Source: Paucibacter sp. TC2R-5 (GTDB lineage Bacteria > Pseudomonadota > Gammaproteobacteria > Burkholderiales > Burkholderiaceae_C). From it: DNA of 64,000 nt. The DNA is taken from positions 329,884 to 393,883 of the forward strand of contig NZ_JAJIRQ010000002.1 of NCBI RefSeq assembly GCF_025717605.1, in the 5' to 3' direction. Both the position numbers and the translations under genes were made by a program. Positions within the stretch are counted from its first letter, which is position 1; each line of letters starts with the position of its first letter. Below the pieces are notes generated by a model. The model ran no database searches. It saw nothing but the letters and a program-made list of their open reading frames with translations, and was not told the origin of the DNA. Below are positions 1 to 64,000 of the stretch, piece after piece.

Positions 1-2
1 CC

Positions 3-2624
3 GACCCGGAGCGAGCCTCGCCCGACAGCGTGGGCGCGCTTTCGCGCCAGGCGCGCAAGCTGGCCCTGCAGGCCGAGGCCGGCCGCATCCTCGTCAGCGC
101 CGAGCTGCAACAGCAAAGCGAGCGCCATCACCGCTTTGCCGCCATGGCGGGGCCCGGTGGTAGCGCCAGCCTGCTGGGCGCCCGAGCACCCCAAGCCCGC
201 GGCCGGATCGACGCGCTCAAGCCCATGGTCGGCCGCAACACCGAACTGGCGCTGCTGCGGCAAGAATGGCTTCTCGCTCAAGGCAGCGCGCGCACGGTCT
301 GGGTGCAAGGCGAACCTGGCCTGGGCAAGACCCGGCTGCTGCAGGCCTTGCGCCAGCATGTGGCGGCCGCTGCGGATGGCGCGCCAACGCCGATCTCCCA
401 ACTTCAGTGCCGCCCCGAATATCGCCACACGCCCTTGGAGCCAGTGCGGGCCACGCTGCGCCGGCGCATAGGCGCCGCACTGAAGGGTGATGCAGCGCAG
501 GCAGAGGCCGCCCTCAGCGCGCTGCTGCAGCATGCGGGACTGCCGCCGGCGAGCCATGTGGCCGCGCGCGCCCTGCTGCGTCCGCTGCTGCTCCAACACC
601 AGAACAAGTCGGGCCCGGCAGAGCCCTTGCACATGCGTGAGCTGCACACCCTGCTGTGCGATCTCTTCGAAGGCCTAGCCCAGGGCCGGCCGCAGCTCAT
701 GCTGTTGGAAGATCTGCAATGGGCCGACCCGTCCACGCTGGAGCTGCTGCAGCTGCATCTCCAACGACAACTTCGGCGCCCCGCCGCGCAGCGCGCCCCG
801 GGCCTGCTGCTGCTGAGCTCGCGCGAGGTGCCGCCCGACGATGTGCGCGCCAGTCTAGACCTCTGCCTGAATCTTCAGCCCCTGCCGCCCGAAGACATGT
901 GCCGCCTGATTGAGCAACTCGACAGCGCGCCGGCTTCGGCCGCGCAGCGCCTGCAAGTGCTGCAGCGTGCCGGCGGCGTGCCACTGTTTGCCGAAGAGCT
1001 GGCACGCTCGCTGCGCCTGCGCCCGACCGACAAAGTGCCGGCCACGCTGTGGGACTTGTTGGCCGCCAGCCTGGACCGCCTGCCGCCCGAAGCCAAGCGC
1101 CTGGCCCAGGGCGCGGCCCTGCTGGGCAGCACCTGCTCGCCCGCCCTGTTGCAAGAGCTGCTGCAGTTGCCGGCCGGGCCGCTGGCCCAGCAATTGGCGC
1201 AACTGGAACGGCTGGACCTGCTGCAAGCCATTGAGTCGCAACACTGGCAGTTTCGCCATGCCTTGATCCGCGACGCTGCGCTGGAGACCCTCAGCGCCAG
1301 CGAGCGCCGCGCCCTGCACCGGCGTGCCGCCCAGGCCTTGATGGGCCCCTTCGCCGCCCAGGCCGCCGATGCTCCCGAGGCCCTGGCCCAGCATCTGCAC
1401 GCTGCCGGCGACCCGGCGGCCGCGCATTACTGGCTGCAAGCGGCCGAGCGGGCCGCCGCCCAATCGGCCCACCAAGAAGCACGCCATGGCTTCGAGCAAG
1501 GACTGGCCGCCTTGCAGCTACCCGAGGCAGCACCCGCCCTGGTGCAACGCTTGCGCCTGCCCTTGCTGCTGGGCCTGGGGCATGGCCTGTTGGCTCTGGA
1601 GGGCTATGGCTCGCCGAACGCGCGCCAGTGCTACCGCCAAGCGCTGCAGGCCTGCGATGAGCCTGGCGCCGCCAGCAGCCCGGGCCAGCGCTTCCAGGTA
1701 CTCTGGGGCTTGTGGCTGGGCAGCCGCAGCGGCCCGGGCGAAGGCCCGGTGCTGAATCTGGTGCAAGAGCTGCTGGCGGTGGCCGCCGACACCGGGGACG
1801 CCGCTGCCGCTGTGCAAGCGCGTTATGCCCTGGGCAACAACCTCTTCTTCCTGGGCCAGTTGCAGGCCTCTTGCGAGGCCCTGGCCGAAGCGGCCGCCGC
1901 CGGGGACCGCCTGCCGCCGCGCCAGCGCGCCCAGCTGACCCAGCGTTTTGGCGAGCATGGCGGCATCGCTGCCCGCGCCATGCTGGGCTGGCCGCTGGCC
2001 TTGCAGGGCCGCATCGAAGAAGCCTTGCAACAAACAAACCAGGGCCTGCAGCAAGCGCGCGAGCTCGGCCATGCCCAGACCCTGGGCTTTGCTCTGACCA
2101 TGGCGGGCGTGCTGCATCGCCATCTGCGCCGGCCCGAAGCCGCACTGCCTCTGAGCATGGAGCTGCTGGCGCTGGCCCAGCGCCATGGCCTGGCCCTGTG
2201 GCAGGCGGTGGGCGCCCTGGTGTTGGGCTGGAGCCAGGCGGCCGGCGGCGACCCGGACGGCCTGCTGCCCATCCGCCAGGCCGCCAGCGCCTCGGCCGTG
2301 GCCATGCCCAGCACCGAAGCGACCTTTCTCTCCTTCCTGATCGAGTCGCTGCTGAGCCTCGGCCAGGCCGAGGAAGCCCTGAGCCAGATCGACGCCTGCT
2401 TGCCCAAGGCGCATGAACGCCAGGAGCTCTACCTGCTGCCCGAACTCTGGCGCATGCGTGCCCAGGCCTTGGCGTCCCTAGGCGCGCCGTGCGGCGAGAT
2501 TGAAGAGGCGCTGGATCGGGCCGTTCAGGCCGGCCGCGCCATGGGTGCCGAGCTGCTCTTGCAGCGCAGTGCCGCCCAAGCCCTGGCACTGATCAACGGC
2601 GATTCAACGCAAATTCAACGCTAG
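3..2624 (+). CDS. AAA-ATPase/TPR signalling protein, 5' end outside window
   Basis: Partial at its 5' end: the frame is open from base 3, and the first in-frame start-like codon (GTG at 30) falls inside sequence resembling the end of a class III nucleotide cyclase domain (ILVSAEL region). A VGR-N-E-L-type linker then leads into an AAA_16/STAND-like ATPase with Walker A GEPGLGKT (309-332) and a Walker B block, LMLLEDLQWAD (about 693-728). The C-terminal half is Ala/Leu-rich helical repeat sequence of TPR type. Proteins with cyclase, AAA and TPR parts are usually large cytoplasmic signalling regulators. Whether this one has an intact cyclase domain cannot be seen. It ends 68 bases before a porin-like gene on the same strand and may belong to that system. 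Confidence 0.75.
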   Translation, partial: DPERASPDSVGALSRQARKLALQAEAGRILVSAELQQQSERHHRFAAMAGPGGSASLLGARAPQARGRIDALKPMVGRNTELALLRQEWLLAQGSARTVWVQGEPGLGKTRLLQALRQHVAAAADGAPTPISQLQCRPEYRHTPLEPVRATLRRRIGAALKGDAAQAEAALSALLQHAGLPPASHVAARALLRPLLLQHQNKSGPAEPLHMRELHTLLCDLFEGLAQGRPQLMLLEDLQWADPSTLELLQLHLQRQLRRPAAQRAPGLLLLSSREVPPDDVRASLDLCLNLQPLPPEDMCRLIEQLDSAPASAAQRLQVLQRAGGVPLFAEELARSLRLRPTDKVPATLWDLLAASLDRLPPEAKRLAQGAALLGSTCSPALLQELLQLPAGPLAQQLAQLERLDLLQAIESQHWQFRHALIRDAALETLSASERRALHRRAAQALMGPFAAQAADAPEALAQHLHAAGDPAAAHYWLQAAERAAAQSAHQEARHGFEQGLAALQLPEAAPALVQRLRLPLLLGLGHGLLALEGYGSPNARQCYRQALQACDEPGAASSPGQRFQVLWGLWLGSRSGPGEGPVLNLVQELLAVAADTGDAAAAVQARYALGNNLFFLGQLQASCEALAEAAAAGDRLPPRQRAQLTQRFGEHGGIAARAMLGWPLALQGRIEEALQQTNQGLQQARELGHAQTLGFALTMAGVLHRHLRRPEAALPLSMELLALAQRHGLALWQAVGALVLGWSQAAGGDPDGLLPIRQAASASAVAMPSTEATFLSFLIESLLSLGQAEEALSQIDACLPKAHERQELYLLPELWRMRAQALASLGAPCGEIEEALDRAVQAGRAMGAELLLQRSAAQALALINGDSTQIQR

Positions 2625-2692
2625 GCCGACAAGCTCTCGCTTAATTTCAGGCCCGCCGATCAAGACGCGGGTCTCAGCGAGGGGATGCTTTG

Positions 2693-4054
2693 ATGTTGGC
2701 AAGACCAAAAAAACACAGGCGATGCGCAGCGGCGTGGGCGCTGGCGGGCCTGGGCCTGCTGGCCAGCGCCAGCGGGCAAGCGGCCGAGGAAGCCAGCGAA
2801 GGCCGGGGCAACCCGCTGCGCTTCTCCGGCTTCGCCACTTTGGGCCTCGCCCATAACGACAACGCCACCGCAGGCGCCATTACTTCCTTTTCTCAGCTCA
2901 AGCCGGTGCAGCAAGGCTGGTCGGCCAATATGGACACGGTGCTGGGCCTGCAACTGGAATGGCAGCCGCTGAGCGGCACCACGTTTCAAGTGCAAGGCGT
3001 AGCCCGGGCGGGTGAGGACATGCAGCCGCGCCTGCGCATCGCCGCCCTGCGCCAGCAGCTGGGCCATGGCCTGAGCTTGAACCTGGGCCGCATGCGCAGC
3101 CCGCTGTTTTTCGATTCCAGCATTGCCGAGATCGGCTATGCCAATCTGACCGTGCGCCCGGCGCCGACCATCTACGCCCTCACCAATAGCGTGGCGGGTC
3201 TGGACGGCGCGGACCTGCATTGGCGCCTCAACTTCGGCGACGCCAGCGTGCTGGCTCAAGTCTTCGGCGGCCGTTACGACTACACCCACCGCTTCAACAA
3301 TTTCTCACCCGCCCTGTCGGCCGACGCCAGCTTGCGCGGCATGCTCGGCTTCAGCCTCAGCGCCAATCTGCAAGACCTGACCGTGCGCGTCTCGCGCACC
3401 GAAATTGACCGTTATGTGCTGCGCTCCGAGCAGGTCAGCCAGATCAACAGCGGGCTGGACCAACTCAGCGGCGCCTTGCAGCAAATGGCGCTCAACCCCC
3501 AGCTGCCGCCGACGCTGCAGTCCGGCTTGCAAGCCAAGGCCCAAGGCCTGGATGCCCTGCGCAACCCCTTCGACAACCGGCCCGTCTACACCAGCCTCGG
3601 CATGGACGGCAACTGGCAGCAATGGCGCTTGTTGGCCGAGCTGACCTGGATGGACCCGCGCAACGATCTGGTCGGCCGAGGCACCGGCTACAGCCTCACG
3701 CTGGCACGCAGCTTCGGGGACTTCACGCCCTATCTGAGCCTGGCCCGGCTCAAGCGCTCCAGCGCCAGGCTCAACACCAGCGCTCTGGCGCCCTCCGGTC
3801 TCGACCCGCAGCTCGACGCGGGCTTGAACCAGCTCAAGCAAGGCTTTGATCGCGCCCAGCAGTTCGCCGACATCAGCAGCCGCTCGGTCAGCATCGGCCT
3901 GCGCTGGGACTGGCGCGAGAACATGGCGATCAAGACCCAGCTCGACCAGATACGCACGCCCAACGCCAGCACGCCCGGCCCGCTGGCCGTGCCCGTGCTG
4001 CCCTTCGACAACAAGCTCCAGCTGTTCAGCGTCACGCTGGACCTGGTGTTCTGA
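2693..4054 (+). CDS. Putative outer-membrane beta-barrel (porin-like) protein
   Basis: The 453-residue product has a basic N-terminus and a hydrophobic stretch ending near ASGQA, consistent with a Sec signal peptide of about 30 residues. The mature part alternates polar and hydrophobic residues with many aromatic ends (for example LGRMRSPLFFDSS and VFGGRYDYTHRF) and finishes in Phe (TLDLVF), the usual C-terminal signature of outer-membrane barrels. The ATG at 2693 is preferred over the TTG at 2690 because GAGGGG lies 8 bases upstream. I do not recognise a specific porin family; substrate is unknown. It is followed after 13 bases by a PstS-like gene and then by a SpoIIE/STAS pair, so it may be the outer-membrane part of the same system. 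Confidence 0.7.
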   Translation: MLARPKKHRRCAAAWALAGLGLLASASGQAAEEASEGRGNPLRFSGFATLGLAHNDNATAGAITSFSQLKPVQQGWSANMDTVLGLQLEWQPLSGTTFQVQGVARAGEDMQPRLRIAALRQQLGHGLSLNLGRMRSPLFFDSSIAEIGYANLTVRPAPTIYALTNSVAGLDGADLHWRLNFGDASVLAQVFGGRYDYTHRFNNFSPALSADASLRGMLGFSLSANLQDLTVRVSRTEIDRYVLRSEQVSQINSGLDQLSGALQQMALNPQLPPTLQSGLQAKAQGLDALRNPFDNRPVYTSLGMDGNWQQWRLLAELTWMDPRNDLVGRGTGYSLTLARSFGDFTPYLSLARLKRSSARLNTSALAPSGLDPQLDAGLNQLKQGFDRAQQFADISSRSVSIGLRWDWRENMAIKTQLDQIRTPNASTPGPLAVPVLPFDNKLQLFSVTLDLVF

Positions 4055-4067
4055 CGAGGGGCCGGTC

Positions 4068-4544
4068 ATGACACTCAATCATCAACACGTTCACCGCGCT
4101 CGCTTGGCCCTGCTCTCGCTGCCCGCTCTGCTGGCCTTGCTGTGTTTCAGCGCGGCGCAACCCGCCCTGGCCGGCAATGAGCTGATCGTCATCGCCCACA
4201 AAGATGTGAGCCTGGACAAGATCAGCCCCGAGCGCATGACGCAGATCTATCTGCGCCAGCAACAGAGCTGGCCCGACGGCCAAGCCATCCAACCCATAGA
4301 CCTGCGCGAAGGCAGCGGCCTGCGCCGCGCCTTTTACGACCAGGTCACCGGCCGCAGCCCAGGCCAGCTGCGCGCCTTCTGGGCCCGCCAGAGCTTCACC
4401 GGCATGGGCTTGCCGCCGCGTCAGGTGGACAGCGACGAGGAAGTGACCCGCCTAGTGCAGAGCACGCCGGGCGCGATTGGCTATGTGTCGCGCAAGCCCA
4501 GCGGCGCCGCCGTCAAAGTCCTGTTAACTGCCAACCTCGACTGA
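4068..4544 (+). CDS. Small PstS-like phosphate-binding-family periplasmic protein
   Basis: The 158-residue product has an N-terminal signal peptide (hydrophobic stretch about 14-33, ending near AQPALAG). The mature part resembles the short 'phosphate ABC transporter substrate-binding' family related to PstS: a start like NELIVIAHKDV, an IYLRQQ-WPDG segment, and an LVQSTPGAIGYVS segment typical of the second lobe. At about 125 mature residues it is far shorter than true PstS (about 320), so it probably senses or interacts rather than feeding an ABC importer, and no pstCAB genes are visible. The start is the ATG after the GAGGGG sequence at 4056-4061. It sits 13 bases after the porin-like gene and 5 bases before the phosphatase gene, so an operon is likely. 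Confidence 0.7.
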   Translation: MTLNHQHVHRARLALLSLPALLALLCFSAAQPALAGNELIVIAHKDVSLDKISPERMTQIYLRQQQSWPDGQAIQPIDLREGSGLRRAFYDQVTGRSPGQLRAFWARQSFTGMGLPPRQVDSDEEVTRLVQSTPGAIGYVSRKPSGAAVKVLLTANLD

Positions 4545-4549
4545 CGCGC

Positions 4550-7090
4550 ATGACAGCCACTGTCACCGACCTCGGCCGGGCTCAAGCCCGCTGGCTGCGC
4601 CTGCTGGCGCCGGCCAGCTGGCTGTCGGGGCGGCTGAGTTTTTCGCGCAAATTTCTGCTGGTCGGCGCGGTCATGCTGCTGGCCCTGGCCTTGCTGAGCT
4701 GGCCGCTGCTGCGCAAAGCCGGGCAAGACGCACAAAGCGCCGAGCTGGAACGCCGCGGCCTGAGCGCACTGGCGCAGCAGGCCGTCGTACTCGACACCCT
4801 GGTGCGTCAGCGCGGTGAACTCAAAGGCGAGCGCAGTGGCCGCCCGGCGGCCCAAGCCGAACTGCAAGCCCTGCTGGCCTGGGCCACCGCACCGCAGCTG
4901 CCGCCCAACGCGCCACCCAACAGCTTGCCCGCGCTGGCCCTGCGCCTGCAGCAGCAGTGGCAGCAGCTGCAAGAGCTGGCCGCGCAAGACGACGACGCCC
5001 AGCGCCGCTTTGCTGCCCACACCGGCACCATCAACGCCTTGCTGGCCCTGATGCGCGAGAGCGCTCGCGCCCACCGCCTCAACGTCGACCCGACGCTGGA
5101 CGCCGCCTTCGAGATGCTCAGCCACCGGCTGCCCCTGCTGATGGAAACACTGTCCAAGCAGCAGGACGCGCTGGCGCTGTCCAGCGGCAGCATGGCCAGC
5201 TATGCCTTGGCCGCCCAGGTGGTGCTGAGCGAGGCCACGCCGGCCCTGCGCGCCGGCATGCAGCAGCTACTGGCGCCCGGCGACCGTGCCGGCCTGCAAG
5301 CGCAGCTGGACGAGCTACTGGCTCGCATCGAGCGCCAGCAAGACGCGGTCGACAAGGTGCTCGATGCACCCCAAGCTCTTGCCGAGCTGCGTCCCCTCGC
5401 CAGCGCCAATCTGGCTCAAGCCCAGGCCCTGCTGGTGGCAAGCACCGCGCAGGCCGATGCCCTGCTGCAAGAGCGCCTGACCCAGCTGCGCCGCAGCCAG
5501 TGGCAGGTGGGCGCCCTGCTGGTGGGGGCGATGGCGGCGATCGCCTACTTGTTCGCCGGCATCTATGTGTCCACGTTGCGCTCGCTGCGCCGGCTCTCGC
5601 AAGGCACGCAAGACTTCTGCGCCGGCCGGCTGGACACCCGCATCCGCATCGACACGCAGGACGAGCTGGTCCTGGTGGCGGGCAATTTCAACACCGTGGC
5701 GTCTGAGGTCGGGCGCCTGCTCGATGTGATCCGCGAGCAGAACGAATCGCGCCAGCGCGAGCTTGAGCGCCTGGTGCAACAGCGCACGCTTGAGTTGGCC
5801 GACAAGAACGATCAGTTGCACCTGGCCGCCCTGCGCGTGCAAGAGGAGCTTGAATCGGCCCGCGATATGCAGCAGGCCATCCTGCCCCAGCACTTCCCCG
5901 ACACGGCGGACTTCTCCATGCAGGCCTGCATGCACCCGGCGCGCGAGCTGGGGGGTGATTTTTACGACTGTTTCGCGCTGTCAGACGGCCGCTGGGGCTT
6001 TCTGGTGGCCGATGTGGCGGGCAAGGGCGTGGGCGCTGCCTTCTTCATGGCCGTCTCACGCACCGTGCTGCAAGACCTGGCGCAAGACGAACTGAGCCCC
6101 GAAGAAGTGCTGGCCCGCGCCAACGATGTGCTCAGCGGGCGCAACCCCATGGAGCTATTCGTCACCGCCTGCTACTGCATCTACGACCCGCGCGACGGCA
6201 GCTTGGCCTACGCCAGCGCCGGCCACCCCGCGCCGCTCTTGCGCAGTGCCCAAGGCGAGGTGCAGGCCCTGGACTGCCCGCGCGACATCGCCCTGGGCGT
6301 GCTGCCCGGCATGAGCTACAGCCGCCGATATGCGCAGTTAGCCAGCGGCGACACCCTCTTGCTTTACACCGACGGCATCACTGAAGCCTTTGACGCCGCC
6401 GAACGCGCTTATGGCGACGAGCGCCTGATCGCCTGGCTGCAGGAGAGCCAGGAGCCACAAGCCGCAGACAAATTGGCCAGCCTGGTGCGCGATGTGGCCG
6501 ACTTCGTCGGCGGTGCCGAACCCAGCGACGACCTGACCGCCCTGTTGCTGTGCCGCAAGCCGCGCGTGGACGCTCCCATTGTCGTTACCGCCAATACCGA
6601 ATCCCCCGACCCGTCCGCCAGCCCCCAAGCCCGAGGAGCTCTGACCGTGAGCCACACCCCCCTGGAACTGAAGAACAAAACCTTGCTGCTGGAGCATCGC
6701 CTGCACAGCCGTGTCGAAGAGATCACCCCGCTGGCCGAGGCCGTGGACCAAGCCCTGGCCGATCGGTCAGATCTGGCCTTTGCCGTCAACCTCTGCCTGG
6801 AAGAGCTGATCACCAACACCATCCAGCACGGCCTGCACGGCGCGCCCGACCGCCCCATCCATGTGCGGCTCTCGCGCTCCGACGAGTGGCTGGAGATCAT
6901 TCTCAAAGACGACGCCCCGCCATTCGACCCCTTTGTGGAAGCGCCCGAGCCCAGCCTGGACGCCAGCGTGGAAGAACGCGCCGTGGGCGGCCTGGGTGTG
7001 CACATGGTCAAAACCATGATGGACGAGGTGCGCGCCTTCTACGACGGCAGCGGCAATCTGATCGTGCTGCTCAAGACTCTCAAGCGCTGA
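4550..7090 (+). CDS. Membrane SpoIIE-family PP2C phosphatase fused to RsbW-like ATPase domain
   Basis: The 846-residue protein has a membrane helix at about 34-54, a long helical periplasmic region, a second helix at about 317-340, HAMP (about 340-395), a coiled coil, a SpoIIE/PP2C phosphatase domain (about 445-640) and a C-terminal GHKL ATPase domain (about 700-845). The phosphatase motifs look intact: ELGGDFYD, VADVAGKGVGAAFFMA, YASAGHPAPLL, LLYTDGITEAFD and SDDLTALLL. The ATPase domain has an N-box (CLEELITNTIQHG), DDAPPFDP and VGGLGVHMVK. In RsbU/RsbW-type partner switching the phosphatase dephosphorylates a STAS protein and the kinase phosphorylates it; here both activities are in one chain. 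The STAS gene follows. An in-frame internal start could release the ATPase domain alone. Confidence 0.9.
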   Translation: MTATVTDLGRAQARWLRLLAPASWLSGRLSFSRKFLLVGAVMLLALALLSWPLLRKAGQDAQSAELERRGLSALAQQAVVLDTLVRQRGELKGERSGRPAAQAELQALLAWATAPQLPPNAPPNSLPALALRLQQQWQQLQELAAQDDDAQRRFAAHTGTINALLALMRESARAHRLNVDPTLDAAFEMLSHRLPLLMETLSKQQDALALSSGSMASYALAAQVVLSEATPALRAGMQQLLAPGDRAGLQAQLDELLARIERQQDAVDKVLDAPQALAELRPLASANLAQAQALLVASTAQADALLQERLTQLRRSQWQVGALLVGAMAAIAYLFAGIYVSTLRSLRRLSQGTQDFCAGRLDTRIRIDTQDELVLVAGNFNTVASEVGRLLDVIREQNESRQRELERLVQQRTLELADKNDQLHLAALRVQEELESARDMQQAILPQHFPDTADFSMQACMHPARELGGDFYDCFALSDGRWGFLVADVAGKGVGAAFFMAVSRTVLQDLAQDELSPEEVLARANDVLSGRNPMELFVTACYCIYDPRDGSLAYASAGHPAPLLRSAQGEVQALDCPRDIALGVLPGMSYSRRYAQLASGDTLLLYTDGITEAFDAAERAYGDERLIAWLQESQEPQAADKLASLVRDVADFVGGAEPSDDLTALLLCRKPRVDAPIVVTANTESPDPSASPQARGALTVSHTPLELKNKTLLLEHRLHSRVEEITPLAEAVDQALADRSDLAFAVNLCLEELITNTIQHGLHGAPDRPIHVRLSRSDEWLEIILKDDAPPFDPFVEAPEPSLDASVEERAVGGLGVHMVKTMMDEVRAFYDGSGNLIVLLKTLKR
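6633..6649 (+). promoter_or_regulatory. Candidate internal ribosome-binding site and GTG start
   Basis: GAGGAG (6633-6638) stands 8 bases before a GTG (6647-6649) that is in frame with the phosphatase-kinase fusion. The GTG lies in the linker just before the GHKL ATPase domain. Initiation here would give a separate RsbW-like protein of about 147 residues, the normal size of a free anti-sigma kinase. The sequence match is clear; use of the site is an inference. Confidence 0.4.
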
Positions 7091-7150
7091 AGGCCGCAAG
7101 GCCTGCGCCCCAAACCACAAAACCCCTCAGTCAAAGAAAGAGCCCCCACC

Positions 7151-7495
7151 ATGAACTTCGAACACCAAAGCAGCGATGAACAAGGCAGCCGCCTGCTCAG
7201 CCTGAAAGGCCGCATCGACAGCGCCACCGCCGGCGCCTTTGAGCAAGCCGTACAAGACCTGTTCGCCACGCCGGGCGCCCGTGCATTGCTGGACTTTGCC
7301 GCCGTGGACTACATCTCCAGCGCCGGCCTGCGCGTGGTGCTGATGGCCGCCAAGCGCGCCAAGCAAGCGCAAGGCCGCTTGCTGCTCTGCGGCCTGCCCC
7401 AGCATGTGCGTGAGGTGTTTGAGATCAGCGGCTTCTTGAAGATCATTGACAGCGTCACAGACCGTTCCGAGGGTCTTCGTCAACTGAACGCCTGA
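7151..7495 (+). CDS. STAS-domain anti-sigma factor antagonist
   Basis: A 114-residue single-domain STAS protein of the RsbV/SpoIIAA type. The signature DYISSAGLRVVL contains the usual phosphorylatable serine (Ser57, just before Ala-Gly-Leu). In partner switching, the dephosphorylated form binds and titrates the anti-sigma/kinase; the upstream SpoIIE domain would remove the phosphate and the GHKL domain would add it. An AAAGAG sequence precedes the ATG by 8 bases. It lies 60 bases after the phosphatase gene and 20 bases before a transporter-like gene, consistent with co-transcription. No sigma factor is encoded nearby, so the output target is unknown and need not be a sigma factor. Confidence 0.9.
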   Translation: MNFEHQSSDEQGSRLLSLKGRIDSATAGAFEQAVQDLFATPGARALLDFAAVDYISSAGLRVVLMAAKRAKQAQGRLLLCGLPQHVREVFEISGFLKIIDSVTDRSEGLRQLNA

Positions 7496-7515
7496 CTGCG
7501 GATTCACGCGGTCTC

Positions 7516-9144
7516 ATGAGCATATTTTTCAGTCTGTTCGCCGGGCTGGGCCTGTTCTTCATCGGTGTCCGCCTGATCAGCAGCAATCTGCGTCAGGTGA
7601 TTGGCCGACGCCTGCGCCAGCTGATTGCGCGCGCTGTCACCAGCGCGGGCTCGCTGGCCTTGTTCGGCCTGCTGGCCGGCGCGGTGATGCAAAGCGTCAA
7701 CGCCGTCATCCATGTGCTGGTGGCCCTGGTCACCGCCGGGGCCATGGACCGCAAGCGCGCCTTCCCCATCATCCGCTGGGCTAATCTGGGCACGTCGATG
7801 CTGGCCCTGGTGGCCGCCATTGATCTGCATGCCCTGGCGCTGTGCCTGGTGGGCCTGACCGGCATCGCCTACTACCAGCAGATCGACCAGTCCACCCGCT
7901 GGCGCCACGCCGTCGGCGCGCTGCTGGGCCTGGGCCTGCTTTTCCTGGGCACCGATTTCATCAAGAGCGGCGCCGCCCTGCTGCGCACCGCCCCCTGGCT
8001 GCGCGAGCAGATCGCCGAGCTGGGCGTCTGGCTGTTGCCCAGCTTCGCCATCGGTGCTGCAGTAGCTTGGGCCGCGCAGTCTTCGACCACGGTGGTCGTC
8101 ATCACCATGAGCCTGGCGGCCGGCGGCCTGATCGGCTGGAACGGCGGTGCAATGCTGGTGATGGGCGCCGGCCTGGGCTCCGCCGCTTCGGCCTGGAACC
8201 TGGCCGGCCGCTTGCAGGGCAGCGCCCGCCAGTTGGTGCTGTTCCAAGTGCTGCTGCGCCTGCAGGGTCTGCTGCTCACCTTGATCTTCTACGCCTGCAA
8301 CCGCTGGCTCTTTGACGACCCCTTCGGTCGCCTGCTCGATCAATTCGACATGGGCTTGCCGGCGCGGCTGGCAGCCTTCTACATGGTGGTGCAAGTGCTC
8401 AGCGACCTGGGCAGCCGCGCGCTGGACAAGCCCAGCCTGCGCTGGTTGGACGCCTGGGCCGCGCCCTCGCTGCAAGAGAACCTGAGCAAGCCGCACTTTG
8501 TGCACGACGAGGCCCTGGACGAGGCCGAAACCGCCCTGCTGCTGGCCGACAAAGAGCAGCAACGCCTGCTCGCCTGCCTGCCCGCCTACCTCGACGCCTT
8601 GCGCCAGGACGCACCCACCGCGCTGGCCTCGGCCGACAAACGCCAGGCCGCCGAGAGCCAGGTGCTGCAACTCTGCGAGCAGTTCTTGGTGGAGCTGGCT
8701 GACCGCCAGCGCAGCCGCGATGTGCTTGAACGCAGCATGGTGCTGCGCGACCGCAACCGCCTGCTCGGCTCGCTGCAGGAGTCGCTGGCCGAGCTGCACC
8801 AGAGCACCCAGGCCGCGATGGGCGAACCCAGCGTCGCCCAGCTGCTGGACCAGCTGGTGCAAAGCCTTCACATGATGCTGGAGACCCTGGCCGAAACCGC
8901 CGCACTTGCCAGACCCGAAGCCGAAGACCTGGCGCTGCTGCGCAGCCTCACCCACGACCGCTCGGAGCTGATGGATGGCATCCGCCGCCGCTTGCAAGGC
9001 AGCGAGCTGGAAGCCGGCTTGCGCCAAGCGGTGTTCAGCGCCACCACGGTGTTTGAGCGCTGCGTCTGGTTGGCGAGACGCTATGTGCTGCTGCTGGACA
9101 GCCCCACCACCTTGCCATCCTTTTCTCCCTCGACCAAGACTTGA
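7516..9144 (+). CDS. Na/Pi-cotransporter-like membrane protein with PhoU-like C-terminus
   Basis: The 542-residue protein has about eight or nine membrane helices in its first 310 residues, arranged as the two inverted repeats of the NptA/PhoU-containing Na+/phosphate symporter family, then a cytoplasmic helical region (about 330-542) with charged heptad-like sequence typical of PhoU-like tails. The second repeat has the expected AQSSTTVVV motif. The first repeat reads MQSVNAVIH where family members normally have QSSSA, so one half of the substrate/Na+ site looks altered. The family imports phosphate or modulates its level; here a sensing role is possible. Position inside a SpoIIE/STAS operon and near a PstS-like gene supports a link to phosphate or another anion. 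Confidence 0.75.
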   Translation: MSIFFSLFAGLGLFFIGVRLISSNLRQVIGRRLRQLIARAVTSAGSLALFGLLAGAVMQSVNAVIHVLVALVTAGAMDRKRAFPIIRWANLGTSMLALVAAIDLHALALCLVGLTGIAYYQQIDQSTRWRHAVGALLGLGLLFLGTDFIKSGAALLRTAPWLREQIAELGVWLLPSFAIGAAVAWAAQSSTTVVVITMSLAAGGLIGWNGGAMLVMGAGLGSAASAWNLAGRLQGSARQLVLFQVLLRLQGLLLTLIFYACNRWLFDDPFGRLLDQFDMGLPARLAAFYMVVQVLSDLGSRALDKPSLRWLDAWAAPSLQENLSKPHFVHDEALDEAETALLLADKEQQRLLACLPAYLDALRQDAPTALASADKRQAAESQVLQLCEQFLVELADRQRSRDVLERSMVLRDRNRLLGSLQESLAELHQSTQAAMGEPSVAQLLDQLVQSLHMMLETLAETAALARPEAEDLALLRSLTHDRSELMDGIRRRLQGSELEAGLRQAVFSATTVFERCVWLARRYVLLLDSPTTLPSFSPSTKT

Positions 9145-9158
9145 GGCTCCCCGCTGTG

Positions 9159-10997
9159 ATGCAAGCCCTCAGCCGCTGGCTGCCCCCGTCCAAGCCGGTG
9201 CGCCGGCCCTTTGATCTGATCTACGCGGCCGATGAATGCCCGCCGCGCGGCGCGCTCGGCCTGCTGGCCCTGCAGCATGCGGCCACGGTGCTGGCCTTGA
9301 TCGCCCATGTGCTGGCAGCCGCCAAGATCGCGGGTTTAAGCCTGCCGCAAACCCACTCCATCGTTGCCATGACCCTGCTGGGCATGGCCATGGGCACCGC
9401 CCTGCAGGCCTGGGGCGGGCGCTGGGGCAGCGGCACGCTGCTGGTCTTCCAGCCCGACCCGATGATGATCACCGTGGCTGCTGCTGCCATCGCCAGCTAC
9501 GGCTTGGGCTCCCTGGTGCAGGTGAGCCTGATCGCCGCCGGCGTCACGCTCTGCGTGGGCCCGCTGATGCGCCATCTGCGCGCCCTGTTCCCACCCACCG
9601 TGGTGGGCACGGTGGTGTGCATGGGCGGCTTAGGGCTGGTCGAGCCGGCCATGCGCAATGCCTTGGGCATACATGAAACGGCCGGCGCAGCCACCGGCTT
9701 GCAAACCCTGCAGATCGACGGCATCAGCGCCCTCATCTCGGGCCCCACCCTGGCCAGCATCGTGGTGCTCTCGGTCTGGGGCGGGCGGCGCTTCAAACTG
9801 CTGGGCGTCTTGGCCGGCTTGTTGATGGGCCTGCTGATCGCCGCCCTCAGCGACCGGCTGCTGGGCCTGGAGTGGCTGCACAGCGCGCCCTGGCTGGCCC
9901 TGCCGCAGCCGATTGCACCCAGCTTCAACCTCGGGCCCGAGATCATCTTCGCCATCGTGCTGATCGCCACGCTCAACCAGCTCGACAACATCGGCTGCCT
10001 GATCGTGATGGACAAGACCGACAACGCCGACTGGAAGCGTGCCGACATGCAGATGGTGGGCCGCGGCATCCGCGCCAATGGCGCGAGTGACTTGTTGAGT
10101 GGCCTGTTCGGCAGCTTCCCCACCGCGCCGAGCTCCGCCAATATCGCTCTGGTGCACGCCACCGGCTCCAGCAGCCGCTACATCGGCCTGGCCTGCGCGG
10201 CACTGTTACTGCTGGTGGCGATGAGCCCGCTGCTGACCATGGGGCTCACACTCATCCCGCAAGCCGTGCTGGGCGCCATCTCGCTCTACGCCGCCGCGTA
10301 CTTGATCGTCTCCGGCATCGAGATGATCGCCACCCGCGCACTCGACAGCCGTGGCATCTTCATGGTGGGCTTGTCGCTGTGCGCCGGCCTGGCCACCATG
10401 CTGATGCCGGGCCTCAGCAAGGGCTTGCCCGAGGGCCTGGCCATGCTGGCCGGCGATGGTTTTGTGGTCACCGGCGTTTGCGTGATGGGCCTGAACCTGC
10501 TGTTCCGCCTGGGGACACGCTTGCGCGCCAGCTGCGAGTTGGACCCCCGCCTGGGGCCTATCAGCCACCAGCTCACCGCTTTTGTCGAGCGCCAAGGCGG
10601 CGCCTGGGGCGCCCGCATGGACATCGTCCGCCGCGCGGCCCTGGCCGCACTGGAGGCCAGCGAATCCATTCAAGCCGCAGGCGGCGGCCGCCTGCTGGTG
10701 ATACGCGGCAGTTTTGATGAATTCAACTTCAACCTGGAGCTGATTCATGAGGGCGAGCCGCTGAGTGTCGGCGCTGCGGCAGGTGACGCCTCAGCAGATA
10801 CAGGCAGCGCGACAACGGTGCCCTTGGACCTGGATGCGCTGATGAACAGCGATGAGGACGAAGTGGACATCAAAAGCCAACTCGACGCCGCCATGGCCCG
10901 CGTGTCAGGCGTGCTGATGCGCCACTTGGCCGACAAACTCAGCAGTGCCAGCCTTGGCGAGGGTCAGGCGGTGTTGAGATTGCATTTTGATCATTGA
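9159..10997 (+). CDS. NCS2/SLC23-family permease-like protein with soluble C-terminal domain
   Basis: The 612-residue protein has an N-terminal nucleobase/ascorbate (xanthine/uracil) permease core of about 12-14 helices (residues about 30-455) and about 150 soluble residues after it; ordinary family members stop near 430-480. The NAT signature, normally Q/E/P-N-x-G-x4-T, reads ANIALVHATG here, with Ala for the first residue and Ala for Gly; the usual acidic transport residue corresponds to LDNIG. The tail (RRAALAALEASES, IRGSFDEFNFNLEL, and a final VLRLHFDH) faintly resembles a worn GHKL/RsbW fold, but that is a guess. Starts at 9156 (GTG) or 9159 (ATG) are equally possible, placed just past the stop of the Na/Pi-like gene. 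Last gene of the run. Confidence 0.7.
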   Translation: MQALSRWLPPSKPVRRPFDLIYAADECPPRGALGLLALQHAATVLALIAHVLAAAKIAGLSLPQTHSIVAMTLLGMAMGTALQAWGGRWGSGTLLVFQPDPMMITVAAAAIASYGLGSLVQVSLIAAGVTLCVGPLMRHLRALFPPTVVGTVVCMGGLGLVEPAMRNALGIHETAGAATGLQTLQIDGISALISGPTLASIVVLSVWGGRRFKLLGVLAGLLMGLLIAALSDRLLGLEWLHSAPWLALPQPIAPSFNLGPEIIFAIVLIATLNQLDNIGCLIVMDKTDNADWKRADMQMVGRGIRANGASDLLSGLFGSFPTAPSSANIALVHATGSSSRYIGLACAALLLLVAMSPLLTMGLTLIPQAVLGAISLYAAAYLIVSGIEMIATRALDSRGIFMVGLSLCAGLATMLMPGLSKGLPEGLAMLAGDGFVVTGVCVMGLNLLFRLGTRLRASCELDPRLGPISHQLTAFVERQGGAWGARMDIVRRAALAALEASESIQAAGGGRLLVIRGSFDEFNFNLELIHEGEPLSVGAAAGDASADTGSATTVPLDLDALMNSDEDEVDIKSQLDAAMARVSGVLMRHLADKLSSASLGEGQAVLRLHFDH

Positions 10998-11072
10998 AAG
11001 CGCAAGAGCACCTCGTTGGCACTGAGGTCTGCAGGGCAAATACCTTGGCCAAGTGCCCAGGCTGCCGCTTGC

Positions 11073-11999
11073 TCAATCCGCCAAGGCAGCCACCAAACAA
11101 TCGATCCAAACCCGCAGCTTGGGCGCCACAAACCGGTTCGATGGATAGAGCAGCCAAGCCATGCCGGCATAGTCGGTGACATGCTCCCAATCCGCCAGCA
11201 CAGGCAGCAAGTCCCCGCTCGCCAAGGCCTCACGCGCGACAAACTCGGGCAGGCTGGCGATGCCCAAGCCGTGCAGCGCGCCCTCCAGGCGCAGTTCGCT
11301 GTGGTTGGCGACATAACGCCCTTTGACCTTGACCACGAGCGCCTCGCCGCCTCGCTTGGCAAAACGCCAATGCCGGTCTCGCTCGTCCTCACCCAGGTAC
11401 AGACAGCTATGCCCAGCCAGTTCGCGCGGATGGGCCGGTGCGCCGTGCTGGCGCAAGTAGGCCGGGCTGGCGCACAGCATATGGCGCAGGCGTAGCAAAG
11501 GCCGGCCGGCCAGACCCGGCGGCGGCGCGTCGCCGACTCGGATCGCCAGGTCAATCGCCTCTTGGTACAGGTCCACCGTACGGTCGGTGACGATCAGCTG
11601 CACATCGACTTGCGGGTACTGCGCCAGGAAGGCCGGCATCAGAGGGTGAATCAAATGCCGCGCGATCGCCTTGGGGCAACTGACGCGCAAGAGTCCGCTT
11701 GGCGCTGACGCTTTGTCCGCCAGGCCGCTGTCGCTCAAGGCCATCACCTCGCGTGCCGCCGCCAGCATCTGCTGGCAATGCGCATAGGCGGCCGCTCCCG
11801 CTTCGGTCAGGCGCAGTTTGCGGGTTGTGCGCTCCAGCAAGCGCACCCGCAGCAAGGCCTCCAGACGCGCCACTTGGCGGCTCGCCGCCGAGGGGCTGAC
11901 GCCGGCTTGCCGCGCCGCCGCCGAGAAGCTCCCGGCTTCGACCACGCTGGCAAACATGGCCATATCGGGCAGCGCGTCAAACGAGTAATTGATGCTCAC
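11073..11999 (-). CDS. LysR-family transcriptional regulator
   Basis: A 308-residue LysR-type regulator. The N-terminal winged helix-turn-helix (about residues 10-68) has the family pattern FASVVEAGSFSAAARQAGVS-PSAASRQVARLE, followed by a linker helix and the two-lobed effector domain (LLRVSCPKAIARHLIHPLMPAF). It is transcribed divergently from an EamA-type exporter 91 bases away, the classic arrangement in which the regulator controls the neighbour. The effector is unknown. Its 3' end converges with the NCS2-like gene across a 75-base gap. Confidence 0.92.
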   Translation of the reverse strand: MSINYSFDALPDMAMFASVVEAGSFSAAARQAGVSPSAASRQVARLEALLRVRLLERTTRKLRLTEAGAAAYAHCQQMLAAAREVMALSDSGLADKASAPSGLLRVSCPKAIARHLIHPLMPAFLAQYPQVDVQLIVTDRTVDLYQEAIDLAIRVGDAPPPGLAGRPLLRLRHMLCASPAYLRQHGAPAHPRELAGHSCLYLGEDERDRHWRFAKRGGEALVVKVKGRYVANHSELRLEGALHGLGIASLPEFVAREALASGDLLPVLADWEHVTDYAGMAWLLYPSNRFVAPKLRVWIDCLVAALAD

Positions 12000-12090
12000 A
12001 GCACATAAGTGTTATTCCGATCGACAGGATTATCACCACACAGGCAAAACCGAATAATGCGATCTCGACTTGCATTCACCCTAGAAAACC
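12000..12090. promoter_or_regulatory. Divergent LysR/EamA promoter region
   Basis: The 91 bases between the divergent start codons are AT-richer than the flanks and contain an inverted pair TTATTC (12011-12016) and GAATAA (12051-12056), as expected of a LysR-type operator region. Neither start has a strong Shine-Dalgarno sequence. The operator assignment is inferred from the layout. Confidence 0.4.
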
Positions 12091-12996
12091 ATGCCCAGCC
12101 TGGCCCTGCCCCATCCGAATACACATTTGCTGCGCCTGTCCGACCTGATGCTTTTGTTGGTGGCCATGGTCTGGGGCAGCAGCTACGGCGTAGCCAAAGG
12201 CGCACTGGCCTTCTATCCGGTGCTGGGCTTCTTGGCGCTGCGCTTCTCTGTCACCTTTGGCTTGCTGATGCCGGCGCTGCTGCGGGCCGATGCCAAGCAG
12301 CGCCGCGACGCGTTGGTCTGCGGCCTGCCCTTGGGCGGCTTGATGCTGGCGATCTTCCTGTGCGAGACCTTTGGCGTCGCGCTGACGCAGGCCAGCAATG
12401 CCGCCTTCTTGATCAGCCTGTGCGTGGTGTTCACGCCTTTTGTGGAATGGCTACTGCTGGGGCGGCGGCCGACGCGGGCGATGTTCGGCTTTGCGGCGGT
12501 CTCGCTATTGGGAGCGGGCATGTTGAGTGGCGCTTCTGGTGAGGGCTTGCCGGGCCGGCTGGGCTTGGGCGACGGTCTGATGCTGGCTGCGGCGCTGCTG
12601 CGCGCCGTCACCGTCTGCATGACCAGCAAACTGAGCCGTGATCGGCACGCCCCGGCTCTGGCTTTGACGGCGGTGCAGTCCGGCGTGATCGGGCTGGGCA
12701 GCCTCGGCCTGGCCCTGCTGTCGCCGGATGGCCTACCTGCCTTGCCCGGTGACGCTGCGTTTTGGTCGGCCAGCATTTATCTGATCTTGGGCTGCACCGT
12801 GTTCGCCTTCTTTGCGCAGAACTGGGCGCTCAAGCACAGCCTACCCAGCCGCGTGAGCTTGTTGATGGGCAGCGAGCCGGCCTTTGGTGCGCTGTTCGCG
12901 GTGCTGTGGCTGGGCGAGTCGCTGAGTCCGCTGGCATGGGCCGGCGGCACGCTCATCGTGCTGGCGACGCTGTGGACGAGCATGCGGCGCGGCTGA
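12091..12996 (+). CDS. EamA/DMT-family transporter
   Basis: A 301-residue integral membrane protein with about ten hydrophobic helices in two EamA repeats; the first begins at LLLVAMVWGSSYGVAKGAL and the second ends with the typical GSEPAFGALFAVLWLGESLSPLAWAGG pattern (conserved PVFA/LGE region). Family members export amino acids, metabolites or drugs across the inner membrane. The substrate is not evident. Divergent pairing with a LysR gene suggests inducible expression. It ends 15 bases before a CHAD-domain gene on the same strand, which may be co-transcribed though no functional link is obvious. Confidence 0.9.
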   Translation: MPSLALPHPNTHLLRLSDLMLLLVAMVWGSSYGVAKGALAFYPVLGFLALRFSVTFGLLMPALLRADAKQRRDALVCGLPLGGLMLAIFLCETFGVALTQASNAAFLISLCVVFTPFVEWLLLGRRPTRAMFGFAAVSLLGAGMLSGASGEGLPGRLGLGDGLMLAAALLRAVTVCMTSKLSRDRHAPALALTAVQSGVIGLGSLGLALLSPDGLPALPGDAAFWSASIYLILGCTVFAFFAQNWALKHSLPSRVSLLMGSEPAFGALFAVLWLGESLSPLAWAGGTLIVLATLWTSMRRG

Positions 12997-13011
12997 GCTA
13001 AGCTAGCTGCC

Positions 13012-13914
13012 ATGCCCAGCCCTCTCAAACCCAGCAAAGCAAGGCCCGTCAAGCTGCGCGCTGGCCTGACGCTGGAGCAAGGCTTTGCCTTGATCGCGCG
13101 CAACTGCTTGCGCCAAGTTAGGGCCAATGAGGCCGGTCTGCGGCTCAGCGAGGAGCCCGAATTCGTCCACCAGCTACGCGTCGGCTTGCGGCGGCTGCGC
13201 TCGGCTTTGGCATTGTTCAAACCTTGGATCACACTGCCGCCCGCCTTGGCCGACGAGATAGCCTGGCTGGGCCTGACGCTGGGCGCGGCGCGCGATGCCG
13301 AGGTGCTGGCCGGCACCACCCTGCCCGCCGTGCTGCTGGGCAGCGCCGGTCAGGAAGAGTTAGACGGGCTGCAAAAAGCAGCCGCAAGCCTGGCGCAGCG
13401 GTGCCGCCGCAAGGCCATCCAAGCCGTGAGCTCCGAGCGCTATCTGAAGCTGATGGCGAACTTGGGAAGCTGGCTCAAGGCAAAGCGCTGGCGAGAAGAT
13501 TCAGCCTGCCCTGACGGCCTCGCTGCGGCGCTCGACACTGCCGCCAAGCGTATGTTGAAGCAAGGCGACAAGAAGCTGCGTCAGCGGCTGCAGAGCTTGC
13601 AAGACCAAACCACGGCCGAGAACCGGCACCGCCTGCGCATTGCCGTCAAGAAATTGCGTTATGCCAGCGAGTTCTTCAGCGCCATCGCCGGCGCCAAGGT
13701 TGACGCCCGCTTGAATCAGCTGAGCGCATTGCAGGATTTGCTGGGCCAGCTCAATGACGCCGAAGTGGGCCGGCAGCAATTGCTGGACATGGGCCGGGCT
13801 CATCCTGGCCCGGCCGCCTTTGCGCGCGGCGTCTTGTGGGCTCAGTCACAGCAGCAGATTGAAAACCTCGCTCCGCTGCTGCAGGCACTGGGCCCCAAGC
13901 GGCCCGGCTCTTAG
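13012..13914 (+). CDS. CHAD-domain protein (putative polyphosphate-binding)
   Basis: A 300-residue stand-alone CHAD protein with the conserved His-containing helices: FVHQLRVGLRRLRSALALF near residue 45, LGAARDAEVL near 97, and the second-half repeat HRLRIAVKKLRYASEFF near 205 with LQDLLGQLNDAEVGRQ. CHAD domains are helical bundles rich in conserved His, Arg and Lys that bind polyphosphate; many are fused to a CYTH triphosphatase, but no CYTH domain is present here. Its TAG stop overlaps by three bases the TAA stop of the convergent PEP-CTERM gene (shared TTAG at 13911-13914), so no terminator separates them. Confidence 0.9.
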   Translation: MPSPLKPSKARPVKLRAGLTLEQGFALIARNCLRQVRANEAGLRLSEEPEFVHQLRVGLRRLRSALALFKPWITLPPALADEIAWLGLTLGAARDAEVLAGTTLPAVLLGSAGQEELDGLQKAAASLAQRCRRKAIQAVSSERYLKLMANLGSWLKAKRWREDSACPDGLAAALDTAAKRMLKQGDKKLRQRLQSLQDQTTAENRHRLRIAVKKLRYASEFFSAIAGAKVDARLNQLSALQDLLGQLNDAEVGRQQLLDMGRAHPGPAAFARGVLWAQSQQQIENLAPLLQALGPKRPGS

Positions 13915-14951
13915 GCCTGCTTGCGGCGACGCGCTTGCACGCCCAGCAAACCCAGGCCCAGGGCCATCAAGCCGTAGGTCGAAGGCTCAGGCACGGGCTG
14001 AGCGGCCGACAGCACGATCAGCTGTGAGTGCACGCCGGGCATGTCCTTGTAAGTTTGGTCTTGCTCGGCTACCAAGTAGATATTGCCCAACTCGTCGACG
14101 GTCACGCCTTCGATGCCGTTAACCGGCACAACGTTGCTGAGATCGAAGCTGCTCAAGACCTGACCCGCGCGGTTCACTTCGACCAGCTTGCGCGAACCCA
14201 GGCTCAGCACCAGCAGGTTGTCGGCGCCGGGGCCGCCGGCCAGGGCATCTACCGACGACAGCGTCTGCACGTCGGACAAAGTGCTCAAGCCCAGCGAGGT
14301 CGGGTTGAACAAGCTGCTCATGGTGGACGTGCCACCACCCGGCGGGGTGGAGCCATCGCCCGAGGACGACGCCGGGTTGCCGGTGGCCGCAGCGAATGTC
14401 AGCGCGCCCGCCAAGATGTTTTGCGGCGACTGCTGCTTGATGGTGATGAAGCTGCCGCCGTTGCGGGCGTCATAGCTGATGCCCTCGATGCCGTCGTTGC
14501 CGACTTTGTTATTCGCAATCGACACGAAGCTGTTCTTCAGAGCAGCGCTGCCGCCGCTCACGAAATTGAAGCGGTAGACATCTTGCAAACGCTCCTCGCT
14601 GACCACCAGCACGCCATTGCCCAGATAGGCCAGGCCTTCGGTGTCATGTTTGGTGCTGCCGGTGCCGGCCCAGTCAAAAGCCATCTTGCCCAGGGTCTGG
14701 CCGGTGCGCGAGATTTCCACAACGCCCGTGCCTTCATCTCCGACAAAGAACAGCGTGCCACGGTCGCGCGCATAGGTAACGGCCGAAGCCTCCAGACCCG
14801 AAATCAGGCCCGGTGTGGTGCCACCCAAGATGTCCAAGGCATATGTGCCCTTGACGCTGTAGTTGCCCAAGTTGAGAGAGTTGGCGGCGTTGGCGAAGGC
14901 GGGGGCCATCAAGGCAGCGGCGAGGGCGAGGATCAGACGGTTGAGTTTCAT
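13911..14951 (-). CDS. PEP-CTERM-anchored SdiA-regulated-family beta-propeller-like protein
   Basis: A 346-residue secreted protein with an N-terminal signal peptide (hydrophobic to about residue 22, ANA) and a C-terminal exosortase sorting signal: VPEPSTYGLMALGLGLLG then a basic tail ARRRKQA. The body matches the SdiA-regulated (YjiK-like) family, with repeated blocks of the type SGLEASAVTYARDRGTLF, HDTEGLAYLGNGVLVVSEE, GNDGIEGISYDARNGG and VNGIEGVTVDELGNIYLVAE, suggesting a propeller lactonase/phytase-like fold. A low-complexity Ser/Gly/Pro insert lies near residues 195-212. Exosortase would cleave after the PEP motif at the inner membrane and release or transfer the protein to the surface. 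No Shine-Dalgarno sequence is evident. A C/G palindrome lies about 145 bases upstream. Confidence 0.88.
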   Translation of the reverse strand: MKLNRLILALAAALMAPAFANAANSLNLGNYSVKGTYALDILGGTTPGLISGLEASAVTYARDRGTLFFVGDEGTGVVEISRTGQTLGKMAFDWAGTGSTKHDTEGLAYLGNGVLVVSEERLQDVYRFNFVSGGSAALKNSFVSIANNKVGNDGIEGISYDARNGGSFITIKQQSPQNILAGALTFAAATGNPASSSGDGSTPPGGGTSTMSSLFNPTSLGLSTLSDVQTLSSVDALAGGPGADNLLVLSLGSRKLVEVNRAGQVLSSFDLSNVVPVNGIEGVTVDELGNIYLVAEQDQTYKDMPGVHSQLIVLSAAQPVPEPSTYGLMALGLGLLGVQARRRKQA

Positions 14952-15011
14952 GGTGTGCGAGCTGAGGAGGACCAGAAAAAGCCCAGGGAGCGGGCACTCT
15001 GTGCGTCAGAT

Positions 15012-15030
15012 TGGCGCCAAAGCGGCGCCA
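15012..15030. promoter_or_regulatory. Perfect hairpin in the leader of the PEP-CTERM gene
   Basis: TGGCGCC and GGCGCCA form a perfect 7-bp stem around a 5-base loop, 61 bases upstream of the start at 14951. It lies between the C/G palindrome and the start codon, so it would be in the 5' untranslated leader if transcription starts near the palindrome. No T-tract follows on either strand, so a simple terminator is unlikely. Confidence 0.35.
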
Positions 15031-15093
15031 GTGTGGCTTCGCAATGTGACAGTTATGCGGGGCTTGTCATCAAGCATTGGCTCGGTTAGCTGC

Positions 15094-15116
15094 CGCCCCC
15101 CTGAATGCGGGGGGCG
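15094..15116. promoter_or_regulatory. C6-N7-G6 palindrome upstream of PEP-CTERM gene and ParA
   Basis: CGCCCCCC and GGGGGGCG are perfect 8-base arms around a 7-base spacer. The site lies in the 264-base gap between the divergent PEP-CTERM gene (start 14951) and parA-like gene (start 15216). Palindromes with the same C-run, 7-base spacer and G-run occur at 39315-39332 and 43600-43617, and partial forms at 55407-55427 and 59749-59761, mostly upstream of PEP-CTERM genes. A transcription-factor or enhancer site is the likely reading, by inference. Confidence 0.45.
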
Positions 15117-15215
15117 CTGCGGCAGGCTCAGCGCAAGTCTGGAGGATACCCTGAGCTTGCCGCGTCTTGCTGCAGTGCACAATAGCGCCATTGCAATTCA
15201 GCCAGGGATAAGCGA

Positions 15216-15980
15216 ATGCGCCGCGTTGTTTTCAATCAAAAAGGGGGTGTTGGTAAGTCCACCATCACCAGCAATCTGGCGGCCATTGCCGCCCATTCTG
15301 GCCGGCGCACACTGCTGGTCGATCTGGACCGGCAGGGCAATTCCAGCCGCTATCTGCTCGGTGACGCTGCCGATACGGAGCAGCCCGGCGCGGCCGAGTT
15401 CTTCGAGACCACGCTGAAATTCAGCGTTCGCGCCCCCAAGACCAGCGACTTCATCATCGAAACGCCTTGGGAGAACCTGCACCTGATGCCGGCCAGCCCC
15501 TTGCTGGACGAGTTGCACAGCAAGCTGGAGAGCCGCTACAAGATCTACAAGCTGCGCGAGGCGCTGGTAGACCTGGGCGAGGACTACGACGAAATCTGGA
15601 TAGACACCCCGCCCTCGCTGAACTTCTACACCCGCTCGGCGCTGATTGCGGCCGAGACCTGCCTGATCCCCTTCGACTGCGATGAATTCGCCCGCCGCGC
15701 GCTCTATGAGCTGCTCGACAACGTCAAGGAAATCCAGGCCGATCACAACGCCGAGCTGGAAGTCGAGGGCATCATCGTCAACCAGTTCCAGGCCCGCGCC
15801 GCACTGCCGCAGCGCACGGTGCAAGCCTTGATAGACGAAGGTCTGCCGGTGCTTCAGCCCTATCTGAGCGCCAGCGTGAAGGTCAAGGAATCACATGAAC
15901 TGGCCCGGCCGATGATCCATCTGGACCCGCGCCACAAACTGACGCAAGAGTTCGTCGCGCTGTACGATTCTCTGCGCTAG
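15216..15980 (+). CDS. ParA/MinD-family ATPase, orphan
   Basis: A 254-residue P-loop ATPase with the deviant Walker A motif KGGVGKST near the N-terminus (residues 9-16), LLVDLDRQGNSS as A' motif and IWIDTPPSL as Walker B. These proteins form ATP-dependent dimers on DNA or membranes and position cargo (plasmids, chromosomes, chemoreceptors, carboxysomes). No ParB or origin-like sites lie next to it, and the following gene is a hybrid histidine kinase, so the cargo is unknown. ParA orphans with this 'SLNFYTRSALIAAETCLIPFDCDEFARRAL' style (fragment shown only as family resemblance: SALIAAETCLIPFDCDEFA) are common in beta-proteobacterial chromosomes. The gene ends 75 bases before the kinase gene. 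Confidence 0.88.
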   Translation: MRRVVFNQKGGVGKSTITSNLAAIAAHSGRRTLLVDLDRQGNSSRYLLGDAADTEQPGAAEFFETTLKFSVRAPKTSDFIIETPWENLHLMPASPLLDELHSKLESRYKIYKLREALVDLGEDYDEIWIDTPPSLNFYTRSALIAAETCLIPFDCDEFARRALYELLDNVKEIQADHNAELEVEGIIVNQFQARAALPQRTVQALIDEGLPVLQPYLSASVKVKESHELARPMIHLDPRHKLTQEFVALYDSLR

Positions 15981-16055
15981 CAAGGCAGGCAGGCCCGTCA
16001 CAGCCTGCTAGGATCAAACGACGCATTCGCAAGCCCGCGATGCGTCACAGGTGCC

Positions 16056-19000
16056 ATGGTGCGGCGCCACATCCGAGAGCAGCTGAACTTGAAGATGCCC
16101 AGGGGCCACAAGCGCTTGTTGCTGATGCTGCTGAGCATGGCAGCGGCGCTGCCCTTGCTGGCTTGGGCCTATCTGCACTGGGCCACCCCGCAGGCCGAAG
16201 CCAAGGCCTTTGCCAATCTGGAGGCGATTGCCCAACTCAAGACCGAGCAAGTCGAGTCTTGGCTGAGTGAGCGGCTCAGCGACGGCCACGCTTTGATGAG
16301 CAATGGCAGCCTGATCGACGAGGTGCTGAGCTTGAAAAGCGCCAGCACCGACGCCAATCAAGAGCATGTAGAACAGCAGTTACGCGCCATTCAGCAAGCC
16401 TATGGCTACGCCGCCGTTGCGCTGTTCAGCAGCTCGGCGGAGGCACTGCTGAGCAGCGGCGAGCCCTTGCAAGACAGCCCGCCGGACGCCGCCTTGGTGC
16501 GCCAAGCCCTGCAGACCGGCGAGCTGCAGCTCGGCGAGCTTGGGCCCGACAAGCAAGGCCGCATGCGCATGGATTTGCTGGTGCCGCTGAGCCATCACTC
16601 TGGCGGCGCACATGTGGCCGCAGGCGCGGTGCTGCTGCGCATTGATCCGCAGCAGTTTTTGTTTCCCTATATGCAGCGCTGGCCGGTGGTCAGCGACAGC
16701 GGCCAAACCCTGCTGCTGCGCCGCGATGGCGAATCGGCGCTGTTCTTGAACAATCCCCAGCACATCTCGCCGGGGGCTGAACCTTTGCGGCTGCCCTTGA
16801 GTGAAAGCGAGCGGCCCGCCGCGCAGGCGCTGAGTGCCAAGGGTCCGGGCACCACGAAAGGGCTGGACCACAGACAGATCGCCGTGCTGGGCGCCTACCG
16901 GCAAGTACGCGGCAGCTCATGGACCTTGCTCGCCAAGATGAGTCGCGATGAGGTCTTGCAGCCGGTTCGCGAGGCCCTGTTCTGGGGCGGCTTGCTGGGT
17001 TTGCTGACGATGAGCTCGCTGTTGGCGGCCCTTGTTCAGATGCAGCGTGCGCAAGAGCGCGAGCAAGCCCTGGCGCTCTTGCGCAAGCAAGGCGAGGCCG
17101 AGCAGCAGATCCAGCAGTTCTTTGAGCTGCCCTTTATCGGCATGGCCAGCTCAGAGCCAGCCTCCAAAACCCTGGGCCACTTCAACGACTATCTGTGCGA
17201 GCTGCTGGGCTATTCGCGCCCAGAGCTGGAACGCATGAACTGGGCCGAGGTCACGCACCCGCAAGACCTGGCCGAGGAGCTGCCGCTTTATGAGCGCGTG
17301 TTGCGCGGCGAGGCCGAGGGCTACCGCCTACAAAAGCGCTTCTTCCGCAAAGATGGCCAGACCGTACACGCCGATGTCAATGTGAAATGCCTGCGCGCCG
17401 AGGACGGCAGCGTCAGCCTCTTCCTGGCCACCGTGCAGGACATCAGCGCCAACATCAGCGCGGCCGACAAGCTGCAGCGCCAGGTCGATCTTTACGCGGC
17501 GCTGTACGAATCGAATCAGGCGATTCTGCACAGCCGTGATGAGCAAAACCTGTTCGAACGCATCTGCCGCAGCGCGGTCACCCTGGGCCGCCTGCGAACC
17601 GCCTGGATTGGTTTTGTTGACCCGCTCACTTTGCAGATCAAACCGCAAGCGCGTTTTGGCGCTGCGGCCGACTATATGGAACAGGTGCCGGTCAGCGTGG
17701 ACCCGCTGATTCCTGGCGGCCAAGGCACTTCCGGGCAGGCCATACGGGAAGATAGGCCCCAATGGGTGCAAGACTTCATCCACGACCCGCGCACCCGGCC
17801 CTGGCTGGAATTGGGCCTTGCCAATGGCTGGGGTTCGAGCGCCTCGCTGCCGCTGCACCGCGAAGGCATTGCCTGCGGCGTACTGGTGCTGACCGCCGCC
17901 GAGGCCGATGCCTTCGACGCCGAAACGCAAGAGCTGCTGCTGGCCATGGCGAGCGAGGTGGACTATGCCTTGGCCAATTTCGACCGCGAGCGCCAGCGCG
18001 CCTTTACCGAGGCCGAGCTGCGCCGCTCCCAACGACGCTTCGCCACGGCATTTCAGTCCAGCCCGATTGCGGCGGCCATCACGACGCTGCATGAAGGCCG
18101 CTTCTTGCAGGTGAACCGCAACTTTGAGCGCGAACTGGGCTGGCCGGCCGAAGACATCTTGGGCCGCACTTCGACCGAGATGGGTTTTTGGTACCAGGAA
18201 TCGCAGCGCCAGGAATGGATGCAGGTGATCCGTGAGCAAGGCCGCTTGATTGGCTATGAGACGCAGTGGCGCACCAGCAGCGGCGAGCTGCGCACCATCA
18301 GCCTGTCGGGCGAAGTGACCGAGTTGGACGAGCAGCCCTGCGTGCTGGCCTTCGTGATCGACGTGACCGAGCAAAAAGCCACCGAGCAGCGCCTGCGCAT
18401 GCTGTCCTTGGCGATCGAGCAAAGCCCGGAAAGCATCGTCATCACCGACCTGGACACCCATATCGAATATGTGAACCAGGCTTTTGTGGATTCCTCCGGC
18501 TACAGCCGCGAGGAGCTGATGGGCAAAAAGCCTTCGGTGCTGAAATCGGGCCGCACGCCCGCCAGCATCTACGCCAGCCTGTGGGCGGCCTTGAATCGGG
18601 GCCAGGTTTGGAAGGGCGAGCTGGCCAATCGCCGCAAGGATGGCAGCGAATACGCCGAGTTCGCCATCATCACGCCGATCTACCAGGCCGACGGCAAGTT
18701 GACGCATTACGTGGCACTCAAGGAAGACATCACTGAGCGCAAACGCATCGGCGAGGAGCTCAACCAGCATCGCCACCATCTCGAAGAGCTGGTGGTCGAC
18801 CGCACCCATGAGCTGGCGCTGGCGCGCCAAACCGCCGAGGCCGCCAACCAGGCCAAGAGCAGCTTCTTGGCCCATATGAGCCACGAGATTCGCACGCCGA
18901 TGAACGCCATCATCGGCCTGAGCTATTTGCTGCGCCGCGATGAGCCGCGGCCGGGCCAACTGGCGCGCCTGAAGAAGATTGACCTTGCGGCCGCCCATCT

Positions 19001-20705
19001 GCTGGCCACCATCAACGACATCCTTGACGTCAGCAAGATCGAAGCCGGCCGCCTGAGCCTGGAAGAGCGCGACTTCCACATCGATGCGCTGCTCGATCAA
19101 ATCTATTCGATGATGGCCGAGCAAGCCCATGCCAAGGGCCTGCAGCTGAGCATGGAGCGCGGCGTGGGGCTGCCCGACTGGCTGCGCGGCGACCAGACCC
19201 GGCTGCGCCAGGCGCTGCTGAACTACGTCAGCAACGCGCTCAAGTTCACCGAGCAAGGCCGCATCACCGTACGGGTGCAGTTGGCCAGCACCGAGCCGGC
19301 TGGGGCTGACGCGGCGCCGCTCTTGCTGCTGCGCTTCGAGGTAGAAGACAGCGGCATCGGCATCTCCGCGCAAGCGCTGAGCACCCTGTTCCATGCCTTT
19401 CAGCAGGCCGACAGCTCTATCACCCGCAAATACGGCGGCACCGGCCTCGGGCTGACCATCACCCAGCTGCTGGCTCAGCTGATGGGCGGCGAAGCCGGGG
19501 CGCAAAGTGAACCCGGCATAGGCAGCACCTTTTGGTTCACCGCAAGGCTTGCACCGGGTGAACCGCAAGCCGCATTGCCGGCCTTGGGTGCGGCCAACGA
19601 GCTGGAGCAGGCCTTGCGCGAGCAGCATGGCGGCGCCCGCGTCTTGCTGGTCGACGATGTAGAGATCAATCTGGAGCTGGGCCGCTTGCTGCTCGAGGGC
19701 TGCGGGCTGCAGGTGGATGTGGCGCGCAACGGCCGTGAGGCGCTCGAATGTGTCGCAGCTTCGAGCTACGACTTGGTGCTGATGGACATGCAAATGCCCG
19801 AGATGGACGGTCTGAGCGCCAGCCGGGCGATACGGCGCAGCCCCGCGCACGCAAAGCTGCCGATCTTGGCGATGACGGCCAATGTGTTTGAGGAAGACCG
19901 GCAAAGCTGCCTGGAAGCGGGCATGAATGACTTTGTGGCCAAACCGGTGGAGCCGCGCGAGCTGTATGCCGCACTGTTGAAGTGGCTGCCCGCTAGGACG
20001 CCGAGCACAGCGCCGGGCACAGCGCCGGTGACAGCGCCGGGTGCAACGCCAGGCGCAGCGCCGGCAGCGCGCCCTTTGCCTGCCATGCCCACAACCAAGC
20101 CACCGAACGCGGCACTGCAAGCCTTGGGCGAGCTCGCAGGCCTGGATCATCAACACGGCCTGCAGGTCTGGCGCGACCCCCAGATCTATGGCCGCCACCT
20201 GCAGCTGTTTGCGGCCGAGCATCGCGATCTGCTGGTGCGCCTGCAGGCCGAGCCCAGCGAAGCGGCCGCCTTGCTGCACAAGGTCAAGGGCGCGGCCGGC
20301 AATTTGGGCTTGACCCAGTTGGCGCGCCTGAGCGCTGATGCAGAGAGCCGGCTGCACGCCGAGGCCTCGGCCGTGCTTGAAGGGGCCGCGCTGCAAGCGG
20401 CCCTGGCGCAAGCCACGCAGTCGATCGAACAATTCTGCGCCGCCTTGGACGCGCAAGCCCCGGCGCCTGCGGCCGCGCTGCTGGAGCCGGCCCAAAACCG
20501 GGCGCTGTTGCAGACCGGCCTCAGGGATTTACTCCGCAGCTTAGATGCCGATAACCCGGAGTTGGTGGAGCCACTGCTGGCCCAGTTGGCAGGGCTGCTG
20601 CCGCCCGAGCAGTTGCAGCCGATATTGACGGCGGTCGAATCCTTTGACTTCAGGGCGGCAGAACTCGCCACCGAAGAACTCGCTGCCCGCTTGAACCTTG
20701 CCTAG
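16056..20705 (+). CDS. Hybrid sensor histidine kinase with PAS, GAF, receiver and Hpt domains
   Basis: A 1549-residue inner-membrane sensor. Order: membrane helix about 22-42; periplasmic sensor region; second helix about 308-330; PAS (about 355-465); GAF (about 485-645); PAS (about 660-780); PAS/PAC (about 785-910); HisKA with [18 protein letters not shown], phospho-acceptor His943; GHKL ATPase with [14 protein letters not shown] and [11 protein letters not shown]; receiver with [14 protein letters not shown] and [11 protein letters not shown], acceptor Asp1244; a Pro/Ala/Thr linker; and an Hpt domain with [13 protein letters not shown], His1408. All phosphorelay residues are present. An ATG at 16095 is an alternative start. 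The HD-GYP response regulator begins 15 bases after the stop, so it is the obvious relay output, feeding c-di-GMP breakdown. Confidence 0.93.
20007..20066 (+). repeat. Five 12-bp tandem repeats in the kinase linker
   Basis: Five 12-base units close to ACAGCGCCGGGC, the first three nearly identical, lie in frame inside the hybrid kinase between the receiver and Hpt domains. They encode a Thr/Ala-Pro-Gly-rich flexible linker (TAPG-like units). The unit number could vary between strains without breaking the frame. Confidence 0.8.
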
Positions 20706-20720
20706 AAAGCGCCCGTGCCC

Positions 20721-21737
20721 ATGCCGAACTCGCCGCTCTTGATCGTTGATGACGACCCGAGCAACCTCGCGGTGCTGCGCCAGATCCTGTCGCCGTATTA
20801 CGCCTTGGTGTTCGCCCGCAGCGGGCCCGACGCCATGGCCGCGGTGCGTAAACACGCGCCGGCGCTGGTCTTGCTGGATGTGCAGATGCCCGGCATGGAT
20901 GGCTATAGCGTGTGCCGCCAACTGAAGGCCGACCCCAGCACGCAAGCGATCCCGGTGATCTTCGTCACATCCCTGTCCGAGGTCGGTGACGAAGCGCGCG
21001 GCTTTGCCGCCGGCGCGGTGGACTACATCATCAAGCCGGTCTCGGCGCCCATCGTGCTGGCGCGGGTCAAGACGCATTTGTCCCTGGTCGGCGTGGCGCA
21101 GCTGGAGCAGGTCTATCACGACGCCATTTATATGCTGGCCGCCGCCGCCCACTTGAAGGACAAAGACACCGGCGCCCATATCTGGCGCATGGGCGCCTAT
21201 GCCGGCGCCATCGCCAGCGCCTGCGGCTGGAGCCGCGCCGAGCGCCGCCTGCTGGAGTTGGCCGCACCGATGCATGACACCGGCAAGATCGGCATCCCCG
21301 AGACGATTTTGTGCAAGCCGGGCAAGCTGGACGGCGCCGAGTTCGCTTTGATGAAAACGCACTCGCAGATCGGCTTTGAAGTGCTGTCCATGAGCCAGGC
21401 GCCGGTGTTCAAGCTGGCGGCCGAGATCGCGCTATGCCACCACGAAAAATGGGACGGCAGCGGCTACCCCGGTGGCCTCAAAGGCGCGGCCATCCCGGAG
21501 TCGGCGCGCATCACCGCGATTGCCGATGTGTTCGACGCGCTGGGCATGCGCCGGCCCTACAAGGCCGCCTGGCCGATGGAGCGGGTGCTGGCCACCGTGG
21601 TGGAGGGCGCGGGTACGCATTTCGAGCCCCGGCTGGTCGAGGTCTTTATGTCCATCCTGCCGCAGATTCAGGCCATCAAATGCGAATGGGACGAACGCGA
21701 GGCCACCGGCCCGATGACCATGCCGGCCGAGTTGTGA
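20721..21737 (+). CDS. HD-GYP response regulator (putative c-di-GMP phosphodiesterase)
   Basis: A 338-residue two-domain regulator. The receiver (about 1-125) has [10 protein letters not shown] and [12 protein letters not shown] with acceptor Asp53. The HD-GYP domain (about 145-330) shows the expected metal and substrate motifs: [13 protein letters not shown] (His185-Asp186), the [16 protein letters not shown] block with its GYP triplet, and [17 protein letters not shown] proteins hydrolyse c-di-GMP to pGpG or GMP. ATG at 20721 is taken as start; a GTG six bases upstream is possible. Close coupling to the hybrid kinase makes this the likely phosphorelay output. It ends 15 bases from the convergent GGDEF gene, so synthesis and degradation genes face each other. 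Confidence 0.92.
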
Positions 21738-21752
21738 AGCGGTCCGTTGGCC

Positions 21753-23576
21753 TCAAGCCTGCGCCGGCGCCACCCGGTTGCGCCCCAGATGCTTGGCTTC
21801 GAACAACTTGGCATCCGCCGCATTGATCAAGTCCTCCAGGCGCGCGGCCTGAACTCGTTCGGCCACGCCGATGCTGGCCGTTAGCAAGGGCGCCACATTA
21901 TTGAGTGCGGGTCGGCTGTTCTCGATCGACAGACGCAAGCGTTCGGCCAGCAGGCAGGCTTGCTGCAAGTCGGTCTCGGGCATCAAGAGCACAAACTCCT
22001 CCCCGCCCCAACGCGCCAAGATGTCGCCGGCTCGGCAACATTGTTCAAGCAAGCGAGCCACCTTGACCAAGGCCTTGTCGCCGGCAGCATGGCCCATTTC
22101 GTCATTGATCTGTTTGAAGTGATCGAGATCGAGCATGATCAAACTCAGTGGCCGGCTGTTGCGCAGCGATGTGCTCCAAGGGGCCGCCGCCTGCTCCAAA
22201 AAGGCGCGACGGTTGCGCAACTGGGTCAGCGGGTCCAAACGCGCCATTTGCTCGGCGCGCAAGGCCGCATCTTGCTGTTGCCGCACCCAGAAAGCCAAGG
22301 CCAGGGCCAAGAGGCTGGCCTCGAACATCAGCCCGACCTCCAGCGCATGAAAGGTCCAGGTCTTGAAGGGAATAACGCTCCAGGTCGACAAGGTTGTGAC
22401 CAAGGTACCCACCATGCCGCACAGGGCCGCGATCAAAAAGTAGCGCCCGGCGCGCCGGCGCTGCCGCAAGGTGAGCCAGCCCAGCCCGACCATCGCGAAG
22501 GTAAAGATCGTCACAAAAAAGAACGCCAATAACGTCGCCGCAAGATGCCAGTCACCCAACACGGCGGCCAACATCCCCAGCAGGCCAAGCCCGCAAAACC
22601 ACTGCACCGCCCGCAAGGCGCGGGGCGCATGTTCACGCAAGGCCAAAAAGCGCGCTGCAAAGAGCAGGCCGCTGCAGCCAAACAACACAATCAACACCAC
22701 GATAATGTAGAGCTGCCAATAGACGGCGCCGGGCCAGAACCAGGCCTGGCCATGGCCGGTGTAGGCCATATTCATCGCAATCAGCGTGGCCAGATAGAGC
22801 GCGTAATAAAGGTAGCTGCGCTGGCGCAGGCCGGCGAACAGCAGCAAGTTGTAGACGCACAGCGCAAACAAAAATCCGTACACCAGACCGTAAAAATAGC
22901 CAGTTTGCAGCCGGCGCTGAGCCAATTGCCCCGGTGTCACGAGTTCCAGCGGCAGCAGCATCGGGTCCACCGAGGCGACGCGCAAGAACAGCTCGCTGTC
23001 ACCTGGCGGCAGCCGCAGCGCAAACACGAAGCCCAGCACCGGGGTCAGGCCTTGCGCGCCCGCTTGCTCGTCACCGGTGTGCACTTGTGTGAGCAGCTTG
23101 TCGCCTTGCAGTTGATAGAGCGCCACGCTGTCCAGCCAGGTGGTCCCGGCCAGCAAGCGCATCTCCACGGCCTGCGCGCCGGGATTGTGCAGCGCCAGCC
23201 GCAGCCAGACCGGCGGCGCGCCGATGCCGAAGTTCAGCACTTGTTGCTGGCCCGGATTGAACTTGCCGGCCCGCTGCAAGGCCTGGGCCTGCGCCAGATC
23301 CAGCGGCTGCGCCACAGTTTCACCCGGCGTCTCGATGAAAACCTCGGTCTGCAGGCCGAGCGAACCGCCGGGCAAGCCTGTCAAACCTGTCGAACCTTTT
23401 ACAAGCAAGGGCTCCGCGCCCACCCGCCCTGCCTGCAGCAGCAGCAAGATCAGCAGCAGGATCGGCAGCTTCAGCAGCAGCTTCAGCCAAAGGCGCGAGC
23501 CCCCGCTCACGGCTTCGGCTCGCCAACGCGACGCCAATGGCCTGAAGATCACAGCGGTGCAATGGCTTGAACTCAC
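21753..23576 (-). CDS. 7TMR-DISM membrane diguanylate cyclase
   Basis: A 607-residue protein with a long hydrophobic signal segment (about 30-52), a periplasmic 7TMR-DISMED2-like sensing domain (about 60-195), seven membrane helices (about 205-400) and a cytoplasmic GGDEF domain (about 435-605). The catalytic motif is WGGEEF, active in many diguanylate cyclases, and an RAGD inhibitory-site motif stands five residues before it, so product inhibition by c-di-GMP is likely. The domain starts with the usual DPLTQLRNRRAF. The start is a GTG at 23576; no Met occurs before the signal segment, so the true start is uncertain. It converges with the HD-GYP gene and diverges from a chemoreceptor gene. 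Confidence 0.9.
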   Translation of the reverse strand: MSSSHCTAVIFRPLASRWRAEAVSGGSRLWLKLLLKLPILLLILLLLQAGRVGAEPLLVKGSTGLTGLPGGSLGLQTEVFIETPGETVAQPLDLAQAQALQRAGKFNPGQQQVLNFGIGAPPVWLRLALHNPGAQAVEMRLLAGTTWLDSVALYQLQGDKLLTQVHTGDEQAGAQGLTPVLGFVFALRLPPGDSELFLRVASVDPMLLPLELVTPGQLAQRRLQTGYFYGLVYGFLFALCVYNLLLFAGLRQRSYLYYALYLATLIAMNMAYTGHGQAWFWPGAVYWQLYIIVVLIVLFGCSGLLFAARFLALREHAPRALRAVQWFCGLGLLGMLAAVLGDWHLAATLLAFFFVTIFTFAMVGLGWLTLRQRRRAGRYFLIAALCGMVGTLVTTLSTWSVIPFKTWTFHALEVGLMFEASLLALALAFWVRQQQDAALRAEQMARLDPLTQLRNRRAFLEQAAAPWSTSLRNSRPLSLIMLDLDHFKQINDEMGHAAGDKALVKVARLLEQCCRAGDILARWGGEEFVLLMPETDLQQACLLAERLRLSIENSRPALNNVAPLLTASIGVAERVQAARLEDLINAADAKLFEAKHLGRNRVAPAQA

Positions 23577-23764
23577 CCACTCAGTCTAAGCCGACACACA
23601 CCCGCCGCATTGAAGAAAAGCCAGTGTGAGCAGGCGCAATTTGGCCCGGACTCAAGATTGCCAAGCCCGCGCCGATAGCTGAAGATGCGCCTATCGCCCT
23701 GCGCCCAACAGGGCTTTGCCCACCGGCCCGCTCGTCTCGAAGAATCTTTCTCATGGAGTCCCGC

Positions 23765-25315
23765 ATGAAACTGAATCTGGCCCAACGCATCTTGCTGTCC
23801 AACGTCATCTTGCTGACGGTTTTCTTGGCGGTCATTGCGGCCATCATGGTGATGATGGGGCGCATGGACACCGTCAATGACGACATCAACGACAACAATA
23901 TCCCGCAGCTGACCAGCCTCTCGGCGCTGAACGATTCGGTCAACGGGCGCGGCATCGCCATACGCAATTTGGCCCTGCTGCCCGCCGCCAAGCACGAGGC
24001 CGAGATTGCCACCTTGTTGAAATTGCGCGAGCAGGGCAATGAGGCGATCAAACACATCAAGGAGCAGTTCGTGCCCGGCGACGCCACGGCCGAAGAAATC
24101 GCCGAGGCCAAGGACATCATCGCCAAAAACCTGGCCTCGCGCGCGCTGGTGGACGAGCTGCTGGCGCTGATCAAGGACGGCAAAAAGGATGAATACGTCG
24201 AGCTGCTCTATGGCCGCTACGACGGGATGGAAGACGAGATCTTGGCGCTGCTCGACAAGCTCAGCACCCAGATGGAAGAAGCCGCCCGCAAAGACGGTGA
24301 AAGCGCTGCGGCCGCCTACGACAACGCCCGCCTGACCGCGATCATTGGCTTGGGGCTCGCCGTCGCCTCGGCGGCCTTGCTGGGCTTCACGCTGCGCCGC
24401 TATGTCTTGCAGCGCCTGGGCGCCGACCCCACCGATCTGGCCGAGATCGCCCAGCGCATCGCCGCCGGCGACCTGCGCGCGCTCAAGCACAACGGCGTGA
24501 CCTTCCAAGGCAGCGTGATCGAGGCCATGGCGACGATGCAGCAATCGCTCTCAAACCTGGTCAAGGCGGTGGGCGATAACGTCAACGCGGTGGTCAGCGC
24601 CAGCGAAGAAATCGCCCATGCCAGCCATGACCTGAGCAACCGCACCGAGCAGCAGGCGGCCAATCTGGAGCAAGTCGCCGCCACCGCGCAAGAACTTAAC
24701 AGCAGCGTGCAGCGCACCTCGGCCTCGGCTCACGAGGCGCATCAACTGTCCAACGCCACCAGCCAGGCGGCCGATGCCGGCGGCGAGGCGGTGGGCCGGG
24801 TGGTCAGCACCATGGAGCAGATTCAAGCGTCCTCGCGCCAGATCGGCGAGATCAGCTCGGTCATCGACGGCATCGCCTTCCAAACCAATATCCTGGCCTT
24901 GAACGCCGCCGTCGAGGCAGCGCGGGCCGGCGAGCAAGGGCGCGGCTTTGCGGTGGTGGCCAGCGAGGTGCGCAGCCTGGCGCAGCGCAGCGCCGAGGCG
25001 TCCAAGCAGATCGGCGCCTTGATCGCCCGCTCGACCGAGACCGTCAATGACGGCGCCAGCCTGGTCGACAAGGCCCGCCACACCATGGAAGAGCTGCGCG
25101 GCTCGGTGCAAAAAGTGCAAACCATGATCAGCGAAATATCGAGCGCCACCCAAGACCAAGCGACCAGCTTGGGCGAGGTCTCGCAGGCGATACGCCAGCT
25201 CGATGAGATGACGCAGCAAAACGCCGCCATGGTGGAAGAGACCACCGCCTCTTCGGACAATCTGCGCCGCATGGGCAGTGATCTGAAGCAGCACACCGAT
25301 CGTTTCCAAGTCTAG
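23765..25315 (+). CDS. Methyl-accepting chemotaxis protein
   Basis: A 516-residue chemoreceptor. Membrane helices lie at about 8-31 and about 187-210, bracketing a four-helix-bundle periplasmic domain; HAMP follows, then a long coiled-coil signalling domain with the hallmark tip [20 protein letters not shown] and flanking methylation-type Gln/Glu helices ([20 protein letters not shown]). It would signal through CheW/CheA to flagellar or other outputs. The ATG at 23765 has GGAG 6 bases upstream and is preferred to the ATG at 23753. It lacks a C-terminal NWETF-type pentapeptide for CheR tethering, ending in TDRFQV. No che genes are nearby. The ligand is unknown. Confidence 0.95.
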
Positions 25316-25346
25316 TTCGGCCAAGCCAGTGCCTCGAAAGGCGATC

Positions 25347-26102
25347 ATGATGAAACAAGATTCGCGCGTGAACGTCAGCGTCTGCCTCAGGCCGGCCGCT
25401 TGGGGCTTGTTGGCGCTGGCCTGCGCCGGCCCTGCCTTGTCCGGGCGTCCCTTGTCCAGCGATGACGCCGCCACCGCCGACCCCGGCAGCTGCCAGCTGG
25501 AGGGCTGGGGCGAGAAGGTCGGCAGCAGCCGCGCGCTGGTGTTGGCGCCGGCCTGCGGCATCGTCGAAGGCCTGGAAATCGACGTCGACTACACCCACCC
25601 GCATCCGCGCGACGAGATCCGAGGCGAAAGCGGCTTCGCGGTCAAATGGGCGCCCAAAAGCTGGGGGCTGTTGACCTCGGCCGGGCAGATCAACTTCGGT
25701 CTCAAGGCAGGCGTCGGCTTCGAGCGCCCGAGTGACAGCGGCTGGCGGCGCAATGGCCAGGGCTTGCTGGGCCTGGCGACGCTGGTGGTCAACGAAGACT
25801 TTGCCCTGCATGCCAATCTGGGGCCGCATCAAGACCGCGCCAGCGGCCTGACCGGCACGGCGCTGAATCTGGCGCTGGTCTGGGTGCCCAGCCCCATGGG
25901 CCTGCTGTTCGCCGAGGTGCAAAGCAATGATCGCCGCAGCGTCTTTGGTGGCACGCAACGCACCATGGGCGGCCTGTGGTGGGTGACACCGGACAAGCTG
26001 GGCCTGAGCCTGACCGTCGGCCAGCAAGCCGGCAGCAGCCAGATGCAATGGACGCTGGGCTTTGGCTGGTATGGCCTGACGGCTTGGGAAGCAAGCCCTT
26101 GA
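25347..26102 (+). CDS. Putative secreted/outer-membrane protein
   Basis: A 251-residue protein with a signal-peptide-like N-terminus (hydrophobic stretch about 17-31). The mature start, RPLSSDDAATADPGSCQLEG, resembles proteins loosely annotated as outer-membrane 'transporters' of the phenol-degradation MetA type, which begin with a similar TDDA-x4-G-x-xQLE pattern. The rest alternates polar and aromatic residues in short strands, consistent with a beta-barrel, and ends in a Trp-rich region (LGFGWYGLTAW). No catalytic motif is visible. ATG at 25347 or 25350 could start it. It lies 31 bases after the chemoreceptor gene and may share its transcript. Confidence 0.6.
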   Translation: MMKQDSRVNVSVCLRPAAWGLLALACAGPALSGRPLSSDDAATADPGSCQLEGWGEKVGSSRALVLAPACGIVEGLEIDVDYTHPHPRDEIRGESGFAVKWAPKSWGLLTSAGQINFGLKAGVGFERPSDSGWRRNGQGLLGLATLVVNEDFALHANLGPHQDRASGLTGTALNLALVWVPSPMGLLFAEVQSNDRRSVFGGTQRTMGGLWWVTPDKLGLSLTVGQQAGSSQMQWTLGFGWYGLTAWEASP

Positions 26103-26280
26103 TTTCTGCTTCAGCCTCTGCCGTAGCGTCTGCTTAAACGCCTGTTTTCGTGATTTTTTGCTCAAACCCGGGCCAACCCACCCCCTCGGGCAAGGGTGGC
26201 GCGTCAAGGCCGCTGGCCTTAAGCTGGCAACATAGTTTTCAGGCACCTGGGGTGCCACTCCACCACAAAGGTTGAATCCC

Positions 26281-26661
26281 ATGAAGCGCAATATCACCGC
26301 CATCGTCCTGTCCAGCCTGAGCCTGCTGGCCGGCGTCGCTCAAGCCGCCAGCCCCGCCGCCAACGAATCGGCCGCCGGCAAGGCGCTGCGCGCCGAATGC
26401 GCCAACAAGTACAGCGCCAACTACGCGCAGGCCGATCAAGCGCAAGCTTCGGCAACTGCCGAATACACCTTTGTGTATCACAAAGGTCAGTACAAGGGCG
26501 AGCATGTGGCCGGCCAAAGCCTGGACTGCACCGAGCAGCAATACGCCTCTTACCTGAACACGGTTGATCTGGACCGCGTGATGAACGCCTACCCGACCGC
26601 CGCCGGCCGCCCCAGCATCAAGGCGCCACGCCTGCCGCGCACGCCAAGCGCCGGGAAGTAA
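26281..26661 (+). CDS. Small secreted protein of unknown function
   Basis: A 126-residue product with a clear signal peptide (MKRN, then hydrophobic to AQA near residue 22). The mature part has two Cys (in RAECANKY and SLDCTEQQY) that could form a disulfide, a basic Pro-rich tail (KAPRLPRTP), and no membrane anchor. I do not recognise the family. The ATG at 26281 is chosen over an upstream TTG at 26272 because the signal peptide begins there. It is separated by 178 bases from the preceding gene and probably has its own promoter. It converges with nadC, with a weak hairpin (AAGGGC/GCCCTT, 26670-26691) between them. Confidence 0.65.
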   Translation: MKRNITAIVLSSLSLLAGVAQAASPAANESAAGKALRAECANKYSANYAQADQAQASATAEYTFVYHKGQYKGEHVAGQSLDCTEQQYASYLNTVDLDRVMNAYPTAAGRPSIKAPRLPRTPSAGK

Positions 26662-26689
26662 TGCTCAGAAAGGGCTGTTACCGCGGCCC

Positions 26690-27556
26690 TTACAGCGGCC
26701 CATCGACGCGCATCGAGTAGTCGACCGCCCGCACATCCTTGGTCAGGCGGCCGATCGAGATGCGATCGACGCCGGTGGCGGCGATCCAGCGCAGCTGATC
26801 GAGTACCACGCCGCCCGACACCTCCAGCAGCGCACGGCCCGCGCTCAAGGCGACCGCCTCGCGCATCATGGGCTCGCTGAATTCATCCAGCAGCACACTG
26901 AGCGCGCCGCCGTCCAGCGCCTCCTGCAACTCGGCCAGCGACTCCACTTCGACCTGGATGCTCACCCCCGCATTCAAAGCCTGGGCGGCCTTCAGCGCCG
27001 CGCTGACGCCGCCGGCGGCGGCAATATGGTTTTCCTTGATCAGAATGCCGTCATACAGCGCCAGCCGCTGATTGGCGCCGCCGCCCGTGCGCACCGCGTA
27101 CTTCTGCGCCAAGCGCAGGCCCGGTAGGGTTTTGCGCGTGTCCAGCACCAGGCAGCCACGCGGGTTCGTGCTGGCGCCGGCAATGGCCTGGACATGCGCG
27201 CGGGTCAGCGTCGCGGTGCCCGACAAGAGCTGCAAAAAGTTCAGCGCCGGCCGCTCGGCCGAGAGCAGCAGCCGGCCGTCGGCCTCGATGCGGCAGACCA
27301 CGGTGTCGGCGTTCATCAAGGCGCCTTCGTCGTACAACCATTCAATCCGGCTGGAGGCATCAAGCGCCGCGAACACGCCCTCGAACCAATCGCGTCCGCA
27401 CAGCACGGCCTGCTCGCGCACCCGCACATGGGCCTTGACGCGGCGCCCGGCCGGCACCAGCTGCGCGGTCCAGTCACACAGGCCGATGTCCTCCAACAGA
27501 GCATCGCGGATATTGCGCTGGCGCGCCTCGGAAAGGGTTTCGTTGTGATCAAACAT
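26690..27556 (-). CDS. nadC: Nicotinate-nucleotide pyrophosphorylase (carboxylating)
   Basis: A 288-residue quinolinate phosphoribosyltransferase that converts quinolinate and PRPP to nicotinate mononucleotide, CO2 and PPi in de novo NAD synthesis. Family motifs are all visible: LLEDIG near the start, LLSGTATLT, LDTRKTLPGLRLAQKYAVRTGG, KENHIAAAGG, the VEVES segment, LLDEFS and EVSGGV near the C-terminus. Length is normal. It lies 14 bases downstream of a fumarylacetoacetate-hydrolase-family gene on the same strand, so the two are probably co-transcribed. nadA and nadB are not in the window. Confidence 0.97.
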   Translation of the reverse strand: MFDHNETLSEARQRNIRDALLEDIGLCDWTAQLVPAGRRVKAHVRVREQAVLCGRDWFEGVFAALDASSRIEWLYDEGALMNADTVVCRIEADGRLLLSAERPALNFLQLLSGTATLTRAHVQAIAGASTNPRGCLVLDTRKTLPGLRLAQKYAVRTGGGANQRLALYDGILIKENHIAAAGGVSAALKAAQALNAGVSIQVEVESLAELQEALDGGALSVLLDEFSEPMMREAVALSAGRALLEVSGGVVLDQLRWIAATGVDRISIGRLTKDVRAVDYSMRVDGPL

Positions 27557-27570
27557 GGATAGGCAGGAAT

Positions 27571-28269
27571 TTAGTCGCGCGCGCTGATGGTCAAACGGAT
27601 GTCGGGCAGGCCGGCAATCTGGCCGGTGATCACATCGCCGGGCAAGACCGGCCCGACGCCTTCGGGCGTGCCGGTGTAGATCAAGTCGCCGGGCTGCAGA
27701 TGGTAGAGCTGAGACAGATTGGCAACGATTTCGGCCACGTTCCAGATCATGTCGGACAAGTCACCACGCTGCTTTTCTACACCGTTGACGGACAGCGTTA
27801 TGGCACCGGCGCCCATGGGCCCGGTCTCGCTGGCCCGCACCAGCTCGGTGATGATGGCGGACTGATCAAAGCCCTTGGCGGTGTCCCAGGGCCGACCATT
27901 CGCTTTTGCCTCGGCTTGCAGGTCGCGCCGCGTCATGTCCAGGCCGGCGGCATAGCCCCAGACCGCCGCGCGGGCCACCTCGGGCGTCACCTTGAACACC
28001 GGCGCGCCCAAAGCTACCACCAGCTCCATCTCGTAGTGGTAATTCTTGGTCGCGGGCGGGTAGGCCACCGCGCTGCCGGACGGCACCAAGGCGCAGGCCG
28101 GCTTGCTGAAGTAGAACGGCGGCTCGCGGTCCGGGTCCGAGCCCATCTCGCGGGCATGAGCGGCATAGTTGCGGCCCACGCAGAAGATGCGCGAGACGGC
28201 ATAACGGGCGCTGCTGCCGCGCACGGCCACGCTGGGCTGAACCGGCGGGGTGAAGATGTAGTCGCTCAT
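27571..28269 (-). CDS. Fumarylacetoacetate hydrolase-family protein
   Basis: A 232-residue enzyme of the FAH/YcgM-like family, which cleaves C-C bonds in acylpyruvates or decarboxylates oxaloacetate-like acids. Visible family blocks are IFCVGRNYAAHAREMG, the metal-binding YHYEMELVVALG (E-x-E type), GYAAGLDMTRRDLQ and LIYTGTPEGVGPV. Short FAH proteins of this size often act as acylpyruvate hydrolase or oxaloacetate tautomerase/decarboxylase, but the substrate cannot be told. ATG at 28269 is chosen; a GTG lies two codons upstream. It leads a likely two-gene unit with nadC and diverges from rlpA, with 87 bases between starts. Confidence 0.92.
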   Translation of the reverse strand: MSDYIFTPPVQPSVAVRGSSARYAVSRIFCVGRNYAAHAREMGSDPDREPPFYFSKPACALVPSGSAVAYPPATKNYHYEMELVVALGAPVFKVTPEVARAAVWGYAAGLDMTRRDLQAEAKANGRPWDTAKGFDQSAIITELVRASETGPMGAGAITLSVNGVEKQRGDLSDMIWNVAEIVANLSQLYHLQPGDLIYTGTPEGVGPVLPGDVITGQIAGLPDIRLTISARD

Positions 28270-28356
28270 ATTCACTTGCTGAAAAAGAAGGTTCGCGCAG
28301 CATACGACTGTTCGCGCTGCTTGGTCGGCACGCCGAAATGGTTTAGGGTAGCGCCC

Positions 28357-29319
28357 ATGTCAAGAATTCTGCGCTTTTGCCAAGACTCGGTTTGCCAAGG
28401 TTTGATGCCACTGCTGGTCGCCGCCGCCTTCGGCTTGGGCGGCTGCGCCAGCCGCTCGCCACTCACCCCCGCCAACAGCGACAAAGACGGCCCCGAGGCC
28501 GTCATCCCGCCCAATCTGCAGCAAGTGCCCAATGCCTTGCCTCAGCTCGAACCCATACGCAAAGGCGGGCCCAACAAGCCTTATGAGGTGTTGGGCCAGC
28601 GCTATGAGCCGATCACCGAGGACAAGCCCTTGAGCGAGCGCGGTCTGGCCTCCTGGTACGGCAAGAAGTTCCATGGCCGCTCAACCAGCAGCGGCGAAAT
28701 TTACAATATGTACGCGATGACGGCAGCGCACCCGACCATGCCGATTCCGAGTTATGCCCGCGTGCGCAACCCTTCCAATGGGCGCGAAGTGCTGGTGCGC
28801 ATCAATGACCGCGGGCCGTTTCATTCAACCCGCATCATCGACCTGAGCTACACCGCCGCGCTGAAGCTGGACATCTTGCGCGGCGTCACGCCGGTCGAGG
28901 TGGAGCGCATCACATTTGAGGACATTCGCACCGGCGCCTGGCGGCGCGGCAGCGGCGATGAGCTCGCCCCACTGGGCGACGCGCCGGTGTTCGCAGCGGC
29001 CCAGCCGGTCGGCGCGCCGCAGCCCGACAGCATCAAGACCCAGGCGCCCACGGTCCCGGTGGTCACGTCGCCGCGGCATGCCGCGCCGGGCTTTTGGGTG
29101 CAGATGGGTGCTTACGCCAAGCTCGATGGCGCCGAACAGTTCCGCCAAAAGCTGCTTGTGGAGCTGGACTGGATGGCGCCGCTGCTGGCGGTGTTCAAAG
29201 ACGGCGGCTTGCACCGCCTGCAAGCCGGCCCGTTCAGCTCGCGCGACGATGCCCGCCAAGCGGCCGAGCGCGTCAAGCATGCGCTGAATATGAACGCCCT
29301 GGTCGTGGAACGACGCTGA
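28357..29319 (+). CDS. rlpA: Septal-ring lytic transglycosylase RlpA
   Basis: A 320-residue lipoprotein with a lipobox LGGC (Cys30), an extended linker, a double-psi beta-barrel domain (about 95-190) and a C-terminal SPOR domain (about 243-318, starting FWVQMGAY). The barrel carries GLASWYGKKFHGRSTSSGE, TAAHPT (His125) and RINDRGPF (Asp151), matching the catalytic His/Asp of RlpA, which cleaves denuded glycan strands at the septum. SPOR binds those denuded strands. The long in-frame extension upstream of 28357 runs through the divergent FAH-family gene and was rejected because the signal peptide and lipobox begin at this ATG. Confidence 0.93.
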   Translation: MSRILRFCQDSVCQGLMPLLVAAAFGLGGCASRSPLTPANSDKDGPEAVIPPNLQQVPNALPQLEPIRKGGPNKPYEVLGQRYEPITEDKPLSERGLASWYGKKFHGRSTSSGEIYNMYAMTAAHPTMPIPSYARVRNPSNGREVLVRINDRGPFHSTRIIDLSYTAALKLDILRGVTPVEVERITFEDIRTGAWRRGSGDELAPLGDAPVFAAAQPVGAPQPDSIKTQAPTVPVVTSPRHAAPGFWVQMGAYAKLDGAEQFRQKLLVELDWMAPLLAVFKDGGLHRLQAGPFSSRDDARQAAERVKHALNMNALVVERR

Positions 29320-29413
29320 CACAGAATCACTGTTGTGAAGACTGCGCTTGTGTCTGCCTCGGCGCTGGGCGATCATGGGGGTCAGATCTTGCGCGCTCTA
29401 TGCGCGCGCCCGC

Positions 29414-30613
29414 ATGCCCACACCCATGCCCCCATTTGACGCCAACACGCTCTCGCTCGTAACTGCCGTAGTCAACGGCTTCATGGCCCTTGTTTGGCTG
29501 GTGATGGTGCGCTCGTTCCGGATCGCGCCGGCGGCCAGCCGGCTCTTGAGCGCCGCCTATTTCTTGTTCATACCCAGCCTGCTGTGCCTGCAATGCCAGA
29601 GCTGGTGGCCCAGCGCTTTCGGGATCTGGCCGCAGTCTTTTTGCAGTCTGGCCGGCTTTGCCCTGATGAGTTTGGGCGTGCGCCGTTTGATGCGCTTGCG
29701 CCAGCACTGGGGCGATGTGGCCGTCATCACCGGCGCAGCTGCCTTGTTGATGCTGAGCGGCGCAGGGGCCGGGCCCAACTTGCCAGCGCTGGTCTTGGCC
29801 ACGGCCCTGCTCTCGCTCCTGTGCGCGCGCGATATCTGGAGCGGCGGGCGGGCGCTGCAAGCGGCTTGGCTGACCGCCCTGCTGGCGCTGCCTTTCAGCT
29901 TGACCGGACTGCTCTTGCTGGCGCGCACCGCCAGCCTTTGGTGGTTGGCGGGGGCCGAGGGCTTCTTCATGCAAGGCAATGCCGACCGCGCCACGCTGGC
30001 CTGGCTCTACCTGCTGATGACGCTGATGATTGCCTTAGGGCTGGTCAGCATTGTTGTGATGCGCTTGATTGCGCGCATTCATTACATGACGCTGCGCGAC
30101 CCCTTGACCGATGCGCTGAACCGGCGCGCCTTCGGCGCCGAGCTGCAGACCTTGCAGGCACAGGTAGAGCGTGGCCATCAGCACAGCTTGGTGATGCTGG
30201 ATGTTGACCATTTCAAGCGCATCAATGACCGGCTGGGGCATGCGGCCGGCGACGCGGCGCTGCTGCATCTGGTGGCGGTGCTGCAGGCCAATATGCGCGA
30301 GCTGGACCGCCTGGGCCGACTCGGCGGCGAAGAGTTCTGCCTGCTGCTACCGCATACGTCCCAGCAAGATGCCAGCCGCGTGGCGCAGCGGATCTGCGAA
30401 GCCTTGCGCCAGCAAGGCTTGCTGTGGCAAGGCGCTTCGGTGCCCTTGACGGCGAGTTTTGGCGTGGTCGCCTGCCAGCCCGGCGACCCTCAGGGCGACA
30501 GCACCTTGGCGATGGCCGACTGGCTGGTTTACCGCGCCAAGTCCGCCGGGCGTGACCGCATCTGCGTGGCCGACCCCGACATGATGCTGGGCCGCATGGT
30601 GACACCAGCATGA
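29414..30613 (+). CDS. Membrane diguanylate cyclase (GGDEF)
   Basis: A protein of about 399 residues with six or seven membrane helices (about 8-220) and a C-terminal GGDEF domain (about 232-395) beginning LRDPLTDALNRRAFG. The active-site motif is LGGEEF and an RELD inhibitory site lies five residues upstream, so it should make c-di-GMP and be feedback inhibited. The start is uncertain: ATGs at 29375, 29414 and 29426 are in frame and none has a clear ribosome site. It overlaps the next GGDEF gene by four bases (ATGA), which implies translational coupling. The sensory helices match no family I can name. Confidence 0.88.
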   Translation: MPTPMPPFDANTLSLVTAVVNGFMALVWLVMVRSFRIAPAASRLLSAAYFLFIPSLLCLQCQSWWPSAFGIWPQSFCSLAGFALMSLGVRRLMRLRQHWGDVAVITGAAALLMLSGAGAGPNLPALVLATALLSLLCARDIWSGGRALQAAWLTALLALPFSLTGLLLLARTASLWWLAGAEGFFMQGNADRATLAWLYLLMTLMIALGLVSIVVMRLIARIHYMTLRDPLTDALNRRAFGAELQTLQAQVERGHQHSLVMLDVDHFKRINDRLGHAAGDAALLHLVAVLQANMRELDRLGRLGGEEFCLLLPHTSQQDASRVAQRICEALRQQGLLWQGASVPLTASFGVVACQPGDPQGDSTLAMADWLVYRAKSAGRDRICVADPDMMLGRMVTPA

Positions 30614-31797
30614 GCGCAGGCCTGGGCACCGATCCCCTGACGCTGCTGGCGGCAACCATGCTGCTGTACTTCGTCGCCTGCGTGGCCTGGCTCTTGCTGG
30701 CCATGGCGGCGCGGGTGGCGCCACGAGTGTCACTCGGCTTAGCGCTGGCCAATGGCTTGTTGGCGGCTGCGCTGGCTTGTCTATCGTTGCGGGGCCAGGC
30801 CTCGGCGTGGCTGGCGTTCTGGGGCGCGGATGTGTTGGCGCTTGCCACCCTGGCCAGCTTGCGCCTGGTGATGCCGGCCTTGAGCGATGGGCGTGATCAG
30901 GCTTCGAACCCTGCGCTGGCATGGCCCAGCGCCCTGGGCCTCTTGTTGCCTGCGGCTCTGGCGCTGGCCTGGCTGCCTTACGAGGGCGATATGCGCTGGC
31001 AGACCCGCATCGTCTTCGGCAGCGGCCTGGCCCTGACCTTGCTGGCCGCTGTTGATGCCTGGCGGCAGTTGCGGGCTCGCCTGTCACTGCGTTTGGCCAG
31101 TCAGCTGGCGGCGCCCTTGTTTGTGATTGCGCTGCTCTTGCTGCTGCCGCTGGTGAATTCGCTGATCCGCCCGACGGTGGCTTTTGATCTGCTGCAGAAC
31201 AGCGAATTTCAGCTCGCTTGGGGCTGGGCCATGCTGGGCCTGGGCCTGTTGATCAACGCCACCATGGCGCTGCTGGTGTTGGCGCGCGTGGTGCTGGACA
31301 TCCAGCGCCTGACCCGCTTGGACCCGCTGACCGCTGTCTTGAACCGGCGCGCGCTCAGCGAGGCCATTGATGACGAGCACCTGCGCTTGCAGCGCGGCAA
31401 GCCCTATGCACTGGTGATGATTGACATGGACCACTTCAAGCAGCTCAACGATAACCTGGGCCACGCCGCGGGCGATGCGGCCCTGCTGCGAGCGGTGCAG
31501 GTGCTCAGCCCTTGCGTGCGCGATGTGGACCGGCTCGGTCGCCTCGGCGGCGAGGAATTCTGTGTGCTGCTTCCGCTGACCGATCTGGCCGGCGCTGCGC
31601 TGGTGGCCGAGCGCATGCGTCACAACATGGAGGCCAGCAGTTTTGAGTGGCAAGGCAAAACCTGGCCCCTGACCGCCAGCTTCGGCGTGGCCGAGGCGCT
31701 GCCCGAAGATGTCAGCGCCGACGCGGTGCTGCGGCGCGCCGACAAGGGCATGTATCGCGCCAAGGCGCAGGGGCGCAATTTGGTTCAGGAAGCTTAG
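30610..31797 (+). CDS. Second membrane diguanylate cyclase (GGDEF)
   Basis: A 395-residue protein with the same plan as its upstream neighbour: about six membrane helices (to about residue 230), then a GGDEF domain starting LDPLTAVLNRRAL. The motif is LGGEEF with an RDVD inhibitory site five residues before it. The catalytic domains of the two are closely alike (RLGRLGGEEFC in both) while the membrane parts differ, which suggests tandem duplication and divergence of the sensing half. The start codon overlaps the upstream stop. It ends 10 bases before the inverted-repeat element at 31808. Confidence 0.9.
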   Translation: MSAGLGTDPLTLLAATMLLYFVACVAWLLLAMAARVAPRVSLGLALANGLLAAALACLSLRGQASAWLAFWGADVLALATLASLRLVMPALSDGRDQASNPALAWPSALGLLLPAALALAWLPYEGDMRWQTRIVFGSGLALTLLAAVDAWRQLRARLSLRLASQLAAPLFVIALLLLLPLVNSLIRPTVAFDLLQNSEFQLAWGWAMLGLGLLINATMALLVLARVVLDIQRLTRLDPLTAVLNRRALSEAIDDEHLRLQRGKPYALVMIDMDHFKQLNDNLGHAAGDAALLRAVQVLSPCVRDVDRLGRLGGEEFCVLLPLTDLAGAALVAERMRHNMEASSFEWQGKTWPLTASFGVAEALPEDVSADAVLRRADKGMYRAKAQGRNLVQEA

Positions 31798-31807
31798 TTA
31801 GTTCAAA

Positions 31808-31998
31808 GGCTGAGAACTTTTGTAGCGAGCGGCCGTCAGGCTAGGCGGGCGGAGCACAGAAACCGGAACGTACTCCCTGTACGTGAGGATTTCGACAACG
31901 AAGTTGCGGCGAGACTCATATTTGCGAAGCAAATGTGATGTCGGAGCCAACATCCGACCAACGACGCATGGCGGTTGCGCAGTAAAAAGTTCTCAGCC
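31808..31998. repeat. MITE-like element with 14-bp terminal inverted repeats and internal hairpins
   Basis: GGCTGAGAACTTTT (31808-31821) and its exact reverse complement (31985-31998) bound a 191-base noncoding segment. Inside are ACGTAC/GTACGT (31868-31884, 5-base loop), a 10-bp stem TCATATTTGC/GCAAATGTGA with one G-T pair and a GAA loop (31916-31938), and GTCGGA/TCCGAC (31940-31958, 7-base loop). It fills almost the whole gap between two convergent GGDEF genes, ending 2 bases before the stop of the minus-strand gene. It has no ORF and could be a nonautonomous mobile element, a bidirectional terminator or a structured RNA. No target-site duplication is clear. Confidence 0.65.
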
Positions 31999-32000
31999 TC

Positions 32001-33626
32001 TTAGGCCAGCGCCACCCGGTTTCGGCCCAGGTGCTTGGCCCGATACATCGCGCTTTCGGCCCGGCTCAAGAGCAGATCGGTCGCATAGGGCGGTGCGTTG
32101 GCCAGGCCTATGCTGAGCGTCACGTCCAGCCCCTCGGCCAGCCGCGCCCAAGGGTGCTGTTCGACCGTTTGGCGCAGGCGCTCGCAGACCTCAAAGGCGC
32201 GGTCGGCGCTGGTGTCGGGCAAGACCATCAAGATTTGCTCGGCGTCCAAGCGCAAGAGCAAATCACTGCCGCGCGTGTTGTCACGCAGCATCTGCGCCAA
32301 AACCTGCAGGATGTTTTGAGCCACGCCCTCGCCATGGTGGGCGGTGATGGAGCCGAGTCGGTCGATGTCCACCAAGGCCAGGGTGAGTGCCGCGCCGCGC
32401 TGCTCTGCCGCGTGCATCAGGCCCGGTAAGCGCAGCTCCATGCAGCGCCGCGTACCCAGACCGGTCAAGGGGCAGCGCAAACCGGCTTCCTCGTCGAGCG
32501 CTGCGCTGTCGGCGCCCGGTCCCTCGCCGGCCAAGGCCCGCTCGGCCTCGATCCGGCTGACCACAAAGCGTGCTTGAGCCGTCAGCTGCGCGACCGTGCG
32601 ATTGCGCTCGCCGGCCTGATAGAGCTCCAGATGCGCGAGCGCCCGGGCGCTATCGCCCAGCGCCTTGTGCGCCCGGTATGCGGCATGCTGCAGCCGCTGC
32701 CAAACGGCCTGCTGGGTCAGCCCCGTCGCCTCAGCCAATAAATCATCCAGGGCCAGCGCGGCTTCGGCTGCATGCCCGCGCAATAAATCAAGCTCGGCCA
32801 AGGAGCAGCGCGCGCGCCGGTCCAAGGCTGTGAAGTGGTGCTCCCTGATCACGGCAAGGGCCGCTTGCAGGACGCGCTGTGCTTCGTCCAGCTCGCCTTG
32901 ATGCAGCAGCACTTCGCCCGCATTGCTCTCGCTCAGCGCCAGCAAAAACGCATCGCCCAGCACCAGCGCATGAGGGCGCACCAGCGCGGCATGGTGGCGC
33001 GCCCGCTGCAGCGCATCGGCAGCCTGGCGCTGATGGTCGGCGTGGCTGCTGTGGCGCAGCAGATGAAACATGCCGAGCGCCACGGTAGCCAGATTGTTGT
33101 GCGAGATCATCAATTCAAAATCGCTGGCCGCGCTGCCCAGCAGGGACGATGCTTCATGCATCAGCCGCTCGGCCTGCCAAGGGTCGCCCATGCGCTCAAG
33201 GCAGGCGCCGACAGCGTTCAGCGCGATCGCGATCAAGGCTTTGTTGTCCAGTTGCCGGGCGCGCGCCAAGCTCTCATTGACATAGCCCAGCGCCGCCTCG
33301 AACTCGCCCAAATCGGCCGCCGCGAAGGCCATCCAGCGCAGCAGTTCACACAAGGCGGTGCCACTGCCCTGTTCACGAAAACCCGGCAGCAGCGCCTGGC
33401 CGGCGCTCAACATTGCCACCATTTCACCGCGCCGAAACAGGAAGAAGGCCCGCAGCATGCCGGCCTCCAAATGCTCTGCGCTATAGCCGCGCTGCCCGGC
33501 CGCCATCCAGGCCTGCGTGGCCAGCTTCAAACCCAACTCCAGATTGAGCTGCTTTTGCGCGCGCGCGCTCGCCAGCCACTCAACGATTTGCTCGCCACTG
33601 ACCTCCTCGGGACGGAGCTCCTGCAT
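32001..33626 (-). CDS. TPR-repeat protein with degenerate GGDEF domain
   Basis: A 541-residue soluble protein: about 370 residues of TPR-like helical repeats, then a C-terminal GGDEF-like domain (about 385-540; RCPLTGLGTRRCMELRL start). The catalytic loop reads LDAEQI where GGDEF is expected, so synthesis of c-di-GMP is unlikely. The RGSD motif five residues before it is a preserved inhibitory (I) site, so the domain may bind c-di-GMP as a receptor. SIGLAN near the end is the usual ASxGV-like segment. The ATG at 33626 has AAGGAAG about 7 bases upstream and is preferred to longer forms. It converges with the two active cyclases across the inverted-repeat element. Confidence 0.85.
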   Translation of the reverse strand: MQELRPEEVSGEQIVEWLASARAQKQLNLELGLKLATQAWMAAGQRGYSAEHLEAGMLRAFFLFRRGEMVAMLSAGQALLPGFREQGSGTALCELLRWMAFAAADLGEFEAALGYVNESLARARQLDNKALIAIALNAVGACLERMGDPWQAERLMHEASSLLGSAASDFELMISHNNLATVALGMFHLLRHSSHADHQRQAADALQRARHHAALVRPHALVLGDAFLLALSESNAGEVLLHQGELDEAQRVLQAALAVIREHHFTALDRRARCSLAELDLLRGHAAEAALALDDLLAEATGLTQQAVWQRLQHAAYRAHKALGDSARALAHLELYQAGERNRTVAQLTAQARFVVSRIEAERALAGEGPGADSAALDEEAGLRCPLTGLGTRRCMELRLPGLMHAAEQRGAALTLALVDIDRLGSITAHHGEGVAQNILQVLAQMLRDNTRGSDLLLRLDAEQILMVLPDTSADRAFEVCERLRQTVEQHPWARLAEGLDVTLSIGLANAPPYATDLLLSRAESAMYRAKHLGRNRVALA

Positions 33627-33926
33627 ACCTGTCTTCCTTCGCACTTGACCAGGGCGCAAGCGTAGCCGATCCGGGCGCAAGTGCTGAGCCCGCGAATGAG
33701 GGTGGCTGATTCAGCTCAAAAACTGTTGGACTCTTGCCTTCCCCTAGCTTTAAGGCCGCGCTCTGCATCGCAGCTGCGGTTCAGGCGAAAGATCCGCCCG
33801 GTCAAAGCCGCCTACAAGTCATCCATCACATCCGGCTTGGGGCTTGTGCCGGCTCTGCCTAAGATCGCGTCCGCCCAGAGCTCCAACTCGGCAGCCCTGT
33901 CTGCATGTCTTCAAAAGGAATATTCA
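33627..33926. other. 300-base divergent intergenic region, no gene seen
   Basis: The gap between the TPR-GGDEF gene and the SnoaL-like gene holds promoters for both directions by layout. A 9-base direct repeat GGGCGCAAG occurs twice near 33652 and 33676. The only strong signal is AAAAGGAA just before the ATG at 33927. No RNA gene or small ORF with a convincing start was found. Confidence 0.5.
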
Positions 33927-34433
33927 ATGTCACTCGTTCGCTGTGAATCTCTTGGCCTTTTTCGAGCAACTGCGCTCGCCATCGCCTTGGCTGCGGCCGT
34001 GCCGGCGTTCGCCCAGGTCCCGGTGACGGCCGAGGCCGATCACGCTCGCCTGCTGGCCAGCAGCGACGCAAAAGCCGCAGCCAATAAGCGCCTGGTCTAC
34101 GACTTCTGGCGCGAGGTCTTCGAAGGCGGGCATATGGAGTTGGCCGACAAATACCTGGCCGAAGACTACATCCAGCACAACCCAAAAGTGCCCACCGGCC
34201 GCGCCGGCTTTGTCACCCTGTTCTCCAAATTCGTCAAACCCAGCGCTATCGAGGCGCGCGTCAAAGCGCCACTGGTGAGCATCGTGGCCGAAGGCGACAA
34301 GGTGGTGATGGCCTTTGTGCAGGAACTTTCCGACCCCAAAGAGCCGGGCAAGAAGTACACCAGCACCTGGTTTGATATGTTCCGCATCGAAAACGGCTTG
34401 ATCGCCGAGCATTGGGATGCGGCGACCAAGTAG
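33927..34433 (+). CDS. Secreted SnoaL/NTF2-like protein
   Basis: A 168-residue protein with a signal peptide (hydrophobic stretch ending VPAFAQ near residue 30) and a SnoaL-like polyketide-cyclase/NTF2-fold domain: KRLVYDFWREVFEGGHMELADKYL, then YIQHNPKVPTGRAGF and MFRIENGLIAEHWDAA at the end. The family uses a cone-shaped fold for hydrolase, isomerase or binding functions; stand-alone secreted members are mostly uncharacterised. AAAAGGAA lies 6 bases before the ATG, which fixes the start. It converges with mmsA with a 16-base gap. Confidence 0.85.
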   Translation: MSLVRCESLGLFRATALAIALAAAVPAFAQVPVTAEADHARLLASSDAKAAANKRLVYDFWREVFEGGHMELADKYLAEDYIQHNPKVPTGRAGFVTLFSKFVKPSAIEARVKAPLVSIVAEGDKVVMAFVQELSDPKEPGKKYTSTWFDMFRIENGLIAEHWDAATK

Positions 34434-34449
34434 GCCGTGAAGCAAAGGC

Positions 34450-35964
34450 TTAGCTGCTCGTCGGCATCACAAACTCGGCGCCCTTGGCCACGCTGGCGGG
34501 CCAGCGCTGCATGATGCTTTTTTGCTTGGTGTAGAAACGCACGCCTTCTTCGCCATAGGCATGCATATCGCCAAACAAGCTCTTCTTCCAGCCGCCAAAA
34601 CCATGCCAGGCCATGGGCACAGGGATAGGCACATTGATGCCGACCATGCCGACCTGCACGCGCCTCGCGAACTCGCGCGCGACATTGCCGTCGCTGGTGT
34701 AGCAGGCCACACCATTGCCGTACTCATGGTCGTTGACCAATTGCACAGCGGCGGCAAAGTCGGCCACGCGCACGCAGGCCAAGACCGGGCCGAAGATTTC
34801 TTCCTTGTAGATGCGCATGGCCGGCGTGACGTGATCGAACAAGGTGCCGCCGGTAAAGAAGCCGTTCTCGTAACCCGTCACTTTGTGGCCACGGCCATCG
34901 ACCAAGAGACTGGCACCCTCTTCCACGCCGATGCCGATATAGCCCTCGATGCGGTCGCGCGCCTCGCGCGTGACGATGGGGCCCATCTCGGCGTCGAGTT
35001 CCATGCCGTTCTTGATCTTCAAAGTGCGGGCGCGCTCGGCCAGCTTAGGGACTATCTTGTCCGCCACATCGCCAACCAGCACCGCCACCGAGATCGCCAT
35101 GCAACGCTCACCGGCCGAACCATAAGCCGCGCCGATCAGCGCGTCGACCGTCTGCTCGATGTCGGCATCCGGCATCACCACCATATGGTTCTTGGCCCCG
35201 CCCAGCGCCTGCACGCGCTTGCCGTTCGCAGCGCCGGTCGCGTAGATGTATTGCGCGATTGGCGTCGAGCCGACAAAGCTCAAGGCCTTCACATCGGGGT
35301 GGTTCAAGAGCCCATCAACCGCGACCTTGTCACCCTGCAGCACATTGAAGATGCCGTCCGGCAGACCGGCCTGTTTGAACAGTTCGGCAATCAACAAGCT
35401 GGGCGAAGGGTCACGTTCGCTCGGCTTCAGGATGAAGGCATTGCCGGTGATGATGGCCAGCGGCGCCATCCACATCGGCACCATGAAAGGGAAGTTGAAG
35501 GGCGTGATGCCGGCGACAACGCCGAGCGGCTGGCGCAGTGTCCAGTTGTCCATGCCGGTCGAGACCTGCTCGGTGAAGTCGCCCTTCAATAGCTGCGGCG
35601 CGCCGCAGGCGAACTCGATGATGTCGATACCGCGCGCCACTTCGCCCAAGGCGTCGGTAAAAACCTTGCCATGCTCGGCGGTCAGCATCGCGGCGAACTG
35701 CTCCTTGTGCGCATTGACCAGCTCCAGAAACTTGAACATCACCCTTGCGCGGCGCAGCGGCGGCGCGTCGGCCCAGGCCGGAAAGGCGGCTTGGGCTGCG
35801 GCCACGACCGCATTGACGTCGTCCTGGCTGGCCAGCTGCACCTGGCGCGCCACCGCGCCGGTGGTCGGGTTGTAGACCGCCTGGCGGCGGCCGGACGTCG
35901 CGGCCATCAAGCGGCCGTTGATGAAGTGAGTCAGGTCTTGGGTACTGGTGTAAGGCGTGGTCAT
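34450..35964 (-). CDS. mmsA: CoA-acylating methylmalonate-semialdehyde dehydrogenase
   Basis: A 504-residue aldehyde dehydrogenase of the MmsA family, which converts (methyl)malonate semialdehyde and CoA with NAD+ to propionyl-CoA or acetyl-CoA in valine, inositol or beta-alanine breakdown. Family marks include [54 protein letters not shown], the active-site block [15 protein letters not shown] with catalytic Cys, and the C-terminal [16 protein letters not shown]. The ATG at 35964 has AAGGAG 7 bases upstream. Other valine-pathway genes (mmsB, acyl-CoA dehydrogenase) are not adjacent. It diverges from a LysR gene that probably regulates it. Confidence 0.95.
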
Positions 35965-36033
35965 TTGCTGCTCCTTGGGATGAAGCAGTCTAGGCAGCAT
36001 GGGCGAGCTTGCCAATCCAGTTTCGGCGATTTG

Positions 36034-36055
36034 ATTGTTCGATAATCTGAACAAT
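36034..36055. promoter_or_regulatory. Inverted repeat overlapping LysR start (candidate operator)
   Basis: ATTGTTC and GAACAAT are perfect 7-base arms around an 8-base spacer in the mmsA/LysR gap. The right arm reaches into the ATG at 36054, and the spacer contains GATAAT, a good -10 match 8 bases before the ATG. The form TTC-N8-GAA fits a LysR-type palindrome and suggests autoregulation, possibly with a leaderless LysR transcript. Confidence 0.5.
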
Positions 36056-37007
36056 GAACAAAGCAAATCCCAGCGAACTGCGCCACGACGTCTTGTGGGG
36101 CCAGCTGCACGCCTTGAGCGTGATCGCCCAGCTCGGCAGCTTCACCAAGGCGGCGCAGCGCCTTGGCCTGTCCAAAGCGGCGGTCAGCCAGCGCATCAGC
36201 GAGCTGGAGCGTGCGATGGGGCAGAGCCTGGTGTCGCGCACCACCCGCTCGGTGCGCCTGTCGCAAGCCGGCCAGGACCTGGTCGATGCCACCGAGGCCA
36301 GTTTTACCCAAATCACCCGAGCCTTAAGTGCGTCGCGCGACGCCGTCGGCCAAGCACGCGGTCTCTTGCGCGTCACCGCGCCGGTGGCGCTGGGCCGTCA
36401 GCATGTGGCGCCTTGCTTGAGCGCCTTCTTCAAGCTGTACCCGCAAATTCGCATTGAACTGGATTTATCCGACCGGCTGGTACCACTGGCGCAAGAGGGC
36501 TTTGATCTGGCCATCCGACATTGCAGCGCGCCGCCGGACAGCCATGTCGCCGTCAAGCTCTGCGCCTCGCGGGCCATCTTGGTGGCCAGCCCGGACTATC
36601 TGCAGGCGCGAGGCGAGCCCGGCCATCCGGACGACTTGGCCGAGCATGCCTGCCTGCCCTATCTGCGCCCCGGCCCGGCGGTCTGGTTGTTTGAACAAGC
36701 CAGCGGCAAAGAGCCGCAGCGCCTGCGCATCCCCGTGCAAGGCCCGCTGCGCGCCAGCAATAGCGAGATCCTGCGCGACGCGGCACTTGATGATCTGGGT
36801 CTGGCCCTGCTGCCCGACTTCAGCGCCGCGCCCGCGCTGCGTAGTGGTGCGCTACTTGAGGTGCTGCCGCAATGGCGGCCGGTCGGCTTCTTTGGCGACA
36901 GCGTCTATGCCGTCTACCCCTGGAACAATCAAGTCCCCCGGCCGCTCAAGCTCTTGCTCGAGCATTTGCGCAAATCCTTCGCCAAAGGTTTCTTGCCCAA
37001 GGCCTAA
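36054..37007 (+). CDS. LysR-family transcriptional regulator beside mmsA
   Basis: A 317-residue LysR regulator. The DNA-binding helix-turn-helix (about residues 17-75) contains [35 protein letters not shown]; the effector domain follows ([20 protein letters not shown]). Position opposite mmsA points to control of that gene. No ribosome-binding site precedes the ATG, which sits at the edge of an inverted repeat, so the message may be leaderless or the gene may start a little later. A G/C-rich hairpin (37014-37040) lies just after the stop. Confidence 0.92.
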
Positions 37008-37013
37008 AAAAAA

Positions 37014-37040
37014 CGCCCACCGAGCAAAGCCGGGTGGGCG
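37014..37040. other. GC-rich hairpin after LysR gene
   Basis: CGCCCACC (37014-37021) and GGTGGGCG (37033-37040) form an 8-bp stem. On the plus strand it is preceded by eight A and followed by no T-run, so it would terminate only minus-strand transcription, for which no gene is obvious. It may still protect the 3' end of the LysR message. Confidence 0.45.
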
Positions 37041-37203
37041 CTAAAGCCCTCAAGCAAGAGGGCGTCGTTGGGACGGTTGCAAGGCATTGGTTACGTGACT
37101 CGCTTGGGTTCAATGTAAGGCTTCACGGCCAAGTCCACCATCCCCAAAGAGTGGGATAGAGCTTGAGCCAAGGCTTGATCGGCCTGATCAGCAGCATTGG
37201 CCA

Positions 37204-37237
37204 ATTCGGCCGAATCAGCCGAACCAACCGATTCGGC
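37204..37237. promoter_or_regulatory. Nested ATTCGGC palindromes just before YecA-family gene
   Basis: A perfect 12-base palindrome ATTCGGCCGAAT (37204-37215) overlaps a second inverted pair GCCGAATC (37209-37216) and GATTCGGC (37230-37237). The cluster ends 14 bases before the ATG at 37252, where a ribosome site would lie, and no other Shine-Dalgarno sequence is clear. It could be an operator or an RNA hairpin controlling translation. Confidence 0.4.
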
Positions 37238-37251
37238 GGGACAATAGCCCC

Positions 37252-38157
37252 ATGAGCAAGCCCACGCCCCCACGTCCACCGGCATCGCGTCCGGCCCATT
37301 CACGCAGCGGTAGCAGTAGTGCTGCACCTCGCAGCGGCGCTGCCAAGCCATCCTACGCGCCGGCCCGGCCCGGCACCCGGCCTAGCGGTGCTTCCACCAA
37401 CAAGCCCGCCGCTCAGCCCAGCGCCCCTGCCGCGATACGCCCCTTGAGCGAAGCCGAGTTGGACCGCCTGCAAGCGCTGCTCGACCAAGTCCCCGCGCCG
37501 CTGGAGCCGCTGGATGTCAGCATGCTGGATGGTTACTTGGTCGGCGTGCTGCTGCAGCCCAAGGCCGTGCCCGCGTTTCAATGGTCGCGCCATGTACTGG
37601 ACAGCGAAGAGGGCCGCAGCCCCCCGGCCGGCTTTGACAGCCATGCACTGATGAGCCTGGTCAAGCGCCGCTACCAGGAGTTGAATCAGGCCATCACGCA
37701 GCGGCAATGGTTTGACCCTTGGGTGTTTGAGCTGGAGGAAGACGAAGCAGGCGAAGAAAGCGCGGCGCAGTTCGAAGCCGAGCACGAAGACGGACACGAT
37801 GACGATGAGCTTGGCGGCGATGTGGACGGCAACCCCTCGGACGCCTTGTTCCCTTGGGTGGCCGGCTTTTCGCTCGCCTGCGAGCATTTCCCTGAGCTGA
37901 TGCGCGAAGACGCCGCCGACCTGCTGGAGCCGCTGGCCGCGATCTTCCGCCACATTGACCCGGAAGACCTCGAAGACGCCGACGACTTGTTGGAAGAAAT
38001 CGAATCGCTGGAGCCGGCCAAAGACCTGGAAGAAGCGGTCGAAAGCCTGGTCAGCGCCTGCTTGATGCTGGCCGACGTGTCGCGCCCGCAGGCCAGGCCG
38101 ATGGCGAGCCAGAAGCCGCCGGCCAGGCGCGGCCCGCCGCCGCGAGGGCGTTACTGA
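37252..38157 (+). CDS. YecA/UPF0149-family protein
   Basis: A 301-residue protein with a Pro/Ser/Ala-rich basic N-terminal region (about 1-65) and a YecA/UPF0149 domain: LSEAELDRLQALLDQVPAP, LDVSMLDGYLVGVLLQP, RRYQELNQAI and FPWVAGFSLACEHFPEL. A strongly acidic insert (about 160-200) separates the halves, and the tail is basic (ARRGPPPRGRY). The paralogue at 45358-46116 carries a SEC-C zinc motif at the same end; this copy lacks it. The function of the family is not established. The start is the first ATG after a palindrome cluster. Confidence 0.85.
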   Translation: MSKPTPPRPPASRPAHSRSGSSSAAPRSGAAKPSYAPARPGTRPSGASTNKPAAQPSAPAAIRPLSEAELDRLQALLDQVPAPLEPLDVSMLDGYLVGVLLQPKAVPAFQWSRHVLDSEEGRSPPAGFDSHALMSLVKRRYQELNQAITQRQWFDPWVFELEEDEAGEESAAQFEAEHEDGHDDDELGGDVDGNPSDALFPWVAGFSLACEHFPELMREDAADLLEPLAAIFRHIDPEDLEDADDLLEEIESLEPAKDLEEAVESLVSACLMLADVSRPQARPMASQKPPARRGPPPRGRY

Positions 38158-38248
38158 GCCCTTGAACCGGGAGCAACACGTAAACCGATTGCTCCCGCTA
38201 TCGGACCGCCCAGCACTTGATGATGAGTGCTGAGTTTGTAGCTCAGGC

Positions 38249-39247
38249 TCAAACTCGACGGCGCGTTCCCACGCAAGCAAAGAAGCCTAAACCGGCCAGC
38301 AGCAAAGCAAAGGTCTGCGGCTCCGGCACGGCCGAGATATTGCCGCCGAAGTTGGCGCTATGGATTTCGCCGCGCTGGTCCAATTGCTTGACCAGCACCG
38401 TGCCTTCAATGTTCTGGTTGTTGGTCAACTTGGCCAACGGAGCCAAGACCACGCCGCCGAACTGATTGCTGATGGTCAGATCGGTGGCCTTGTAGAAATT
38501 CCAGATCGCCTTGGTGCCGGCGCTGAAGGCGCTGCCGCCGAGGAAATTGCTGGCAAAGGACAAGGTGGTTTCGTCCACATTGAAGATCACCGTGCTGGCG
38601 CCATTCCAGTTGAATTCGAACTCGCCTTTTGAAAACACCTGGGTGTCGATGGCGCTCAAATTGAACACCGCCAGGCCCTTGCTATTGGCCACGGCGCTGA
38701 AGGTGGCCTTGTTGCCATTGAAGCTTACCGAGCTGCCGGTGCTGGCCAATTGGCTCAGCGAGGTGGACAAGCCGCCGATCACGCTGCCAAACTGGGTGCT
38801 GCTCGCAGCGGCCACGGTGCTTGGCGCTTGACTCAGCAGGCCGCCGTTGTAATTGTTGCCAGACGCCGCGCCAACAATATAGGCAGGGCCATTGAAGTTG
38901 TTACCGCTGGCGCCGGCCAACACGGCCGTGGTGCCGCCATTGACCGTGCTGAATTTGAGGCTGCCTTCGACCACCACGCCGTTGCTATTGACCTTGATGT
39001 TCTCGGCTGAACCCTTGACGGTCAGGCCGGCGTAGCTGGAGGGCTTGATATCGTTCGGATGGCCAGCAAATTCGCCGCCGACTACGCTGCCGCCGATGAA
39101 GCTACGGCCGTCGACATGAGATGCCGAGGCCACATTGCCCAGAGTGACCAAATTGAACTGAGTCAGCACTTCTTGTGCAGTCAACGCTGGGGCGGCACCG
39201 GCGTAAGCGGCGACAAGACTCAAGAGGGCGAATGCAGGTTTTTTCAT
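38249..39247 (-). CDS. PEP-CTERM choice-of-anchor A family protein
   Basis: A 332-residue secreted protein with a short signal peptide (MKKPAFALLSLVAAYAGAAPA), a choice-of-anchor A type body (FNLVTLGNVASASHVDGRSFIGG, NNFNGPAYIVG, a long beta-helical Ser/Gly/Asn-rich centre, and TVIFNVDE) and a C-terminal sorting signal VPEPQTFALLLAGLGFFAC with basic end TRRRV. Such proteins are exported and processed by exosortase, often into exopolysaccharide or biofilm matrix. The ATG at 39247 is chosen because the signal peptide starts there; no ribosome site is evident. A C/G palindrome stands about 68 bases upstream. Confidence 0.88.
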   Translation of the reverse strand: MKKPAFALLSLVAAYAGAAPALTAQEVLTQFNLVTLGNVASASHVDGRSFIGGSVVGGEFAGHPNDIKPSSYAGLTVKGSAENIKVNSNGVVVEGSLKFSTVNGGTTAVLAGASGNNFNGPAYIVGAASGNNYNGGLLSQAPSTVAAASSTQFGSVIGGLSTSLSQLASTGSSVSFNGNKATFSAVANSKGLAVFNLSAIDTQVFSKGEFEFNWNGASTVIFNVDETTLSFASNFLGGSAFSAGTKAIWNFYKATDLTISNQFGGVVLAPLAKLTNNQNIEGTVLVKQLDQRGEIHSANFGGNISAVPEPQTFALLLAGLGFFACVGTRRRV

Positions 39248-39314
39248 GAGGGAAGTTGGATTGGTTGGCTTCCCTAGCATTCTGCCGACTTTCGGAACGA
39301 TGTTTCGATTTCCA

Positions 39315-39332
39315 CCCCCCTGGGTCAGGGGG
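39315..39332. promoter_or_regulatory. C6-N7-G5 palindrome upstream of PEP-CTERM gene
   Basis: A run of six C, a 7-base spacer TGGGTCA and five G. Read towards the choice-of-anchor gene it gives a C-run, TGACCCA and a G-run followed by TGG. Spacer length equals that of the sites at 15094-15116 and 43600-43617. The distance to the start codon is about 68 bases. Confidence 0.45.
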
Positions 39333-39390
39333 CCAAACAACGAGAATCGTGAGCATCACACGCCAAACCCGGCCGCAGCGCGCGGCGCGG

Positions 39391-40722
39391 CTACGCGTTT
39401 TGGAATATCCGCGCTGCGTGCAAGCCCAGGCCCGTCGCCACCGACGCAAAGCGGTCACCGCGCGCCAACGCAGCGGCCGGGTAATCGGCGGCGATGCGCT
39501 CGGCCAATAAGCGCAGGCCGGTGGAGCCGCCGGTGAAGTAAAGCGCATCGATCTGGTCAGGAGCCAAGCCCGCCTGCGCGACGGCCTCACGGCCGGCTTG
39601 GGCGATGCGCTCGATATCGGGGCCGATGGCGGCCACCGCAGCGGCTTCCGACAACTCGATCTGCAAACCGTTCTCGACCACGCCCAGGTCTATGACCGTG
39701 TCACCGCCATTGGCAACGGCGATCTTGGCCGCTTCGGCGCGGCCGGCGAGTTCATGGCCCAGATGATCCTCGACTACCGTCATCAGGCGCTGGTGATGCT
39801 GGACGTTGCCATAGAAGCTGCGCATATTGCGCAGCTCGGCGACGCGGCCTGGGCTGTAGACGGTGTTGATCAGATGCCAGGTGGCGAGGTCGAAATAGAC
39901 GCCGCTGGGCACCTCGCGTGCCGGCGCGCCGGGGCGCTCGGGGCCATAGGAGCGGTAGCCGAATTCGCGCAGCACGCTGGCGAGCTCGACATGGCGGTCA
40001 AAGTCGGTGCCGGCGATGTGCACGCCGTGATTGGCGAGGATGTCATCGCGGCGATCGACGCGCTTCATGCGCTCGGGGCCGACGCGCACGACGGAAAAGT
40101 CCGAGGTGCCTCCGCCGATGTCGGCGACCAGCACGATTTGCTCGCGCTCGCTGTGCTGCTCAAAGTCGAACGCCGCCGCGATCGGCTCGAACTGGAAATG
40201 CACGTCGTCGAAGCCGACCGCATGGGCGGCCGCTTCCAGCGAGGCCTGCGCCTGCGCGTCGCGCTTGGGCTCGCCGTCGACAAAAAACACCGGCCGGCCC
40301 AAGACCAGCTTGTTCAACGGAGCCGGTGCGCCGGCGGCCAGGGCCGAATTGCGCAAGCGCTTCAGGTAGCCGGACAAGATGTCCGAGTATTTGACGCCGC
40401 GCCCGCCGCCGACATCGGTGGTCTGGTCAATCAGGCCGCTGCCGAGGATGCTCTTCATCGAGCGCATCAGGCGGCCATCGGCTCCTTCGACATAAGCCGC
40501 CACGGCGGCACGGCCAAAGGCGCGCGGCGGGCCGTCGGCATCATGCTTGCCGTCTACGTAATAGAACACCGCCGTCGGCATCGTCGTCTGACCGGCTTCC
40601 AGTTCCACCAGGCGCATGGCGCCGCTGCCGTCCAGACGGGGGATGGCGATGGCGGAGTTGGAGGTGCCAAAGTCAATCGCGCAGAAACTTGACTTGGAGG
40701 GGCTGGAAAGCGATGCAGGCAT
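39391..40722 (-). CDS. Hsp70-family ATPase (YegD-like)
   Basis: A 443-residue actin/Hsp70-fold protein with the phosphate-1 loop CAIDFGTSNSAIAI at the N-terminus, a LVADIGGGTSDFSVV phosphate-2 loop, and a TGGST adenosine motif near residue 410. It ends after the nucleotide-binding domain and lacks the DnaK peptide-binding domain, as in YegD-type proteins. It may act as a chaperone-like or regulatory ATPase; clients are unknown. The ATG at 40722 gives a compact N-terminus; a TTG four codons upstream is possible. It follows dadA on the same strand after 96 bases. Confidence 0.9.
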   Translation of the reverse strand: MPASLSSPSKSSFCAIDFGTSNSAIAIPRLDGSGAMRLVELEAGQTTMPTAVFYYVDGKHDADGPPRAFGRAAVAAYVEGADGRLMRSMKSILGSGLIDQTTDVGGGRGVKYSDILSGYLKRLRNSALAAGAPAPLNKLVLGRPVFFVDGEPKRDAQAQASLEAAAHAVGFDDVHFQFEPIAAAFDFEQHSEREQIVLVADIGGGTSDFSVVRVGPERMKRVDRRDDILANHGVHIAGTDFDRHVELASVLREFGYRSYGPERPGAPAREVPSGVYFDLATWHLINTVYSPGRVAELRNMRSFYGNVQHHQRLMTVVEDHLGHELAGRAEAAKIAVANGGDTVIDLGVVENGLQIELSEAAAVAAIGPDIERIAQAGREAVAQAGLAPDQIDALYFTGGSTGLRLLAERIAADYPAAALARGDRFASVATGLGLHAARIFQNA

Positions 40723-40818
40723 GGGCAGGGACAACGGAAGGGGCGCGAATTGTACGGCCCACGCCCGATTTCGCTTGCCTGCGTCCCTGTCGGCTTACCG
40801 GGCTATCTGGCTATCCGT

Positions 40819-42102
40819 CTATCGGACTACCGAACCGTAGAAGCCGAAGTCCAGCGGCGGGCGGCGCCCGGCCATCAACTCGGCCATCGCATGGCCGGAG
40901 CCGGCGCCATGGGTCCAGCCCAAGGTGCCATGGCCGGCGTTGATCCACAGATTGCTGGCCTTCTTGCTGCGACCGATGTAGGGGATATTGGTGGGCGTGC
41001 TCGGGCGCAGGCCGGTCCAGTAATTGGTCTCGCTCAGATCGGCGACGCCGGGGAACAGCTCTTCATAGCGCTTGACCAAGGCTTCGCAGCGGGTGCGCGA
41101 TGTCGGACGGGCCAGGTCGGAGTCAAAGCCGCAAAGCTCTGCGGTGCCGGCGATACGGATGCTGTCGCCCAGGCGCGAAATGGCGATCTTGCGGGTGTCG
41201 TCCAGCAGGCTGACGACGCTGGCTTGCTCGGGCTTCTTGAGCTTCATGGTGGCCGAGTAGCCCTTGGCTGGATAGATATTGAGGAACTCACCGAGCGGGC
41301 GCACCAGCGCCGGCGTGTAGGAACCCATCGCGGCGACAAAAGCGTCGGCCTTCAGCTCGCTCTTCTTGCCGCTGCGGACGCTGGCGATTTGCACCGCGTC
41401 GATCTGCGCACCGCTGCGCGACAGCGCCAGGATGTCGTGCTCATACAAGAAGGTCGCGCCGCGCTCGGCGCATAAGCGCGCCAGCTTTTGCGTGAACACG
41501 CAGGCATCGCCCGACTCGTCGCTGGGCGTGAAGGTGCCGCCGTGGATGTTGTTGCCGAATGTGGCCAGCGCCGGCTCGATCTTCAGGACCTCCGCGCGGT
41601 TCAGTACGCGGCGGTCAACGCCGTGGCGGCGCATGATCTCGGCGCCGGCAGCGCCGTTTTCAAAATCGGCCTGTGAGGAGAAGAAATGCAGGATGCCGCG
41701 CTCCAGCCGTTCGTATTCGATGCCGGTCTGCGCCACCAAGGTCTTCAGCGACTCATGGCTGTAGCGGCCCAGCTGCACCAGTTGTTCGACATTGCGCTCG
41801 AAAGCGGCCGTCGTGCATTGGGTCAAGAAGCTCAGGCCCCAAATCCATTGCTTGGGGTCTAGGCTGGGGCGGAACAGCAGCGGTGAATCATCGCGCAACA
41901 GCCATTTGGCGACCTTGAACGGCGCGCCGGCATTCGCCCAGGGCTCGCAAAAACTGACTGAGATCTGTGCGCCATTGGCGAAACTGGTTTCCAGCGCCGC
42001 ATCGGCTTGGCGGTCCACCACCGTGACCTCGTGGCCCTGCTCGAGCAGATACCAGGCGGTGCTGATGCCGATGATGCCGGCTCCCAAAACGACGACTTTC
42101 AT
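40819..42102 (-). CDS. dadA: D-amino-acid dehydrogenase small subunit
   Basis: A 427-residue FAD-dependent oxidoreductase that oxidises D-amino acids (D-Ala best known) to 2-oxo acids at the membrane. The N-terminal dinucleotide fold VVVLGAGIIGISTAWYLLEQGHEV-type (first 20: VVVLGAGIIGISTAWYLLEQ) and C-terminal GLRPSTPTNIPYIG and NAGHGTLGWTHGAGSG match DadA. Length equals E. coli DadA. The ATG at 42102 has GGAG 6 bases upstream. The usual partner, alanine racemase dadX, is not adjacent. It diverges from an ArgP-like LysR gene that may regulate it. Confidence 0.93.
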   Translation of the reverse strand: MKVVVLGAGIIGISTAWYLLEQGHEVTVVDRQADAALETSFANGAQISVSFCEPWANAGAPFKVAKWLLRDDSPLLFRPSLDPKQWIWGLSFLTQCTTAAFERNVEQLVQLGRYSHESLKTLVAQTGIEYERLERGILHFFSSQADFENGAAGAEIMRRHGVDRRVLNRAEVLKIEPALATFGNNIHGGTFTPSDESGDACVFTQKLARLCAERGATFLYEHDILALSRSGAQIDAVQIASVRSGKKSELKADAFVAAMGSYTPALVRPLGEFLNIYPAKGYSATMKLKKPEQASVVSLLDDTRKIAISRLGDSIRIAGTAELCGFDSDLARPTSRTRCEALVKRYEELFPGVADLSETNYWTGLRPSTPTNIPYIGRSKKASNLWINAGHGTLGWTHGAGSGHAMAELMAGRRPPLDFGFYGSVVR

Positions 42103-42257
42103 AGACACTCCAGCGAACCCGAGGCGGGCCGGTATAAGTTCAAGTCCAAAACGGATATCGGCCAAGACGCGCCCGCGCTGCAGGCCATTCGCGTATTGAT
42201 TGTTTCGCTCATTCACCGATCGAGCGCGGATTGTCGGCAGGCTCCGGTAAAACCAGA

Positions 42258-42277
42258 AGAGAAATTACTATTTCTCT
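42258..42277. promoter_or_regulatory. Perfect inverted repeat in dadA/LysR gap
   Basis: AGAGAAAT and ATTTCTCT are perfect 8-base arms with a 4-base spacer, 20 bases before the LysR start at 42297. The surrounding bases are AT-rich against a GC-rich background. This is a good candidate for the regulator's own binding site. Confidence 0.5.
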
Positions 42278-42296
42278 GGATACATTAGCAATACTT

Positions 42297-43223
42297 ATGA
42301 AAGACCTTGACTCCGCCGCCCTTGATTGCCTAGCCGCCTTGGCCGACGAGCGCAGCTTCGAGCGCGCCGCCCAGCGCCTCAGCATCACCCAAAGTGCGGT
42401 CTCGCAACGGCTACGCAGCTTGGAGTCGCAAGTGGGGCAGTTATTGGTGGTGCGCTCGCGGCCGCTGCGCCTGACCGAGCCCGGCAAGGTCTTGCTGCGC
42501 TTCGCACGCCAATTGCAGGCCTTGCGCACCGACGTGGCGCGCGAGTTGGGCGGGCAAGTGGCGCCGAACGAGCGCATCGCCATCGCCGTCAATGCAGACA
42601 GTCTGGCGACCTGGGTCTTGCCGGCGCTGGACTCGGTCGTGCAGGCGGGCTTGAAACAAGGCTTCGGCCTGGAGTTGGTGGTAGACGACCAAGACTTCAC
42701 CCATGACTGGCTGCGCCAAGGCGAGGTTTTGGGCTGCATCAGCACGGTGCGCCAGGCGCTGCGTGGCTGCTTGGTCCAGCCCTTGGGCGTGATGCGCTAT
42801 GTGGCGGTGGCCAGCCCGGCCTTTATGCGCACGCATTTGCCGGATGGACTCACGGCCAGCAATTTCGCCAACACGCCCTTCTTGGTCGTCAATCGCAAGG
42901 ACGATTGCCAGGTGCAGTGGGTGGCCAAGGCCTTTGGGCTCAGGGCACCGCGGCTGCAGGAGCGCTATGTGCCGTCGAGCGACGCCTATGTGCGGGCGGT
43001 GTGCATGGGCTGGGGGGTTGGCGTGGCGCCGGAGTTGCAAGCCAGGCCCTTGATCGCCAGTGGTGACTTGGTGGCGCTACGGCCCGATCTGAGCGTTGAA
43101 GTCACGCTCTATTGGCACCAGTGGAAATTACTCTCTGACCTGGTGGCGGCCCCGACTCGGGTGGCCTTGCTTGACCAAATTGGCCAAGCCCTTGCGCTGG
43201 GCGCGAAAACAGCTTTGGTCTAG
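42297..43223 (+). CDS. LysR regulator of the ArgP family
   Basis: A 308-residue regulator with an N-terminal helix-turn-helix LDCLAALADERSFERAAQRL-S-ITQSAVSQRLRSLE and effector domain features of ArgP/LysG proteins (LAIAVNADSLATWVLPAL-like: IAVNADSLATWVLPALDSVV). ArgP senses lysine or arginine and usually activates the exporter argO/lysE; no such exporter is next to it. Instead dadA is divergent, so the local target may be D-amino-acid catabolism. ATG at 42297 gives a standard LysR N-terminus. Confidence 0.88.
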   Translation: MKDLDSAALDCLAALADERSFERAAQRLSITQSAVSQRLRSLESQVGQLLVVRSRPLRLTEPGKVLLRFARQLQALRTDVARELGGQVAPNERIAIAVNADSLATWVLPALDSVVQAGLKQGFGLELVVDDQDFTHDWLRQGEVLGCISTVRQALRGCLVQPLGVMRYVAVASPAFMRTHLPDGLTASNFANTPFLVVNRKDDCQVQWVAKAFGLRAPRLQERYVPSSDAYVRAVCMGWGVGVAPELQARPLIASGDLVALRPDLSVEVTLYWHQWKLLSDLVAAPTRVALLDQIGQALALGAKTALV

Positions 43224-43262
43224 CCTTGCAAGAAAAAGCGTTTGCGTGAGGCGTCGCGCCAG

Positions 43263-43490
43263 TCAGCGCAATGCCACGCCGCCAAGCAAAGCCGCCGACG
43301 CTGCGTAAGCGACCGGCAGTGGCACTCGCCCGACAGCGCCGTTGGCGATTTCCTGAGAGCCGCCGACCGACGCAAACCGATGGGACAAAGCGCTGGGTTG
43401 CGACTTCACCGACCCCGCCAGCCAAATTGCGCTGCACACCAACAAGCCAACAATGCTGGCGGTGAGCCATTTCCAAACCAATGCATTCAT
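43263..43490 (-). CDS. Small putative membrane protein
   Basis: A 75-residue product with two hydrophobic segments, about 9-27 (TASIVGLLVCSAIWLAG) and about 56-73 (LPVAYAASAALLGGVAL), joined by a polar loop. GGAG lies about 10 bases before the ATG. I recognise no family. It is placed between the ArgP-like gene and a 276-base gap, converging with the former. Composition and RBS are acceptable but size keeps this tentative. Confidence 0.45.
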   Translation of the reverse strand: MNALVWKWLTASIVGLLVCSAIWLAGSVKSQPSALSHRFASVGGSQEIANGAVGRVPLPVAYAASAALLGGVALR

Positions 43491-43599
43491 GCGTGAAAAC
43501 TCCGTGACGAATTAGGCGTCGAGGGAGCCGCAGCATAACCAAGTAGAAACCAGGACACCAGCCTACCAAAGTAGGATATGAGGTTATTCCCTTAATTCA

Positions 43600-43617
43600 C
43601 CCCCCAGTCTGCGGGGG
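43600..43617. promoter_or_regulatory. C6-N7-G5 palindrome upstream of a small unknown gene
   Basis: Six C, the 7-base spacer AGTCTGC and five G, in the 276-base gap between two small divergent genes, about 150 bases before the ATG at 43767. The same architecture occurs upstream of PEP-CTERM genes in this window. The rest of the gap is AT-richer and holds no other gene that I can support. Confidence 0.4.
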
Positions 43618-43766
43618 CGGGCAAGTTCCTAGATTGCAGGCCGTATCTTTTTAACAACTGCGGTCTGAAGACCCTCCAAATCGGGGATTCAGCAGGCCCT
43701 TGAATCACGCACACTCATTGCCAAGGCGACGCTTTCGCCTGACACAGCCCAAGAGCGAGGTTTGAT

Positions 43767-43985
43767 ATGCGATTCGCACCAGCATTGCGCTTCTTCCGCC
43801 GCAGCCCCGCGCCCTCGATGGAGCAGGACCCCGCCGATCTGGGTACCGCTTTTGGCATGGAAGCCAGCCTCGAAGACGGTGACGATTACCGTGCAAGCGT
43901 CACCGAGGTCGAGTTGGAGTCGGAGCGCGCGCGCGCCGCGCTGGAGTCGCCGCTGGCTTGGCTGTCCAAGCGCCACGGCGCTTGA
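43767..43985 (+). CDS. Small hypothetical protein
   Basis: A 72-residue product: a basic N-terminus (MRFAPALRFFRRSPAPS) then an acidic region (DGDDYRASVTEVELESER) and a helix ending LESPLAWLSKRHGA. There is no signal peptide or membrane helix. A GAGCGAGG sequence precedes the ATG by about 6 bases. The family is not recognised. Its upstream palindrome links it, tentatively, with the PEP-CTERM genes. It converges with the universal stress gene across 25 bases. Confidence 0.55.
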   Translation: MRFAPALRFFRRSPAPSMEQDPADLGTAFGMEASLEDGDDYRASVTEVELESERARAALESPLAWLSKRHGA

Positions 43986-44010
43986 GCACAGGCCAAGCCT
44001 GTTCGCCTGC

Positions 44011-44433
44011 TTAGCGAATCAGCAGCACCGGCGTGCTGCAGTTGGCCATGACCTTGGTCGCGACCGAGCCCATCACCAGATTGGCGATCGTGCCATGGCC
44101 ATGTGAGCCCAAAATGAGCAAATCAAATTTGCCCTTGTCGGCGCTCGCCGCGATCAAATCAGCGGCCGAACCGACCTTGTTGATGTAATCGGCCTTAATT
44201 CCTTGCTTGCTGAAAAAGCTGCGTACGGTCTTCAAGACCTTTTCGCCTTCATCAGCGTAATAGCTCTTCAGCAAATCTTTATCGAGCACCGCAGCCGCTC
44301 GCGGGGGTACGGCCGGCACGGCGTGCAGCACCGTGTACTGATGGGCGTCACCCAACCACTCATCATGTGCGGCCAAATAGGCCAGCATGCGTTTGGTGTA
44401 TGTGCTGCCGTCAACGGCGACCAGGATCTTCAT
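44011..44433 (-). CDS. Universal stress protein (UspA family)
   Basis: A 140-residue single Usp domain: MKILVAVDGSTYTKRMLAYL at the start, VLHAVPAVPP, and the ATP-binding LLILGSHGHGTIANLVMGSVATKV block with STPVLLIR at the end. The G-x2-G-x9-G-S/T pattern is present, so it is probably an ATP-binding Usp. AAAGGAG lies 6 bases before the ATG at 44433. Usp proteins help cells through starvation and stress by mostly unknown means. Confidence 0.95.
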   Translation of the reverse strand: MKILVAVDGSTYTKRMLAYLAAHDEWLGDAHQYTVLHAVPAVPPRAAAVLDKDLLKSYYADEGEKVLKTVRSFFSKQGIKADYINKVGSAADLIAASADKGKFDLLILGSHGHGTIANLVMGSVATKVMANCSTPVLLIR

Positions 44434-44505
44434 ATGCGCTCCTTTGCTGAGATTGCTCTGTGCAACACAGTTTGACATAGGGCCGTAGCGCCAAATTGAT
44501 ACTGG

Positions 44506-45297
44506 TCAAGGCGGGGCCGCAAACACATCAATCAAGAGCTGCGGATCAAAACGCGCCGGCTCTCCTTTGCGCAGATGGCCGCGGGCATTGCAAATGACCC
44601 GGGTACGGCCTTCGGCATGGGTCACTTCGTAATCGTTCTGACAGTGCAGATGGCCGTGCAACCAAAGGCGCGCCTGGGTGAACAAGGCCTCGTCATCATT
44701 GCAAAAGCTGGCGGTACCCGGCTGCTTTCCATAGCGCGGATCGGCGCTGCGCAAGCTGGGCGCAAAGTGAGTGATCACCACCGTAGCATCCCAGTCGGTC
44801 GAGGCATCGCCGAGGGCCAGTTCTTGCGTCAGCCAGTCGCGGCAAACCAGGGCTTGCGCTCTCACCGCCTCCGCATCAAAAGGCGTGCCGTCGCGGGATG
44901 CTGCCATCACACGCTGAAAGTAGCTGGCCGCACGCATGGACCGGGCGCGCTCCTTCTCGCCAAACACGTCAAAGTCGCTCCAGCGCGTGCTGCCGACAAA
45001 GCGTACACGCCGCCCTTGGGCATCTGCCCGCACGCAGCGGGCGTCGTCAAGCATGGTGAAACCAAGCTGATCAGATAGCGCGAGCAGCCCGGCCCGGGCT
45101 GCGTCGAAATCACGCCCGTCGTATTCATGATTGCCGGGCACGAACAGCACCGGCACCGGCCAGTCCCGAAACAGCTGCAAGCCGCGCCAAGTGCTGTCGA
45201 CGTCACCGGCCAGCACCAGCAGTTCGGCACCTCGGGCAGGTTCAGGCACAAAGGCTTCGGTCTCCAGATGGAGATCCGACAGGAGTTGGATACGCAA
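44506..45297 (-). CDS. Calcineurin-like metallophosphoesterase
   Basis: A 263-residue phosphoesterase with the di-metal motifs LLSDLHLE (D-x-H), LAGDVDS (GD), VPGNHEYDG (GNHE), VVITHFAPS and WLHGHLH (GHxH). The substrate could be a nucleotide, phosphoprotein or phospholipid and cannot be inferred. The start appears to be a TTG at 45297, since an in-frame TGA lies just upstream and the motif-bearing N-terminus begins there. It follows a YecA-family gene on the same strand after 60 bases. Confidence 0.88.
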   Translation of the reverse strand: MRIQLLSDLHLETEAFVPEPARGAELLVLAGDVDSTWRGLQLFRDWPVPVLFVPGNHEYDGRDFDAARAGLLALSDQLGFTMLDDARCVRADAQGRRVRFVGSTRWSDFDVFGEKERARSMRAASYFQRVMAASRDGTPFDAEAVRAQALVCRDWLTQELALGDASTDWDATVVITHFAPSLRSADPRYGKQPGTASFCNDDEALFTQARLWLHGHLHCQNDYEVTHAEGRTRVICNARGHLRKGEPARFDPQLLIDVFAAPP

Positions 45298-45357
45298 AGT
45301 GCTATTCAGTCAGTGGCGAACAACATTCGCCTTGGAACGCCGCCCGGCCGCGACGAG

Positions 45358-46116
45358 CTAATTGGCGCCGTGGCACTGCTTGTACTTGCGGCCCGAGCCG
45401 CAATGGCAAGGGTCATTGCGGCCGAGCTTGGGGCCTTCGCGGCGCAGGGTTTCGACGTGATAGCGCTGCGCTTGAGTCAGATCGCAGAGATCGGCCACGG
45501 TGACGACCAATTCTTCGACGGCCTCGTCAATGTCCTTCAGAGGATGCTCACGATCCAGCGTGGCCACTACTTCACGCTCTTCGTCGGTTTCTGCCGGCAA
45601 ATGGCGGTATAGGCGCGCCAGCGAGGCCATCACCGCATCGTCGGTCATATCCATCAACTCGGGGAAGCACAGCGCAGCGTGTTGGAAACCCGCGACCCAA
45701 GGCATCAAGGTGCGCGAGATCAGGCTCATGCCTTCATAGGTTTCACGCGCCTGCTTCGCCTCGGCGTCTTCGCCCTCGGGGATGGCTTCGGGCTCGGTGG
45801 GCTCCTCAAGGTCCAGAACCACCGGGTCAAACCAACCGTCCTCCACCATCTGCCGATTCAGCGCGTTATGCCGGCGCTCCACCAATTCACGCACACGCGC
45901 CAGCCACACCGGGTCGACATCTTCAGGCAAGAGGCCGCCGTCATAGTCGAAGATATTGGGCAACCATTCGTCCACCTCAATCAAGCGCGGCTGCACCAAC
46001 ACGCAGCACAGATAGCCATCCAACATGGAGGCATCCAACGCTTGCAGCGGCGCGGGCGTGGTGGCGAGAAGTTCGTCGAGTTCAAAGAACTCGGAATCGG
46101 TCAGGTCAATGCTCAT
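45358..46116 (-). CDS. YecA-family protein with C-terminal SEC-C zinc motif
   Basis: A 252-residue protein with a YecA/UPF0149 domain ([77 protein letters not shown]) and a terminal SEC-C motif, [19 protein letters not shown], the same kind of zinc knuckle as at the SecA C-terminus. SEC-C modules can bind SecB or ribosomes. It is a paralogue of 37252-38157, which lacks SEC-C. Its start is 34 bases from the stop of the LysR gene upstream on the same strand. Confidence 0.9.
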
Positions 46117-46149
46117 CCCGCAATTGTCGCCTCAGTTGGCGCTGCAACG

Positions 46150-47097
46150 CTAGTCTTGGCGCGCTTGTGCACGGCGTGCAGCTTCAATCAGACGTTCACG
46201 CATCCATTGCTGGGCGCTACGGCTTTCGCTGCGCAGATGCCAAAGCATGTCCACATGCACCTTGGCCAGTGGCACCGGCAGCGGGCGCTCGATCAGCTGC
46301 GCCTGGTAACCGGTCGCCTCCACAAACGAGGCCGGCAAGACCGTCAACAGGTCCGAGCGGGTGACCACCCGCCCGGCGGTAAAGAATTGATTGACCGTCA
46401 GCACAATGCGCCGACTGCGGCTCATAGCGTTCAGCGCTTCATCGACAAAGCCATGCGGCCGGCCGGAAAAGCTGACGAGCAAATGATGGGCTGCACAAAA
46501 AGCATCTAAGTCCAGGGCTTGGTGCTCCAAAGGGTGGCCGCGCCGCATCACGCAGACATATTCACTGTCGTAAAGCCGGTACTGACGGATGACCGACTGG
46601 CCGCCTTGCGCCCGCAACGCCGCCACCGCACCGGGGAAATAGCCCACCGCGAAGTCGGCTTCGCCTTGGTCGAGCAAGCCGCGTGGGTCGCGCGTGCTCA
46701 GCGGCAGCACATGCACATTGGCCACTGCGCGAGCTTCCTCGAGCTGCGCAATCAGTGGCGGCAACAACAAGGCGGCGGTCGCGTCGGCCATCGCAATCCG
46801 AAAGGTATAGGCCTCGGTCTCGGGTTGGAACTCCCCTGGCGAGAACAGCGCCTGCAGGCGCTGCAGAATCAGCTGCACCTCGGGCCACATGCCCTCTGCC
46901 CGCGAAGTCGGCTTCATGCCAAAGGCTTGGCGCACAAACAAATCCTCGCCCATTGCCTCGCGCAAACGCTTCAAGGCATGGCTGACGGCCGGTTGCGTCA
47001 TAGCCAGACGAGCCGCCGCACGGGTCAGGCTGCGCTCCGCCATCACCGCGTCAAACACCTTCAGCAGGTTCAGATCAAGATTGCGAAAGTTCACCAT
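46150..47097 (-). CDS. LysR-family transcriptional regulator (NodD-like subgroup)
   Basis: A 315-residue regulator whose start, NFRNLDLNLLKVFDAVMAER followed by SLTRAAARLAMTQPAVSHAL, is typical of the NodD/LeuO-like subgroup. The effector domain has FRIAMADATAALLLPPLIAQLE. It is divergent from a small gene at 47227, with an AT-rich gap that includes a palindrome. The target may be the small gene or itself; nothing else nearby suggests an inducer. Confidence 0.92.
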   Translation of the reverse strand: MVNFRNLDLNLLKVFDAVMAERSLTRAAARLAMTQPAVSHALKRLREAMGEDLFVRQAFGMKPTSRAEGMWPEVQLILQRLQALFSPGEFQPETEAYTFRIAMADATAALLLPPLIAQLEEARAVANVHVLPLSTRDPRGLLDQGEADFAVGYFPGAVAALRAQGGQSVIRQYRLYDSEYVCVMRRGHPLEHQALDLDAFCAAHHLLVSFSGRPHGFVDEALNAMSRSRRIVLTVNQFFTAGRVVTRSDLLTVLPASFVEATGYQAQLIERPLPVPLAKVHVDMLWHLRSESRSAQQWMRERLIEAARRAQARQD

Positions 47098-47106
47098 TCG
47101 CCCCTA

Positions 47107-47127
47107 GATATACAGATTTTTTATATC
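47107..47127. promoter_or_regulatory. GATATA-N9-TATATC inverted repeat in LysR gap
   Basis: Perfect 6-base arms with a 9-base spacer lie 10 bases upstream of the LysR start (47097) on the minus strand. The form fits LysR-type operators (T-N11-A), and the position over the regulator's own promoter suggests autoregulation. Confidence 0.35.
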
Positions 47128-47226
47128 TTCGATTCAAACAATTCATTTGTCGACACCTAGGGTTTACCCGATAATGCCGCATCGGCTCAAAAAGCCCCCA
47201 AACACACATACAAGCAGGAATTCGCC

Positions 47227-47463
47227 ATGAGCGTCGCAAGCCAAACTTTCGGTATCCCCCTAGCGCGCAACATCCGCCACGGCGGCTCGTTCACATCCAT
47301 CGGCGCGCGCCTGTGGATGAATGTGATCACTTCGGTCAAAGCTCGCTTGGCCGTGGCCGCTGAAGCGCGTGCCGAACGCGAACTGCTGGCCTTGGCCCAG
47401 CAGTACGAAGTCAGCATGCCTTCGTTTGCCGCCGAGTTGCGCGCCGCCAACTGCCGCCGCTGA
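47227..47463 (+). CDS. Small hypothetical protein
   Basis: A 78-residue product with an amphipathic helical C-terminal half (AEARAERELLALAQQYEVSM) and basic end (AANCRR). It recalls short DUF1127-like proteins but I cannot assign it. A strong terminator begins 15 bases after the stop, which supports a real transcription unit. It is divergent from a LysR gene with 129 bases between starts. AGGAA lies about 6 bases before the ATG. Confidence 0.65.
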   Translation: MSVASQTFGIPLARNIRHGGSFTSIGARLWMNVITSVKARLAVAAEARAERELLALAQQYEVSMPSFAAELRAANCRR

Positions 47464-47477
47464 AACATCGAGACGAA

Positions 47478-47507
47478 AAAAAGCCCGCTTTTTCAAGCGG
47501 GCTTTTT
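47478..47507. terminator. Bidirectional rho-independent terminator
   Basis: AAAAAGCCCGCTT (47478-47490) and its exact reverse complement (47495-47507) form a 13-bp stem around TTTC, with the T-rich arm end on the plus strand and the A-run giving a T-tract on the minus strand. It serves the small gene at 47227 and, from the other side, pckG. Confidence 0.92.
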
Positions 47508-47595
47508 GCTGGTCGGTACTCGCTGTCGATCTCAAGCCACTCAATCAGTTGGGGCCCGAGCTTGCCGGCTACGGCAAGGTCCGGCCCGCAAGGCC

Positions 47596-49464
47596 TTACT
47601 CCTTGCTCAAACGAGCTTCGATCTTCAGCTTGGTCGCTGGCAGTTCCGACGGCAAGTGATAGGCCAACTGCTGAAACAGCTCCTCGTGCAGCTTCATCTC
47701 CACACCCCAGGCCGCCTTGTCGATATGGGTGGTGATATTGAACTGCTCTTGCGTGAAATCCAGGCCGCTCCAGTTGATGTCTTGATAACGCGGCGTGAGG
47801 CCAAAGGCGTGCTCCTCGCCTGCTCCGGTGCCTTCGACCCGGTCCAGCATCCACTTCAAGACGCGCATATTCTCGCCATAGCCGGGCCAGACAAACTTGC
47901 CGTCCGCGCCCTTGCGGAACCAGTTGACGCAGTAAATCTTGGGCAGCTTGGCGCCGCTGGCTGACAGCTTGGCACCCATGTCCAGCCAATGCTGGAAATA
48001 GTCGCTCATGTTGTAGCCCATGAAAGGCAGCATGGCAAAAGGATCGCGACGCACCACGCCTTGTTGGCCGGCTGCCGCAGCGGTGGTTTCCGAGCCCATG
48101 GTGGCGGCCATGTAGACGCCTTCCACCCAGTCGCGTGCCTCCGTCACCAGCGGCACGGTCGTTGAGCGACGGCCGCCGAAGATGAAAGCGTCAATCGGCA
48201 CACCGGCTGGGTTGTCCCAATCAGCGTCCAGCGCCGGGTTGTTGATCGCCGAGACAGTAAAGCGCGCATTCGGATGCGCTGCTTTGGCCCCAGTTTCCTT
48301 GGCAATGGCCGGTGTCCAGTCCTTGCCCTGCCAGTCGATCAGATGGGCCGGCGGCGTGTCGGTCATGCCTTCCCACCAGACATCACCGTCATCGGTCAGC
48401 GCAACGTTGGTGAAGATCACGTCCTTGTTCAAACTGGCCATGCAGTTGAAGTTGGTCAGCGTGTTGGTGCCGGGCGCAACGCCGAAATAGCCGGCTTCAG
48501 GGTTGATCGCGTAGAGGCGACCATCAGCAGCGGGCTTGATCCAGGCGATGTCGTCACCAATCGTGGTGACCTTCCAGCCTTCGAAAGCCGCCGGCGGGAT
48601 CAGCATCGAAAAGTTGGTCTTGCCGCAGGCGCTCGGGAAAGCCGCCGCGAAATGGTATTTCTTGCCCTCGGGCGAAGTGACACCCAAGATCAACATATGC
48701 TCGGCCAGCCAGCCTTGGTCACGACCCATGGTCGAGGCGATGCGCAAGGCGAAACACTTTTTGCCCAGCAAGGCGTTGCCGCCGTAGCCGGAGCCATAGG
48801 ACCAGATTTCGCGCGTCTCGGGGAAGTGCACGATGTACTTGGTCTGGTTACAGGGCCACTTCACGTCGGCCTGGCCGGCTTCCAGCGGAGCGGCCACGGT
48901 ATGCACACAAGGCACAAAAGTACCGTCAGCACCCAGCACATCGAGCACCGGGCGGCCCATGCGCGTCATCGTGCGCATATTGACGGCTACATAGGGGCTG
49001 TCCGACAACTCAACACCAATATGCGCAATCGGCGAGCCCAGCGGCCCCATGCTGAAAGGCACAACATAGAGCGTGCGGCCACGCATACAACCCTTGAACA
49101 GCGCCTTGTCGCCGGTTTGCAAAAGGCTGCGCATTTCGGCAGGAGCCATCCAGTTATTGGTCGGGCCGGCATCTTCCTTTTTGGCCGAGCAAATATAGGT
49201 GCGGTCTTCGACGCGCGCCACATCGCTGGGGTCGCTGCAAGCCAGATAGCTGTTGGCCCGCTTGGCCGGATTAAGTTTCTTGAATGTACCTGCGCTCACC
49301 AATTGGGTGCATAAGCGGTCGTATTCGGCTTGGCTGCCGTCACACCAGTACACATCGCGGGCCTGCGTCAGCGCGGCAATCTCGGCCACCCAGCCAATCA
49401 GGCGCTGGTGTTTCACATAAGCTGGCACATTCAAGCGCAGCCCTTCCATCACGGGTTGGTTCAT
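47596..49464 (-). CDS. pckG: Phosphoenolpyruvate carboxykinase (GTP)
   Basis: A 622-residue GTP-dependent PEPCK that converts oxaloacetate and GTP to phosphoenolpyruvate, GDP and CO2, the first committed step of gluconeogenesis. The kinase P-loop with its reactive cysteine, [16 protein letters not shown], the metal-binding GDDIAWI, the [12 protein letters not shown] block and the C-terminal [20 protein letters not shown] segment are all present. The ATG at 49464 has GAAGGAA 6 bases before it; the open frame continues a few codons upstream but the family N-terminus fits this start. It faces the bidirectional terminator. Confidence 0.97.
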
Positions 49465-49640
49465 CGTCGTTCCTTCAATATAAAAGCAGAATTTGGTCAA
49501 GCTCGTAGGCGATCACTAACTTACTTTGTGAACACCAGCCTCGGGCTTGACCGAATGCCGCTGCGATATCAGCGCCGACTCGGCCGCAAGGCTTCTGAAA
49601 ACACCCATCAGCCGCCTCCATGTGCAATTGTCACCTCAAT

Positions 49641-49676
49641 GTAACCATGCCGTAACTTACGGAGAACCCGTGGTTA
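49641..49676. promoter_or_regulatory. Nested inverted repeats between pckG and MOSC gene
   Basis: CCGTAA-C-TTACGG (49650-49662) is a perfect palindrome, flanked by TAACCA (49642-49647) and TGGTTA (49671-49676), giving a nested two-stem structure. It lies about 180 bases upstream of pckG and 76 bases upstream of the MOSC gene in a 287-base gap with no gene. It could be an operator for either gene. Confidence 0.35.
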
Positions 49677-49751
49677 TGCATTTGCAGAATGAAGTCATGC
49701 CGGGTCGGGCTCGCGCGGCAAAGGGGCGCGACTTTTGTCACACTCCACGCC

Positions 49752-50324
49752 ATGAAACTGATCAGCATCAATATCGCCTCGGCCCAAACCCTGCAGACCT
49801 TGGACGGTCAAACCGTGCAAAGCGGGATTCGAAAGCGCGCGCACAGTGGCCCGCTTGAAGTGGGGCCACTGGGCCTCAAGGGGGACGAGCAGGCTGACCT
49901 GAGCGTGCACGGCGGCCTCTCCAAAGCCGTCTACGCCTACCCCAGCGAGCACTACGCGTTCTGGCAAACCGTGCGGGCGCAGGCCAAGGTGGCGGATTGG
50001 GACGAGGCGCTGGCGCCCGGCGCCATGGGCGAGAACTTGACGCTGACCGGGCTGCTGGAGAAAGACGTATGGATCGGCGATCGCCTGCGCTTCGCCGGCT
50101 GCGAGCTGCTGGTCAGCGAGCCGCGTTACCCCTGCTTCAAGTTCAACGCGGTGATGGGCTTCAACAAGGCGGTCAAGCTGATGAGCGAAAGCGCCTGGTG
50201 TGGCTTTTACTTGGCGGTGCAGCAAGCCGGGTCTATCGAGGCCGGCAAGCCCTTTGAGCTGCTTGCCGGCCCGCGGGAGGTGACGATCACCGAGCTGTTC
50301 CGCGCCAAGATGCGGCGCGGCTGA
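49752..50324 (+). CDS. MOSC-domain protein (YiiM-like)
   Basis: A 190-residue MOSC domain protein. Visible: GIRKRAHSGPLEVGPLGLKG, then DEQADLSVHGGLSKAVYAYP, ENLTLTGLLEKDVWIGDRL, and the conserved Cys region EPRYPCFKFNA. MOSC proteins bind the molybdenum cofactor and carry sulfur; YiiM-like members reduce N-hydroxylated bases such as 6-N-hydroxylaminopurine with an electron donor. The ATG at 49752 starts directly at the family N-terminus (MKLISIN). It converges with the OYE gene over 18 bases. Confidence 0.92.
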   Translation: MKLISINIASAQTLQTLDGQTVQSGIRKRAHSGPLEVGPLGLKGDEQADLSVHGGLSKAVYAYPSEHYAFWQTVRAQAKVADWDEALAPGAMGENLTLTGLLEKDVWIGDRLRFAGCELLVSEPRYPCFKFNAVMGFNKAVKLMSESAWCGFYLAVQQAGSIEAGKPFELLAGPREVTITELFRAKMRRG

Positions 50325-50342
50325 GAGGGGCCTTCACCGCCA

Positions 50343-51416
50343 TCAAAGGATCGGGTAGTCGGTGTAACCCGCCGGCCCGCCGCCGTACAGCGTCGTGCGC
50401 TCCAGCGGCTGCAGTTCCGCATTCAGGCGCAGGCGACGCACCAGATCGGGGTTGGAGATGAAATCGCGCCCAAACGCAACCATGTCGGCGCGGCCCTCGG
50501 CCACCGCCTTCAAGGCCATCTCGCGGCTGTAGCCGTTGTTGACTATCCAGGGGCCGCCAAAGCGCTCGCGCATGGCCGCATAGTCAAACGGCGTGGCATC
50601 GCGCGGACCGCCGGTCTGGCCCTCCACCACATGCAAAAACGCCAGCCCCAAGGGCGCGAGCCGCTCGGCCACATGGTTGTAGAGCGCTTGCACCTGGGAG
50701 TCACAGCCGGCGGGCGTGCTGGCCAAATTGACCGGGCTCAGGCGTAAGCCGCTGCGGCCCGCCCCAATCGCGCCGGCCACCGCCGTCATCACCTCGACCA
50801 CGAAGCGGGCGCGGTTTGCTATCGAGCCGCCATAGGCGTCCACCCGATCATTGATGCTGTCGTGCAAAAACTGGTCGATCAAATAGCTGTTGGCGCCGTG
50901 TACCTCGACCGCATCAAAGCCCGCATCCATCGCGCAACGCGCCGCGTGGGCGAACTGCTGCACCACGCCGCCCACCTCGGCCGTGCTCAGTGCGCGCGGC
51001 GTGGACAAGGGCTTGAGGCCGGTGGGCGTGCGCGAATTGCCGCTCGCAGCACGCGCCGTTGACGACACCGGCGCGGCGCCACCGGGCTGAAAGTCGCAAT
51101 GTGAGACGCGCCCGACATGCCAGAGCTGGGCTGCGATCTTGCCGCCTGCCGCGTGTACCGCGTCGGTGATGCGGTGCCAGCCCGCCACTTGCTCGGGCGT
51201 ATGTATTCCCGGCGTGTCGAAGTAGCCCTGCCCTTGCTCGCAAATTTGCGTGCCTTCGCTGATGATCAGCCCGGCGCTGGCGCGCTGACGGTAGTACTCG
51301 ACCATCAAGTCATTGGGCACCAAACCCGGCGCGCGGCTGCGCGTCAGCGGCGCCATGACGATACGGTTGGTGAGCGACAAATCGCCGATTTGGATGGGGT
51401 CGAAAAGGCTTGGCAT
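50343..51416 (-). CDS. Old-yellow-enzyme family alkene reductase (NemA-like)
   Basis: A 357-residue FMN oxidoreductase of the OYE family that reduces activated C=C bonds or nitro groups with NAD(P)H. Features: LFDPIQIGDLSLTNRIVMAP at the start, LWHVGRVSH, HGANSYLIDQFLHDSINDR with the His/Asn substrate pair, and AFGRDFISNPDLVRRL near the end. Length is normal for bacterial N-ethylmaleimide reductase-like enzymes. It is divergent from rlmJ with 158 bases between starts. Confidence 0.95.
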   Translation of the reverse strand: MPSLFDPIQIGDLSLTNRIVMAPLTRSRAPGLVPNDLMVEYYRQRASAGLIISEGTQICEQGQGYFDTPGIHTPEQVAGWHRITDAVHAAGGKIAAQLWHVGRVSHCDFQPGGAAPVSSTARAASGNSRTPTGLKPLSTPRALSTAEVGGVVQQFAHAARCAMDAGFDAVEVHGANSYLIDQFLHDSINDRVDAYGGSIANRARFVVEVMTAVAGAIGAGRSGLRLSPVNLASTPAGCDSQVQALYNHVAERLAPLGLAFLHVVEGQTGGPRDATPFDYAAMRERFGGPWIVNNGYSREMALKAVAEGRADMVAFGRDFISNPDLVRRLRLNAELQPLERTTLYGGGPAGYTDYPIL

Positions 51417-51574
51417 TGAATTGGCTTGGTTCGCAAAAGCGTAGAGCCTAGCCGGATTTCATTTCAGACCCCGAATTCGGCTGCCTAGTCGCCGACGCGG
51501 CCCGACGTGACTCAAAACCTTTGAATTTGGCCGTTCGGCGGTCGCGGCGGAGCCGCACAGCCTAAAATTCACCC

Positions 51575-52432
51575 ATGCTCGCTTACAGACACGCCTTCCA
51601 CGCCGGTAACCATGCCGATGTTCTCAAACACCTGATCTTGACGCAGGTGCTTCGCTATATGGGAGAGAAAGACAAGCCTTACACCCTGGTCGACACCCAT
51701 GCCGGCGCCGGCGGGTATTCGATTGAAGGCCAGTACGCGCAGAAAAAAGGCGAGTACGTGCACGGCGTTTCACGCCTTTGGGATGCCAAAGACCTGCCCG
51801 AACCGCTCGCCAACTATATGGACTTGGTGAGAGCCTTCAACACCGACGGGCAGTTGCGCCAATACCCAGGCTCGCCCGGGATTGCCAACTTGATCATGCG
51901 CGAAGAAGACCGGCTGCGTGTGCATGAGTTGCACCCGACCGATTTCCGCATTCTCGAAACCTATCTCTCCACCCGCCCCAACACCCAGGTCAGTGACAAA
52001 GACGGTTTCGCCGCGCTGCGCGCCGAGCTGCCGCCACCGTCGCGGCGCGGGGTGGTCCTGATGGACCCGTCCTATGAGTTGAAGACCGACTACGCCAAGG
52101 TCTTGACGGCTGTGCGCGAGGGGCTTGAGCGCTTCGCCGATGGCGTGTTCTTGATTTGGTACCCGCAGTTGCAACTGCTGGAATCGGCCCAGTTGGCCCA
52201 GCGCCTCAAGGCCGCCGCGGACGCCAGCGCCAAAAAGGGTTGGCTGCACGTGCGCCTGACGGTGCAACAGCAGTCCGATATCCGAGGCTTTGGCATGTTA
52301 GGCAGCGGCATGTTCGTGATCAACCCGCCCTTCACCCTGCACGACGATCTGCAGGCCTGCATGCCTTACCTGGTTGACAAGCTCGGCCAGTATGACGGTG
52401 CTAACTTCTTGCTGGAGCAGCGCAGCCCCTGA
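51575..52432 (+). CDS. rlmJ: 23S rRNA (adenine(2030)-N6)-methyltransferase
   Basis: A 285-residue SAM-dependent methyltransferase of the RlmJ family, which methylates A2030 of 23S rRNA. The N-terminus LAYRHAFHAGNHADVLKHL is diagnostic, followed by LVDTHAGAGGYS (SAM site) and the catalytic block LMDPSYELKTDYAKV (DPPY-like, here DPSY). The end, SGMFVINPPFTL, also fits. A terminator follows 6 bases after the stop. Confidence 0.95.
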   Translation: MLAYRHAFHAGNHADVLKHLILTQVLRYMGEKDKPYTLVDTHAGAGGYSIEGQYAQKKGEYVHGVSRLWDAKDLPEPLANYMDLVRAFNTDGQLRQYPGSPGIANLIMREEDRLRVHELHPTDFRILETYLSTRPNTQVSDKDGFAALRAELPPPSRRGVVLMDPSYELKTDYAKVLTAVREGLERFADGVFLIWYPQLQLLESAQLAQRLKAAADASAKKGWLHVRLTVQQQSDIRGFGMLGSGMFVINPPFTLHDDLQACMPYLVDKLGQYDGANFLLEQRSP

Positions 52433-52438
52433 GATGGC

Positions 52439-52461
52439 AAGCCCGCCAAACGCGGGCTTTT
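52439..52461 (+). terminator. Rho-independent terminator after rlmJ
   Basis: AAGCCCGC (52439-52446) and GCGGGCTT (52452-52459) form an 8-bp stem with a 5-base loop, followed by a short T-run. It closes the rlmJ unit before the CAAX-protease-like gene. Confidence 0.82.
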
Positions 52462-52538
52462 ACTGCTGGGCTTGTCATCAATTCAAGGTAGGCTTGCGGC
52501 CTCTTACGCTCTAAACGGCTGCCGCCCGCAAGACCACG

Positions 52539-53207
52539 ATGAATCTCAGCCCCGCCGCCCTGGCACGCGCCATTCCCTTTGCCGCCTTTATGGCTCTGTT
52601 GGCCCTGCGGGGCTTCTTGCCGGAAAGCAAGCACATTGACCCGCGCTATGTTTACGGCGTCAGCGTCTTGGTGGTCGGCGGCTTGTTGGCCTGGTTCTGG
52701 CTCGACTATGGCGAGTTGGCCCGCCAAAACCTACCCAGCCGGCGTGAGCTGATCTGGAGCGTGTTGGTCGGCATCGTGGTCTTCGTGCTCTGGATCAATC
52801 TTGACGCGCCATGGATGCAACTCGGCGAGCCCACCGCCAGCTTCTTGCCCTTGGATGAACAGGGGCGCTTGATGTGGCCCTTGATCGCGCTGCGCTGGTG
52901 CGGTGCTGCCTTGATCGTGCCGGTGATGGAGGAGCTGTTCTGGCGCAGCTTTTTGATGCGCTGGATTGAGAGCCCCAAGTTCGAAACCGTGGACCCCCAC
53001 CGCGTGGGCATCAAGGCCATCGTGCTTTCGACCTTTGTCTTCATGCTGGCCCACACCTTGTGGCTGGGCGCGGTCGTCGCGGGTCTGGCTTACGCATGGC
53101 TTTATGTGCGCACCGGCAAGCTGTGGACGGCCGTGATCGCGCACGCCGTGACCAATGGCGTGCTGGGCATCTGGGTCGTCAAGACCGGCCAATGGCAATT
53201 CTGGTAA
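52539..53207 (+). CDS. CAAX-protease-related membrane protein of exosortase systems
   Basis: A 222-residue protein with about seven membrane helices and the CPBP (CAAX-type/Abi) intramembrane protease motifs: VMEELFWRSFLMRWIE (EE-x3-R type), FMLAHTLWLG (His) and VIAHAVTNGVLGIWV (HxxxN). Its style and length match the CAAX prenyl protease-related family (recalled as TIGR03008) that accompanies PEP-CTERM/exosortase loci, which fits the four PEP-CTERM proteins in this window. No exosortase gene is adjacent. It ends 13 bases before the LplT-like transporter, so they are probably co-transcribed. Confidence 0.85.
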   Translation: MNLSPAALARAIPFAAFMALLALRGFLPESKHIDPRYVYGVSVLVVGGLLAWFWLDYGELARQNLPSRRELIWSVLVGIVVFVLWINLDAPWMQLGEPTASFLPLDEQGRLMWPLIALRWCGAALIVPVMEELFWRSFLMRWIESPKFETVDPHRVGIKAIVLSTFVFMLAHTLWLGAVVAGLAYAWLYVRTGKLWTAVIAHAVTNGVLGIWVVKTGQWQFW

Positions 53208-53220
53208 AGCAAGCTAATCA

Positions 53221-54552
53221 ATGAATTCCCATGACCACAGCAGCCAGTTTGCGCTGCTCAAGCAGCGCCGCTTTGCGCCCTATTTTTGGGTGCAATTTCT
53301 CAACGCGGGCAATGACAATCTATTCAAATTCCCGCTCATCATCCTGATTACTTACCAGCTCCAGCTGGACTGGCTGCCGGCTTCACAGGCCGGGCTGGTG
53401 ATCAATGCCTTGTTCATCCTGCCTTACGTGCTCTTCTCGGCCACCAGCGGGCAGCTGGCCGACAAGCTCGAAAAGCACCAGCTGATGCGCTTCGTCAAGT
53501 CGCTCGAGATCGCCATCATGGCCTTGGCGGCCTGGGGCTATCTGACGACGCAAGTGCCGCTGCTGCTGCTGTGCGTGCTCTTGATGGGCTTGCACTCGAC
53601 GCTGTTCGGGCCGGTCAAATATGCCTACCTGCCCCAGCAGCTGAACGAGCGCGAGTTGATTGGCGGCAATGGCATGGTCGAGATGGGCACTTTTGTCGCC
53701 ATTTTGCTCGGCCAGGTGCTGGGCGGCTTGCTGATCGCCGTACCCGAAGTCGGCGCCCGCAATGTCGCTATCGCCTGCTTGCTCGCCGCCCTGCTCGGCC
53801 GCTTGCTGGCCCAGTTCATCCCACCCTGCCCGGCCACCGACCCGACACTCAAGATCAACTGGAACCCCTTCACCGAGACCTGGCGCAACTTGAAGCTCTC
53901 GCGCCAAGACCCGGTGGTGTTTCGCTCACTCTTGGGTATCTCCTGGATGTGGTTCTTTGGTGCGGTCTATCTGAGCAACTTCCCGGCCTTCGCCAAGGAG
54001 GTGCTGCATGGCGACGCGCAGGTCGCCACCGCTCTGCTGGTGATGTTCTCGCTCGGCATTGGTGTTGGCTCGCTGCTGTGCGAGCGCTTGTCGCGCCACA
54101 GCGTCGAGATCGGCCTGGTGCCGGTCGGCGCCATAGGCATGACGCTGTTCTCCATCGACCTTTACTTCGCCTCGCGCGGCCTGTCCACCAAGCCGGTACT
54201 GCTGAGTTTGAGCGAGTTTTTCTCGCACCCCGAGCATTGGCGCGTGTTGGCCGATCTGGGTCTGCTGGCGCTGTTTACCGGGCTCTACAGCGTGCCCATG
54301 TATGCCTTGATCCAGCTGCGCTCGCAGCCCAGCCACCGCGCTCGCATCATCGCAGCCAACAACATCCTCAATGCGCTGTTCATGATCGTCAGCTCGCTGT
54401 TGGCCGGCGTGCTGATGGGCAGCTTTGGCTTCAGCATCCCCGAGCTGTTTTTGTCGGTGGGCCTGGCCAATTTGGTCTTCAGCTTGTATGTATTCGTCCG
54501 GGCGCCGGAGTATTTGCAGCGCTTCGCGGCGCTGCTCAGCGGGAGACGCTGA
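53221..54552 (+). CDS. MFS transporter, LplT-like
   Basis: A 443-residue major-facilitator protein with about 12 helices. The start, LLKQRRFAPYFWVQFLNAGN followed by DNLFKF, and GPVKYAYLPQ after helix 4 are characteristic of the lysophospholipid transporter LplT and the N-terminal part of some Aas fusions. LplT flips lysophosphatidylethanolamine inward for re-acylation. No acyltransferase (Aas) domain follows, since the protein ends at helix 12. Functional assignment is by family resemblance. Confidence 0.85.
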   Translation: MNSHDHSSQFALLKQRRFAPYFWVQFLNAGNDNLFKFPLIILITYQLQLDWLPASQAGLVINALFILPYVLFSATSGQLADKLEKHQLMRFVKSLEIAIMALAAWGYLTTQVPLLLLCVLLMGLHSTLFGPVKYAYLPQQLNERELIGGNGMVEMGTFVAILLGQVLGGLLIAVPEVGARNVAIACLLAALLGRLLAQFIPPCPATDPTLKINWNPFTETWRNLKLSRQDPVVFRSLLGISWMWFFGAVYLSNFPAFAKEVLHGDAQVATALLVMFSLGIGVGSLLCERLSRHSVEIGLVPVGAIGMTLFSIDLYFASRGLSTKPVLLSLSEFFSHPEHWRVLADLGLLALFTGLYSVPMYALIQLRSQPSHRARIIAANNILNALFMIVSSLLAGVLMGSFGFSIPELFLSVGLANLVFSLYVFVRAPEYLQRFAALLSGRR

Positions 54553-54611
54553 GCAGCTTTACCCATGCTGAGGTGGACCCGACTCGGGTCCACGGCATCA
54601 GACAGCCGGTA

Positions 54612-55328
54612 TCAGGCCTGTTGACGGCGGCGCGCCTGCAAACCGACGAAACCAAAACCCGCCAGCAACAAGGCCAAGGTCGTTGGCTCAGGCACAGGCA
54701 TCGCCTGGGCGCTCAGGGCACCGAGATAGAACTGGTCGGCCTTGGCGCCGCCATAGGCAAAGGTGAAGACCTGCCCGACCATGGGTTGAGCGAAGGTGAT
54801 GGCGCCGGTGCCGGCCGGCAAGGCGGTCGACAGGTCATTCAACAAGAACGTCGAGTTTGGCTTCCAGCTGGTGAAATTGTGGCCATCTGAGCGCAGCTGT
54901 ATGCCGGTCAATTTAACGACTTGGTTGAAGCTGATGGTGAGTTTTTCGCCGGCGGTGATGTTGTCATCATCATTGGCACCCTTGAGGTGGTAGACGCCCA
55001 GGCCAGCACCCTTGCTGGCGGTCCAGCCGGGTTCGCTGTCCTGCACGACCGAAGCGCTGAAGCCGTTGTACGTTGCGGTCGCGATCGCCACCAGGCCGCC
55101 ATTGGTGTACTTCAGGCTGCCGCCGAACTCGCCCTTGTCGACCTTTGAACTGCAGATGTCGCCACCGGTGCAGGGTATGCCGTTGACCGGTTCAGGCAAG
55201 TTGGTCGGCATGGGCAAGAAATCGCTTGCGGCGCCCCGACCCAATTTGTAGAAATCGAATTGCGCGGCGCTGGCTGGAAGCGCGGCAGCGGCCAACAAAG
55301 TCGCGGCAAAAATGAGCTTGGTTTTCAT
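54612..55328 (-). CDS. PEP-CTERM sorting domain protein
   Basis: A 238-residue secreted protein with signal peptide (MKTKLIFAATLLAAAALPAS) and C-terminal VPEPTTLALLLAGFGFVGL plus basic tail ARRRQQA. The centre has GGSLKYTNGGLVAIATATY, an acidic GANDDDNITAGEKLTISFNQ stretch and two Cys near residue 60 (IPCTGGDICS), suggesting a beta-sandwich domain. Function is not known. It converges with the LplT-like gene after 59 bases. A partial C/G palindrome lies about 80 bases upstream of the start. Confidence 0.88.
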   Translation of the reverse strand: MKTKLIFAATLLAAAALPASAAQFDFYKLGRGAASDFLPMPTNLPEPVNGIPCTGGDICSSKVDKGEFGGSLKYTNGGLVAIATATYNGFSASVVQDSEPGWTASKGAGLGVYHLKGANDDDNITAGEKLTISFNQVVKLTGIQLRSDGHNFTSWKPNSTFLLNDLSTALPAGTGAITFAQPMVGQVFTFAYGGAKADQFYLGALSAQAMPVPEPTTLALLLAGFGFVGLQARRRQQA

Positions 55329-55406
55329 GGACTGTAAGGCTCTGGGCCTGGGTTGAAGAGGAATGACTCAGCCTATGTGCAGACAGGCTTTCGACCTAGG
55401 CACAGG

Positions 55407-55427
55407 CACCCTGTGTTCGAGGGGGTG
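55407..55427. promoter_or_regulatory. CACCC...GGGTG inverted repeat upstream of PEP-CTERM gene
   Basis: CACCC (55407-55411) and GGGTG (55423-55427) form an inverted pair; in the N7 register the site reads CCCTG, 7 bases, GGGGG, so the C arm matches only three of five. It lies about 80 bases before the start at 55328 and is treated as a degenerate version of the sites at 15094, 39315 and 43600. The rest of the 249-base gap to 55578 shows no gene. Confidence 0.3.
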
Positions 55428-55577
55428 AGCAACACCCAGCAGCGGGGCAGTCGATCAAAGCGTGAACAATTCACGCCAATCGTGGCGGAGGGAAACGCTC
55501 ATCCAAGGTTTTCATCCGGCACCCGCACTCTGTGCCGCGCTTCAAGGCCGCCATCACCGGGCTGCGCTAAAAAGGCC

Positions 55578-56063
55578 TCAGGCCCGCATAAAGCGGCGCA
55601 GCCGCCGCTTGAACAGGCGCCCCCAGCGCCATATTTCACTGGCGCGCAGCCAGCTCAACAAGCCGCTCTTCCAGATCGTCCAACTTGCATAGCAACGCGC
55701 GAACCAAGCCATGCGCAGCAAGGCCGGACGGGTCAGCTGGAACAAGCGGGCGACGATGGCGGTGCCGGCCAGCTTGGCCAGGATCACCAGGCTCAAGCCC
55801 AGGCCGAATCGGCCGCTACCGATCAAAAGCAGCGCCAGCAGTTTGACCGGCAAGAGCAGCAGCGCGGGCAGCAGCAACACAGCCAAGGCGGCAGCCGGCG
55901 GCAAGCGCGTAATCAGGTCTTCGAGCTGACGCAAGACCGGCAGCCGACCCAAGCGGGCCATCAAGCGCGCCAAGGGCTGATAACCCCATTCCTCGAACAG
56001 AATCAGCAGCGCCAGCAGCAGGCGCACAGGCAGGAGCAAGGCGCGCTTGAGGGTTTTCAGCAT
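55578..56063 (-). CDS. Hypothetical membrane protein
   Basis: A 161-residue, very Leu-rich protein with basic N-terminus (MLKTLKRALLLPVRLLLALL), two or three membrane segments (about 8-24, 55-82 and 85-105) and a basic C-terminus rich in Arg and Trp (WRWGRLFKRRLRRFMRA). I recognise no family. It lies 47 bases upstream of tgt's stop-side neighbour region, on the same strand as tgt, which precedes it, so read-through from tgt is possible. Confidence 0.65.
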   Translation of the reverse strand: MLKTLKRALLLPVRLLLALLILFEEWGYQPLARLMARLGRLPVLRQLEDLITRLPPAAALAVLLLPALLLLPVKLLALLLIGSGRFGLGLSLVILAKLAGTAIVARLFQLTRPALLRMAWFARCYASWTIWKSGLLSWLRASEIWRWGRLFKRRLRRFMRA

Positions 56064-56110
56064 GATGTGCCCATCATGCGGGCAAGGCGGCGCCCGCGCC
56101 CCGTGCCAAA

Positions 56111-58177
<2,067 letters not shown>

Positions 58178-58178
<1 letters not shown>

Positions 58179-59011
58179 TGGCAGGATTTGATATGTCCCG
58201 ATTGCTCTTGCTGAGCCTGCTCATTCTTGGTCTCTACGAGCCTGGTCGAGTGCAGGCGGCACCTTGCGGCCCCTACAGCCTGGCCTTTTACGAGCATGGG
58301 GTGCTCTACTACCGCGAAGCCCAGGGTGACTATGCCGGCATCGATCTCGACGTTGTCAATGAGTTGGCCAAACGCAGCGGCTGCGTGTTCAACACCGTCT
58401 TGGAGTCGCGCGTGCGCATCTGGGACCAGTTGGCCAAGAACAATTTGGACCTCAGCGTGTCCGGCATCCCCAGCCCTGAGCGCGAACAGTTCGCCGAGTT
58501 CATGCTCTATATGCAGAGCCATAACTTCGCGCTCATACGACGTGAACTGGCAAGCGCTCTGAGTACGCCGGAGGCTTTCTTGGCCGACGCGAAACGCGTG
58601 GTGGTGGTTGTCAAAAGCTTTAAGCATGGTGCCGCTTTTGATGGCTGGCTGGACAAAATGCGGGCTCAGCAGCGCGTCACCGAGGTGCCGGACTTTGAAT
58701 CCGCGGTGCGCGTTTTCAAGCTCGGCCGTGCCGATGCGATGCTGGCCTTGCCGACCAGTTGGCCGCGGATATTGCGCCGCGAGGGCCTGCAAGATCAGAT
58801 CAGCGTGCTCGACTGGGCACCGCAGGACCGCATCACCGCCGGCTTGATCGTGTCGCGCCAACGGGTCAGCGAAGCCGACCGGCAGCGTCTGCGTAGCGCT
58901 CTGCATTCGATGCGAAAAGACGGCACGCTGGAGGCCATCTTCAAACGCCATGTCGGCGCCAGCCTGGCCAAGGCCACGCTGATCGAGACCCCTGCGGACG
59001 CGCCGAAATAG
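58178..59011 (+). CDS. Orphan extracellular solute-binding protein (family 3), copy 2
   Basis: A 277-residue paralogue of the preceding gene, with its own signal peptide (LLLLSLLILGLYEPGRVQA) and the same blocks: CGPYSLAFYEHGVLYYREAQ, GIDLDVVNELAKRSGCVFNT, RVRIWDQLAKNNLDLSVSGI and DGTLEAIFKRHV. The ATG overlaps the upstream TGA by one base, so translation is coupled. Ligand pockets may have diverged, since the middle thirds differ most. Stand-alone family 3 proteins can act as sensors or as periplasmic parts of regulators. Confidence 0.88.
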
Positions 59012-59044
59012 CCTCTCCAGCCCGGCAGCGGCGAAAATGCTTGC

Positions 59045-59653
59045 ATGCCCAACGCCATTGCCCAGCCCGTCCACAGCGAACTGATCATCAAGAAGAGCCG
59101 CTTTATCGGCTGCGTGGAAGCGATGAGTGACCGCGCCGGCGCCAGCGCTCGCGTCGCCCAGTTGAAGGCCGAGCACCCCGGCGCCGTGCATGTCTGTTGG
59201 GCCTTTTCGGGCGGCGGACAGTCGGCGGCGGTGGACGATGGTGAGCCCAGCGGCACGGCCGGGCGGCCGATGCTGGAGGTGCTGCGCCACCAAGATCTCG
59301 AAGGCGTGCTGGCCACCGTGGTGCGCTATTGGGGCGGCGCCAAGCTCGGCGCCGGCGGCTTGGTGCGGGCCTACACCGACGCCGTCGCGCAAGCGCTGCT
59401 GAAGGCCGAGAAAGTGCCCTTGGTTAAGCTGCAAACGCTGCGCTGCACGGTGCCCTATGCTTTTGAGGGCTTGTTGCGGCGCGAAATCGAAGCAGCGCAA
59501 GCCCAGCTGATCGAGGTCTTGCATGGCAGCCAGGTCGAGCTGAGCTTCGCCTTGCCGGTGCCGGCGGCGGCCGACTTCGTGGCCCGGCTCAATGAAGCCG
59601 GCCAGGGCCGCATCGGCTGGCTTAAGACACAGACACAAGCCGACCCCGACTGA
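59045..59653 (+). CDS. YigZ/IMPACT-family protein (UPF0029)
   Basis: A 202-residue protein with the two domains of YigZ: an N-terminal UPF0029 region (IKKSRFIGCVEAMSDR, ... HVCWAFSGGGQSAAVDDGEPSG in parts: SGTAGRPMLEVLRHQDLEGV, VVRYWGGAKLGAGGLVRAY) and a small C-terminal ferredoxin-like domain. The GGAKLGAGGLVRAYTD segment is diagnostic. The family is linked to translation or stress control by analogy with IMPACT, but its bacterial role is unsettled. It lies 33 bases after the binding-protein pair. Confidence 0.93.
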   Translation: MPNAIAQPVHSELIIKKSRFIGCVEAMSDRAGASARVAQLKAEHPGAVHVCWAFSGGGQSAAVDDGEPSGTAGRPMLEVLRHQDLEGVLATVVRYWGGAKLGAGGLVRAYTDAVAQALLKAEKVPLVKLQTLRCTVPYAFEGLLRREIEAAQAQLIEVLHGSQVELSFALPVPAAADFVARLNEAGQGRIGWLKTQTQADPD

Positions 59654-59748
59654 ATCCAATCCGTGACGCCTGCGCTTGCTCGCCCAAAGCTTGCCCCGCC
59701 ACTGGAAAACTCTGGCCTCGGCCCTACAAAGCTCCAGCCGCAGGGGCC

Positions 59749-59821
59749 TCATTCAGGGGGGTGCTCGCCAATAAGCGAGCAGTAAGTCACATCTGGCGCG
59801 CAAGGCCCCGCAGGCGCGGGG
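59749..59821. promoter_or_regulatory. G-run half-site and two hairpins upstream of PEP-CTERM gene
   Basis: TCATTCA followed by six G (59749-59761) repeats the G-side of the 15094-15116 palindrome read towards its gene (CATTCA then six G), but the C-arm is absent. It is followed at once by TGCTCGC/GCGAGCA, a perfect 7-bp stem with a 6-base loop (59762-59781), and later by CCCCGC/GCGGGG (59806-59821). The gene starts at 59894. The remaining bases of the gap show no ORF. Confidence 0.4.
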
Positions 59822-59893
59822 TATCGGCCCAAGCCTGAGCCCCCTAGAGTCGCGGCAAATCACATTTCCCGCTGCGGTGGGCTCAAGAAAATC

Positions 59894-60658
59894 ATGAAAA
59901 ACCTACACCTCCCACTGATCGCCTGCGCCGCACTTGCACTGACAGGCGCCGCATCGGCCGAAGAGCTGAGTCTCAAATTCACCGGCGTTAACGGCAAGAG
60001 CATCGGCTTGTCTGTCGCCGGCGTGAAGCGCGATGTCTCGGCCGGCCTGATGGAGTTCAAAACCGACAAGAACACCAGCTTTTACGCCTATTGCGTAGAA
60101 CTGAATCAATACGCCAGCTCCAATCTGAACAAGTACGAAGTCACCACTTTCAGCAACGCCACCCAGGCCAAGAATTTGCAAGGCCTGTATTCGGCCACCA
60201 GCCTCTACAAGGGTGACAAGGCCATCGACACGGCCCGCGAATATGCGGCGTTCCAGTTGGCAGTCTGGGAAATCACCCACGAAACCAGCGGCAAGCCGCT
60301 GGCGACCACGGCCTACAACGCGTCCAAAGACAGTTACGGCCAAACCAAGTGGACCACCAACGCGAACCGCGGCGATTTCTATCTGCGTCAATATGCTGGC
60401 GTCAATTACAGCAGCGCAGGCAGCGACACCGCCTCATTCGCGGCCTTGGCTGACTCTTACCTGAGCGCTGCCGTCAGCTACACAGGCAAGAGCCTGTTCG
60501 AGATCAAGAAGCTCCACAACGGCAGCTACCAAGACTATGTGACGGCAACCAGCGTGCCTACTCCTGTGCCGGAACCCGCGAGCTACGCGCTGATGGCGGC
60601 TGGCTTGCTGGGCATGGGCATGGTCGCCAAGCGTCGCCGCGCACAGCACAGCGCTTAA
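59894..60658 (+). CDS. PEP-CTERM protein with thioester-domain-like signature
   Basis: A 254-residue secreted protein with signal peptide (to about residue 22, ASA) and C-terminal sorting signal VPEPASYALMAAGLLGMGMV then AKRRRAQHSA. The body has FYAYCVELNQYAS (Cys67) and YAAFQLAVWEITHE (Gln121). A Cys in a Y-C-hydrophobic motif and a Gln in a x-Q-x-A-hydrophobic-W motif are the paired residues that form the internal thioester of TED (TQXA-type) adhesins in Gram-positive bacteria. That identity here is an inference from motif pairing. If true, the protein could attach covalently to surface amines. Confidence 0.85.
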   Translation: MKNLHLPLIACAALALTGAASAEELSLKFTGVNGKSIGLSVAGVKRDVSAGLMEFKTDKNTSFYAYCVELNQYASSNLNKYEVTTFSNATQAKNLQGLYSATSLYKGDKAIDTAREYAAFQLAVWEITHETSGKPLATTAYNASKDSYGQTKWTTNANRGDFYLRQYAGVNYSSAGSDTASFAALADSYLSAAVSYTGKSLFEIKKLHNGSYQDYVTATSVPTPVPEPASYALMAAGLLGMGMVAKRRRAQHSA

Positions 60659-60701
60659 GAGCACAGGCTGAGCTGCACGAAGCCCTCAGGAAACCGCTGC
60701 G

Positions 60702-61436
60702 TCAAATCAGCGAGCCCTGCGTCGGCCCCGGATCGCGACGCAGGCGGGCCAGCAGCTCATCGGTGACCTGCGTCACCGCCGGGTCGAACAAATCGGCCGG
60801 CGGCAGGCGCAGCAAGGCTTGCGCCTCAGTCAGCGGCGCGCGCAGCCATGCATCCCAATGCTCGGCCGCAATGGGAATGGCTGAGCGTTTGTCTTGCGCA
60901 TCGGCGGGCAGCCGCGGGTCGGGTTTGTGCAGGCGACTCAGCAAAGGGTGGCCGTCGCAATTCATCGTCAGCATTGAATAATTGGGCAACAGCTCGCCGG
61001 TGTTCGGGTTGACCCATTCCGACCAAATCCCTGCCAGCGCCCAAGGCGCCCCATCGGCGCGCCGCAACTGCCACCAGATATTGCGCCCGGTTTCCCAGTT
61101 AGGCTCCTGGTAACTTTGCGCCGGGATCAGGCAACGCCGCCCGAGCGCCCAAGCGTCCCGGTAGGTCGGCCGCTCGGCCACCGACTCGATGCGGGCGTTG
61201 TTGGTCAAAATCGCCCGCGAGGCCGGCCGGGGCTGCAAAGCATGCGGCGCGATCATGCCCCATTGGCCGGCAACAGCTTGCCGCTCACCGGCTGCGTTAG
61301 CGCGAATCATCACGCCTTGCCCAAACGGCCCGACAGCCACGCCAGTCCCCTCGGGCAGCGCCGTTCCTGCAGCGACGATCAGCCTGAAGTGGCGCTCGAT
61401 TTCCTGCTTGGACGAGACATGGTAGAGATTGCACAT
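60702..61436 (-). CDS. SOS-response-associated peptidase family protein (HMCES/YedK)
   Basis: A 244-residue SRAP-family protein. Met-Cys at the start (MCNLYHVSS) leaves Cys2 as the N-terminal nucleophile that forms a stable thiazolidine link with abasic sites in single-stranded DNA. Also present are the Asn/Glu in NNARIESVAERPTYRDAW, RCLIPAQSYQEP and the active His in LLSRLHKPDPRLP. Most members have LHxRMP; here a KPDPR sequence follows the His, so this is a divergent subgroup. ATG at 61436 is fixed by the Cys2 rule. Confidence 0.92.
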   Translation of the reverse strand: MCNLYHVSSKQEIERHFRLIVAAGTALPEGTGVAVGPFGQGVMIRANAAGERQAVAGQWGMIAPHALQPRPASRAILTNNARIESVAERPTYRDAWALGRRCLIPAQSYQEPNWETGRNIWWQLRRADGAPWALAGIWSEWVNPNTGELLPNYSMLTMNCDGHPLLSRLHKPDPRLPADAQDKRSAIPIAAEHWDAWLRAPLTEAQALLRLPPADLFDPAVTQVTDELLARLRRDPGPTQGSLI

Positions 61437-61526
61437 GCCGCGCACTTTAGCCGCTTGCGCGTTTGCATTGGCCATTACCATCATGGCTCTGGCTCGTTCC
61501 AAGACAGCCGCAAAGTGGACGCACAC

Positions 61527-62456
61527 ATGAGCAATTTCGCATTCCTGAGCAACAACACCTTCATGAAGGTGGCAGCCCGCGCGGCGCAGCCTTTTGCCAT
61601 CGCCGGCGTCGCCTGGGACGGCTGCGTCACCAACCGGCCCGGCGCACGCTTCGGGCCGCGCGCCATCCGCCAGGCCAGCCATATGCTGTGCGACGGCACC
61701 CATCCGCTGTTTGACACCACGCCCGAAGGCGCCCTGACCGATCTGGGCGACCTGCTCTTGCCCAATACCAGCTTGGACGCGATGCGGGCGGCGATGCTGC
61801 CGCTGATCGCGCCGATGATCGCCAGCCATCACATGGCGTGGTTGGGCGGCGACCACTCGATCACACTGCCGCTGCTGCGCGCCTACAAAGCGCATTACGG
61901 CCGGCCGCTGGCGGTCGTCCATTTCGATGCCCATTGCGACACCTGGACCGACCATTTCGGCGAGCCCAGTGGCCATGGCACCTGGGTCTATGAAGCAATC
62001 CAGGAGGGCTTGGTGATACCCGAGTGCTTTGTGCAGTTCGGCATCCGGTCGGCCGGCCAGCGCGAGGCGCGCGACTATGTGGCCGACCAGGGCGGCCTGA
62101 TTTACACCGCCCGCGCGCTGCGGGGACTGGAAAGCCCTGCCGCCTTAGGCAGCATCTTGCAAGCCGTGCGCGAGCGGATGGCGGCGCATGGCCATCCGCC
62201 GCTCTACCTGAGCCTGGACATCGACTGCCTGGATCCGGCCTTCGCGCCGGGCACCGGCACGCCCGAGCCCGGCGGCATGACGACCAACCAGGTTTTCAGC
62301 ATCCTGGAAGACCTGGTGCCGCAGCTGAACTTCGTCGGCATGGACTGCGTCGAGGTGGCTCCACCCTATGACCATGCCGAGCTGAGCAGTTACGCTGCGG
62401 CGCAGATGGTCTGGACTTATCTCTGCGCTCGCCTGGCTGCGGCCGGCTCGGTCTGA
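61527..62456 (+). CDS. Agmatinase-like ureohydrolase
   Basis: A 309-residue Mn-dependent ureohydrolase of the arginase/agmatinase family. Metal-binding blocks are GGDHSITLPLLRAYK, VVHFDAHCDTW and SLDIDCLDPAFAPGTGTPEPGG; FQFGIRSAGQREARDY-like VQFGIRSAGQRE is also typical. It hydrolyses agmatine to putrescine and urea or a related guanidino compound such as guanidinobutyrate, and the substrate cannot be fixed from sequence. The ATG at 61527 begins the family N-terminus; the frame is open further upstream through the divergent SRAP gene. Confidence 0.92.
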   Translation: MSNFAFLSNNTFMKVAARAAQPFAIAGVAWDGCVTNRPGARFGPRAIRQASHMLCDGTHPLFDTTPEGALTDLGDLLLPNTSLDAMRAAMLPLIAPMIASHHMAWLGGDHSITLPLLRAYKAHYGRPLAVVHFDAHCDTWTDHFGEPSGHGTWVYEAIQEGLVIPECFVQFGIRSAGQREARDYVADQGGLIYTARALRGLESPAALGSILQAVRERMAAHGHPPLYLSLDIDCLDPAFAPGTGTPEPGGMTTNQVFSILEDLVPQLNFVGMDCVEVAPPYDHAELSSYAAAQMVWTYLCARLAAAGSV

Positions 62457-62573
62457 TCGATCCGCCAAGTGGGCAATTGACGCCCATTTTTACCGCCGCG
62501 CAGGTGCAGCCCTCATGCAAAATGGCGCGCTCAGGCCTTGGCCTGCTCATCACCATGACAAAGGACTCGCTCC

Positions 62574-63737
62574 ATGAAAGTCGCACAGATCACCTTGCGT
62601 GAACAGGACGATATCGATGGGGCCTTGGCCGCTTGGTCTGCTTCGCTACCGGCGCCAAGTCTGGTGTTGGCCTTCAGCGCCATTCCTTTATTGAAACGCT
62701 TGAGCCCTGCTATCGCCGCGCAATTCCCCACGGCGCTGCGCATGGGTTGCTCAACAGCCGGTGAAATTTCCAGCGCCGGCGTGGGCGACGACAGCTGCGT
62801 GCTGACTGCGCTGCGTTTCGAAAACGCCGGCAGCCACGCGCTGCAGGCTTCGACCAAGCTGGCCGATATGGCCGACTCCGAAGCCGCCGGCCGCCGCTTG
62901 GCCGAGCAACTCCCGCAGGCCGGCCTGCGCGCCGTCTTGTTGCTGGGTCAAGGTGTCGCCGTCAACGGCAGCGCCTTGATCGCCGGCATGACAGCGGTGC
63001 TGGGTCATGGCGTCACCATCACCGGCGGCCTGGCCGGCGATGCAGCCGCGTTCAAGGAAACCTGGGTGCTGAATCAAAGCGGCGTTCACACCGACCAGCT
63101 GGTGTGCGTTGGTCTCTATGGCGAGGCCCTGGTCTTCGCCCATGGCTCCTTCGGCGGCTGGGCGCCGTTCGGGCCGGCGCGCCGCGTCACCCGCTGCGCC
63201 GGCAATGTCTTGTTCGAATTGGACGGCGAGCCCGCGCTGGACGTCTACAAACGCTACCTCGGCGACTATGCGCGCGACCTGCCGGCCTCGGGCCTGCTAT
63301 TCCCCTTCGCGATGCTGGGCAGCGACCACAACGAGATCGGTTTGATTCGCACCATCTTGGCCGTGGACGAGTCGGTCGGCAGCCTGACCTTGGCCGGCGA
63401 TATCGACCCCGACGGTTACCTCAAGCTGATGCATGCCAGCACCGACGCCCTGGTGGGCGGCGCCGAAAGCGCAGCCCAAGCCGCTGCGGCCGCGGCCGCC
63501 ATGGCCGCACAGGGCGAAGGCCAGGGCCTGGGGATCTTGGTCAGCTGCGTTGGCCGCAAGCTGGTAATGGGCGGTCGGGTCGAGGAAGAAATCGAGGCGG
63601 TGGCCGATGTGTTCGGGCGCTCGGTCGTCTTGACCGGCTTTTATTCCAACGGCGAGATCAGCCCCTTCACCGGCAACCTCGAATGCAAGCTGCACAATCA
63701 AACCATGACGATCACCTACCTCGGTGAGCGCCTCTGA
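62574..63737 (+). CDS. FIST-domain sensory protein
   Basis: A 387-residue protein with N-terminal FIST and C-terminal FIST_C domains. Features are MGCSTAGEISSAGVGDDSCV near residue 60, HGVTITGGLAGDAAAFKETW near 145, PALDVYKRYLGDYA in the middle, and VLTGFYSNGEISPF near the end. FIST domains sense small ligands, probably amino acids, and usually feed a histidine kinase or guanylate cyclase. The next gene, cut by the window edge, looks like that kinase, so this pair is a likely two-part sensor. No signal peptide is evident, so sensing is probably intracellular. Confidence 0.93.
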   Translation: MKVAQITLREQDDIDGALAAWSASLPAPSLVLAFSAIPLLKRLSPAIAAQFPTALRMGCSTAGEISSAGVGDDSCVLTALRFENAGSHALQASTKLADMADSEAAGRRLAEQLPQAGLRAVLLLGQGVAVNGSALIAGMTAVLGHGVTITGGLAGDAAAFKETWVLNQSGVHTDQLVCVGLYGEALVFAHGSFGGWAPFGPARRVTRCAGNVLFELDGEPALDVYKRYLGDYARDLPASGLLFPFAMLGSDHNEIGLIRTILAVDESVGSLTLAGDIDPDGYLKLMHASTDALVGGAESAAQAAAAAAAMAAQGEGQGLGILVSCVGRKLVMGGRVEEEIEAVADVFGRSVVLTGFYSNGEISPFTGNLECKLHNQTMTITYLGERL

Positions 63738-63805
63738 GCCCCATGCCAAACTCGCGCTAGGCCCTAGTTTCAGACCCAACGCCCAAGCACGCAAATTCAG
63801 CCACG

Positions 63806-64000
63806 ATGCACAAGCTGCTTTCACGCCAGATCAAGCGCCTGCTGGGCAGCGACGAGGCCCAGTTGCCCGCCTTGCTGACGGAGCTGGCCGAACTGGCGCA
63901 AGAGCCCAGCTTGTCACCGGCAGCGGCCAAACTGCTCCTTGGCCTGGGCGGCATGTTCGAACGGGTTGACGGCGCTTATGAACAAAGTGATCGCGACCTC
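63806..64000 (+). CDS. N-terminal part of probable sensor kinase, 3' end outside window
   Basis: The frame is open from the ATG at 63806 to the window edge (65 codons). The helical start and MFERVDGAYEQSDRDL match the opening of PAS-containing histidine kinases that commonly follow FIST genes. Domains cannot be seen, so the call rests on the short motif and the neighbour. Confidence 0.6.
   Translation, partial: MHKLLSRQIKRLLGSDEAQLPALLTELAELAQEPSLSPAAAKLLLGLGGMFERVDGAYEQSDRDL

Follow-up and report, generated by a model that had tools for sequence, protein, structure and literature searches.

On balance, we favor the interpretation that a cluster of six genes from Paucibacter sp. TC2R-5 encodes a partner switch running from a membrane sensor to a transporter, with a STAS protein docking on a dead-kinase domain of the transporter and thereby gating transport. 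The cluster occupies positions 2693 to 10997 of the window, by which we mean the whole stretch of 64,000 nucleotides (nt) that was analyzed. Of this, the genes, their recurrent linkage, the predicted fold of the domain, and the absence of its ATP-binding residues were observed; docking and gating are the interpretation that we place on them.

Organization of the gene cluster

The six open reading frames (ORFs) lie on one strand with intergenic gaps of 13, 5, 60, 20, and −4 nt, in agreement with the tight packing described in an earlier sequence-only reading of this DNA. The features considered here are as follows.

30 to 2624 (+): 3′ part of the gene for a BTAD-AAA-TPR protein (Pfam BTAD, 3.7e-14; AAA_16, 2.5e-15)
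2693 to 4054 (+): porin-like (outer-membrane-barrel-like) protein; homologues in the same position
4068 to 4544 (+): small PstS-like periplasmic protein of about one lobe (PBP_like_2, 7.9e-5, below the cutoff)
4550 to 7090 (+): membrane protein with HAMP, SpoIIE phosphatase, and RsbW-like kinase domains (Pfam; N-box and G-box columns)
7151 to 7495 (+): STAS-only protein of the anti-anti-sigma type, with a Ser pair
7516 to 9144 (+): Na/Pi-cotransporter-like protein, an optional part of the cluster
9141 to 10997 (+): NCS2-like transporter with a C-terminal degenerate RsbW-like domain, the probable output (Pfam; UraA-like core)
10500 to 10997 (+): C-terminal domain of the NCS2-like protein, proposed STAS docking site (predicted RsbW/SpoIIAB-like fold; ATP-binding residues lost)

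None of the 15 terminator-like sites found (shuffled mean, 5.9) and neither of the 2 promoter-like sites falls in a gap between the six genes, and the terminator-like sites inside the cluster lie within coding sequence. The statement that sigma factor, pstCAB, and nucleobase genes are missing likewise holds for these six genes. Pfam revealed no sigma factor among them or in the upstream BTAD gene, and no ORF of the window matched a two-sequence carbonic anhydrase profile.

The BTAD-AAA-TPR gene, which the sequence-only reading had overlooked, ends 69 nt upstream of the porin-like gene and starts about 1.2 kb before the window edge (ORF L051:3193-7008); it encodes 1,271 amino acids. Of the 11 loci compared, six (L002, L004, L005, L008, L009, and L011) have it upstream of the switch genes; it was not found in L006 and L007, the position is not covered in L003 and L010, and L012 is a remnant. 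The protein is perhaps a transcriptional regulator of the cluster.

The switch proteins and the two transporter-like proteins

The predicted fusion of a SpoIIE phosphatase with an RsbW-like kinase was confirmed, one protein matching SpoIIE (PF07228; 2e-52), HATPase_c_2 (5.6e-20), and HAMP (1.6e-6). Its kinase part retains the Glu, Asn, Asp-Asp, and G2 Gly columns, with Ala in place of the G1 Gly; in three loci (L018, L019, and L021), phosphatase and kinase are separate ORFs. Identification of the following gene product as a STAS protein was equally sound (Pfam STAS_2, 1.3e-17; TIGR00377, 1.3e-20, over the cutoff). Its PDB matches are SpoIIAA, RsfB, RsbV, and 7ch8_K, and the alignment places a Ser pair (Ser56/57) at the phosphorylation site, making the protein the presumed phospho-substrate. 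Three features of an RsbU/RsbW/RsbV-type switch are present, namely, a SpoIIE (PP2C) phosphatase, a kinase with ATP motifs, and a STAS-only partner with Ser.

The Na/Pi-cotransporter-like protein had been credited with a PhoU-like tail and an altered motif. The family assignment stands (Na_Pi_cotrans, PF02690; 3.6e-34), but the tail was rejected, as the Pfam search gave no PhoU match at E values of up to 1, and only the first QSS of the motif is altered (to QSV), the second, QSST, being intact. No match to the gene was found in L007, L009, and L011. The distant locus L037 encodes a relative with 34% identity on the opposite strand, some 1 kb away from its NCS2 gene; searched with this L037 protein, the subfamily was detected at an E value of 1e-20 in 2 of 150 genomes, one of them the query's own and the other with its match at a contig end.

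The NCS2-like protein, whose frame begins with TTG at 9141 (ATG at 9159 being an alternative), matches Xan_ur_permease in Pfam (1.1e-44) and has a UraA-type core (Z, 20.6). The altered substrate motif noted earlier was borne out only in part. Aligned with UraA, it has D282 for E241, C286 for H245, and A333 for E290, the UraA positions being substrate-contact residues; the Q/E-N-x-G motif of the NCS2/NAT family reads A-N-I-A, and the substrate residues vary between branches of the family.

The C-terminal domain of the NCS2-like protein is predicted to resemble RsbW

The UraA-like core is followed by a C-terminal domain of about 160 amino acids that the sequence-only reading had missed. Since the full-length AF2 model was weak (mean pLDDT, 57) and PDB matches reached only to residue ∼460, this domain was modeled alone from 11 close sequences, which gave pLDDT values of 82 to 94 for most core blocks. 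The best 18 Foldseek matches were all anti-sigma-factor chains (E values of 2.1e-4 to 0.022, with only 8 Foldseek matches reaching 0.001), and 14 of these 18 came from complexes with a STAS partner. With VIA-align, the ten best entries, at Z scores of 12.9 to 14.0, were all anti-sigma kinases (UsfX, 14.0; RsbW, 13.4), and other entries scored lower (LvrC, 10.8; SiaB, 9.9; sensor kinases, ≤8.6). A profile of the domain was collinear over 125 columns with that of six true RsbW-like kinases (E value of 2.4e-5; probability of 75%), and a thinner profile gave 30% probability for the RsbW-like match in hhalign. An RsbW-like identity for the domain did not emerge from any single-sequence or profile database search by sequence; Pfam returned only subthreshold, unrelated matches, and a PDB profile search returned only short matches to unrelated helical proteins. 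The model points to an RsbW/SpoIIAB-like fold.

The ATP residues of this fold are gone. In columns placed by profile alignment with the true kinases, the N-box Asn and the first Asp of the D-x-G box are missing from all 22 domains, and the next Asp is present in 1 of 22; all six true kinases retain the full set. Other residues of the domain are strongly conserved (W39 in 20/22, R42 in 19/22, and D76 in 21/22). The domain is not a kinase and perhaps works like a docking half.

Linkage of the transporter family to STAS genes

The sequence-only reading had held that conserved gene order in relatives would support a functional module and that its absence outside this genome would count against one. 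The order SpoIIE, STAS, (Na/Pi), NCS2 is kept in 9 of 11 loci of relatives, and the link between switch and transporter recurs in genomes from other classes of the phylum, so the proposed module withstood this check. Small custom HMMs (2 to 22 sequences) and a simple ORF caller were used to identify neighboring genes. Of the 61 family transporter genes, 38 have a STAS gene at a distance of no more than 5.5 kb, as do 28 of the 51 outside the window's clade, where about 1.5% would be expected given the 73 STAS matches found across 14 genomes (binomial 1.7e-37, a value that ignores relatedness). The 61 genes are those of L011, L013 to L030, L032 to L050, and L076 to L095; left out were L002 to L010 (eight in genomes already counted, and L003, in G158), the remnant L012/L031, a partial second L020 copy, and the window, which is added to give the 62 genes of the tree and the switch-label counts. 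Thirty-nine family genes have a switch gene of any kind in their locus, and STAS is present in every one of these loci; no switch gene besides STAS was found in L045 and L092.

In the tree, transporters with the C-terminal domain group together, separate from the ordinary NCS2 proteins (100/99). STAS-linked genes occur in five separate lineages of this clade, whose deep order is unsure: the window-type clade, L037, L034/L035, L029, and a carbonic anhydrase clade. The last contains runs of carbonic anhydrase, NCS2, and STAS genes, and a carbonic anhydrase gene adjoins the transporter gene in 16 loci of relatives (13 in one set of loci, plus L026, L027, and L032 in another). As a control, we inspected 10 of the 12 ordinary NCS2 genes seen in the genus, two of them on pieces of about 10.5 kb; STAS, RsbW, SpoIIE, and carbonic anhydrase genes were near none of the 10. 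In evenly drawn genomes, centre included, matches were obtained in 15/399 genomes of the taxonomic family (whole protein; E value of 1e-30), 6/369 of the class, and 4/398 of the phylum, and in 7/150, 20/116, and 2/112 genomes of further such samples.

These data bear on two other explanations. That a general stress switch merely neighbors ordinary phosphate and nucleobase uptake genes is highly improbable: transporters of the Na/Pi and NCS2 types are common, but we rejected chance adjacency on the conserved order, its distant recurrence, the ordinary-NCS2 control, and the separate clade in the tree. It is also quite improbable that the C-terminal domain has lost STAS binding and persists as a structural relic, with the switch acting on a sigma factor, a cyclase, or another target elsewhere and the transporters merely coexpressed. 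About a third of the family (22 of 62 genes, 6 of them on pieces of <13 kb) has no switch gene in the examined stretch, which speaks against the docking interpretation as well; these include L022 and L024, which in the tree fall on the same side as the window. Passages of PMC8256260 and PMC6482189 describe STAS switches with remote targets; the recurrence of STAS beside this family across several lineages and gene orders and the conservation of W39, R42, and D76 nevertheless argue against a relic.

Input and output of the switch

Both transporter-like proteins had been proposed to act as sensors. A degenerate RsbW-like domain on the NCS2-like protein and STAS in 39/39 switch-bearing loci fit an output better; because such a domain is the kind of partner that STAS binds and because STAS is so constant, the NCS2-like transporter is more likely the output of the switch. 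The opposite arrangement, in which solute binding to the NCS2-like protein makes its RsbW-like domain hold or release STAS and the output lies elsewhere, is unlikely. It would accommodate substrate residues that differ from those of UraA and vary between branches, and a docking domain could work in either direction, but the window cluster has a likely input cassette already, carbonic anhydrase, which is a metabolic partner, accompanies one branch of the family, and no other output gene was seen to be kept beside the transporters (as judged with STAS, RsbW, SpoIIE, carbonic anhydrase, and Na/Pi profiles and with BLAST for the porin, PstS-like, and AAA proteins).

That cassette is the porin/PstS-like pair. 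The porin label lacks any Pfam or NCBIfam match but agrees with a signal peptide and a C-terminal Phe (both judged by eye) and with homologues in the same place. The PstS label is similarly qualified, as the PBP_like_2 match scores 23 bits, under the 27-bit cutoff, and covers only the middle of the profile; the protein has four further matches within the Paucibacter sp. TC2R-5 genome. In 13 of 14 loci, the PstS-like gene has a homologue of the porin-like gene next to it, and 11 of 14 other loci place the pair beside MCPs, GGDEF-EAL proteins, or a histidine kinase. It is a reusable cassette, found elsewhere beside chemoreceptors or c-di-GMP proteins, and for this reason the more plausible input is this pair plus the periplasmic portion of the HAMP protein.

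In the mechanism that we propose, a solute would enter through the porin-like barrel and be retained by the small PstS-like protein, from which a signal would pass to the HAMP protein's periplasmic portion. The phosphatase and kinase of the HAMP protein, judging by their intact domains, would set the phosphorylation of STAS. Once unphosphorylated, STAS would quit the true kinase and dock on the degenerate RsbW-like domain, as SpoIIAA does on SpoIIAB, to gate the NCS2-like transporter; phosphorylated STAS would be unable to dock there. The Na/Pi-like protein may be an optional second transporter serving this response, and transcription would probably be controlled by the BTAD protein. Going further, it is possible, if short of probable, that the family represents a new class of secondary transporter under phospho-switch control, in which a dead anti-sigma kinase forms the regulatory domain of an NCS2-fold carrier and STAS turns it on or off in trans; the carbonic anhydrase branch of the family would then be a switchable bicarbonate/CO2 uptake system, and the window branch would be driven by the porin/PstS-like cassette.

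Comparison with known systems

The known targets of partner switches include sigma factors, anti-sigma factors, and cyclases, and a transporter with an anti-sigma side would extend such switches to the direct control of membrane transport. If correct, this would give orphan STAS proteins a testable role, and the carbonic anhydrase linkage may indicate an unrecognized family of inorganic-carbon transporters. Searches of the open-licence PMC literature, judged by titles, abstract openings, and passages of PMC8256260 and PMC6308229, gave no description of such a system; the terms "C-terminal," "fusion," and "STAS" have zero occurrences in the NCS2 classification paper PMC6308229.

Several known systems share parts of this design. 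The window transporter has the transmembrane core of UraA and other NCS2 proteins but differs in its extra RsbW-like domain, the loss of the Glu290 equivalent, and its separate clade. HsbR and CrsR receive their input through a response-regulator receiver. According to passages of PMC6482189, HsbR-HsbA and CrsR-CrsA of Pseudomonas and Shewanella resemble the window switch in that a single protein contains both the phosphatase and the anti-sigma/kinase domain and has one anti-sigma-antagonist partner, and they act on RpoS, FlgM, and the cyclase HsbD. The window protein, in contrast, is a HAMP membrane protein, and its probable target is a transporter. SiaA of the Pseudomonas aeruginosa SiaABCD system is a membrane HAMP SpoIIE phosphatase; the NCBIfam SiaA model matches the window HAMP protein (1.9e-21), although at 76 bits against a cutoff of 700, and SiaB matches the fold of the window C-terminal domain. 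The SiaABCD target differs, SiaD being a diguanylate cyclase according to PMC8457831.

Closer to transport, MlaB is a STAS-only protein that acts in trans on the Mla lipid transporter, an ABC transporter whose ATPase it binds; we know of no kinase or phosphatase for it. The window STAS protein matches 7ch8_K (2.2e-5), which is listed as a STAS domain-containing protein. SLC26/SulP proteins share a transmembrane fold family with the window transporter (SLC26Dg, Z of 15.8; BicA, Z of 15.0), and both carry a cytoplasmic domain of the partner-switch type at the C terminus. The two designs are mirror images: SLC26 proteins fuse the STAS side, whereas the window transporter fuses the RsbW-like side and leaves STAS as a separate, presumably phosphorylated protein, which, if true, bears on why anion transporters and anti-anti-sigma factors have the STAS fold in common.

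The features considered here are as follows.

2693-10997, + strand: six-gene cluster encoding a porin-like protein, a PstS-like protein, a HAMP-SpoIIE-RsbW-like kinase, a STAS protein, a Na/Pi-like protein, and an NCS2-like transporter
10500-10997, + strand: C-terminal RsbW-like domain (∼160 amino acids) of the NCS2-like transporter
13911-14951, − strand: protein whose tail resembles a PEP-CTERM sorting signal, as read from the sequence

A conserved gene cluster encodes the NCS2-like transporter

The coordinates and strand of the six genes agreed with the sequence-only reading, which had described short gaps; these are ≤60 nt, and a scan for terminator-like sites found none between the genes. 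That observation was only partly confirmed, because neither the PhoU-like tail of the Na/Pi protein nor the porin label had profile support. Directly upstream lies the gene for a 1271-amino-acid BTAD-AAA-TPR protein, cut by the window's edge. Conserved synteny, proposed as a mark of a functional module, was borne out: the module is real and conserved. A scan with the NCS2 protein as the query yielded 11 loci (fetched loci carry the prefix L), 9 of which (L002 to L010) keep the order SpoIIE, STAS, (Na/Pi), NCS2, with Na/Pi absent from L007 and L009. L011 (Ideonella livida) has the order AAA gene, NCS2, porin, PstS-like, SpoIIE, STAS, without Na/Pi, and L012 is a remnant. Of 18 genomes from the genus, 9 carry a nearly full-length copy and 1 carries a remnant. 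L018, L019, and L021 encode the phosphatase and the kinase in separate ORFs.

Partial second copies or 40-amino-acid tails of the NCS2 C-terminal region were observed downstream of the cluster (L020:5276-6664, L010:14804-14923, and L007:13064-13183), as was a remnant in another species (L031, near 9883-10410), indicating repeated duplication and loss. In one relative, the PstS-like and SpoIIE genes are separated by a 1574-amino-acid ORF that matches PATR and PEP-CTERM (L016:3-4727; about 500-5224 in L010).

The transporter carries an RsbW-like C-terminal domain

The C-terminal domain, which the sequence-only reading had missed, is common to distant NCS2 relatives (about 49 to 57% and 27 to 35% identical), and its profile did not find it in 10 ordinary NCS2 loci. 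Small RsbW-like, STAS, or SpoIIE genes often adjoin these relatives (L023 and L025 to L029); none was found at L022, L024, or the 5-kb L030. AF2 modeled the window's domain alone (11 sequences) with a mean pLDDT of 76 (82 to 94 in most core blocks) and a predicted topology of strand-helix-helix-strand-strand-(loop)-helix-strand-strand. The first 18 Foldseek matches of this model were UsfX, RsbW, and SpoIIAB entries (E values of 2.1e-4 to 0.022), and VIA-align gave Z 14.0 for UsfX (2.6 Å, 116 residues), 13.4 for RsbW (2.2 Å, 101 residues), 10.8 for LvrC, 9.9 for SiaB, and ≤8.6 for sensor kinases. The domain profile matched a true-kinase profile with an E value of 2.4e-5 and a probability of 75% (30% with a thinner profile). 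In columns paired by alignment with true kinases, neither the N-box Asn nor the D-x-G Asp was present in any of the 22 domains. Given the fold matches and these losses, the domain resembles the side of a partner switch that binds STAS, and it is predicted to lack kinase activity.

The family is linked to switch genes

In even samples, each counting the centre genome, the domain occurred in 6/369 (class), 4/398 (phylum), 7/150, and 2/112 genomes and in 20/116 genomes of one order. Among 61 family genes in fetched loci, STAS lay within 5.5 kb of 38, an RsbW-like gene of 31, SpoIIE of 19, and the Na/Pi subfamily of 8; the count for ordinary NCS2 control loci was 0/10. The STAS background density was about 1.2 per Mb (73 matches in 14 genomes). 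STAS was present for all 39 family genes with any switch gene in the locus, including L095, where it lies about 7 kb from the NCS2 gene; 22 of 62 family genes had no switch gene near. On a tree of 66 rows (4 ordinary NCS2), the family forms one clade (support, 100/99), and its STAS-linked members are spread over five separate lineages; many long branches, flagged by the program, leave the deep branching order unsure.

In L034 and L035, STAS and NCS2 form a single run with the gene for a SpoIIE protein, and neither locus has an RsbW-like match. In L039, two NCS2 genes that each encode the RsbW-like domain converge (8392-10077 and 10132-12024); a HAMP protein adjoins them, and the locus has no switch gene.

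The porin/PstS-like cassette

The PstS-like protein had 40 matches (E value of 1e-6) in 25/120 family genomes. In the 14 loci inspected (15/40 matches), a porin homologue adjoins it in 13; in the 14th, L052, a Porin_4 match just under the cutoff lies at the porin's place. A signaling protein adjoins the pair in 11/14 loci; none was seen in L055, L056, or L058, where one neighbour each was scanned.

Signaling proteins beside the porin/PstS-like pair
MCP: L053, L054, L057, L060, L061, L062, L063 (opposite strand), L064, L065
GGDEF-EAL: L053, L059
PAS histidine kinase: L052

L053:3868-11094, from the window's own genome, holds two such pairs in a row, flanked on one side by a CHASE8-GGDEF-EAL gene and on the other by an MCP gene. 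Since L011 and the window's clade were the only places where porin and PstS-like matches were seen beside the transporter (none in L022 to L050), the input cassette looks recruited and the switch-transporter pair older.

Possible substrates

In the alignment with UraA, E241, H245, and E290 correspond to Asp, Cys, and Ala, respectively, in the window's NCS2 protein; L029, L030, and the second copies in L026 and L027 have lost the Asp as well. These changes argue against nucleobases as the substrate and would be compatible with retained transport.

Carbonic anhydrase (CA) lies within 100 bp of 17/61 family genes, the first copy of L027 counting only because its neighbouring ORF was called long. 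Thirteen of 19 newly fetched loci from the order of genome G545 have CA, NCS2, and STAS in that order; in 9 of these, an RsbW-like gene is at most 1 kb away. L032, from the same order, agrees. The other six have neither CA nor STAS, four of them on pieces of <13 kb. In the window's family, L026 and L027 each have a second NCS2 copy that likewise lies next to a CA gene; the Pfam Pro_CA E values are 5.2e-46 (L026) and 2.1e-44 (L032). These neighbourhoods hint at bicarbonate or CO2 for the CA-linked branch; the window has no CA match, so the clue covers that branch and not the window's.

Proposed logic and comparison with known systems

The likely logic is a sensor cassette acting through a partner switch on the transporter as output; centrally, we propose that STAS would dock on the transporter. 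Literature searches, judged by titles and abstract starts, found no paper describing an RsbW-like domain on a transporter. The targets of the STAS switches described in PMC8256260 and PMC6482189 are sigma and anti-sigma factors, a cyclase, or unknown; these papers also describe STAS fused in SLC26.
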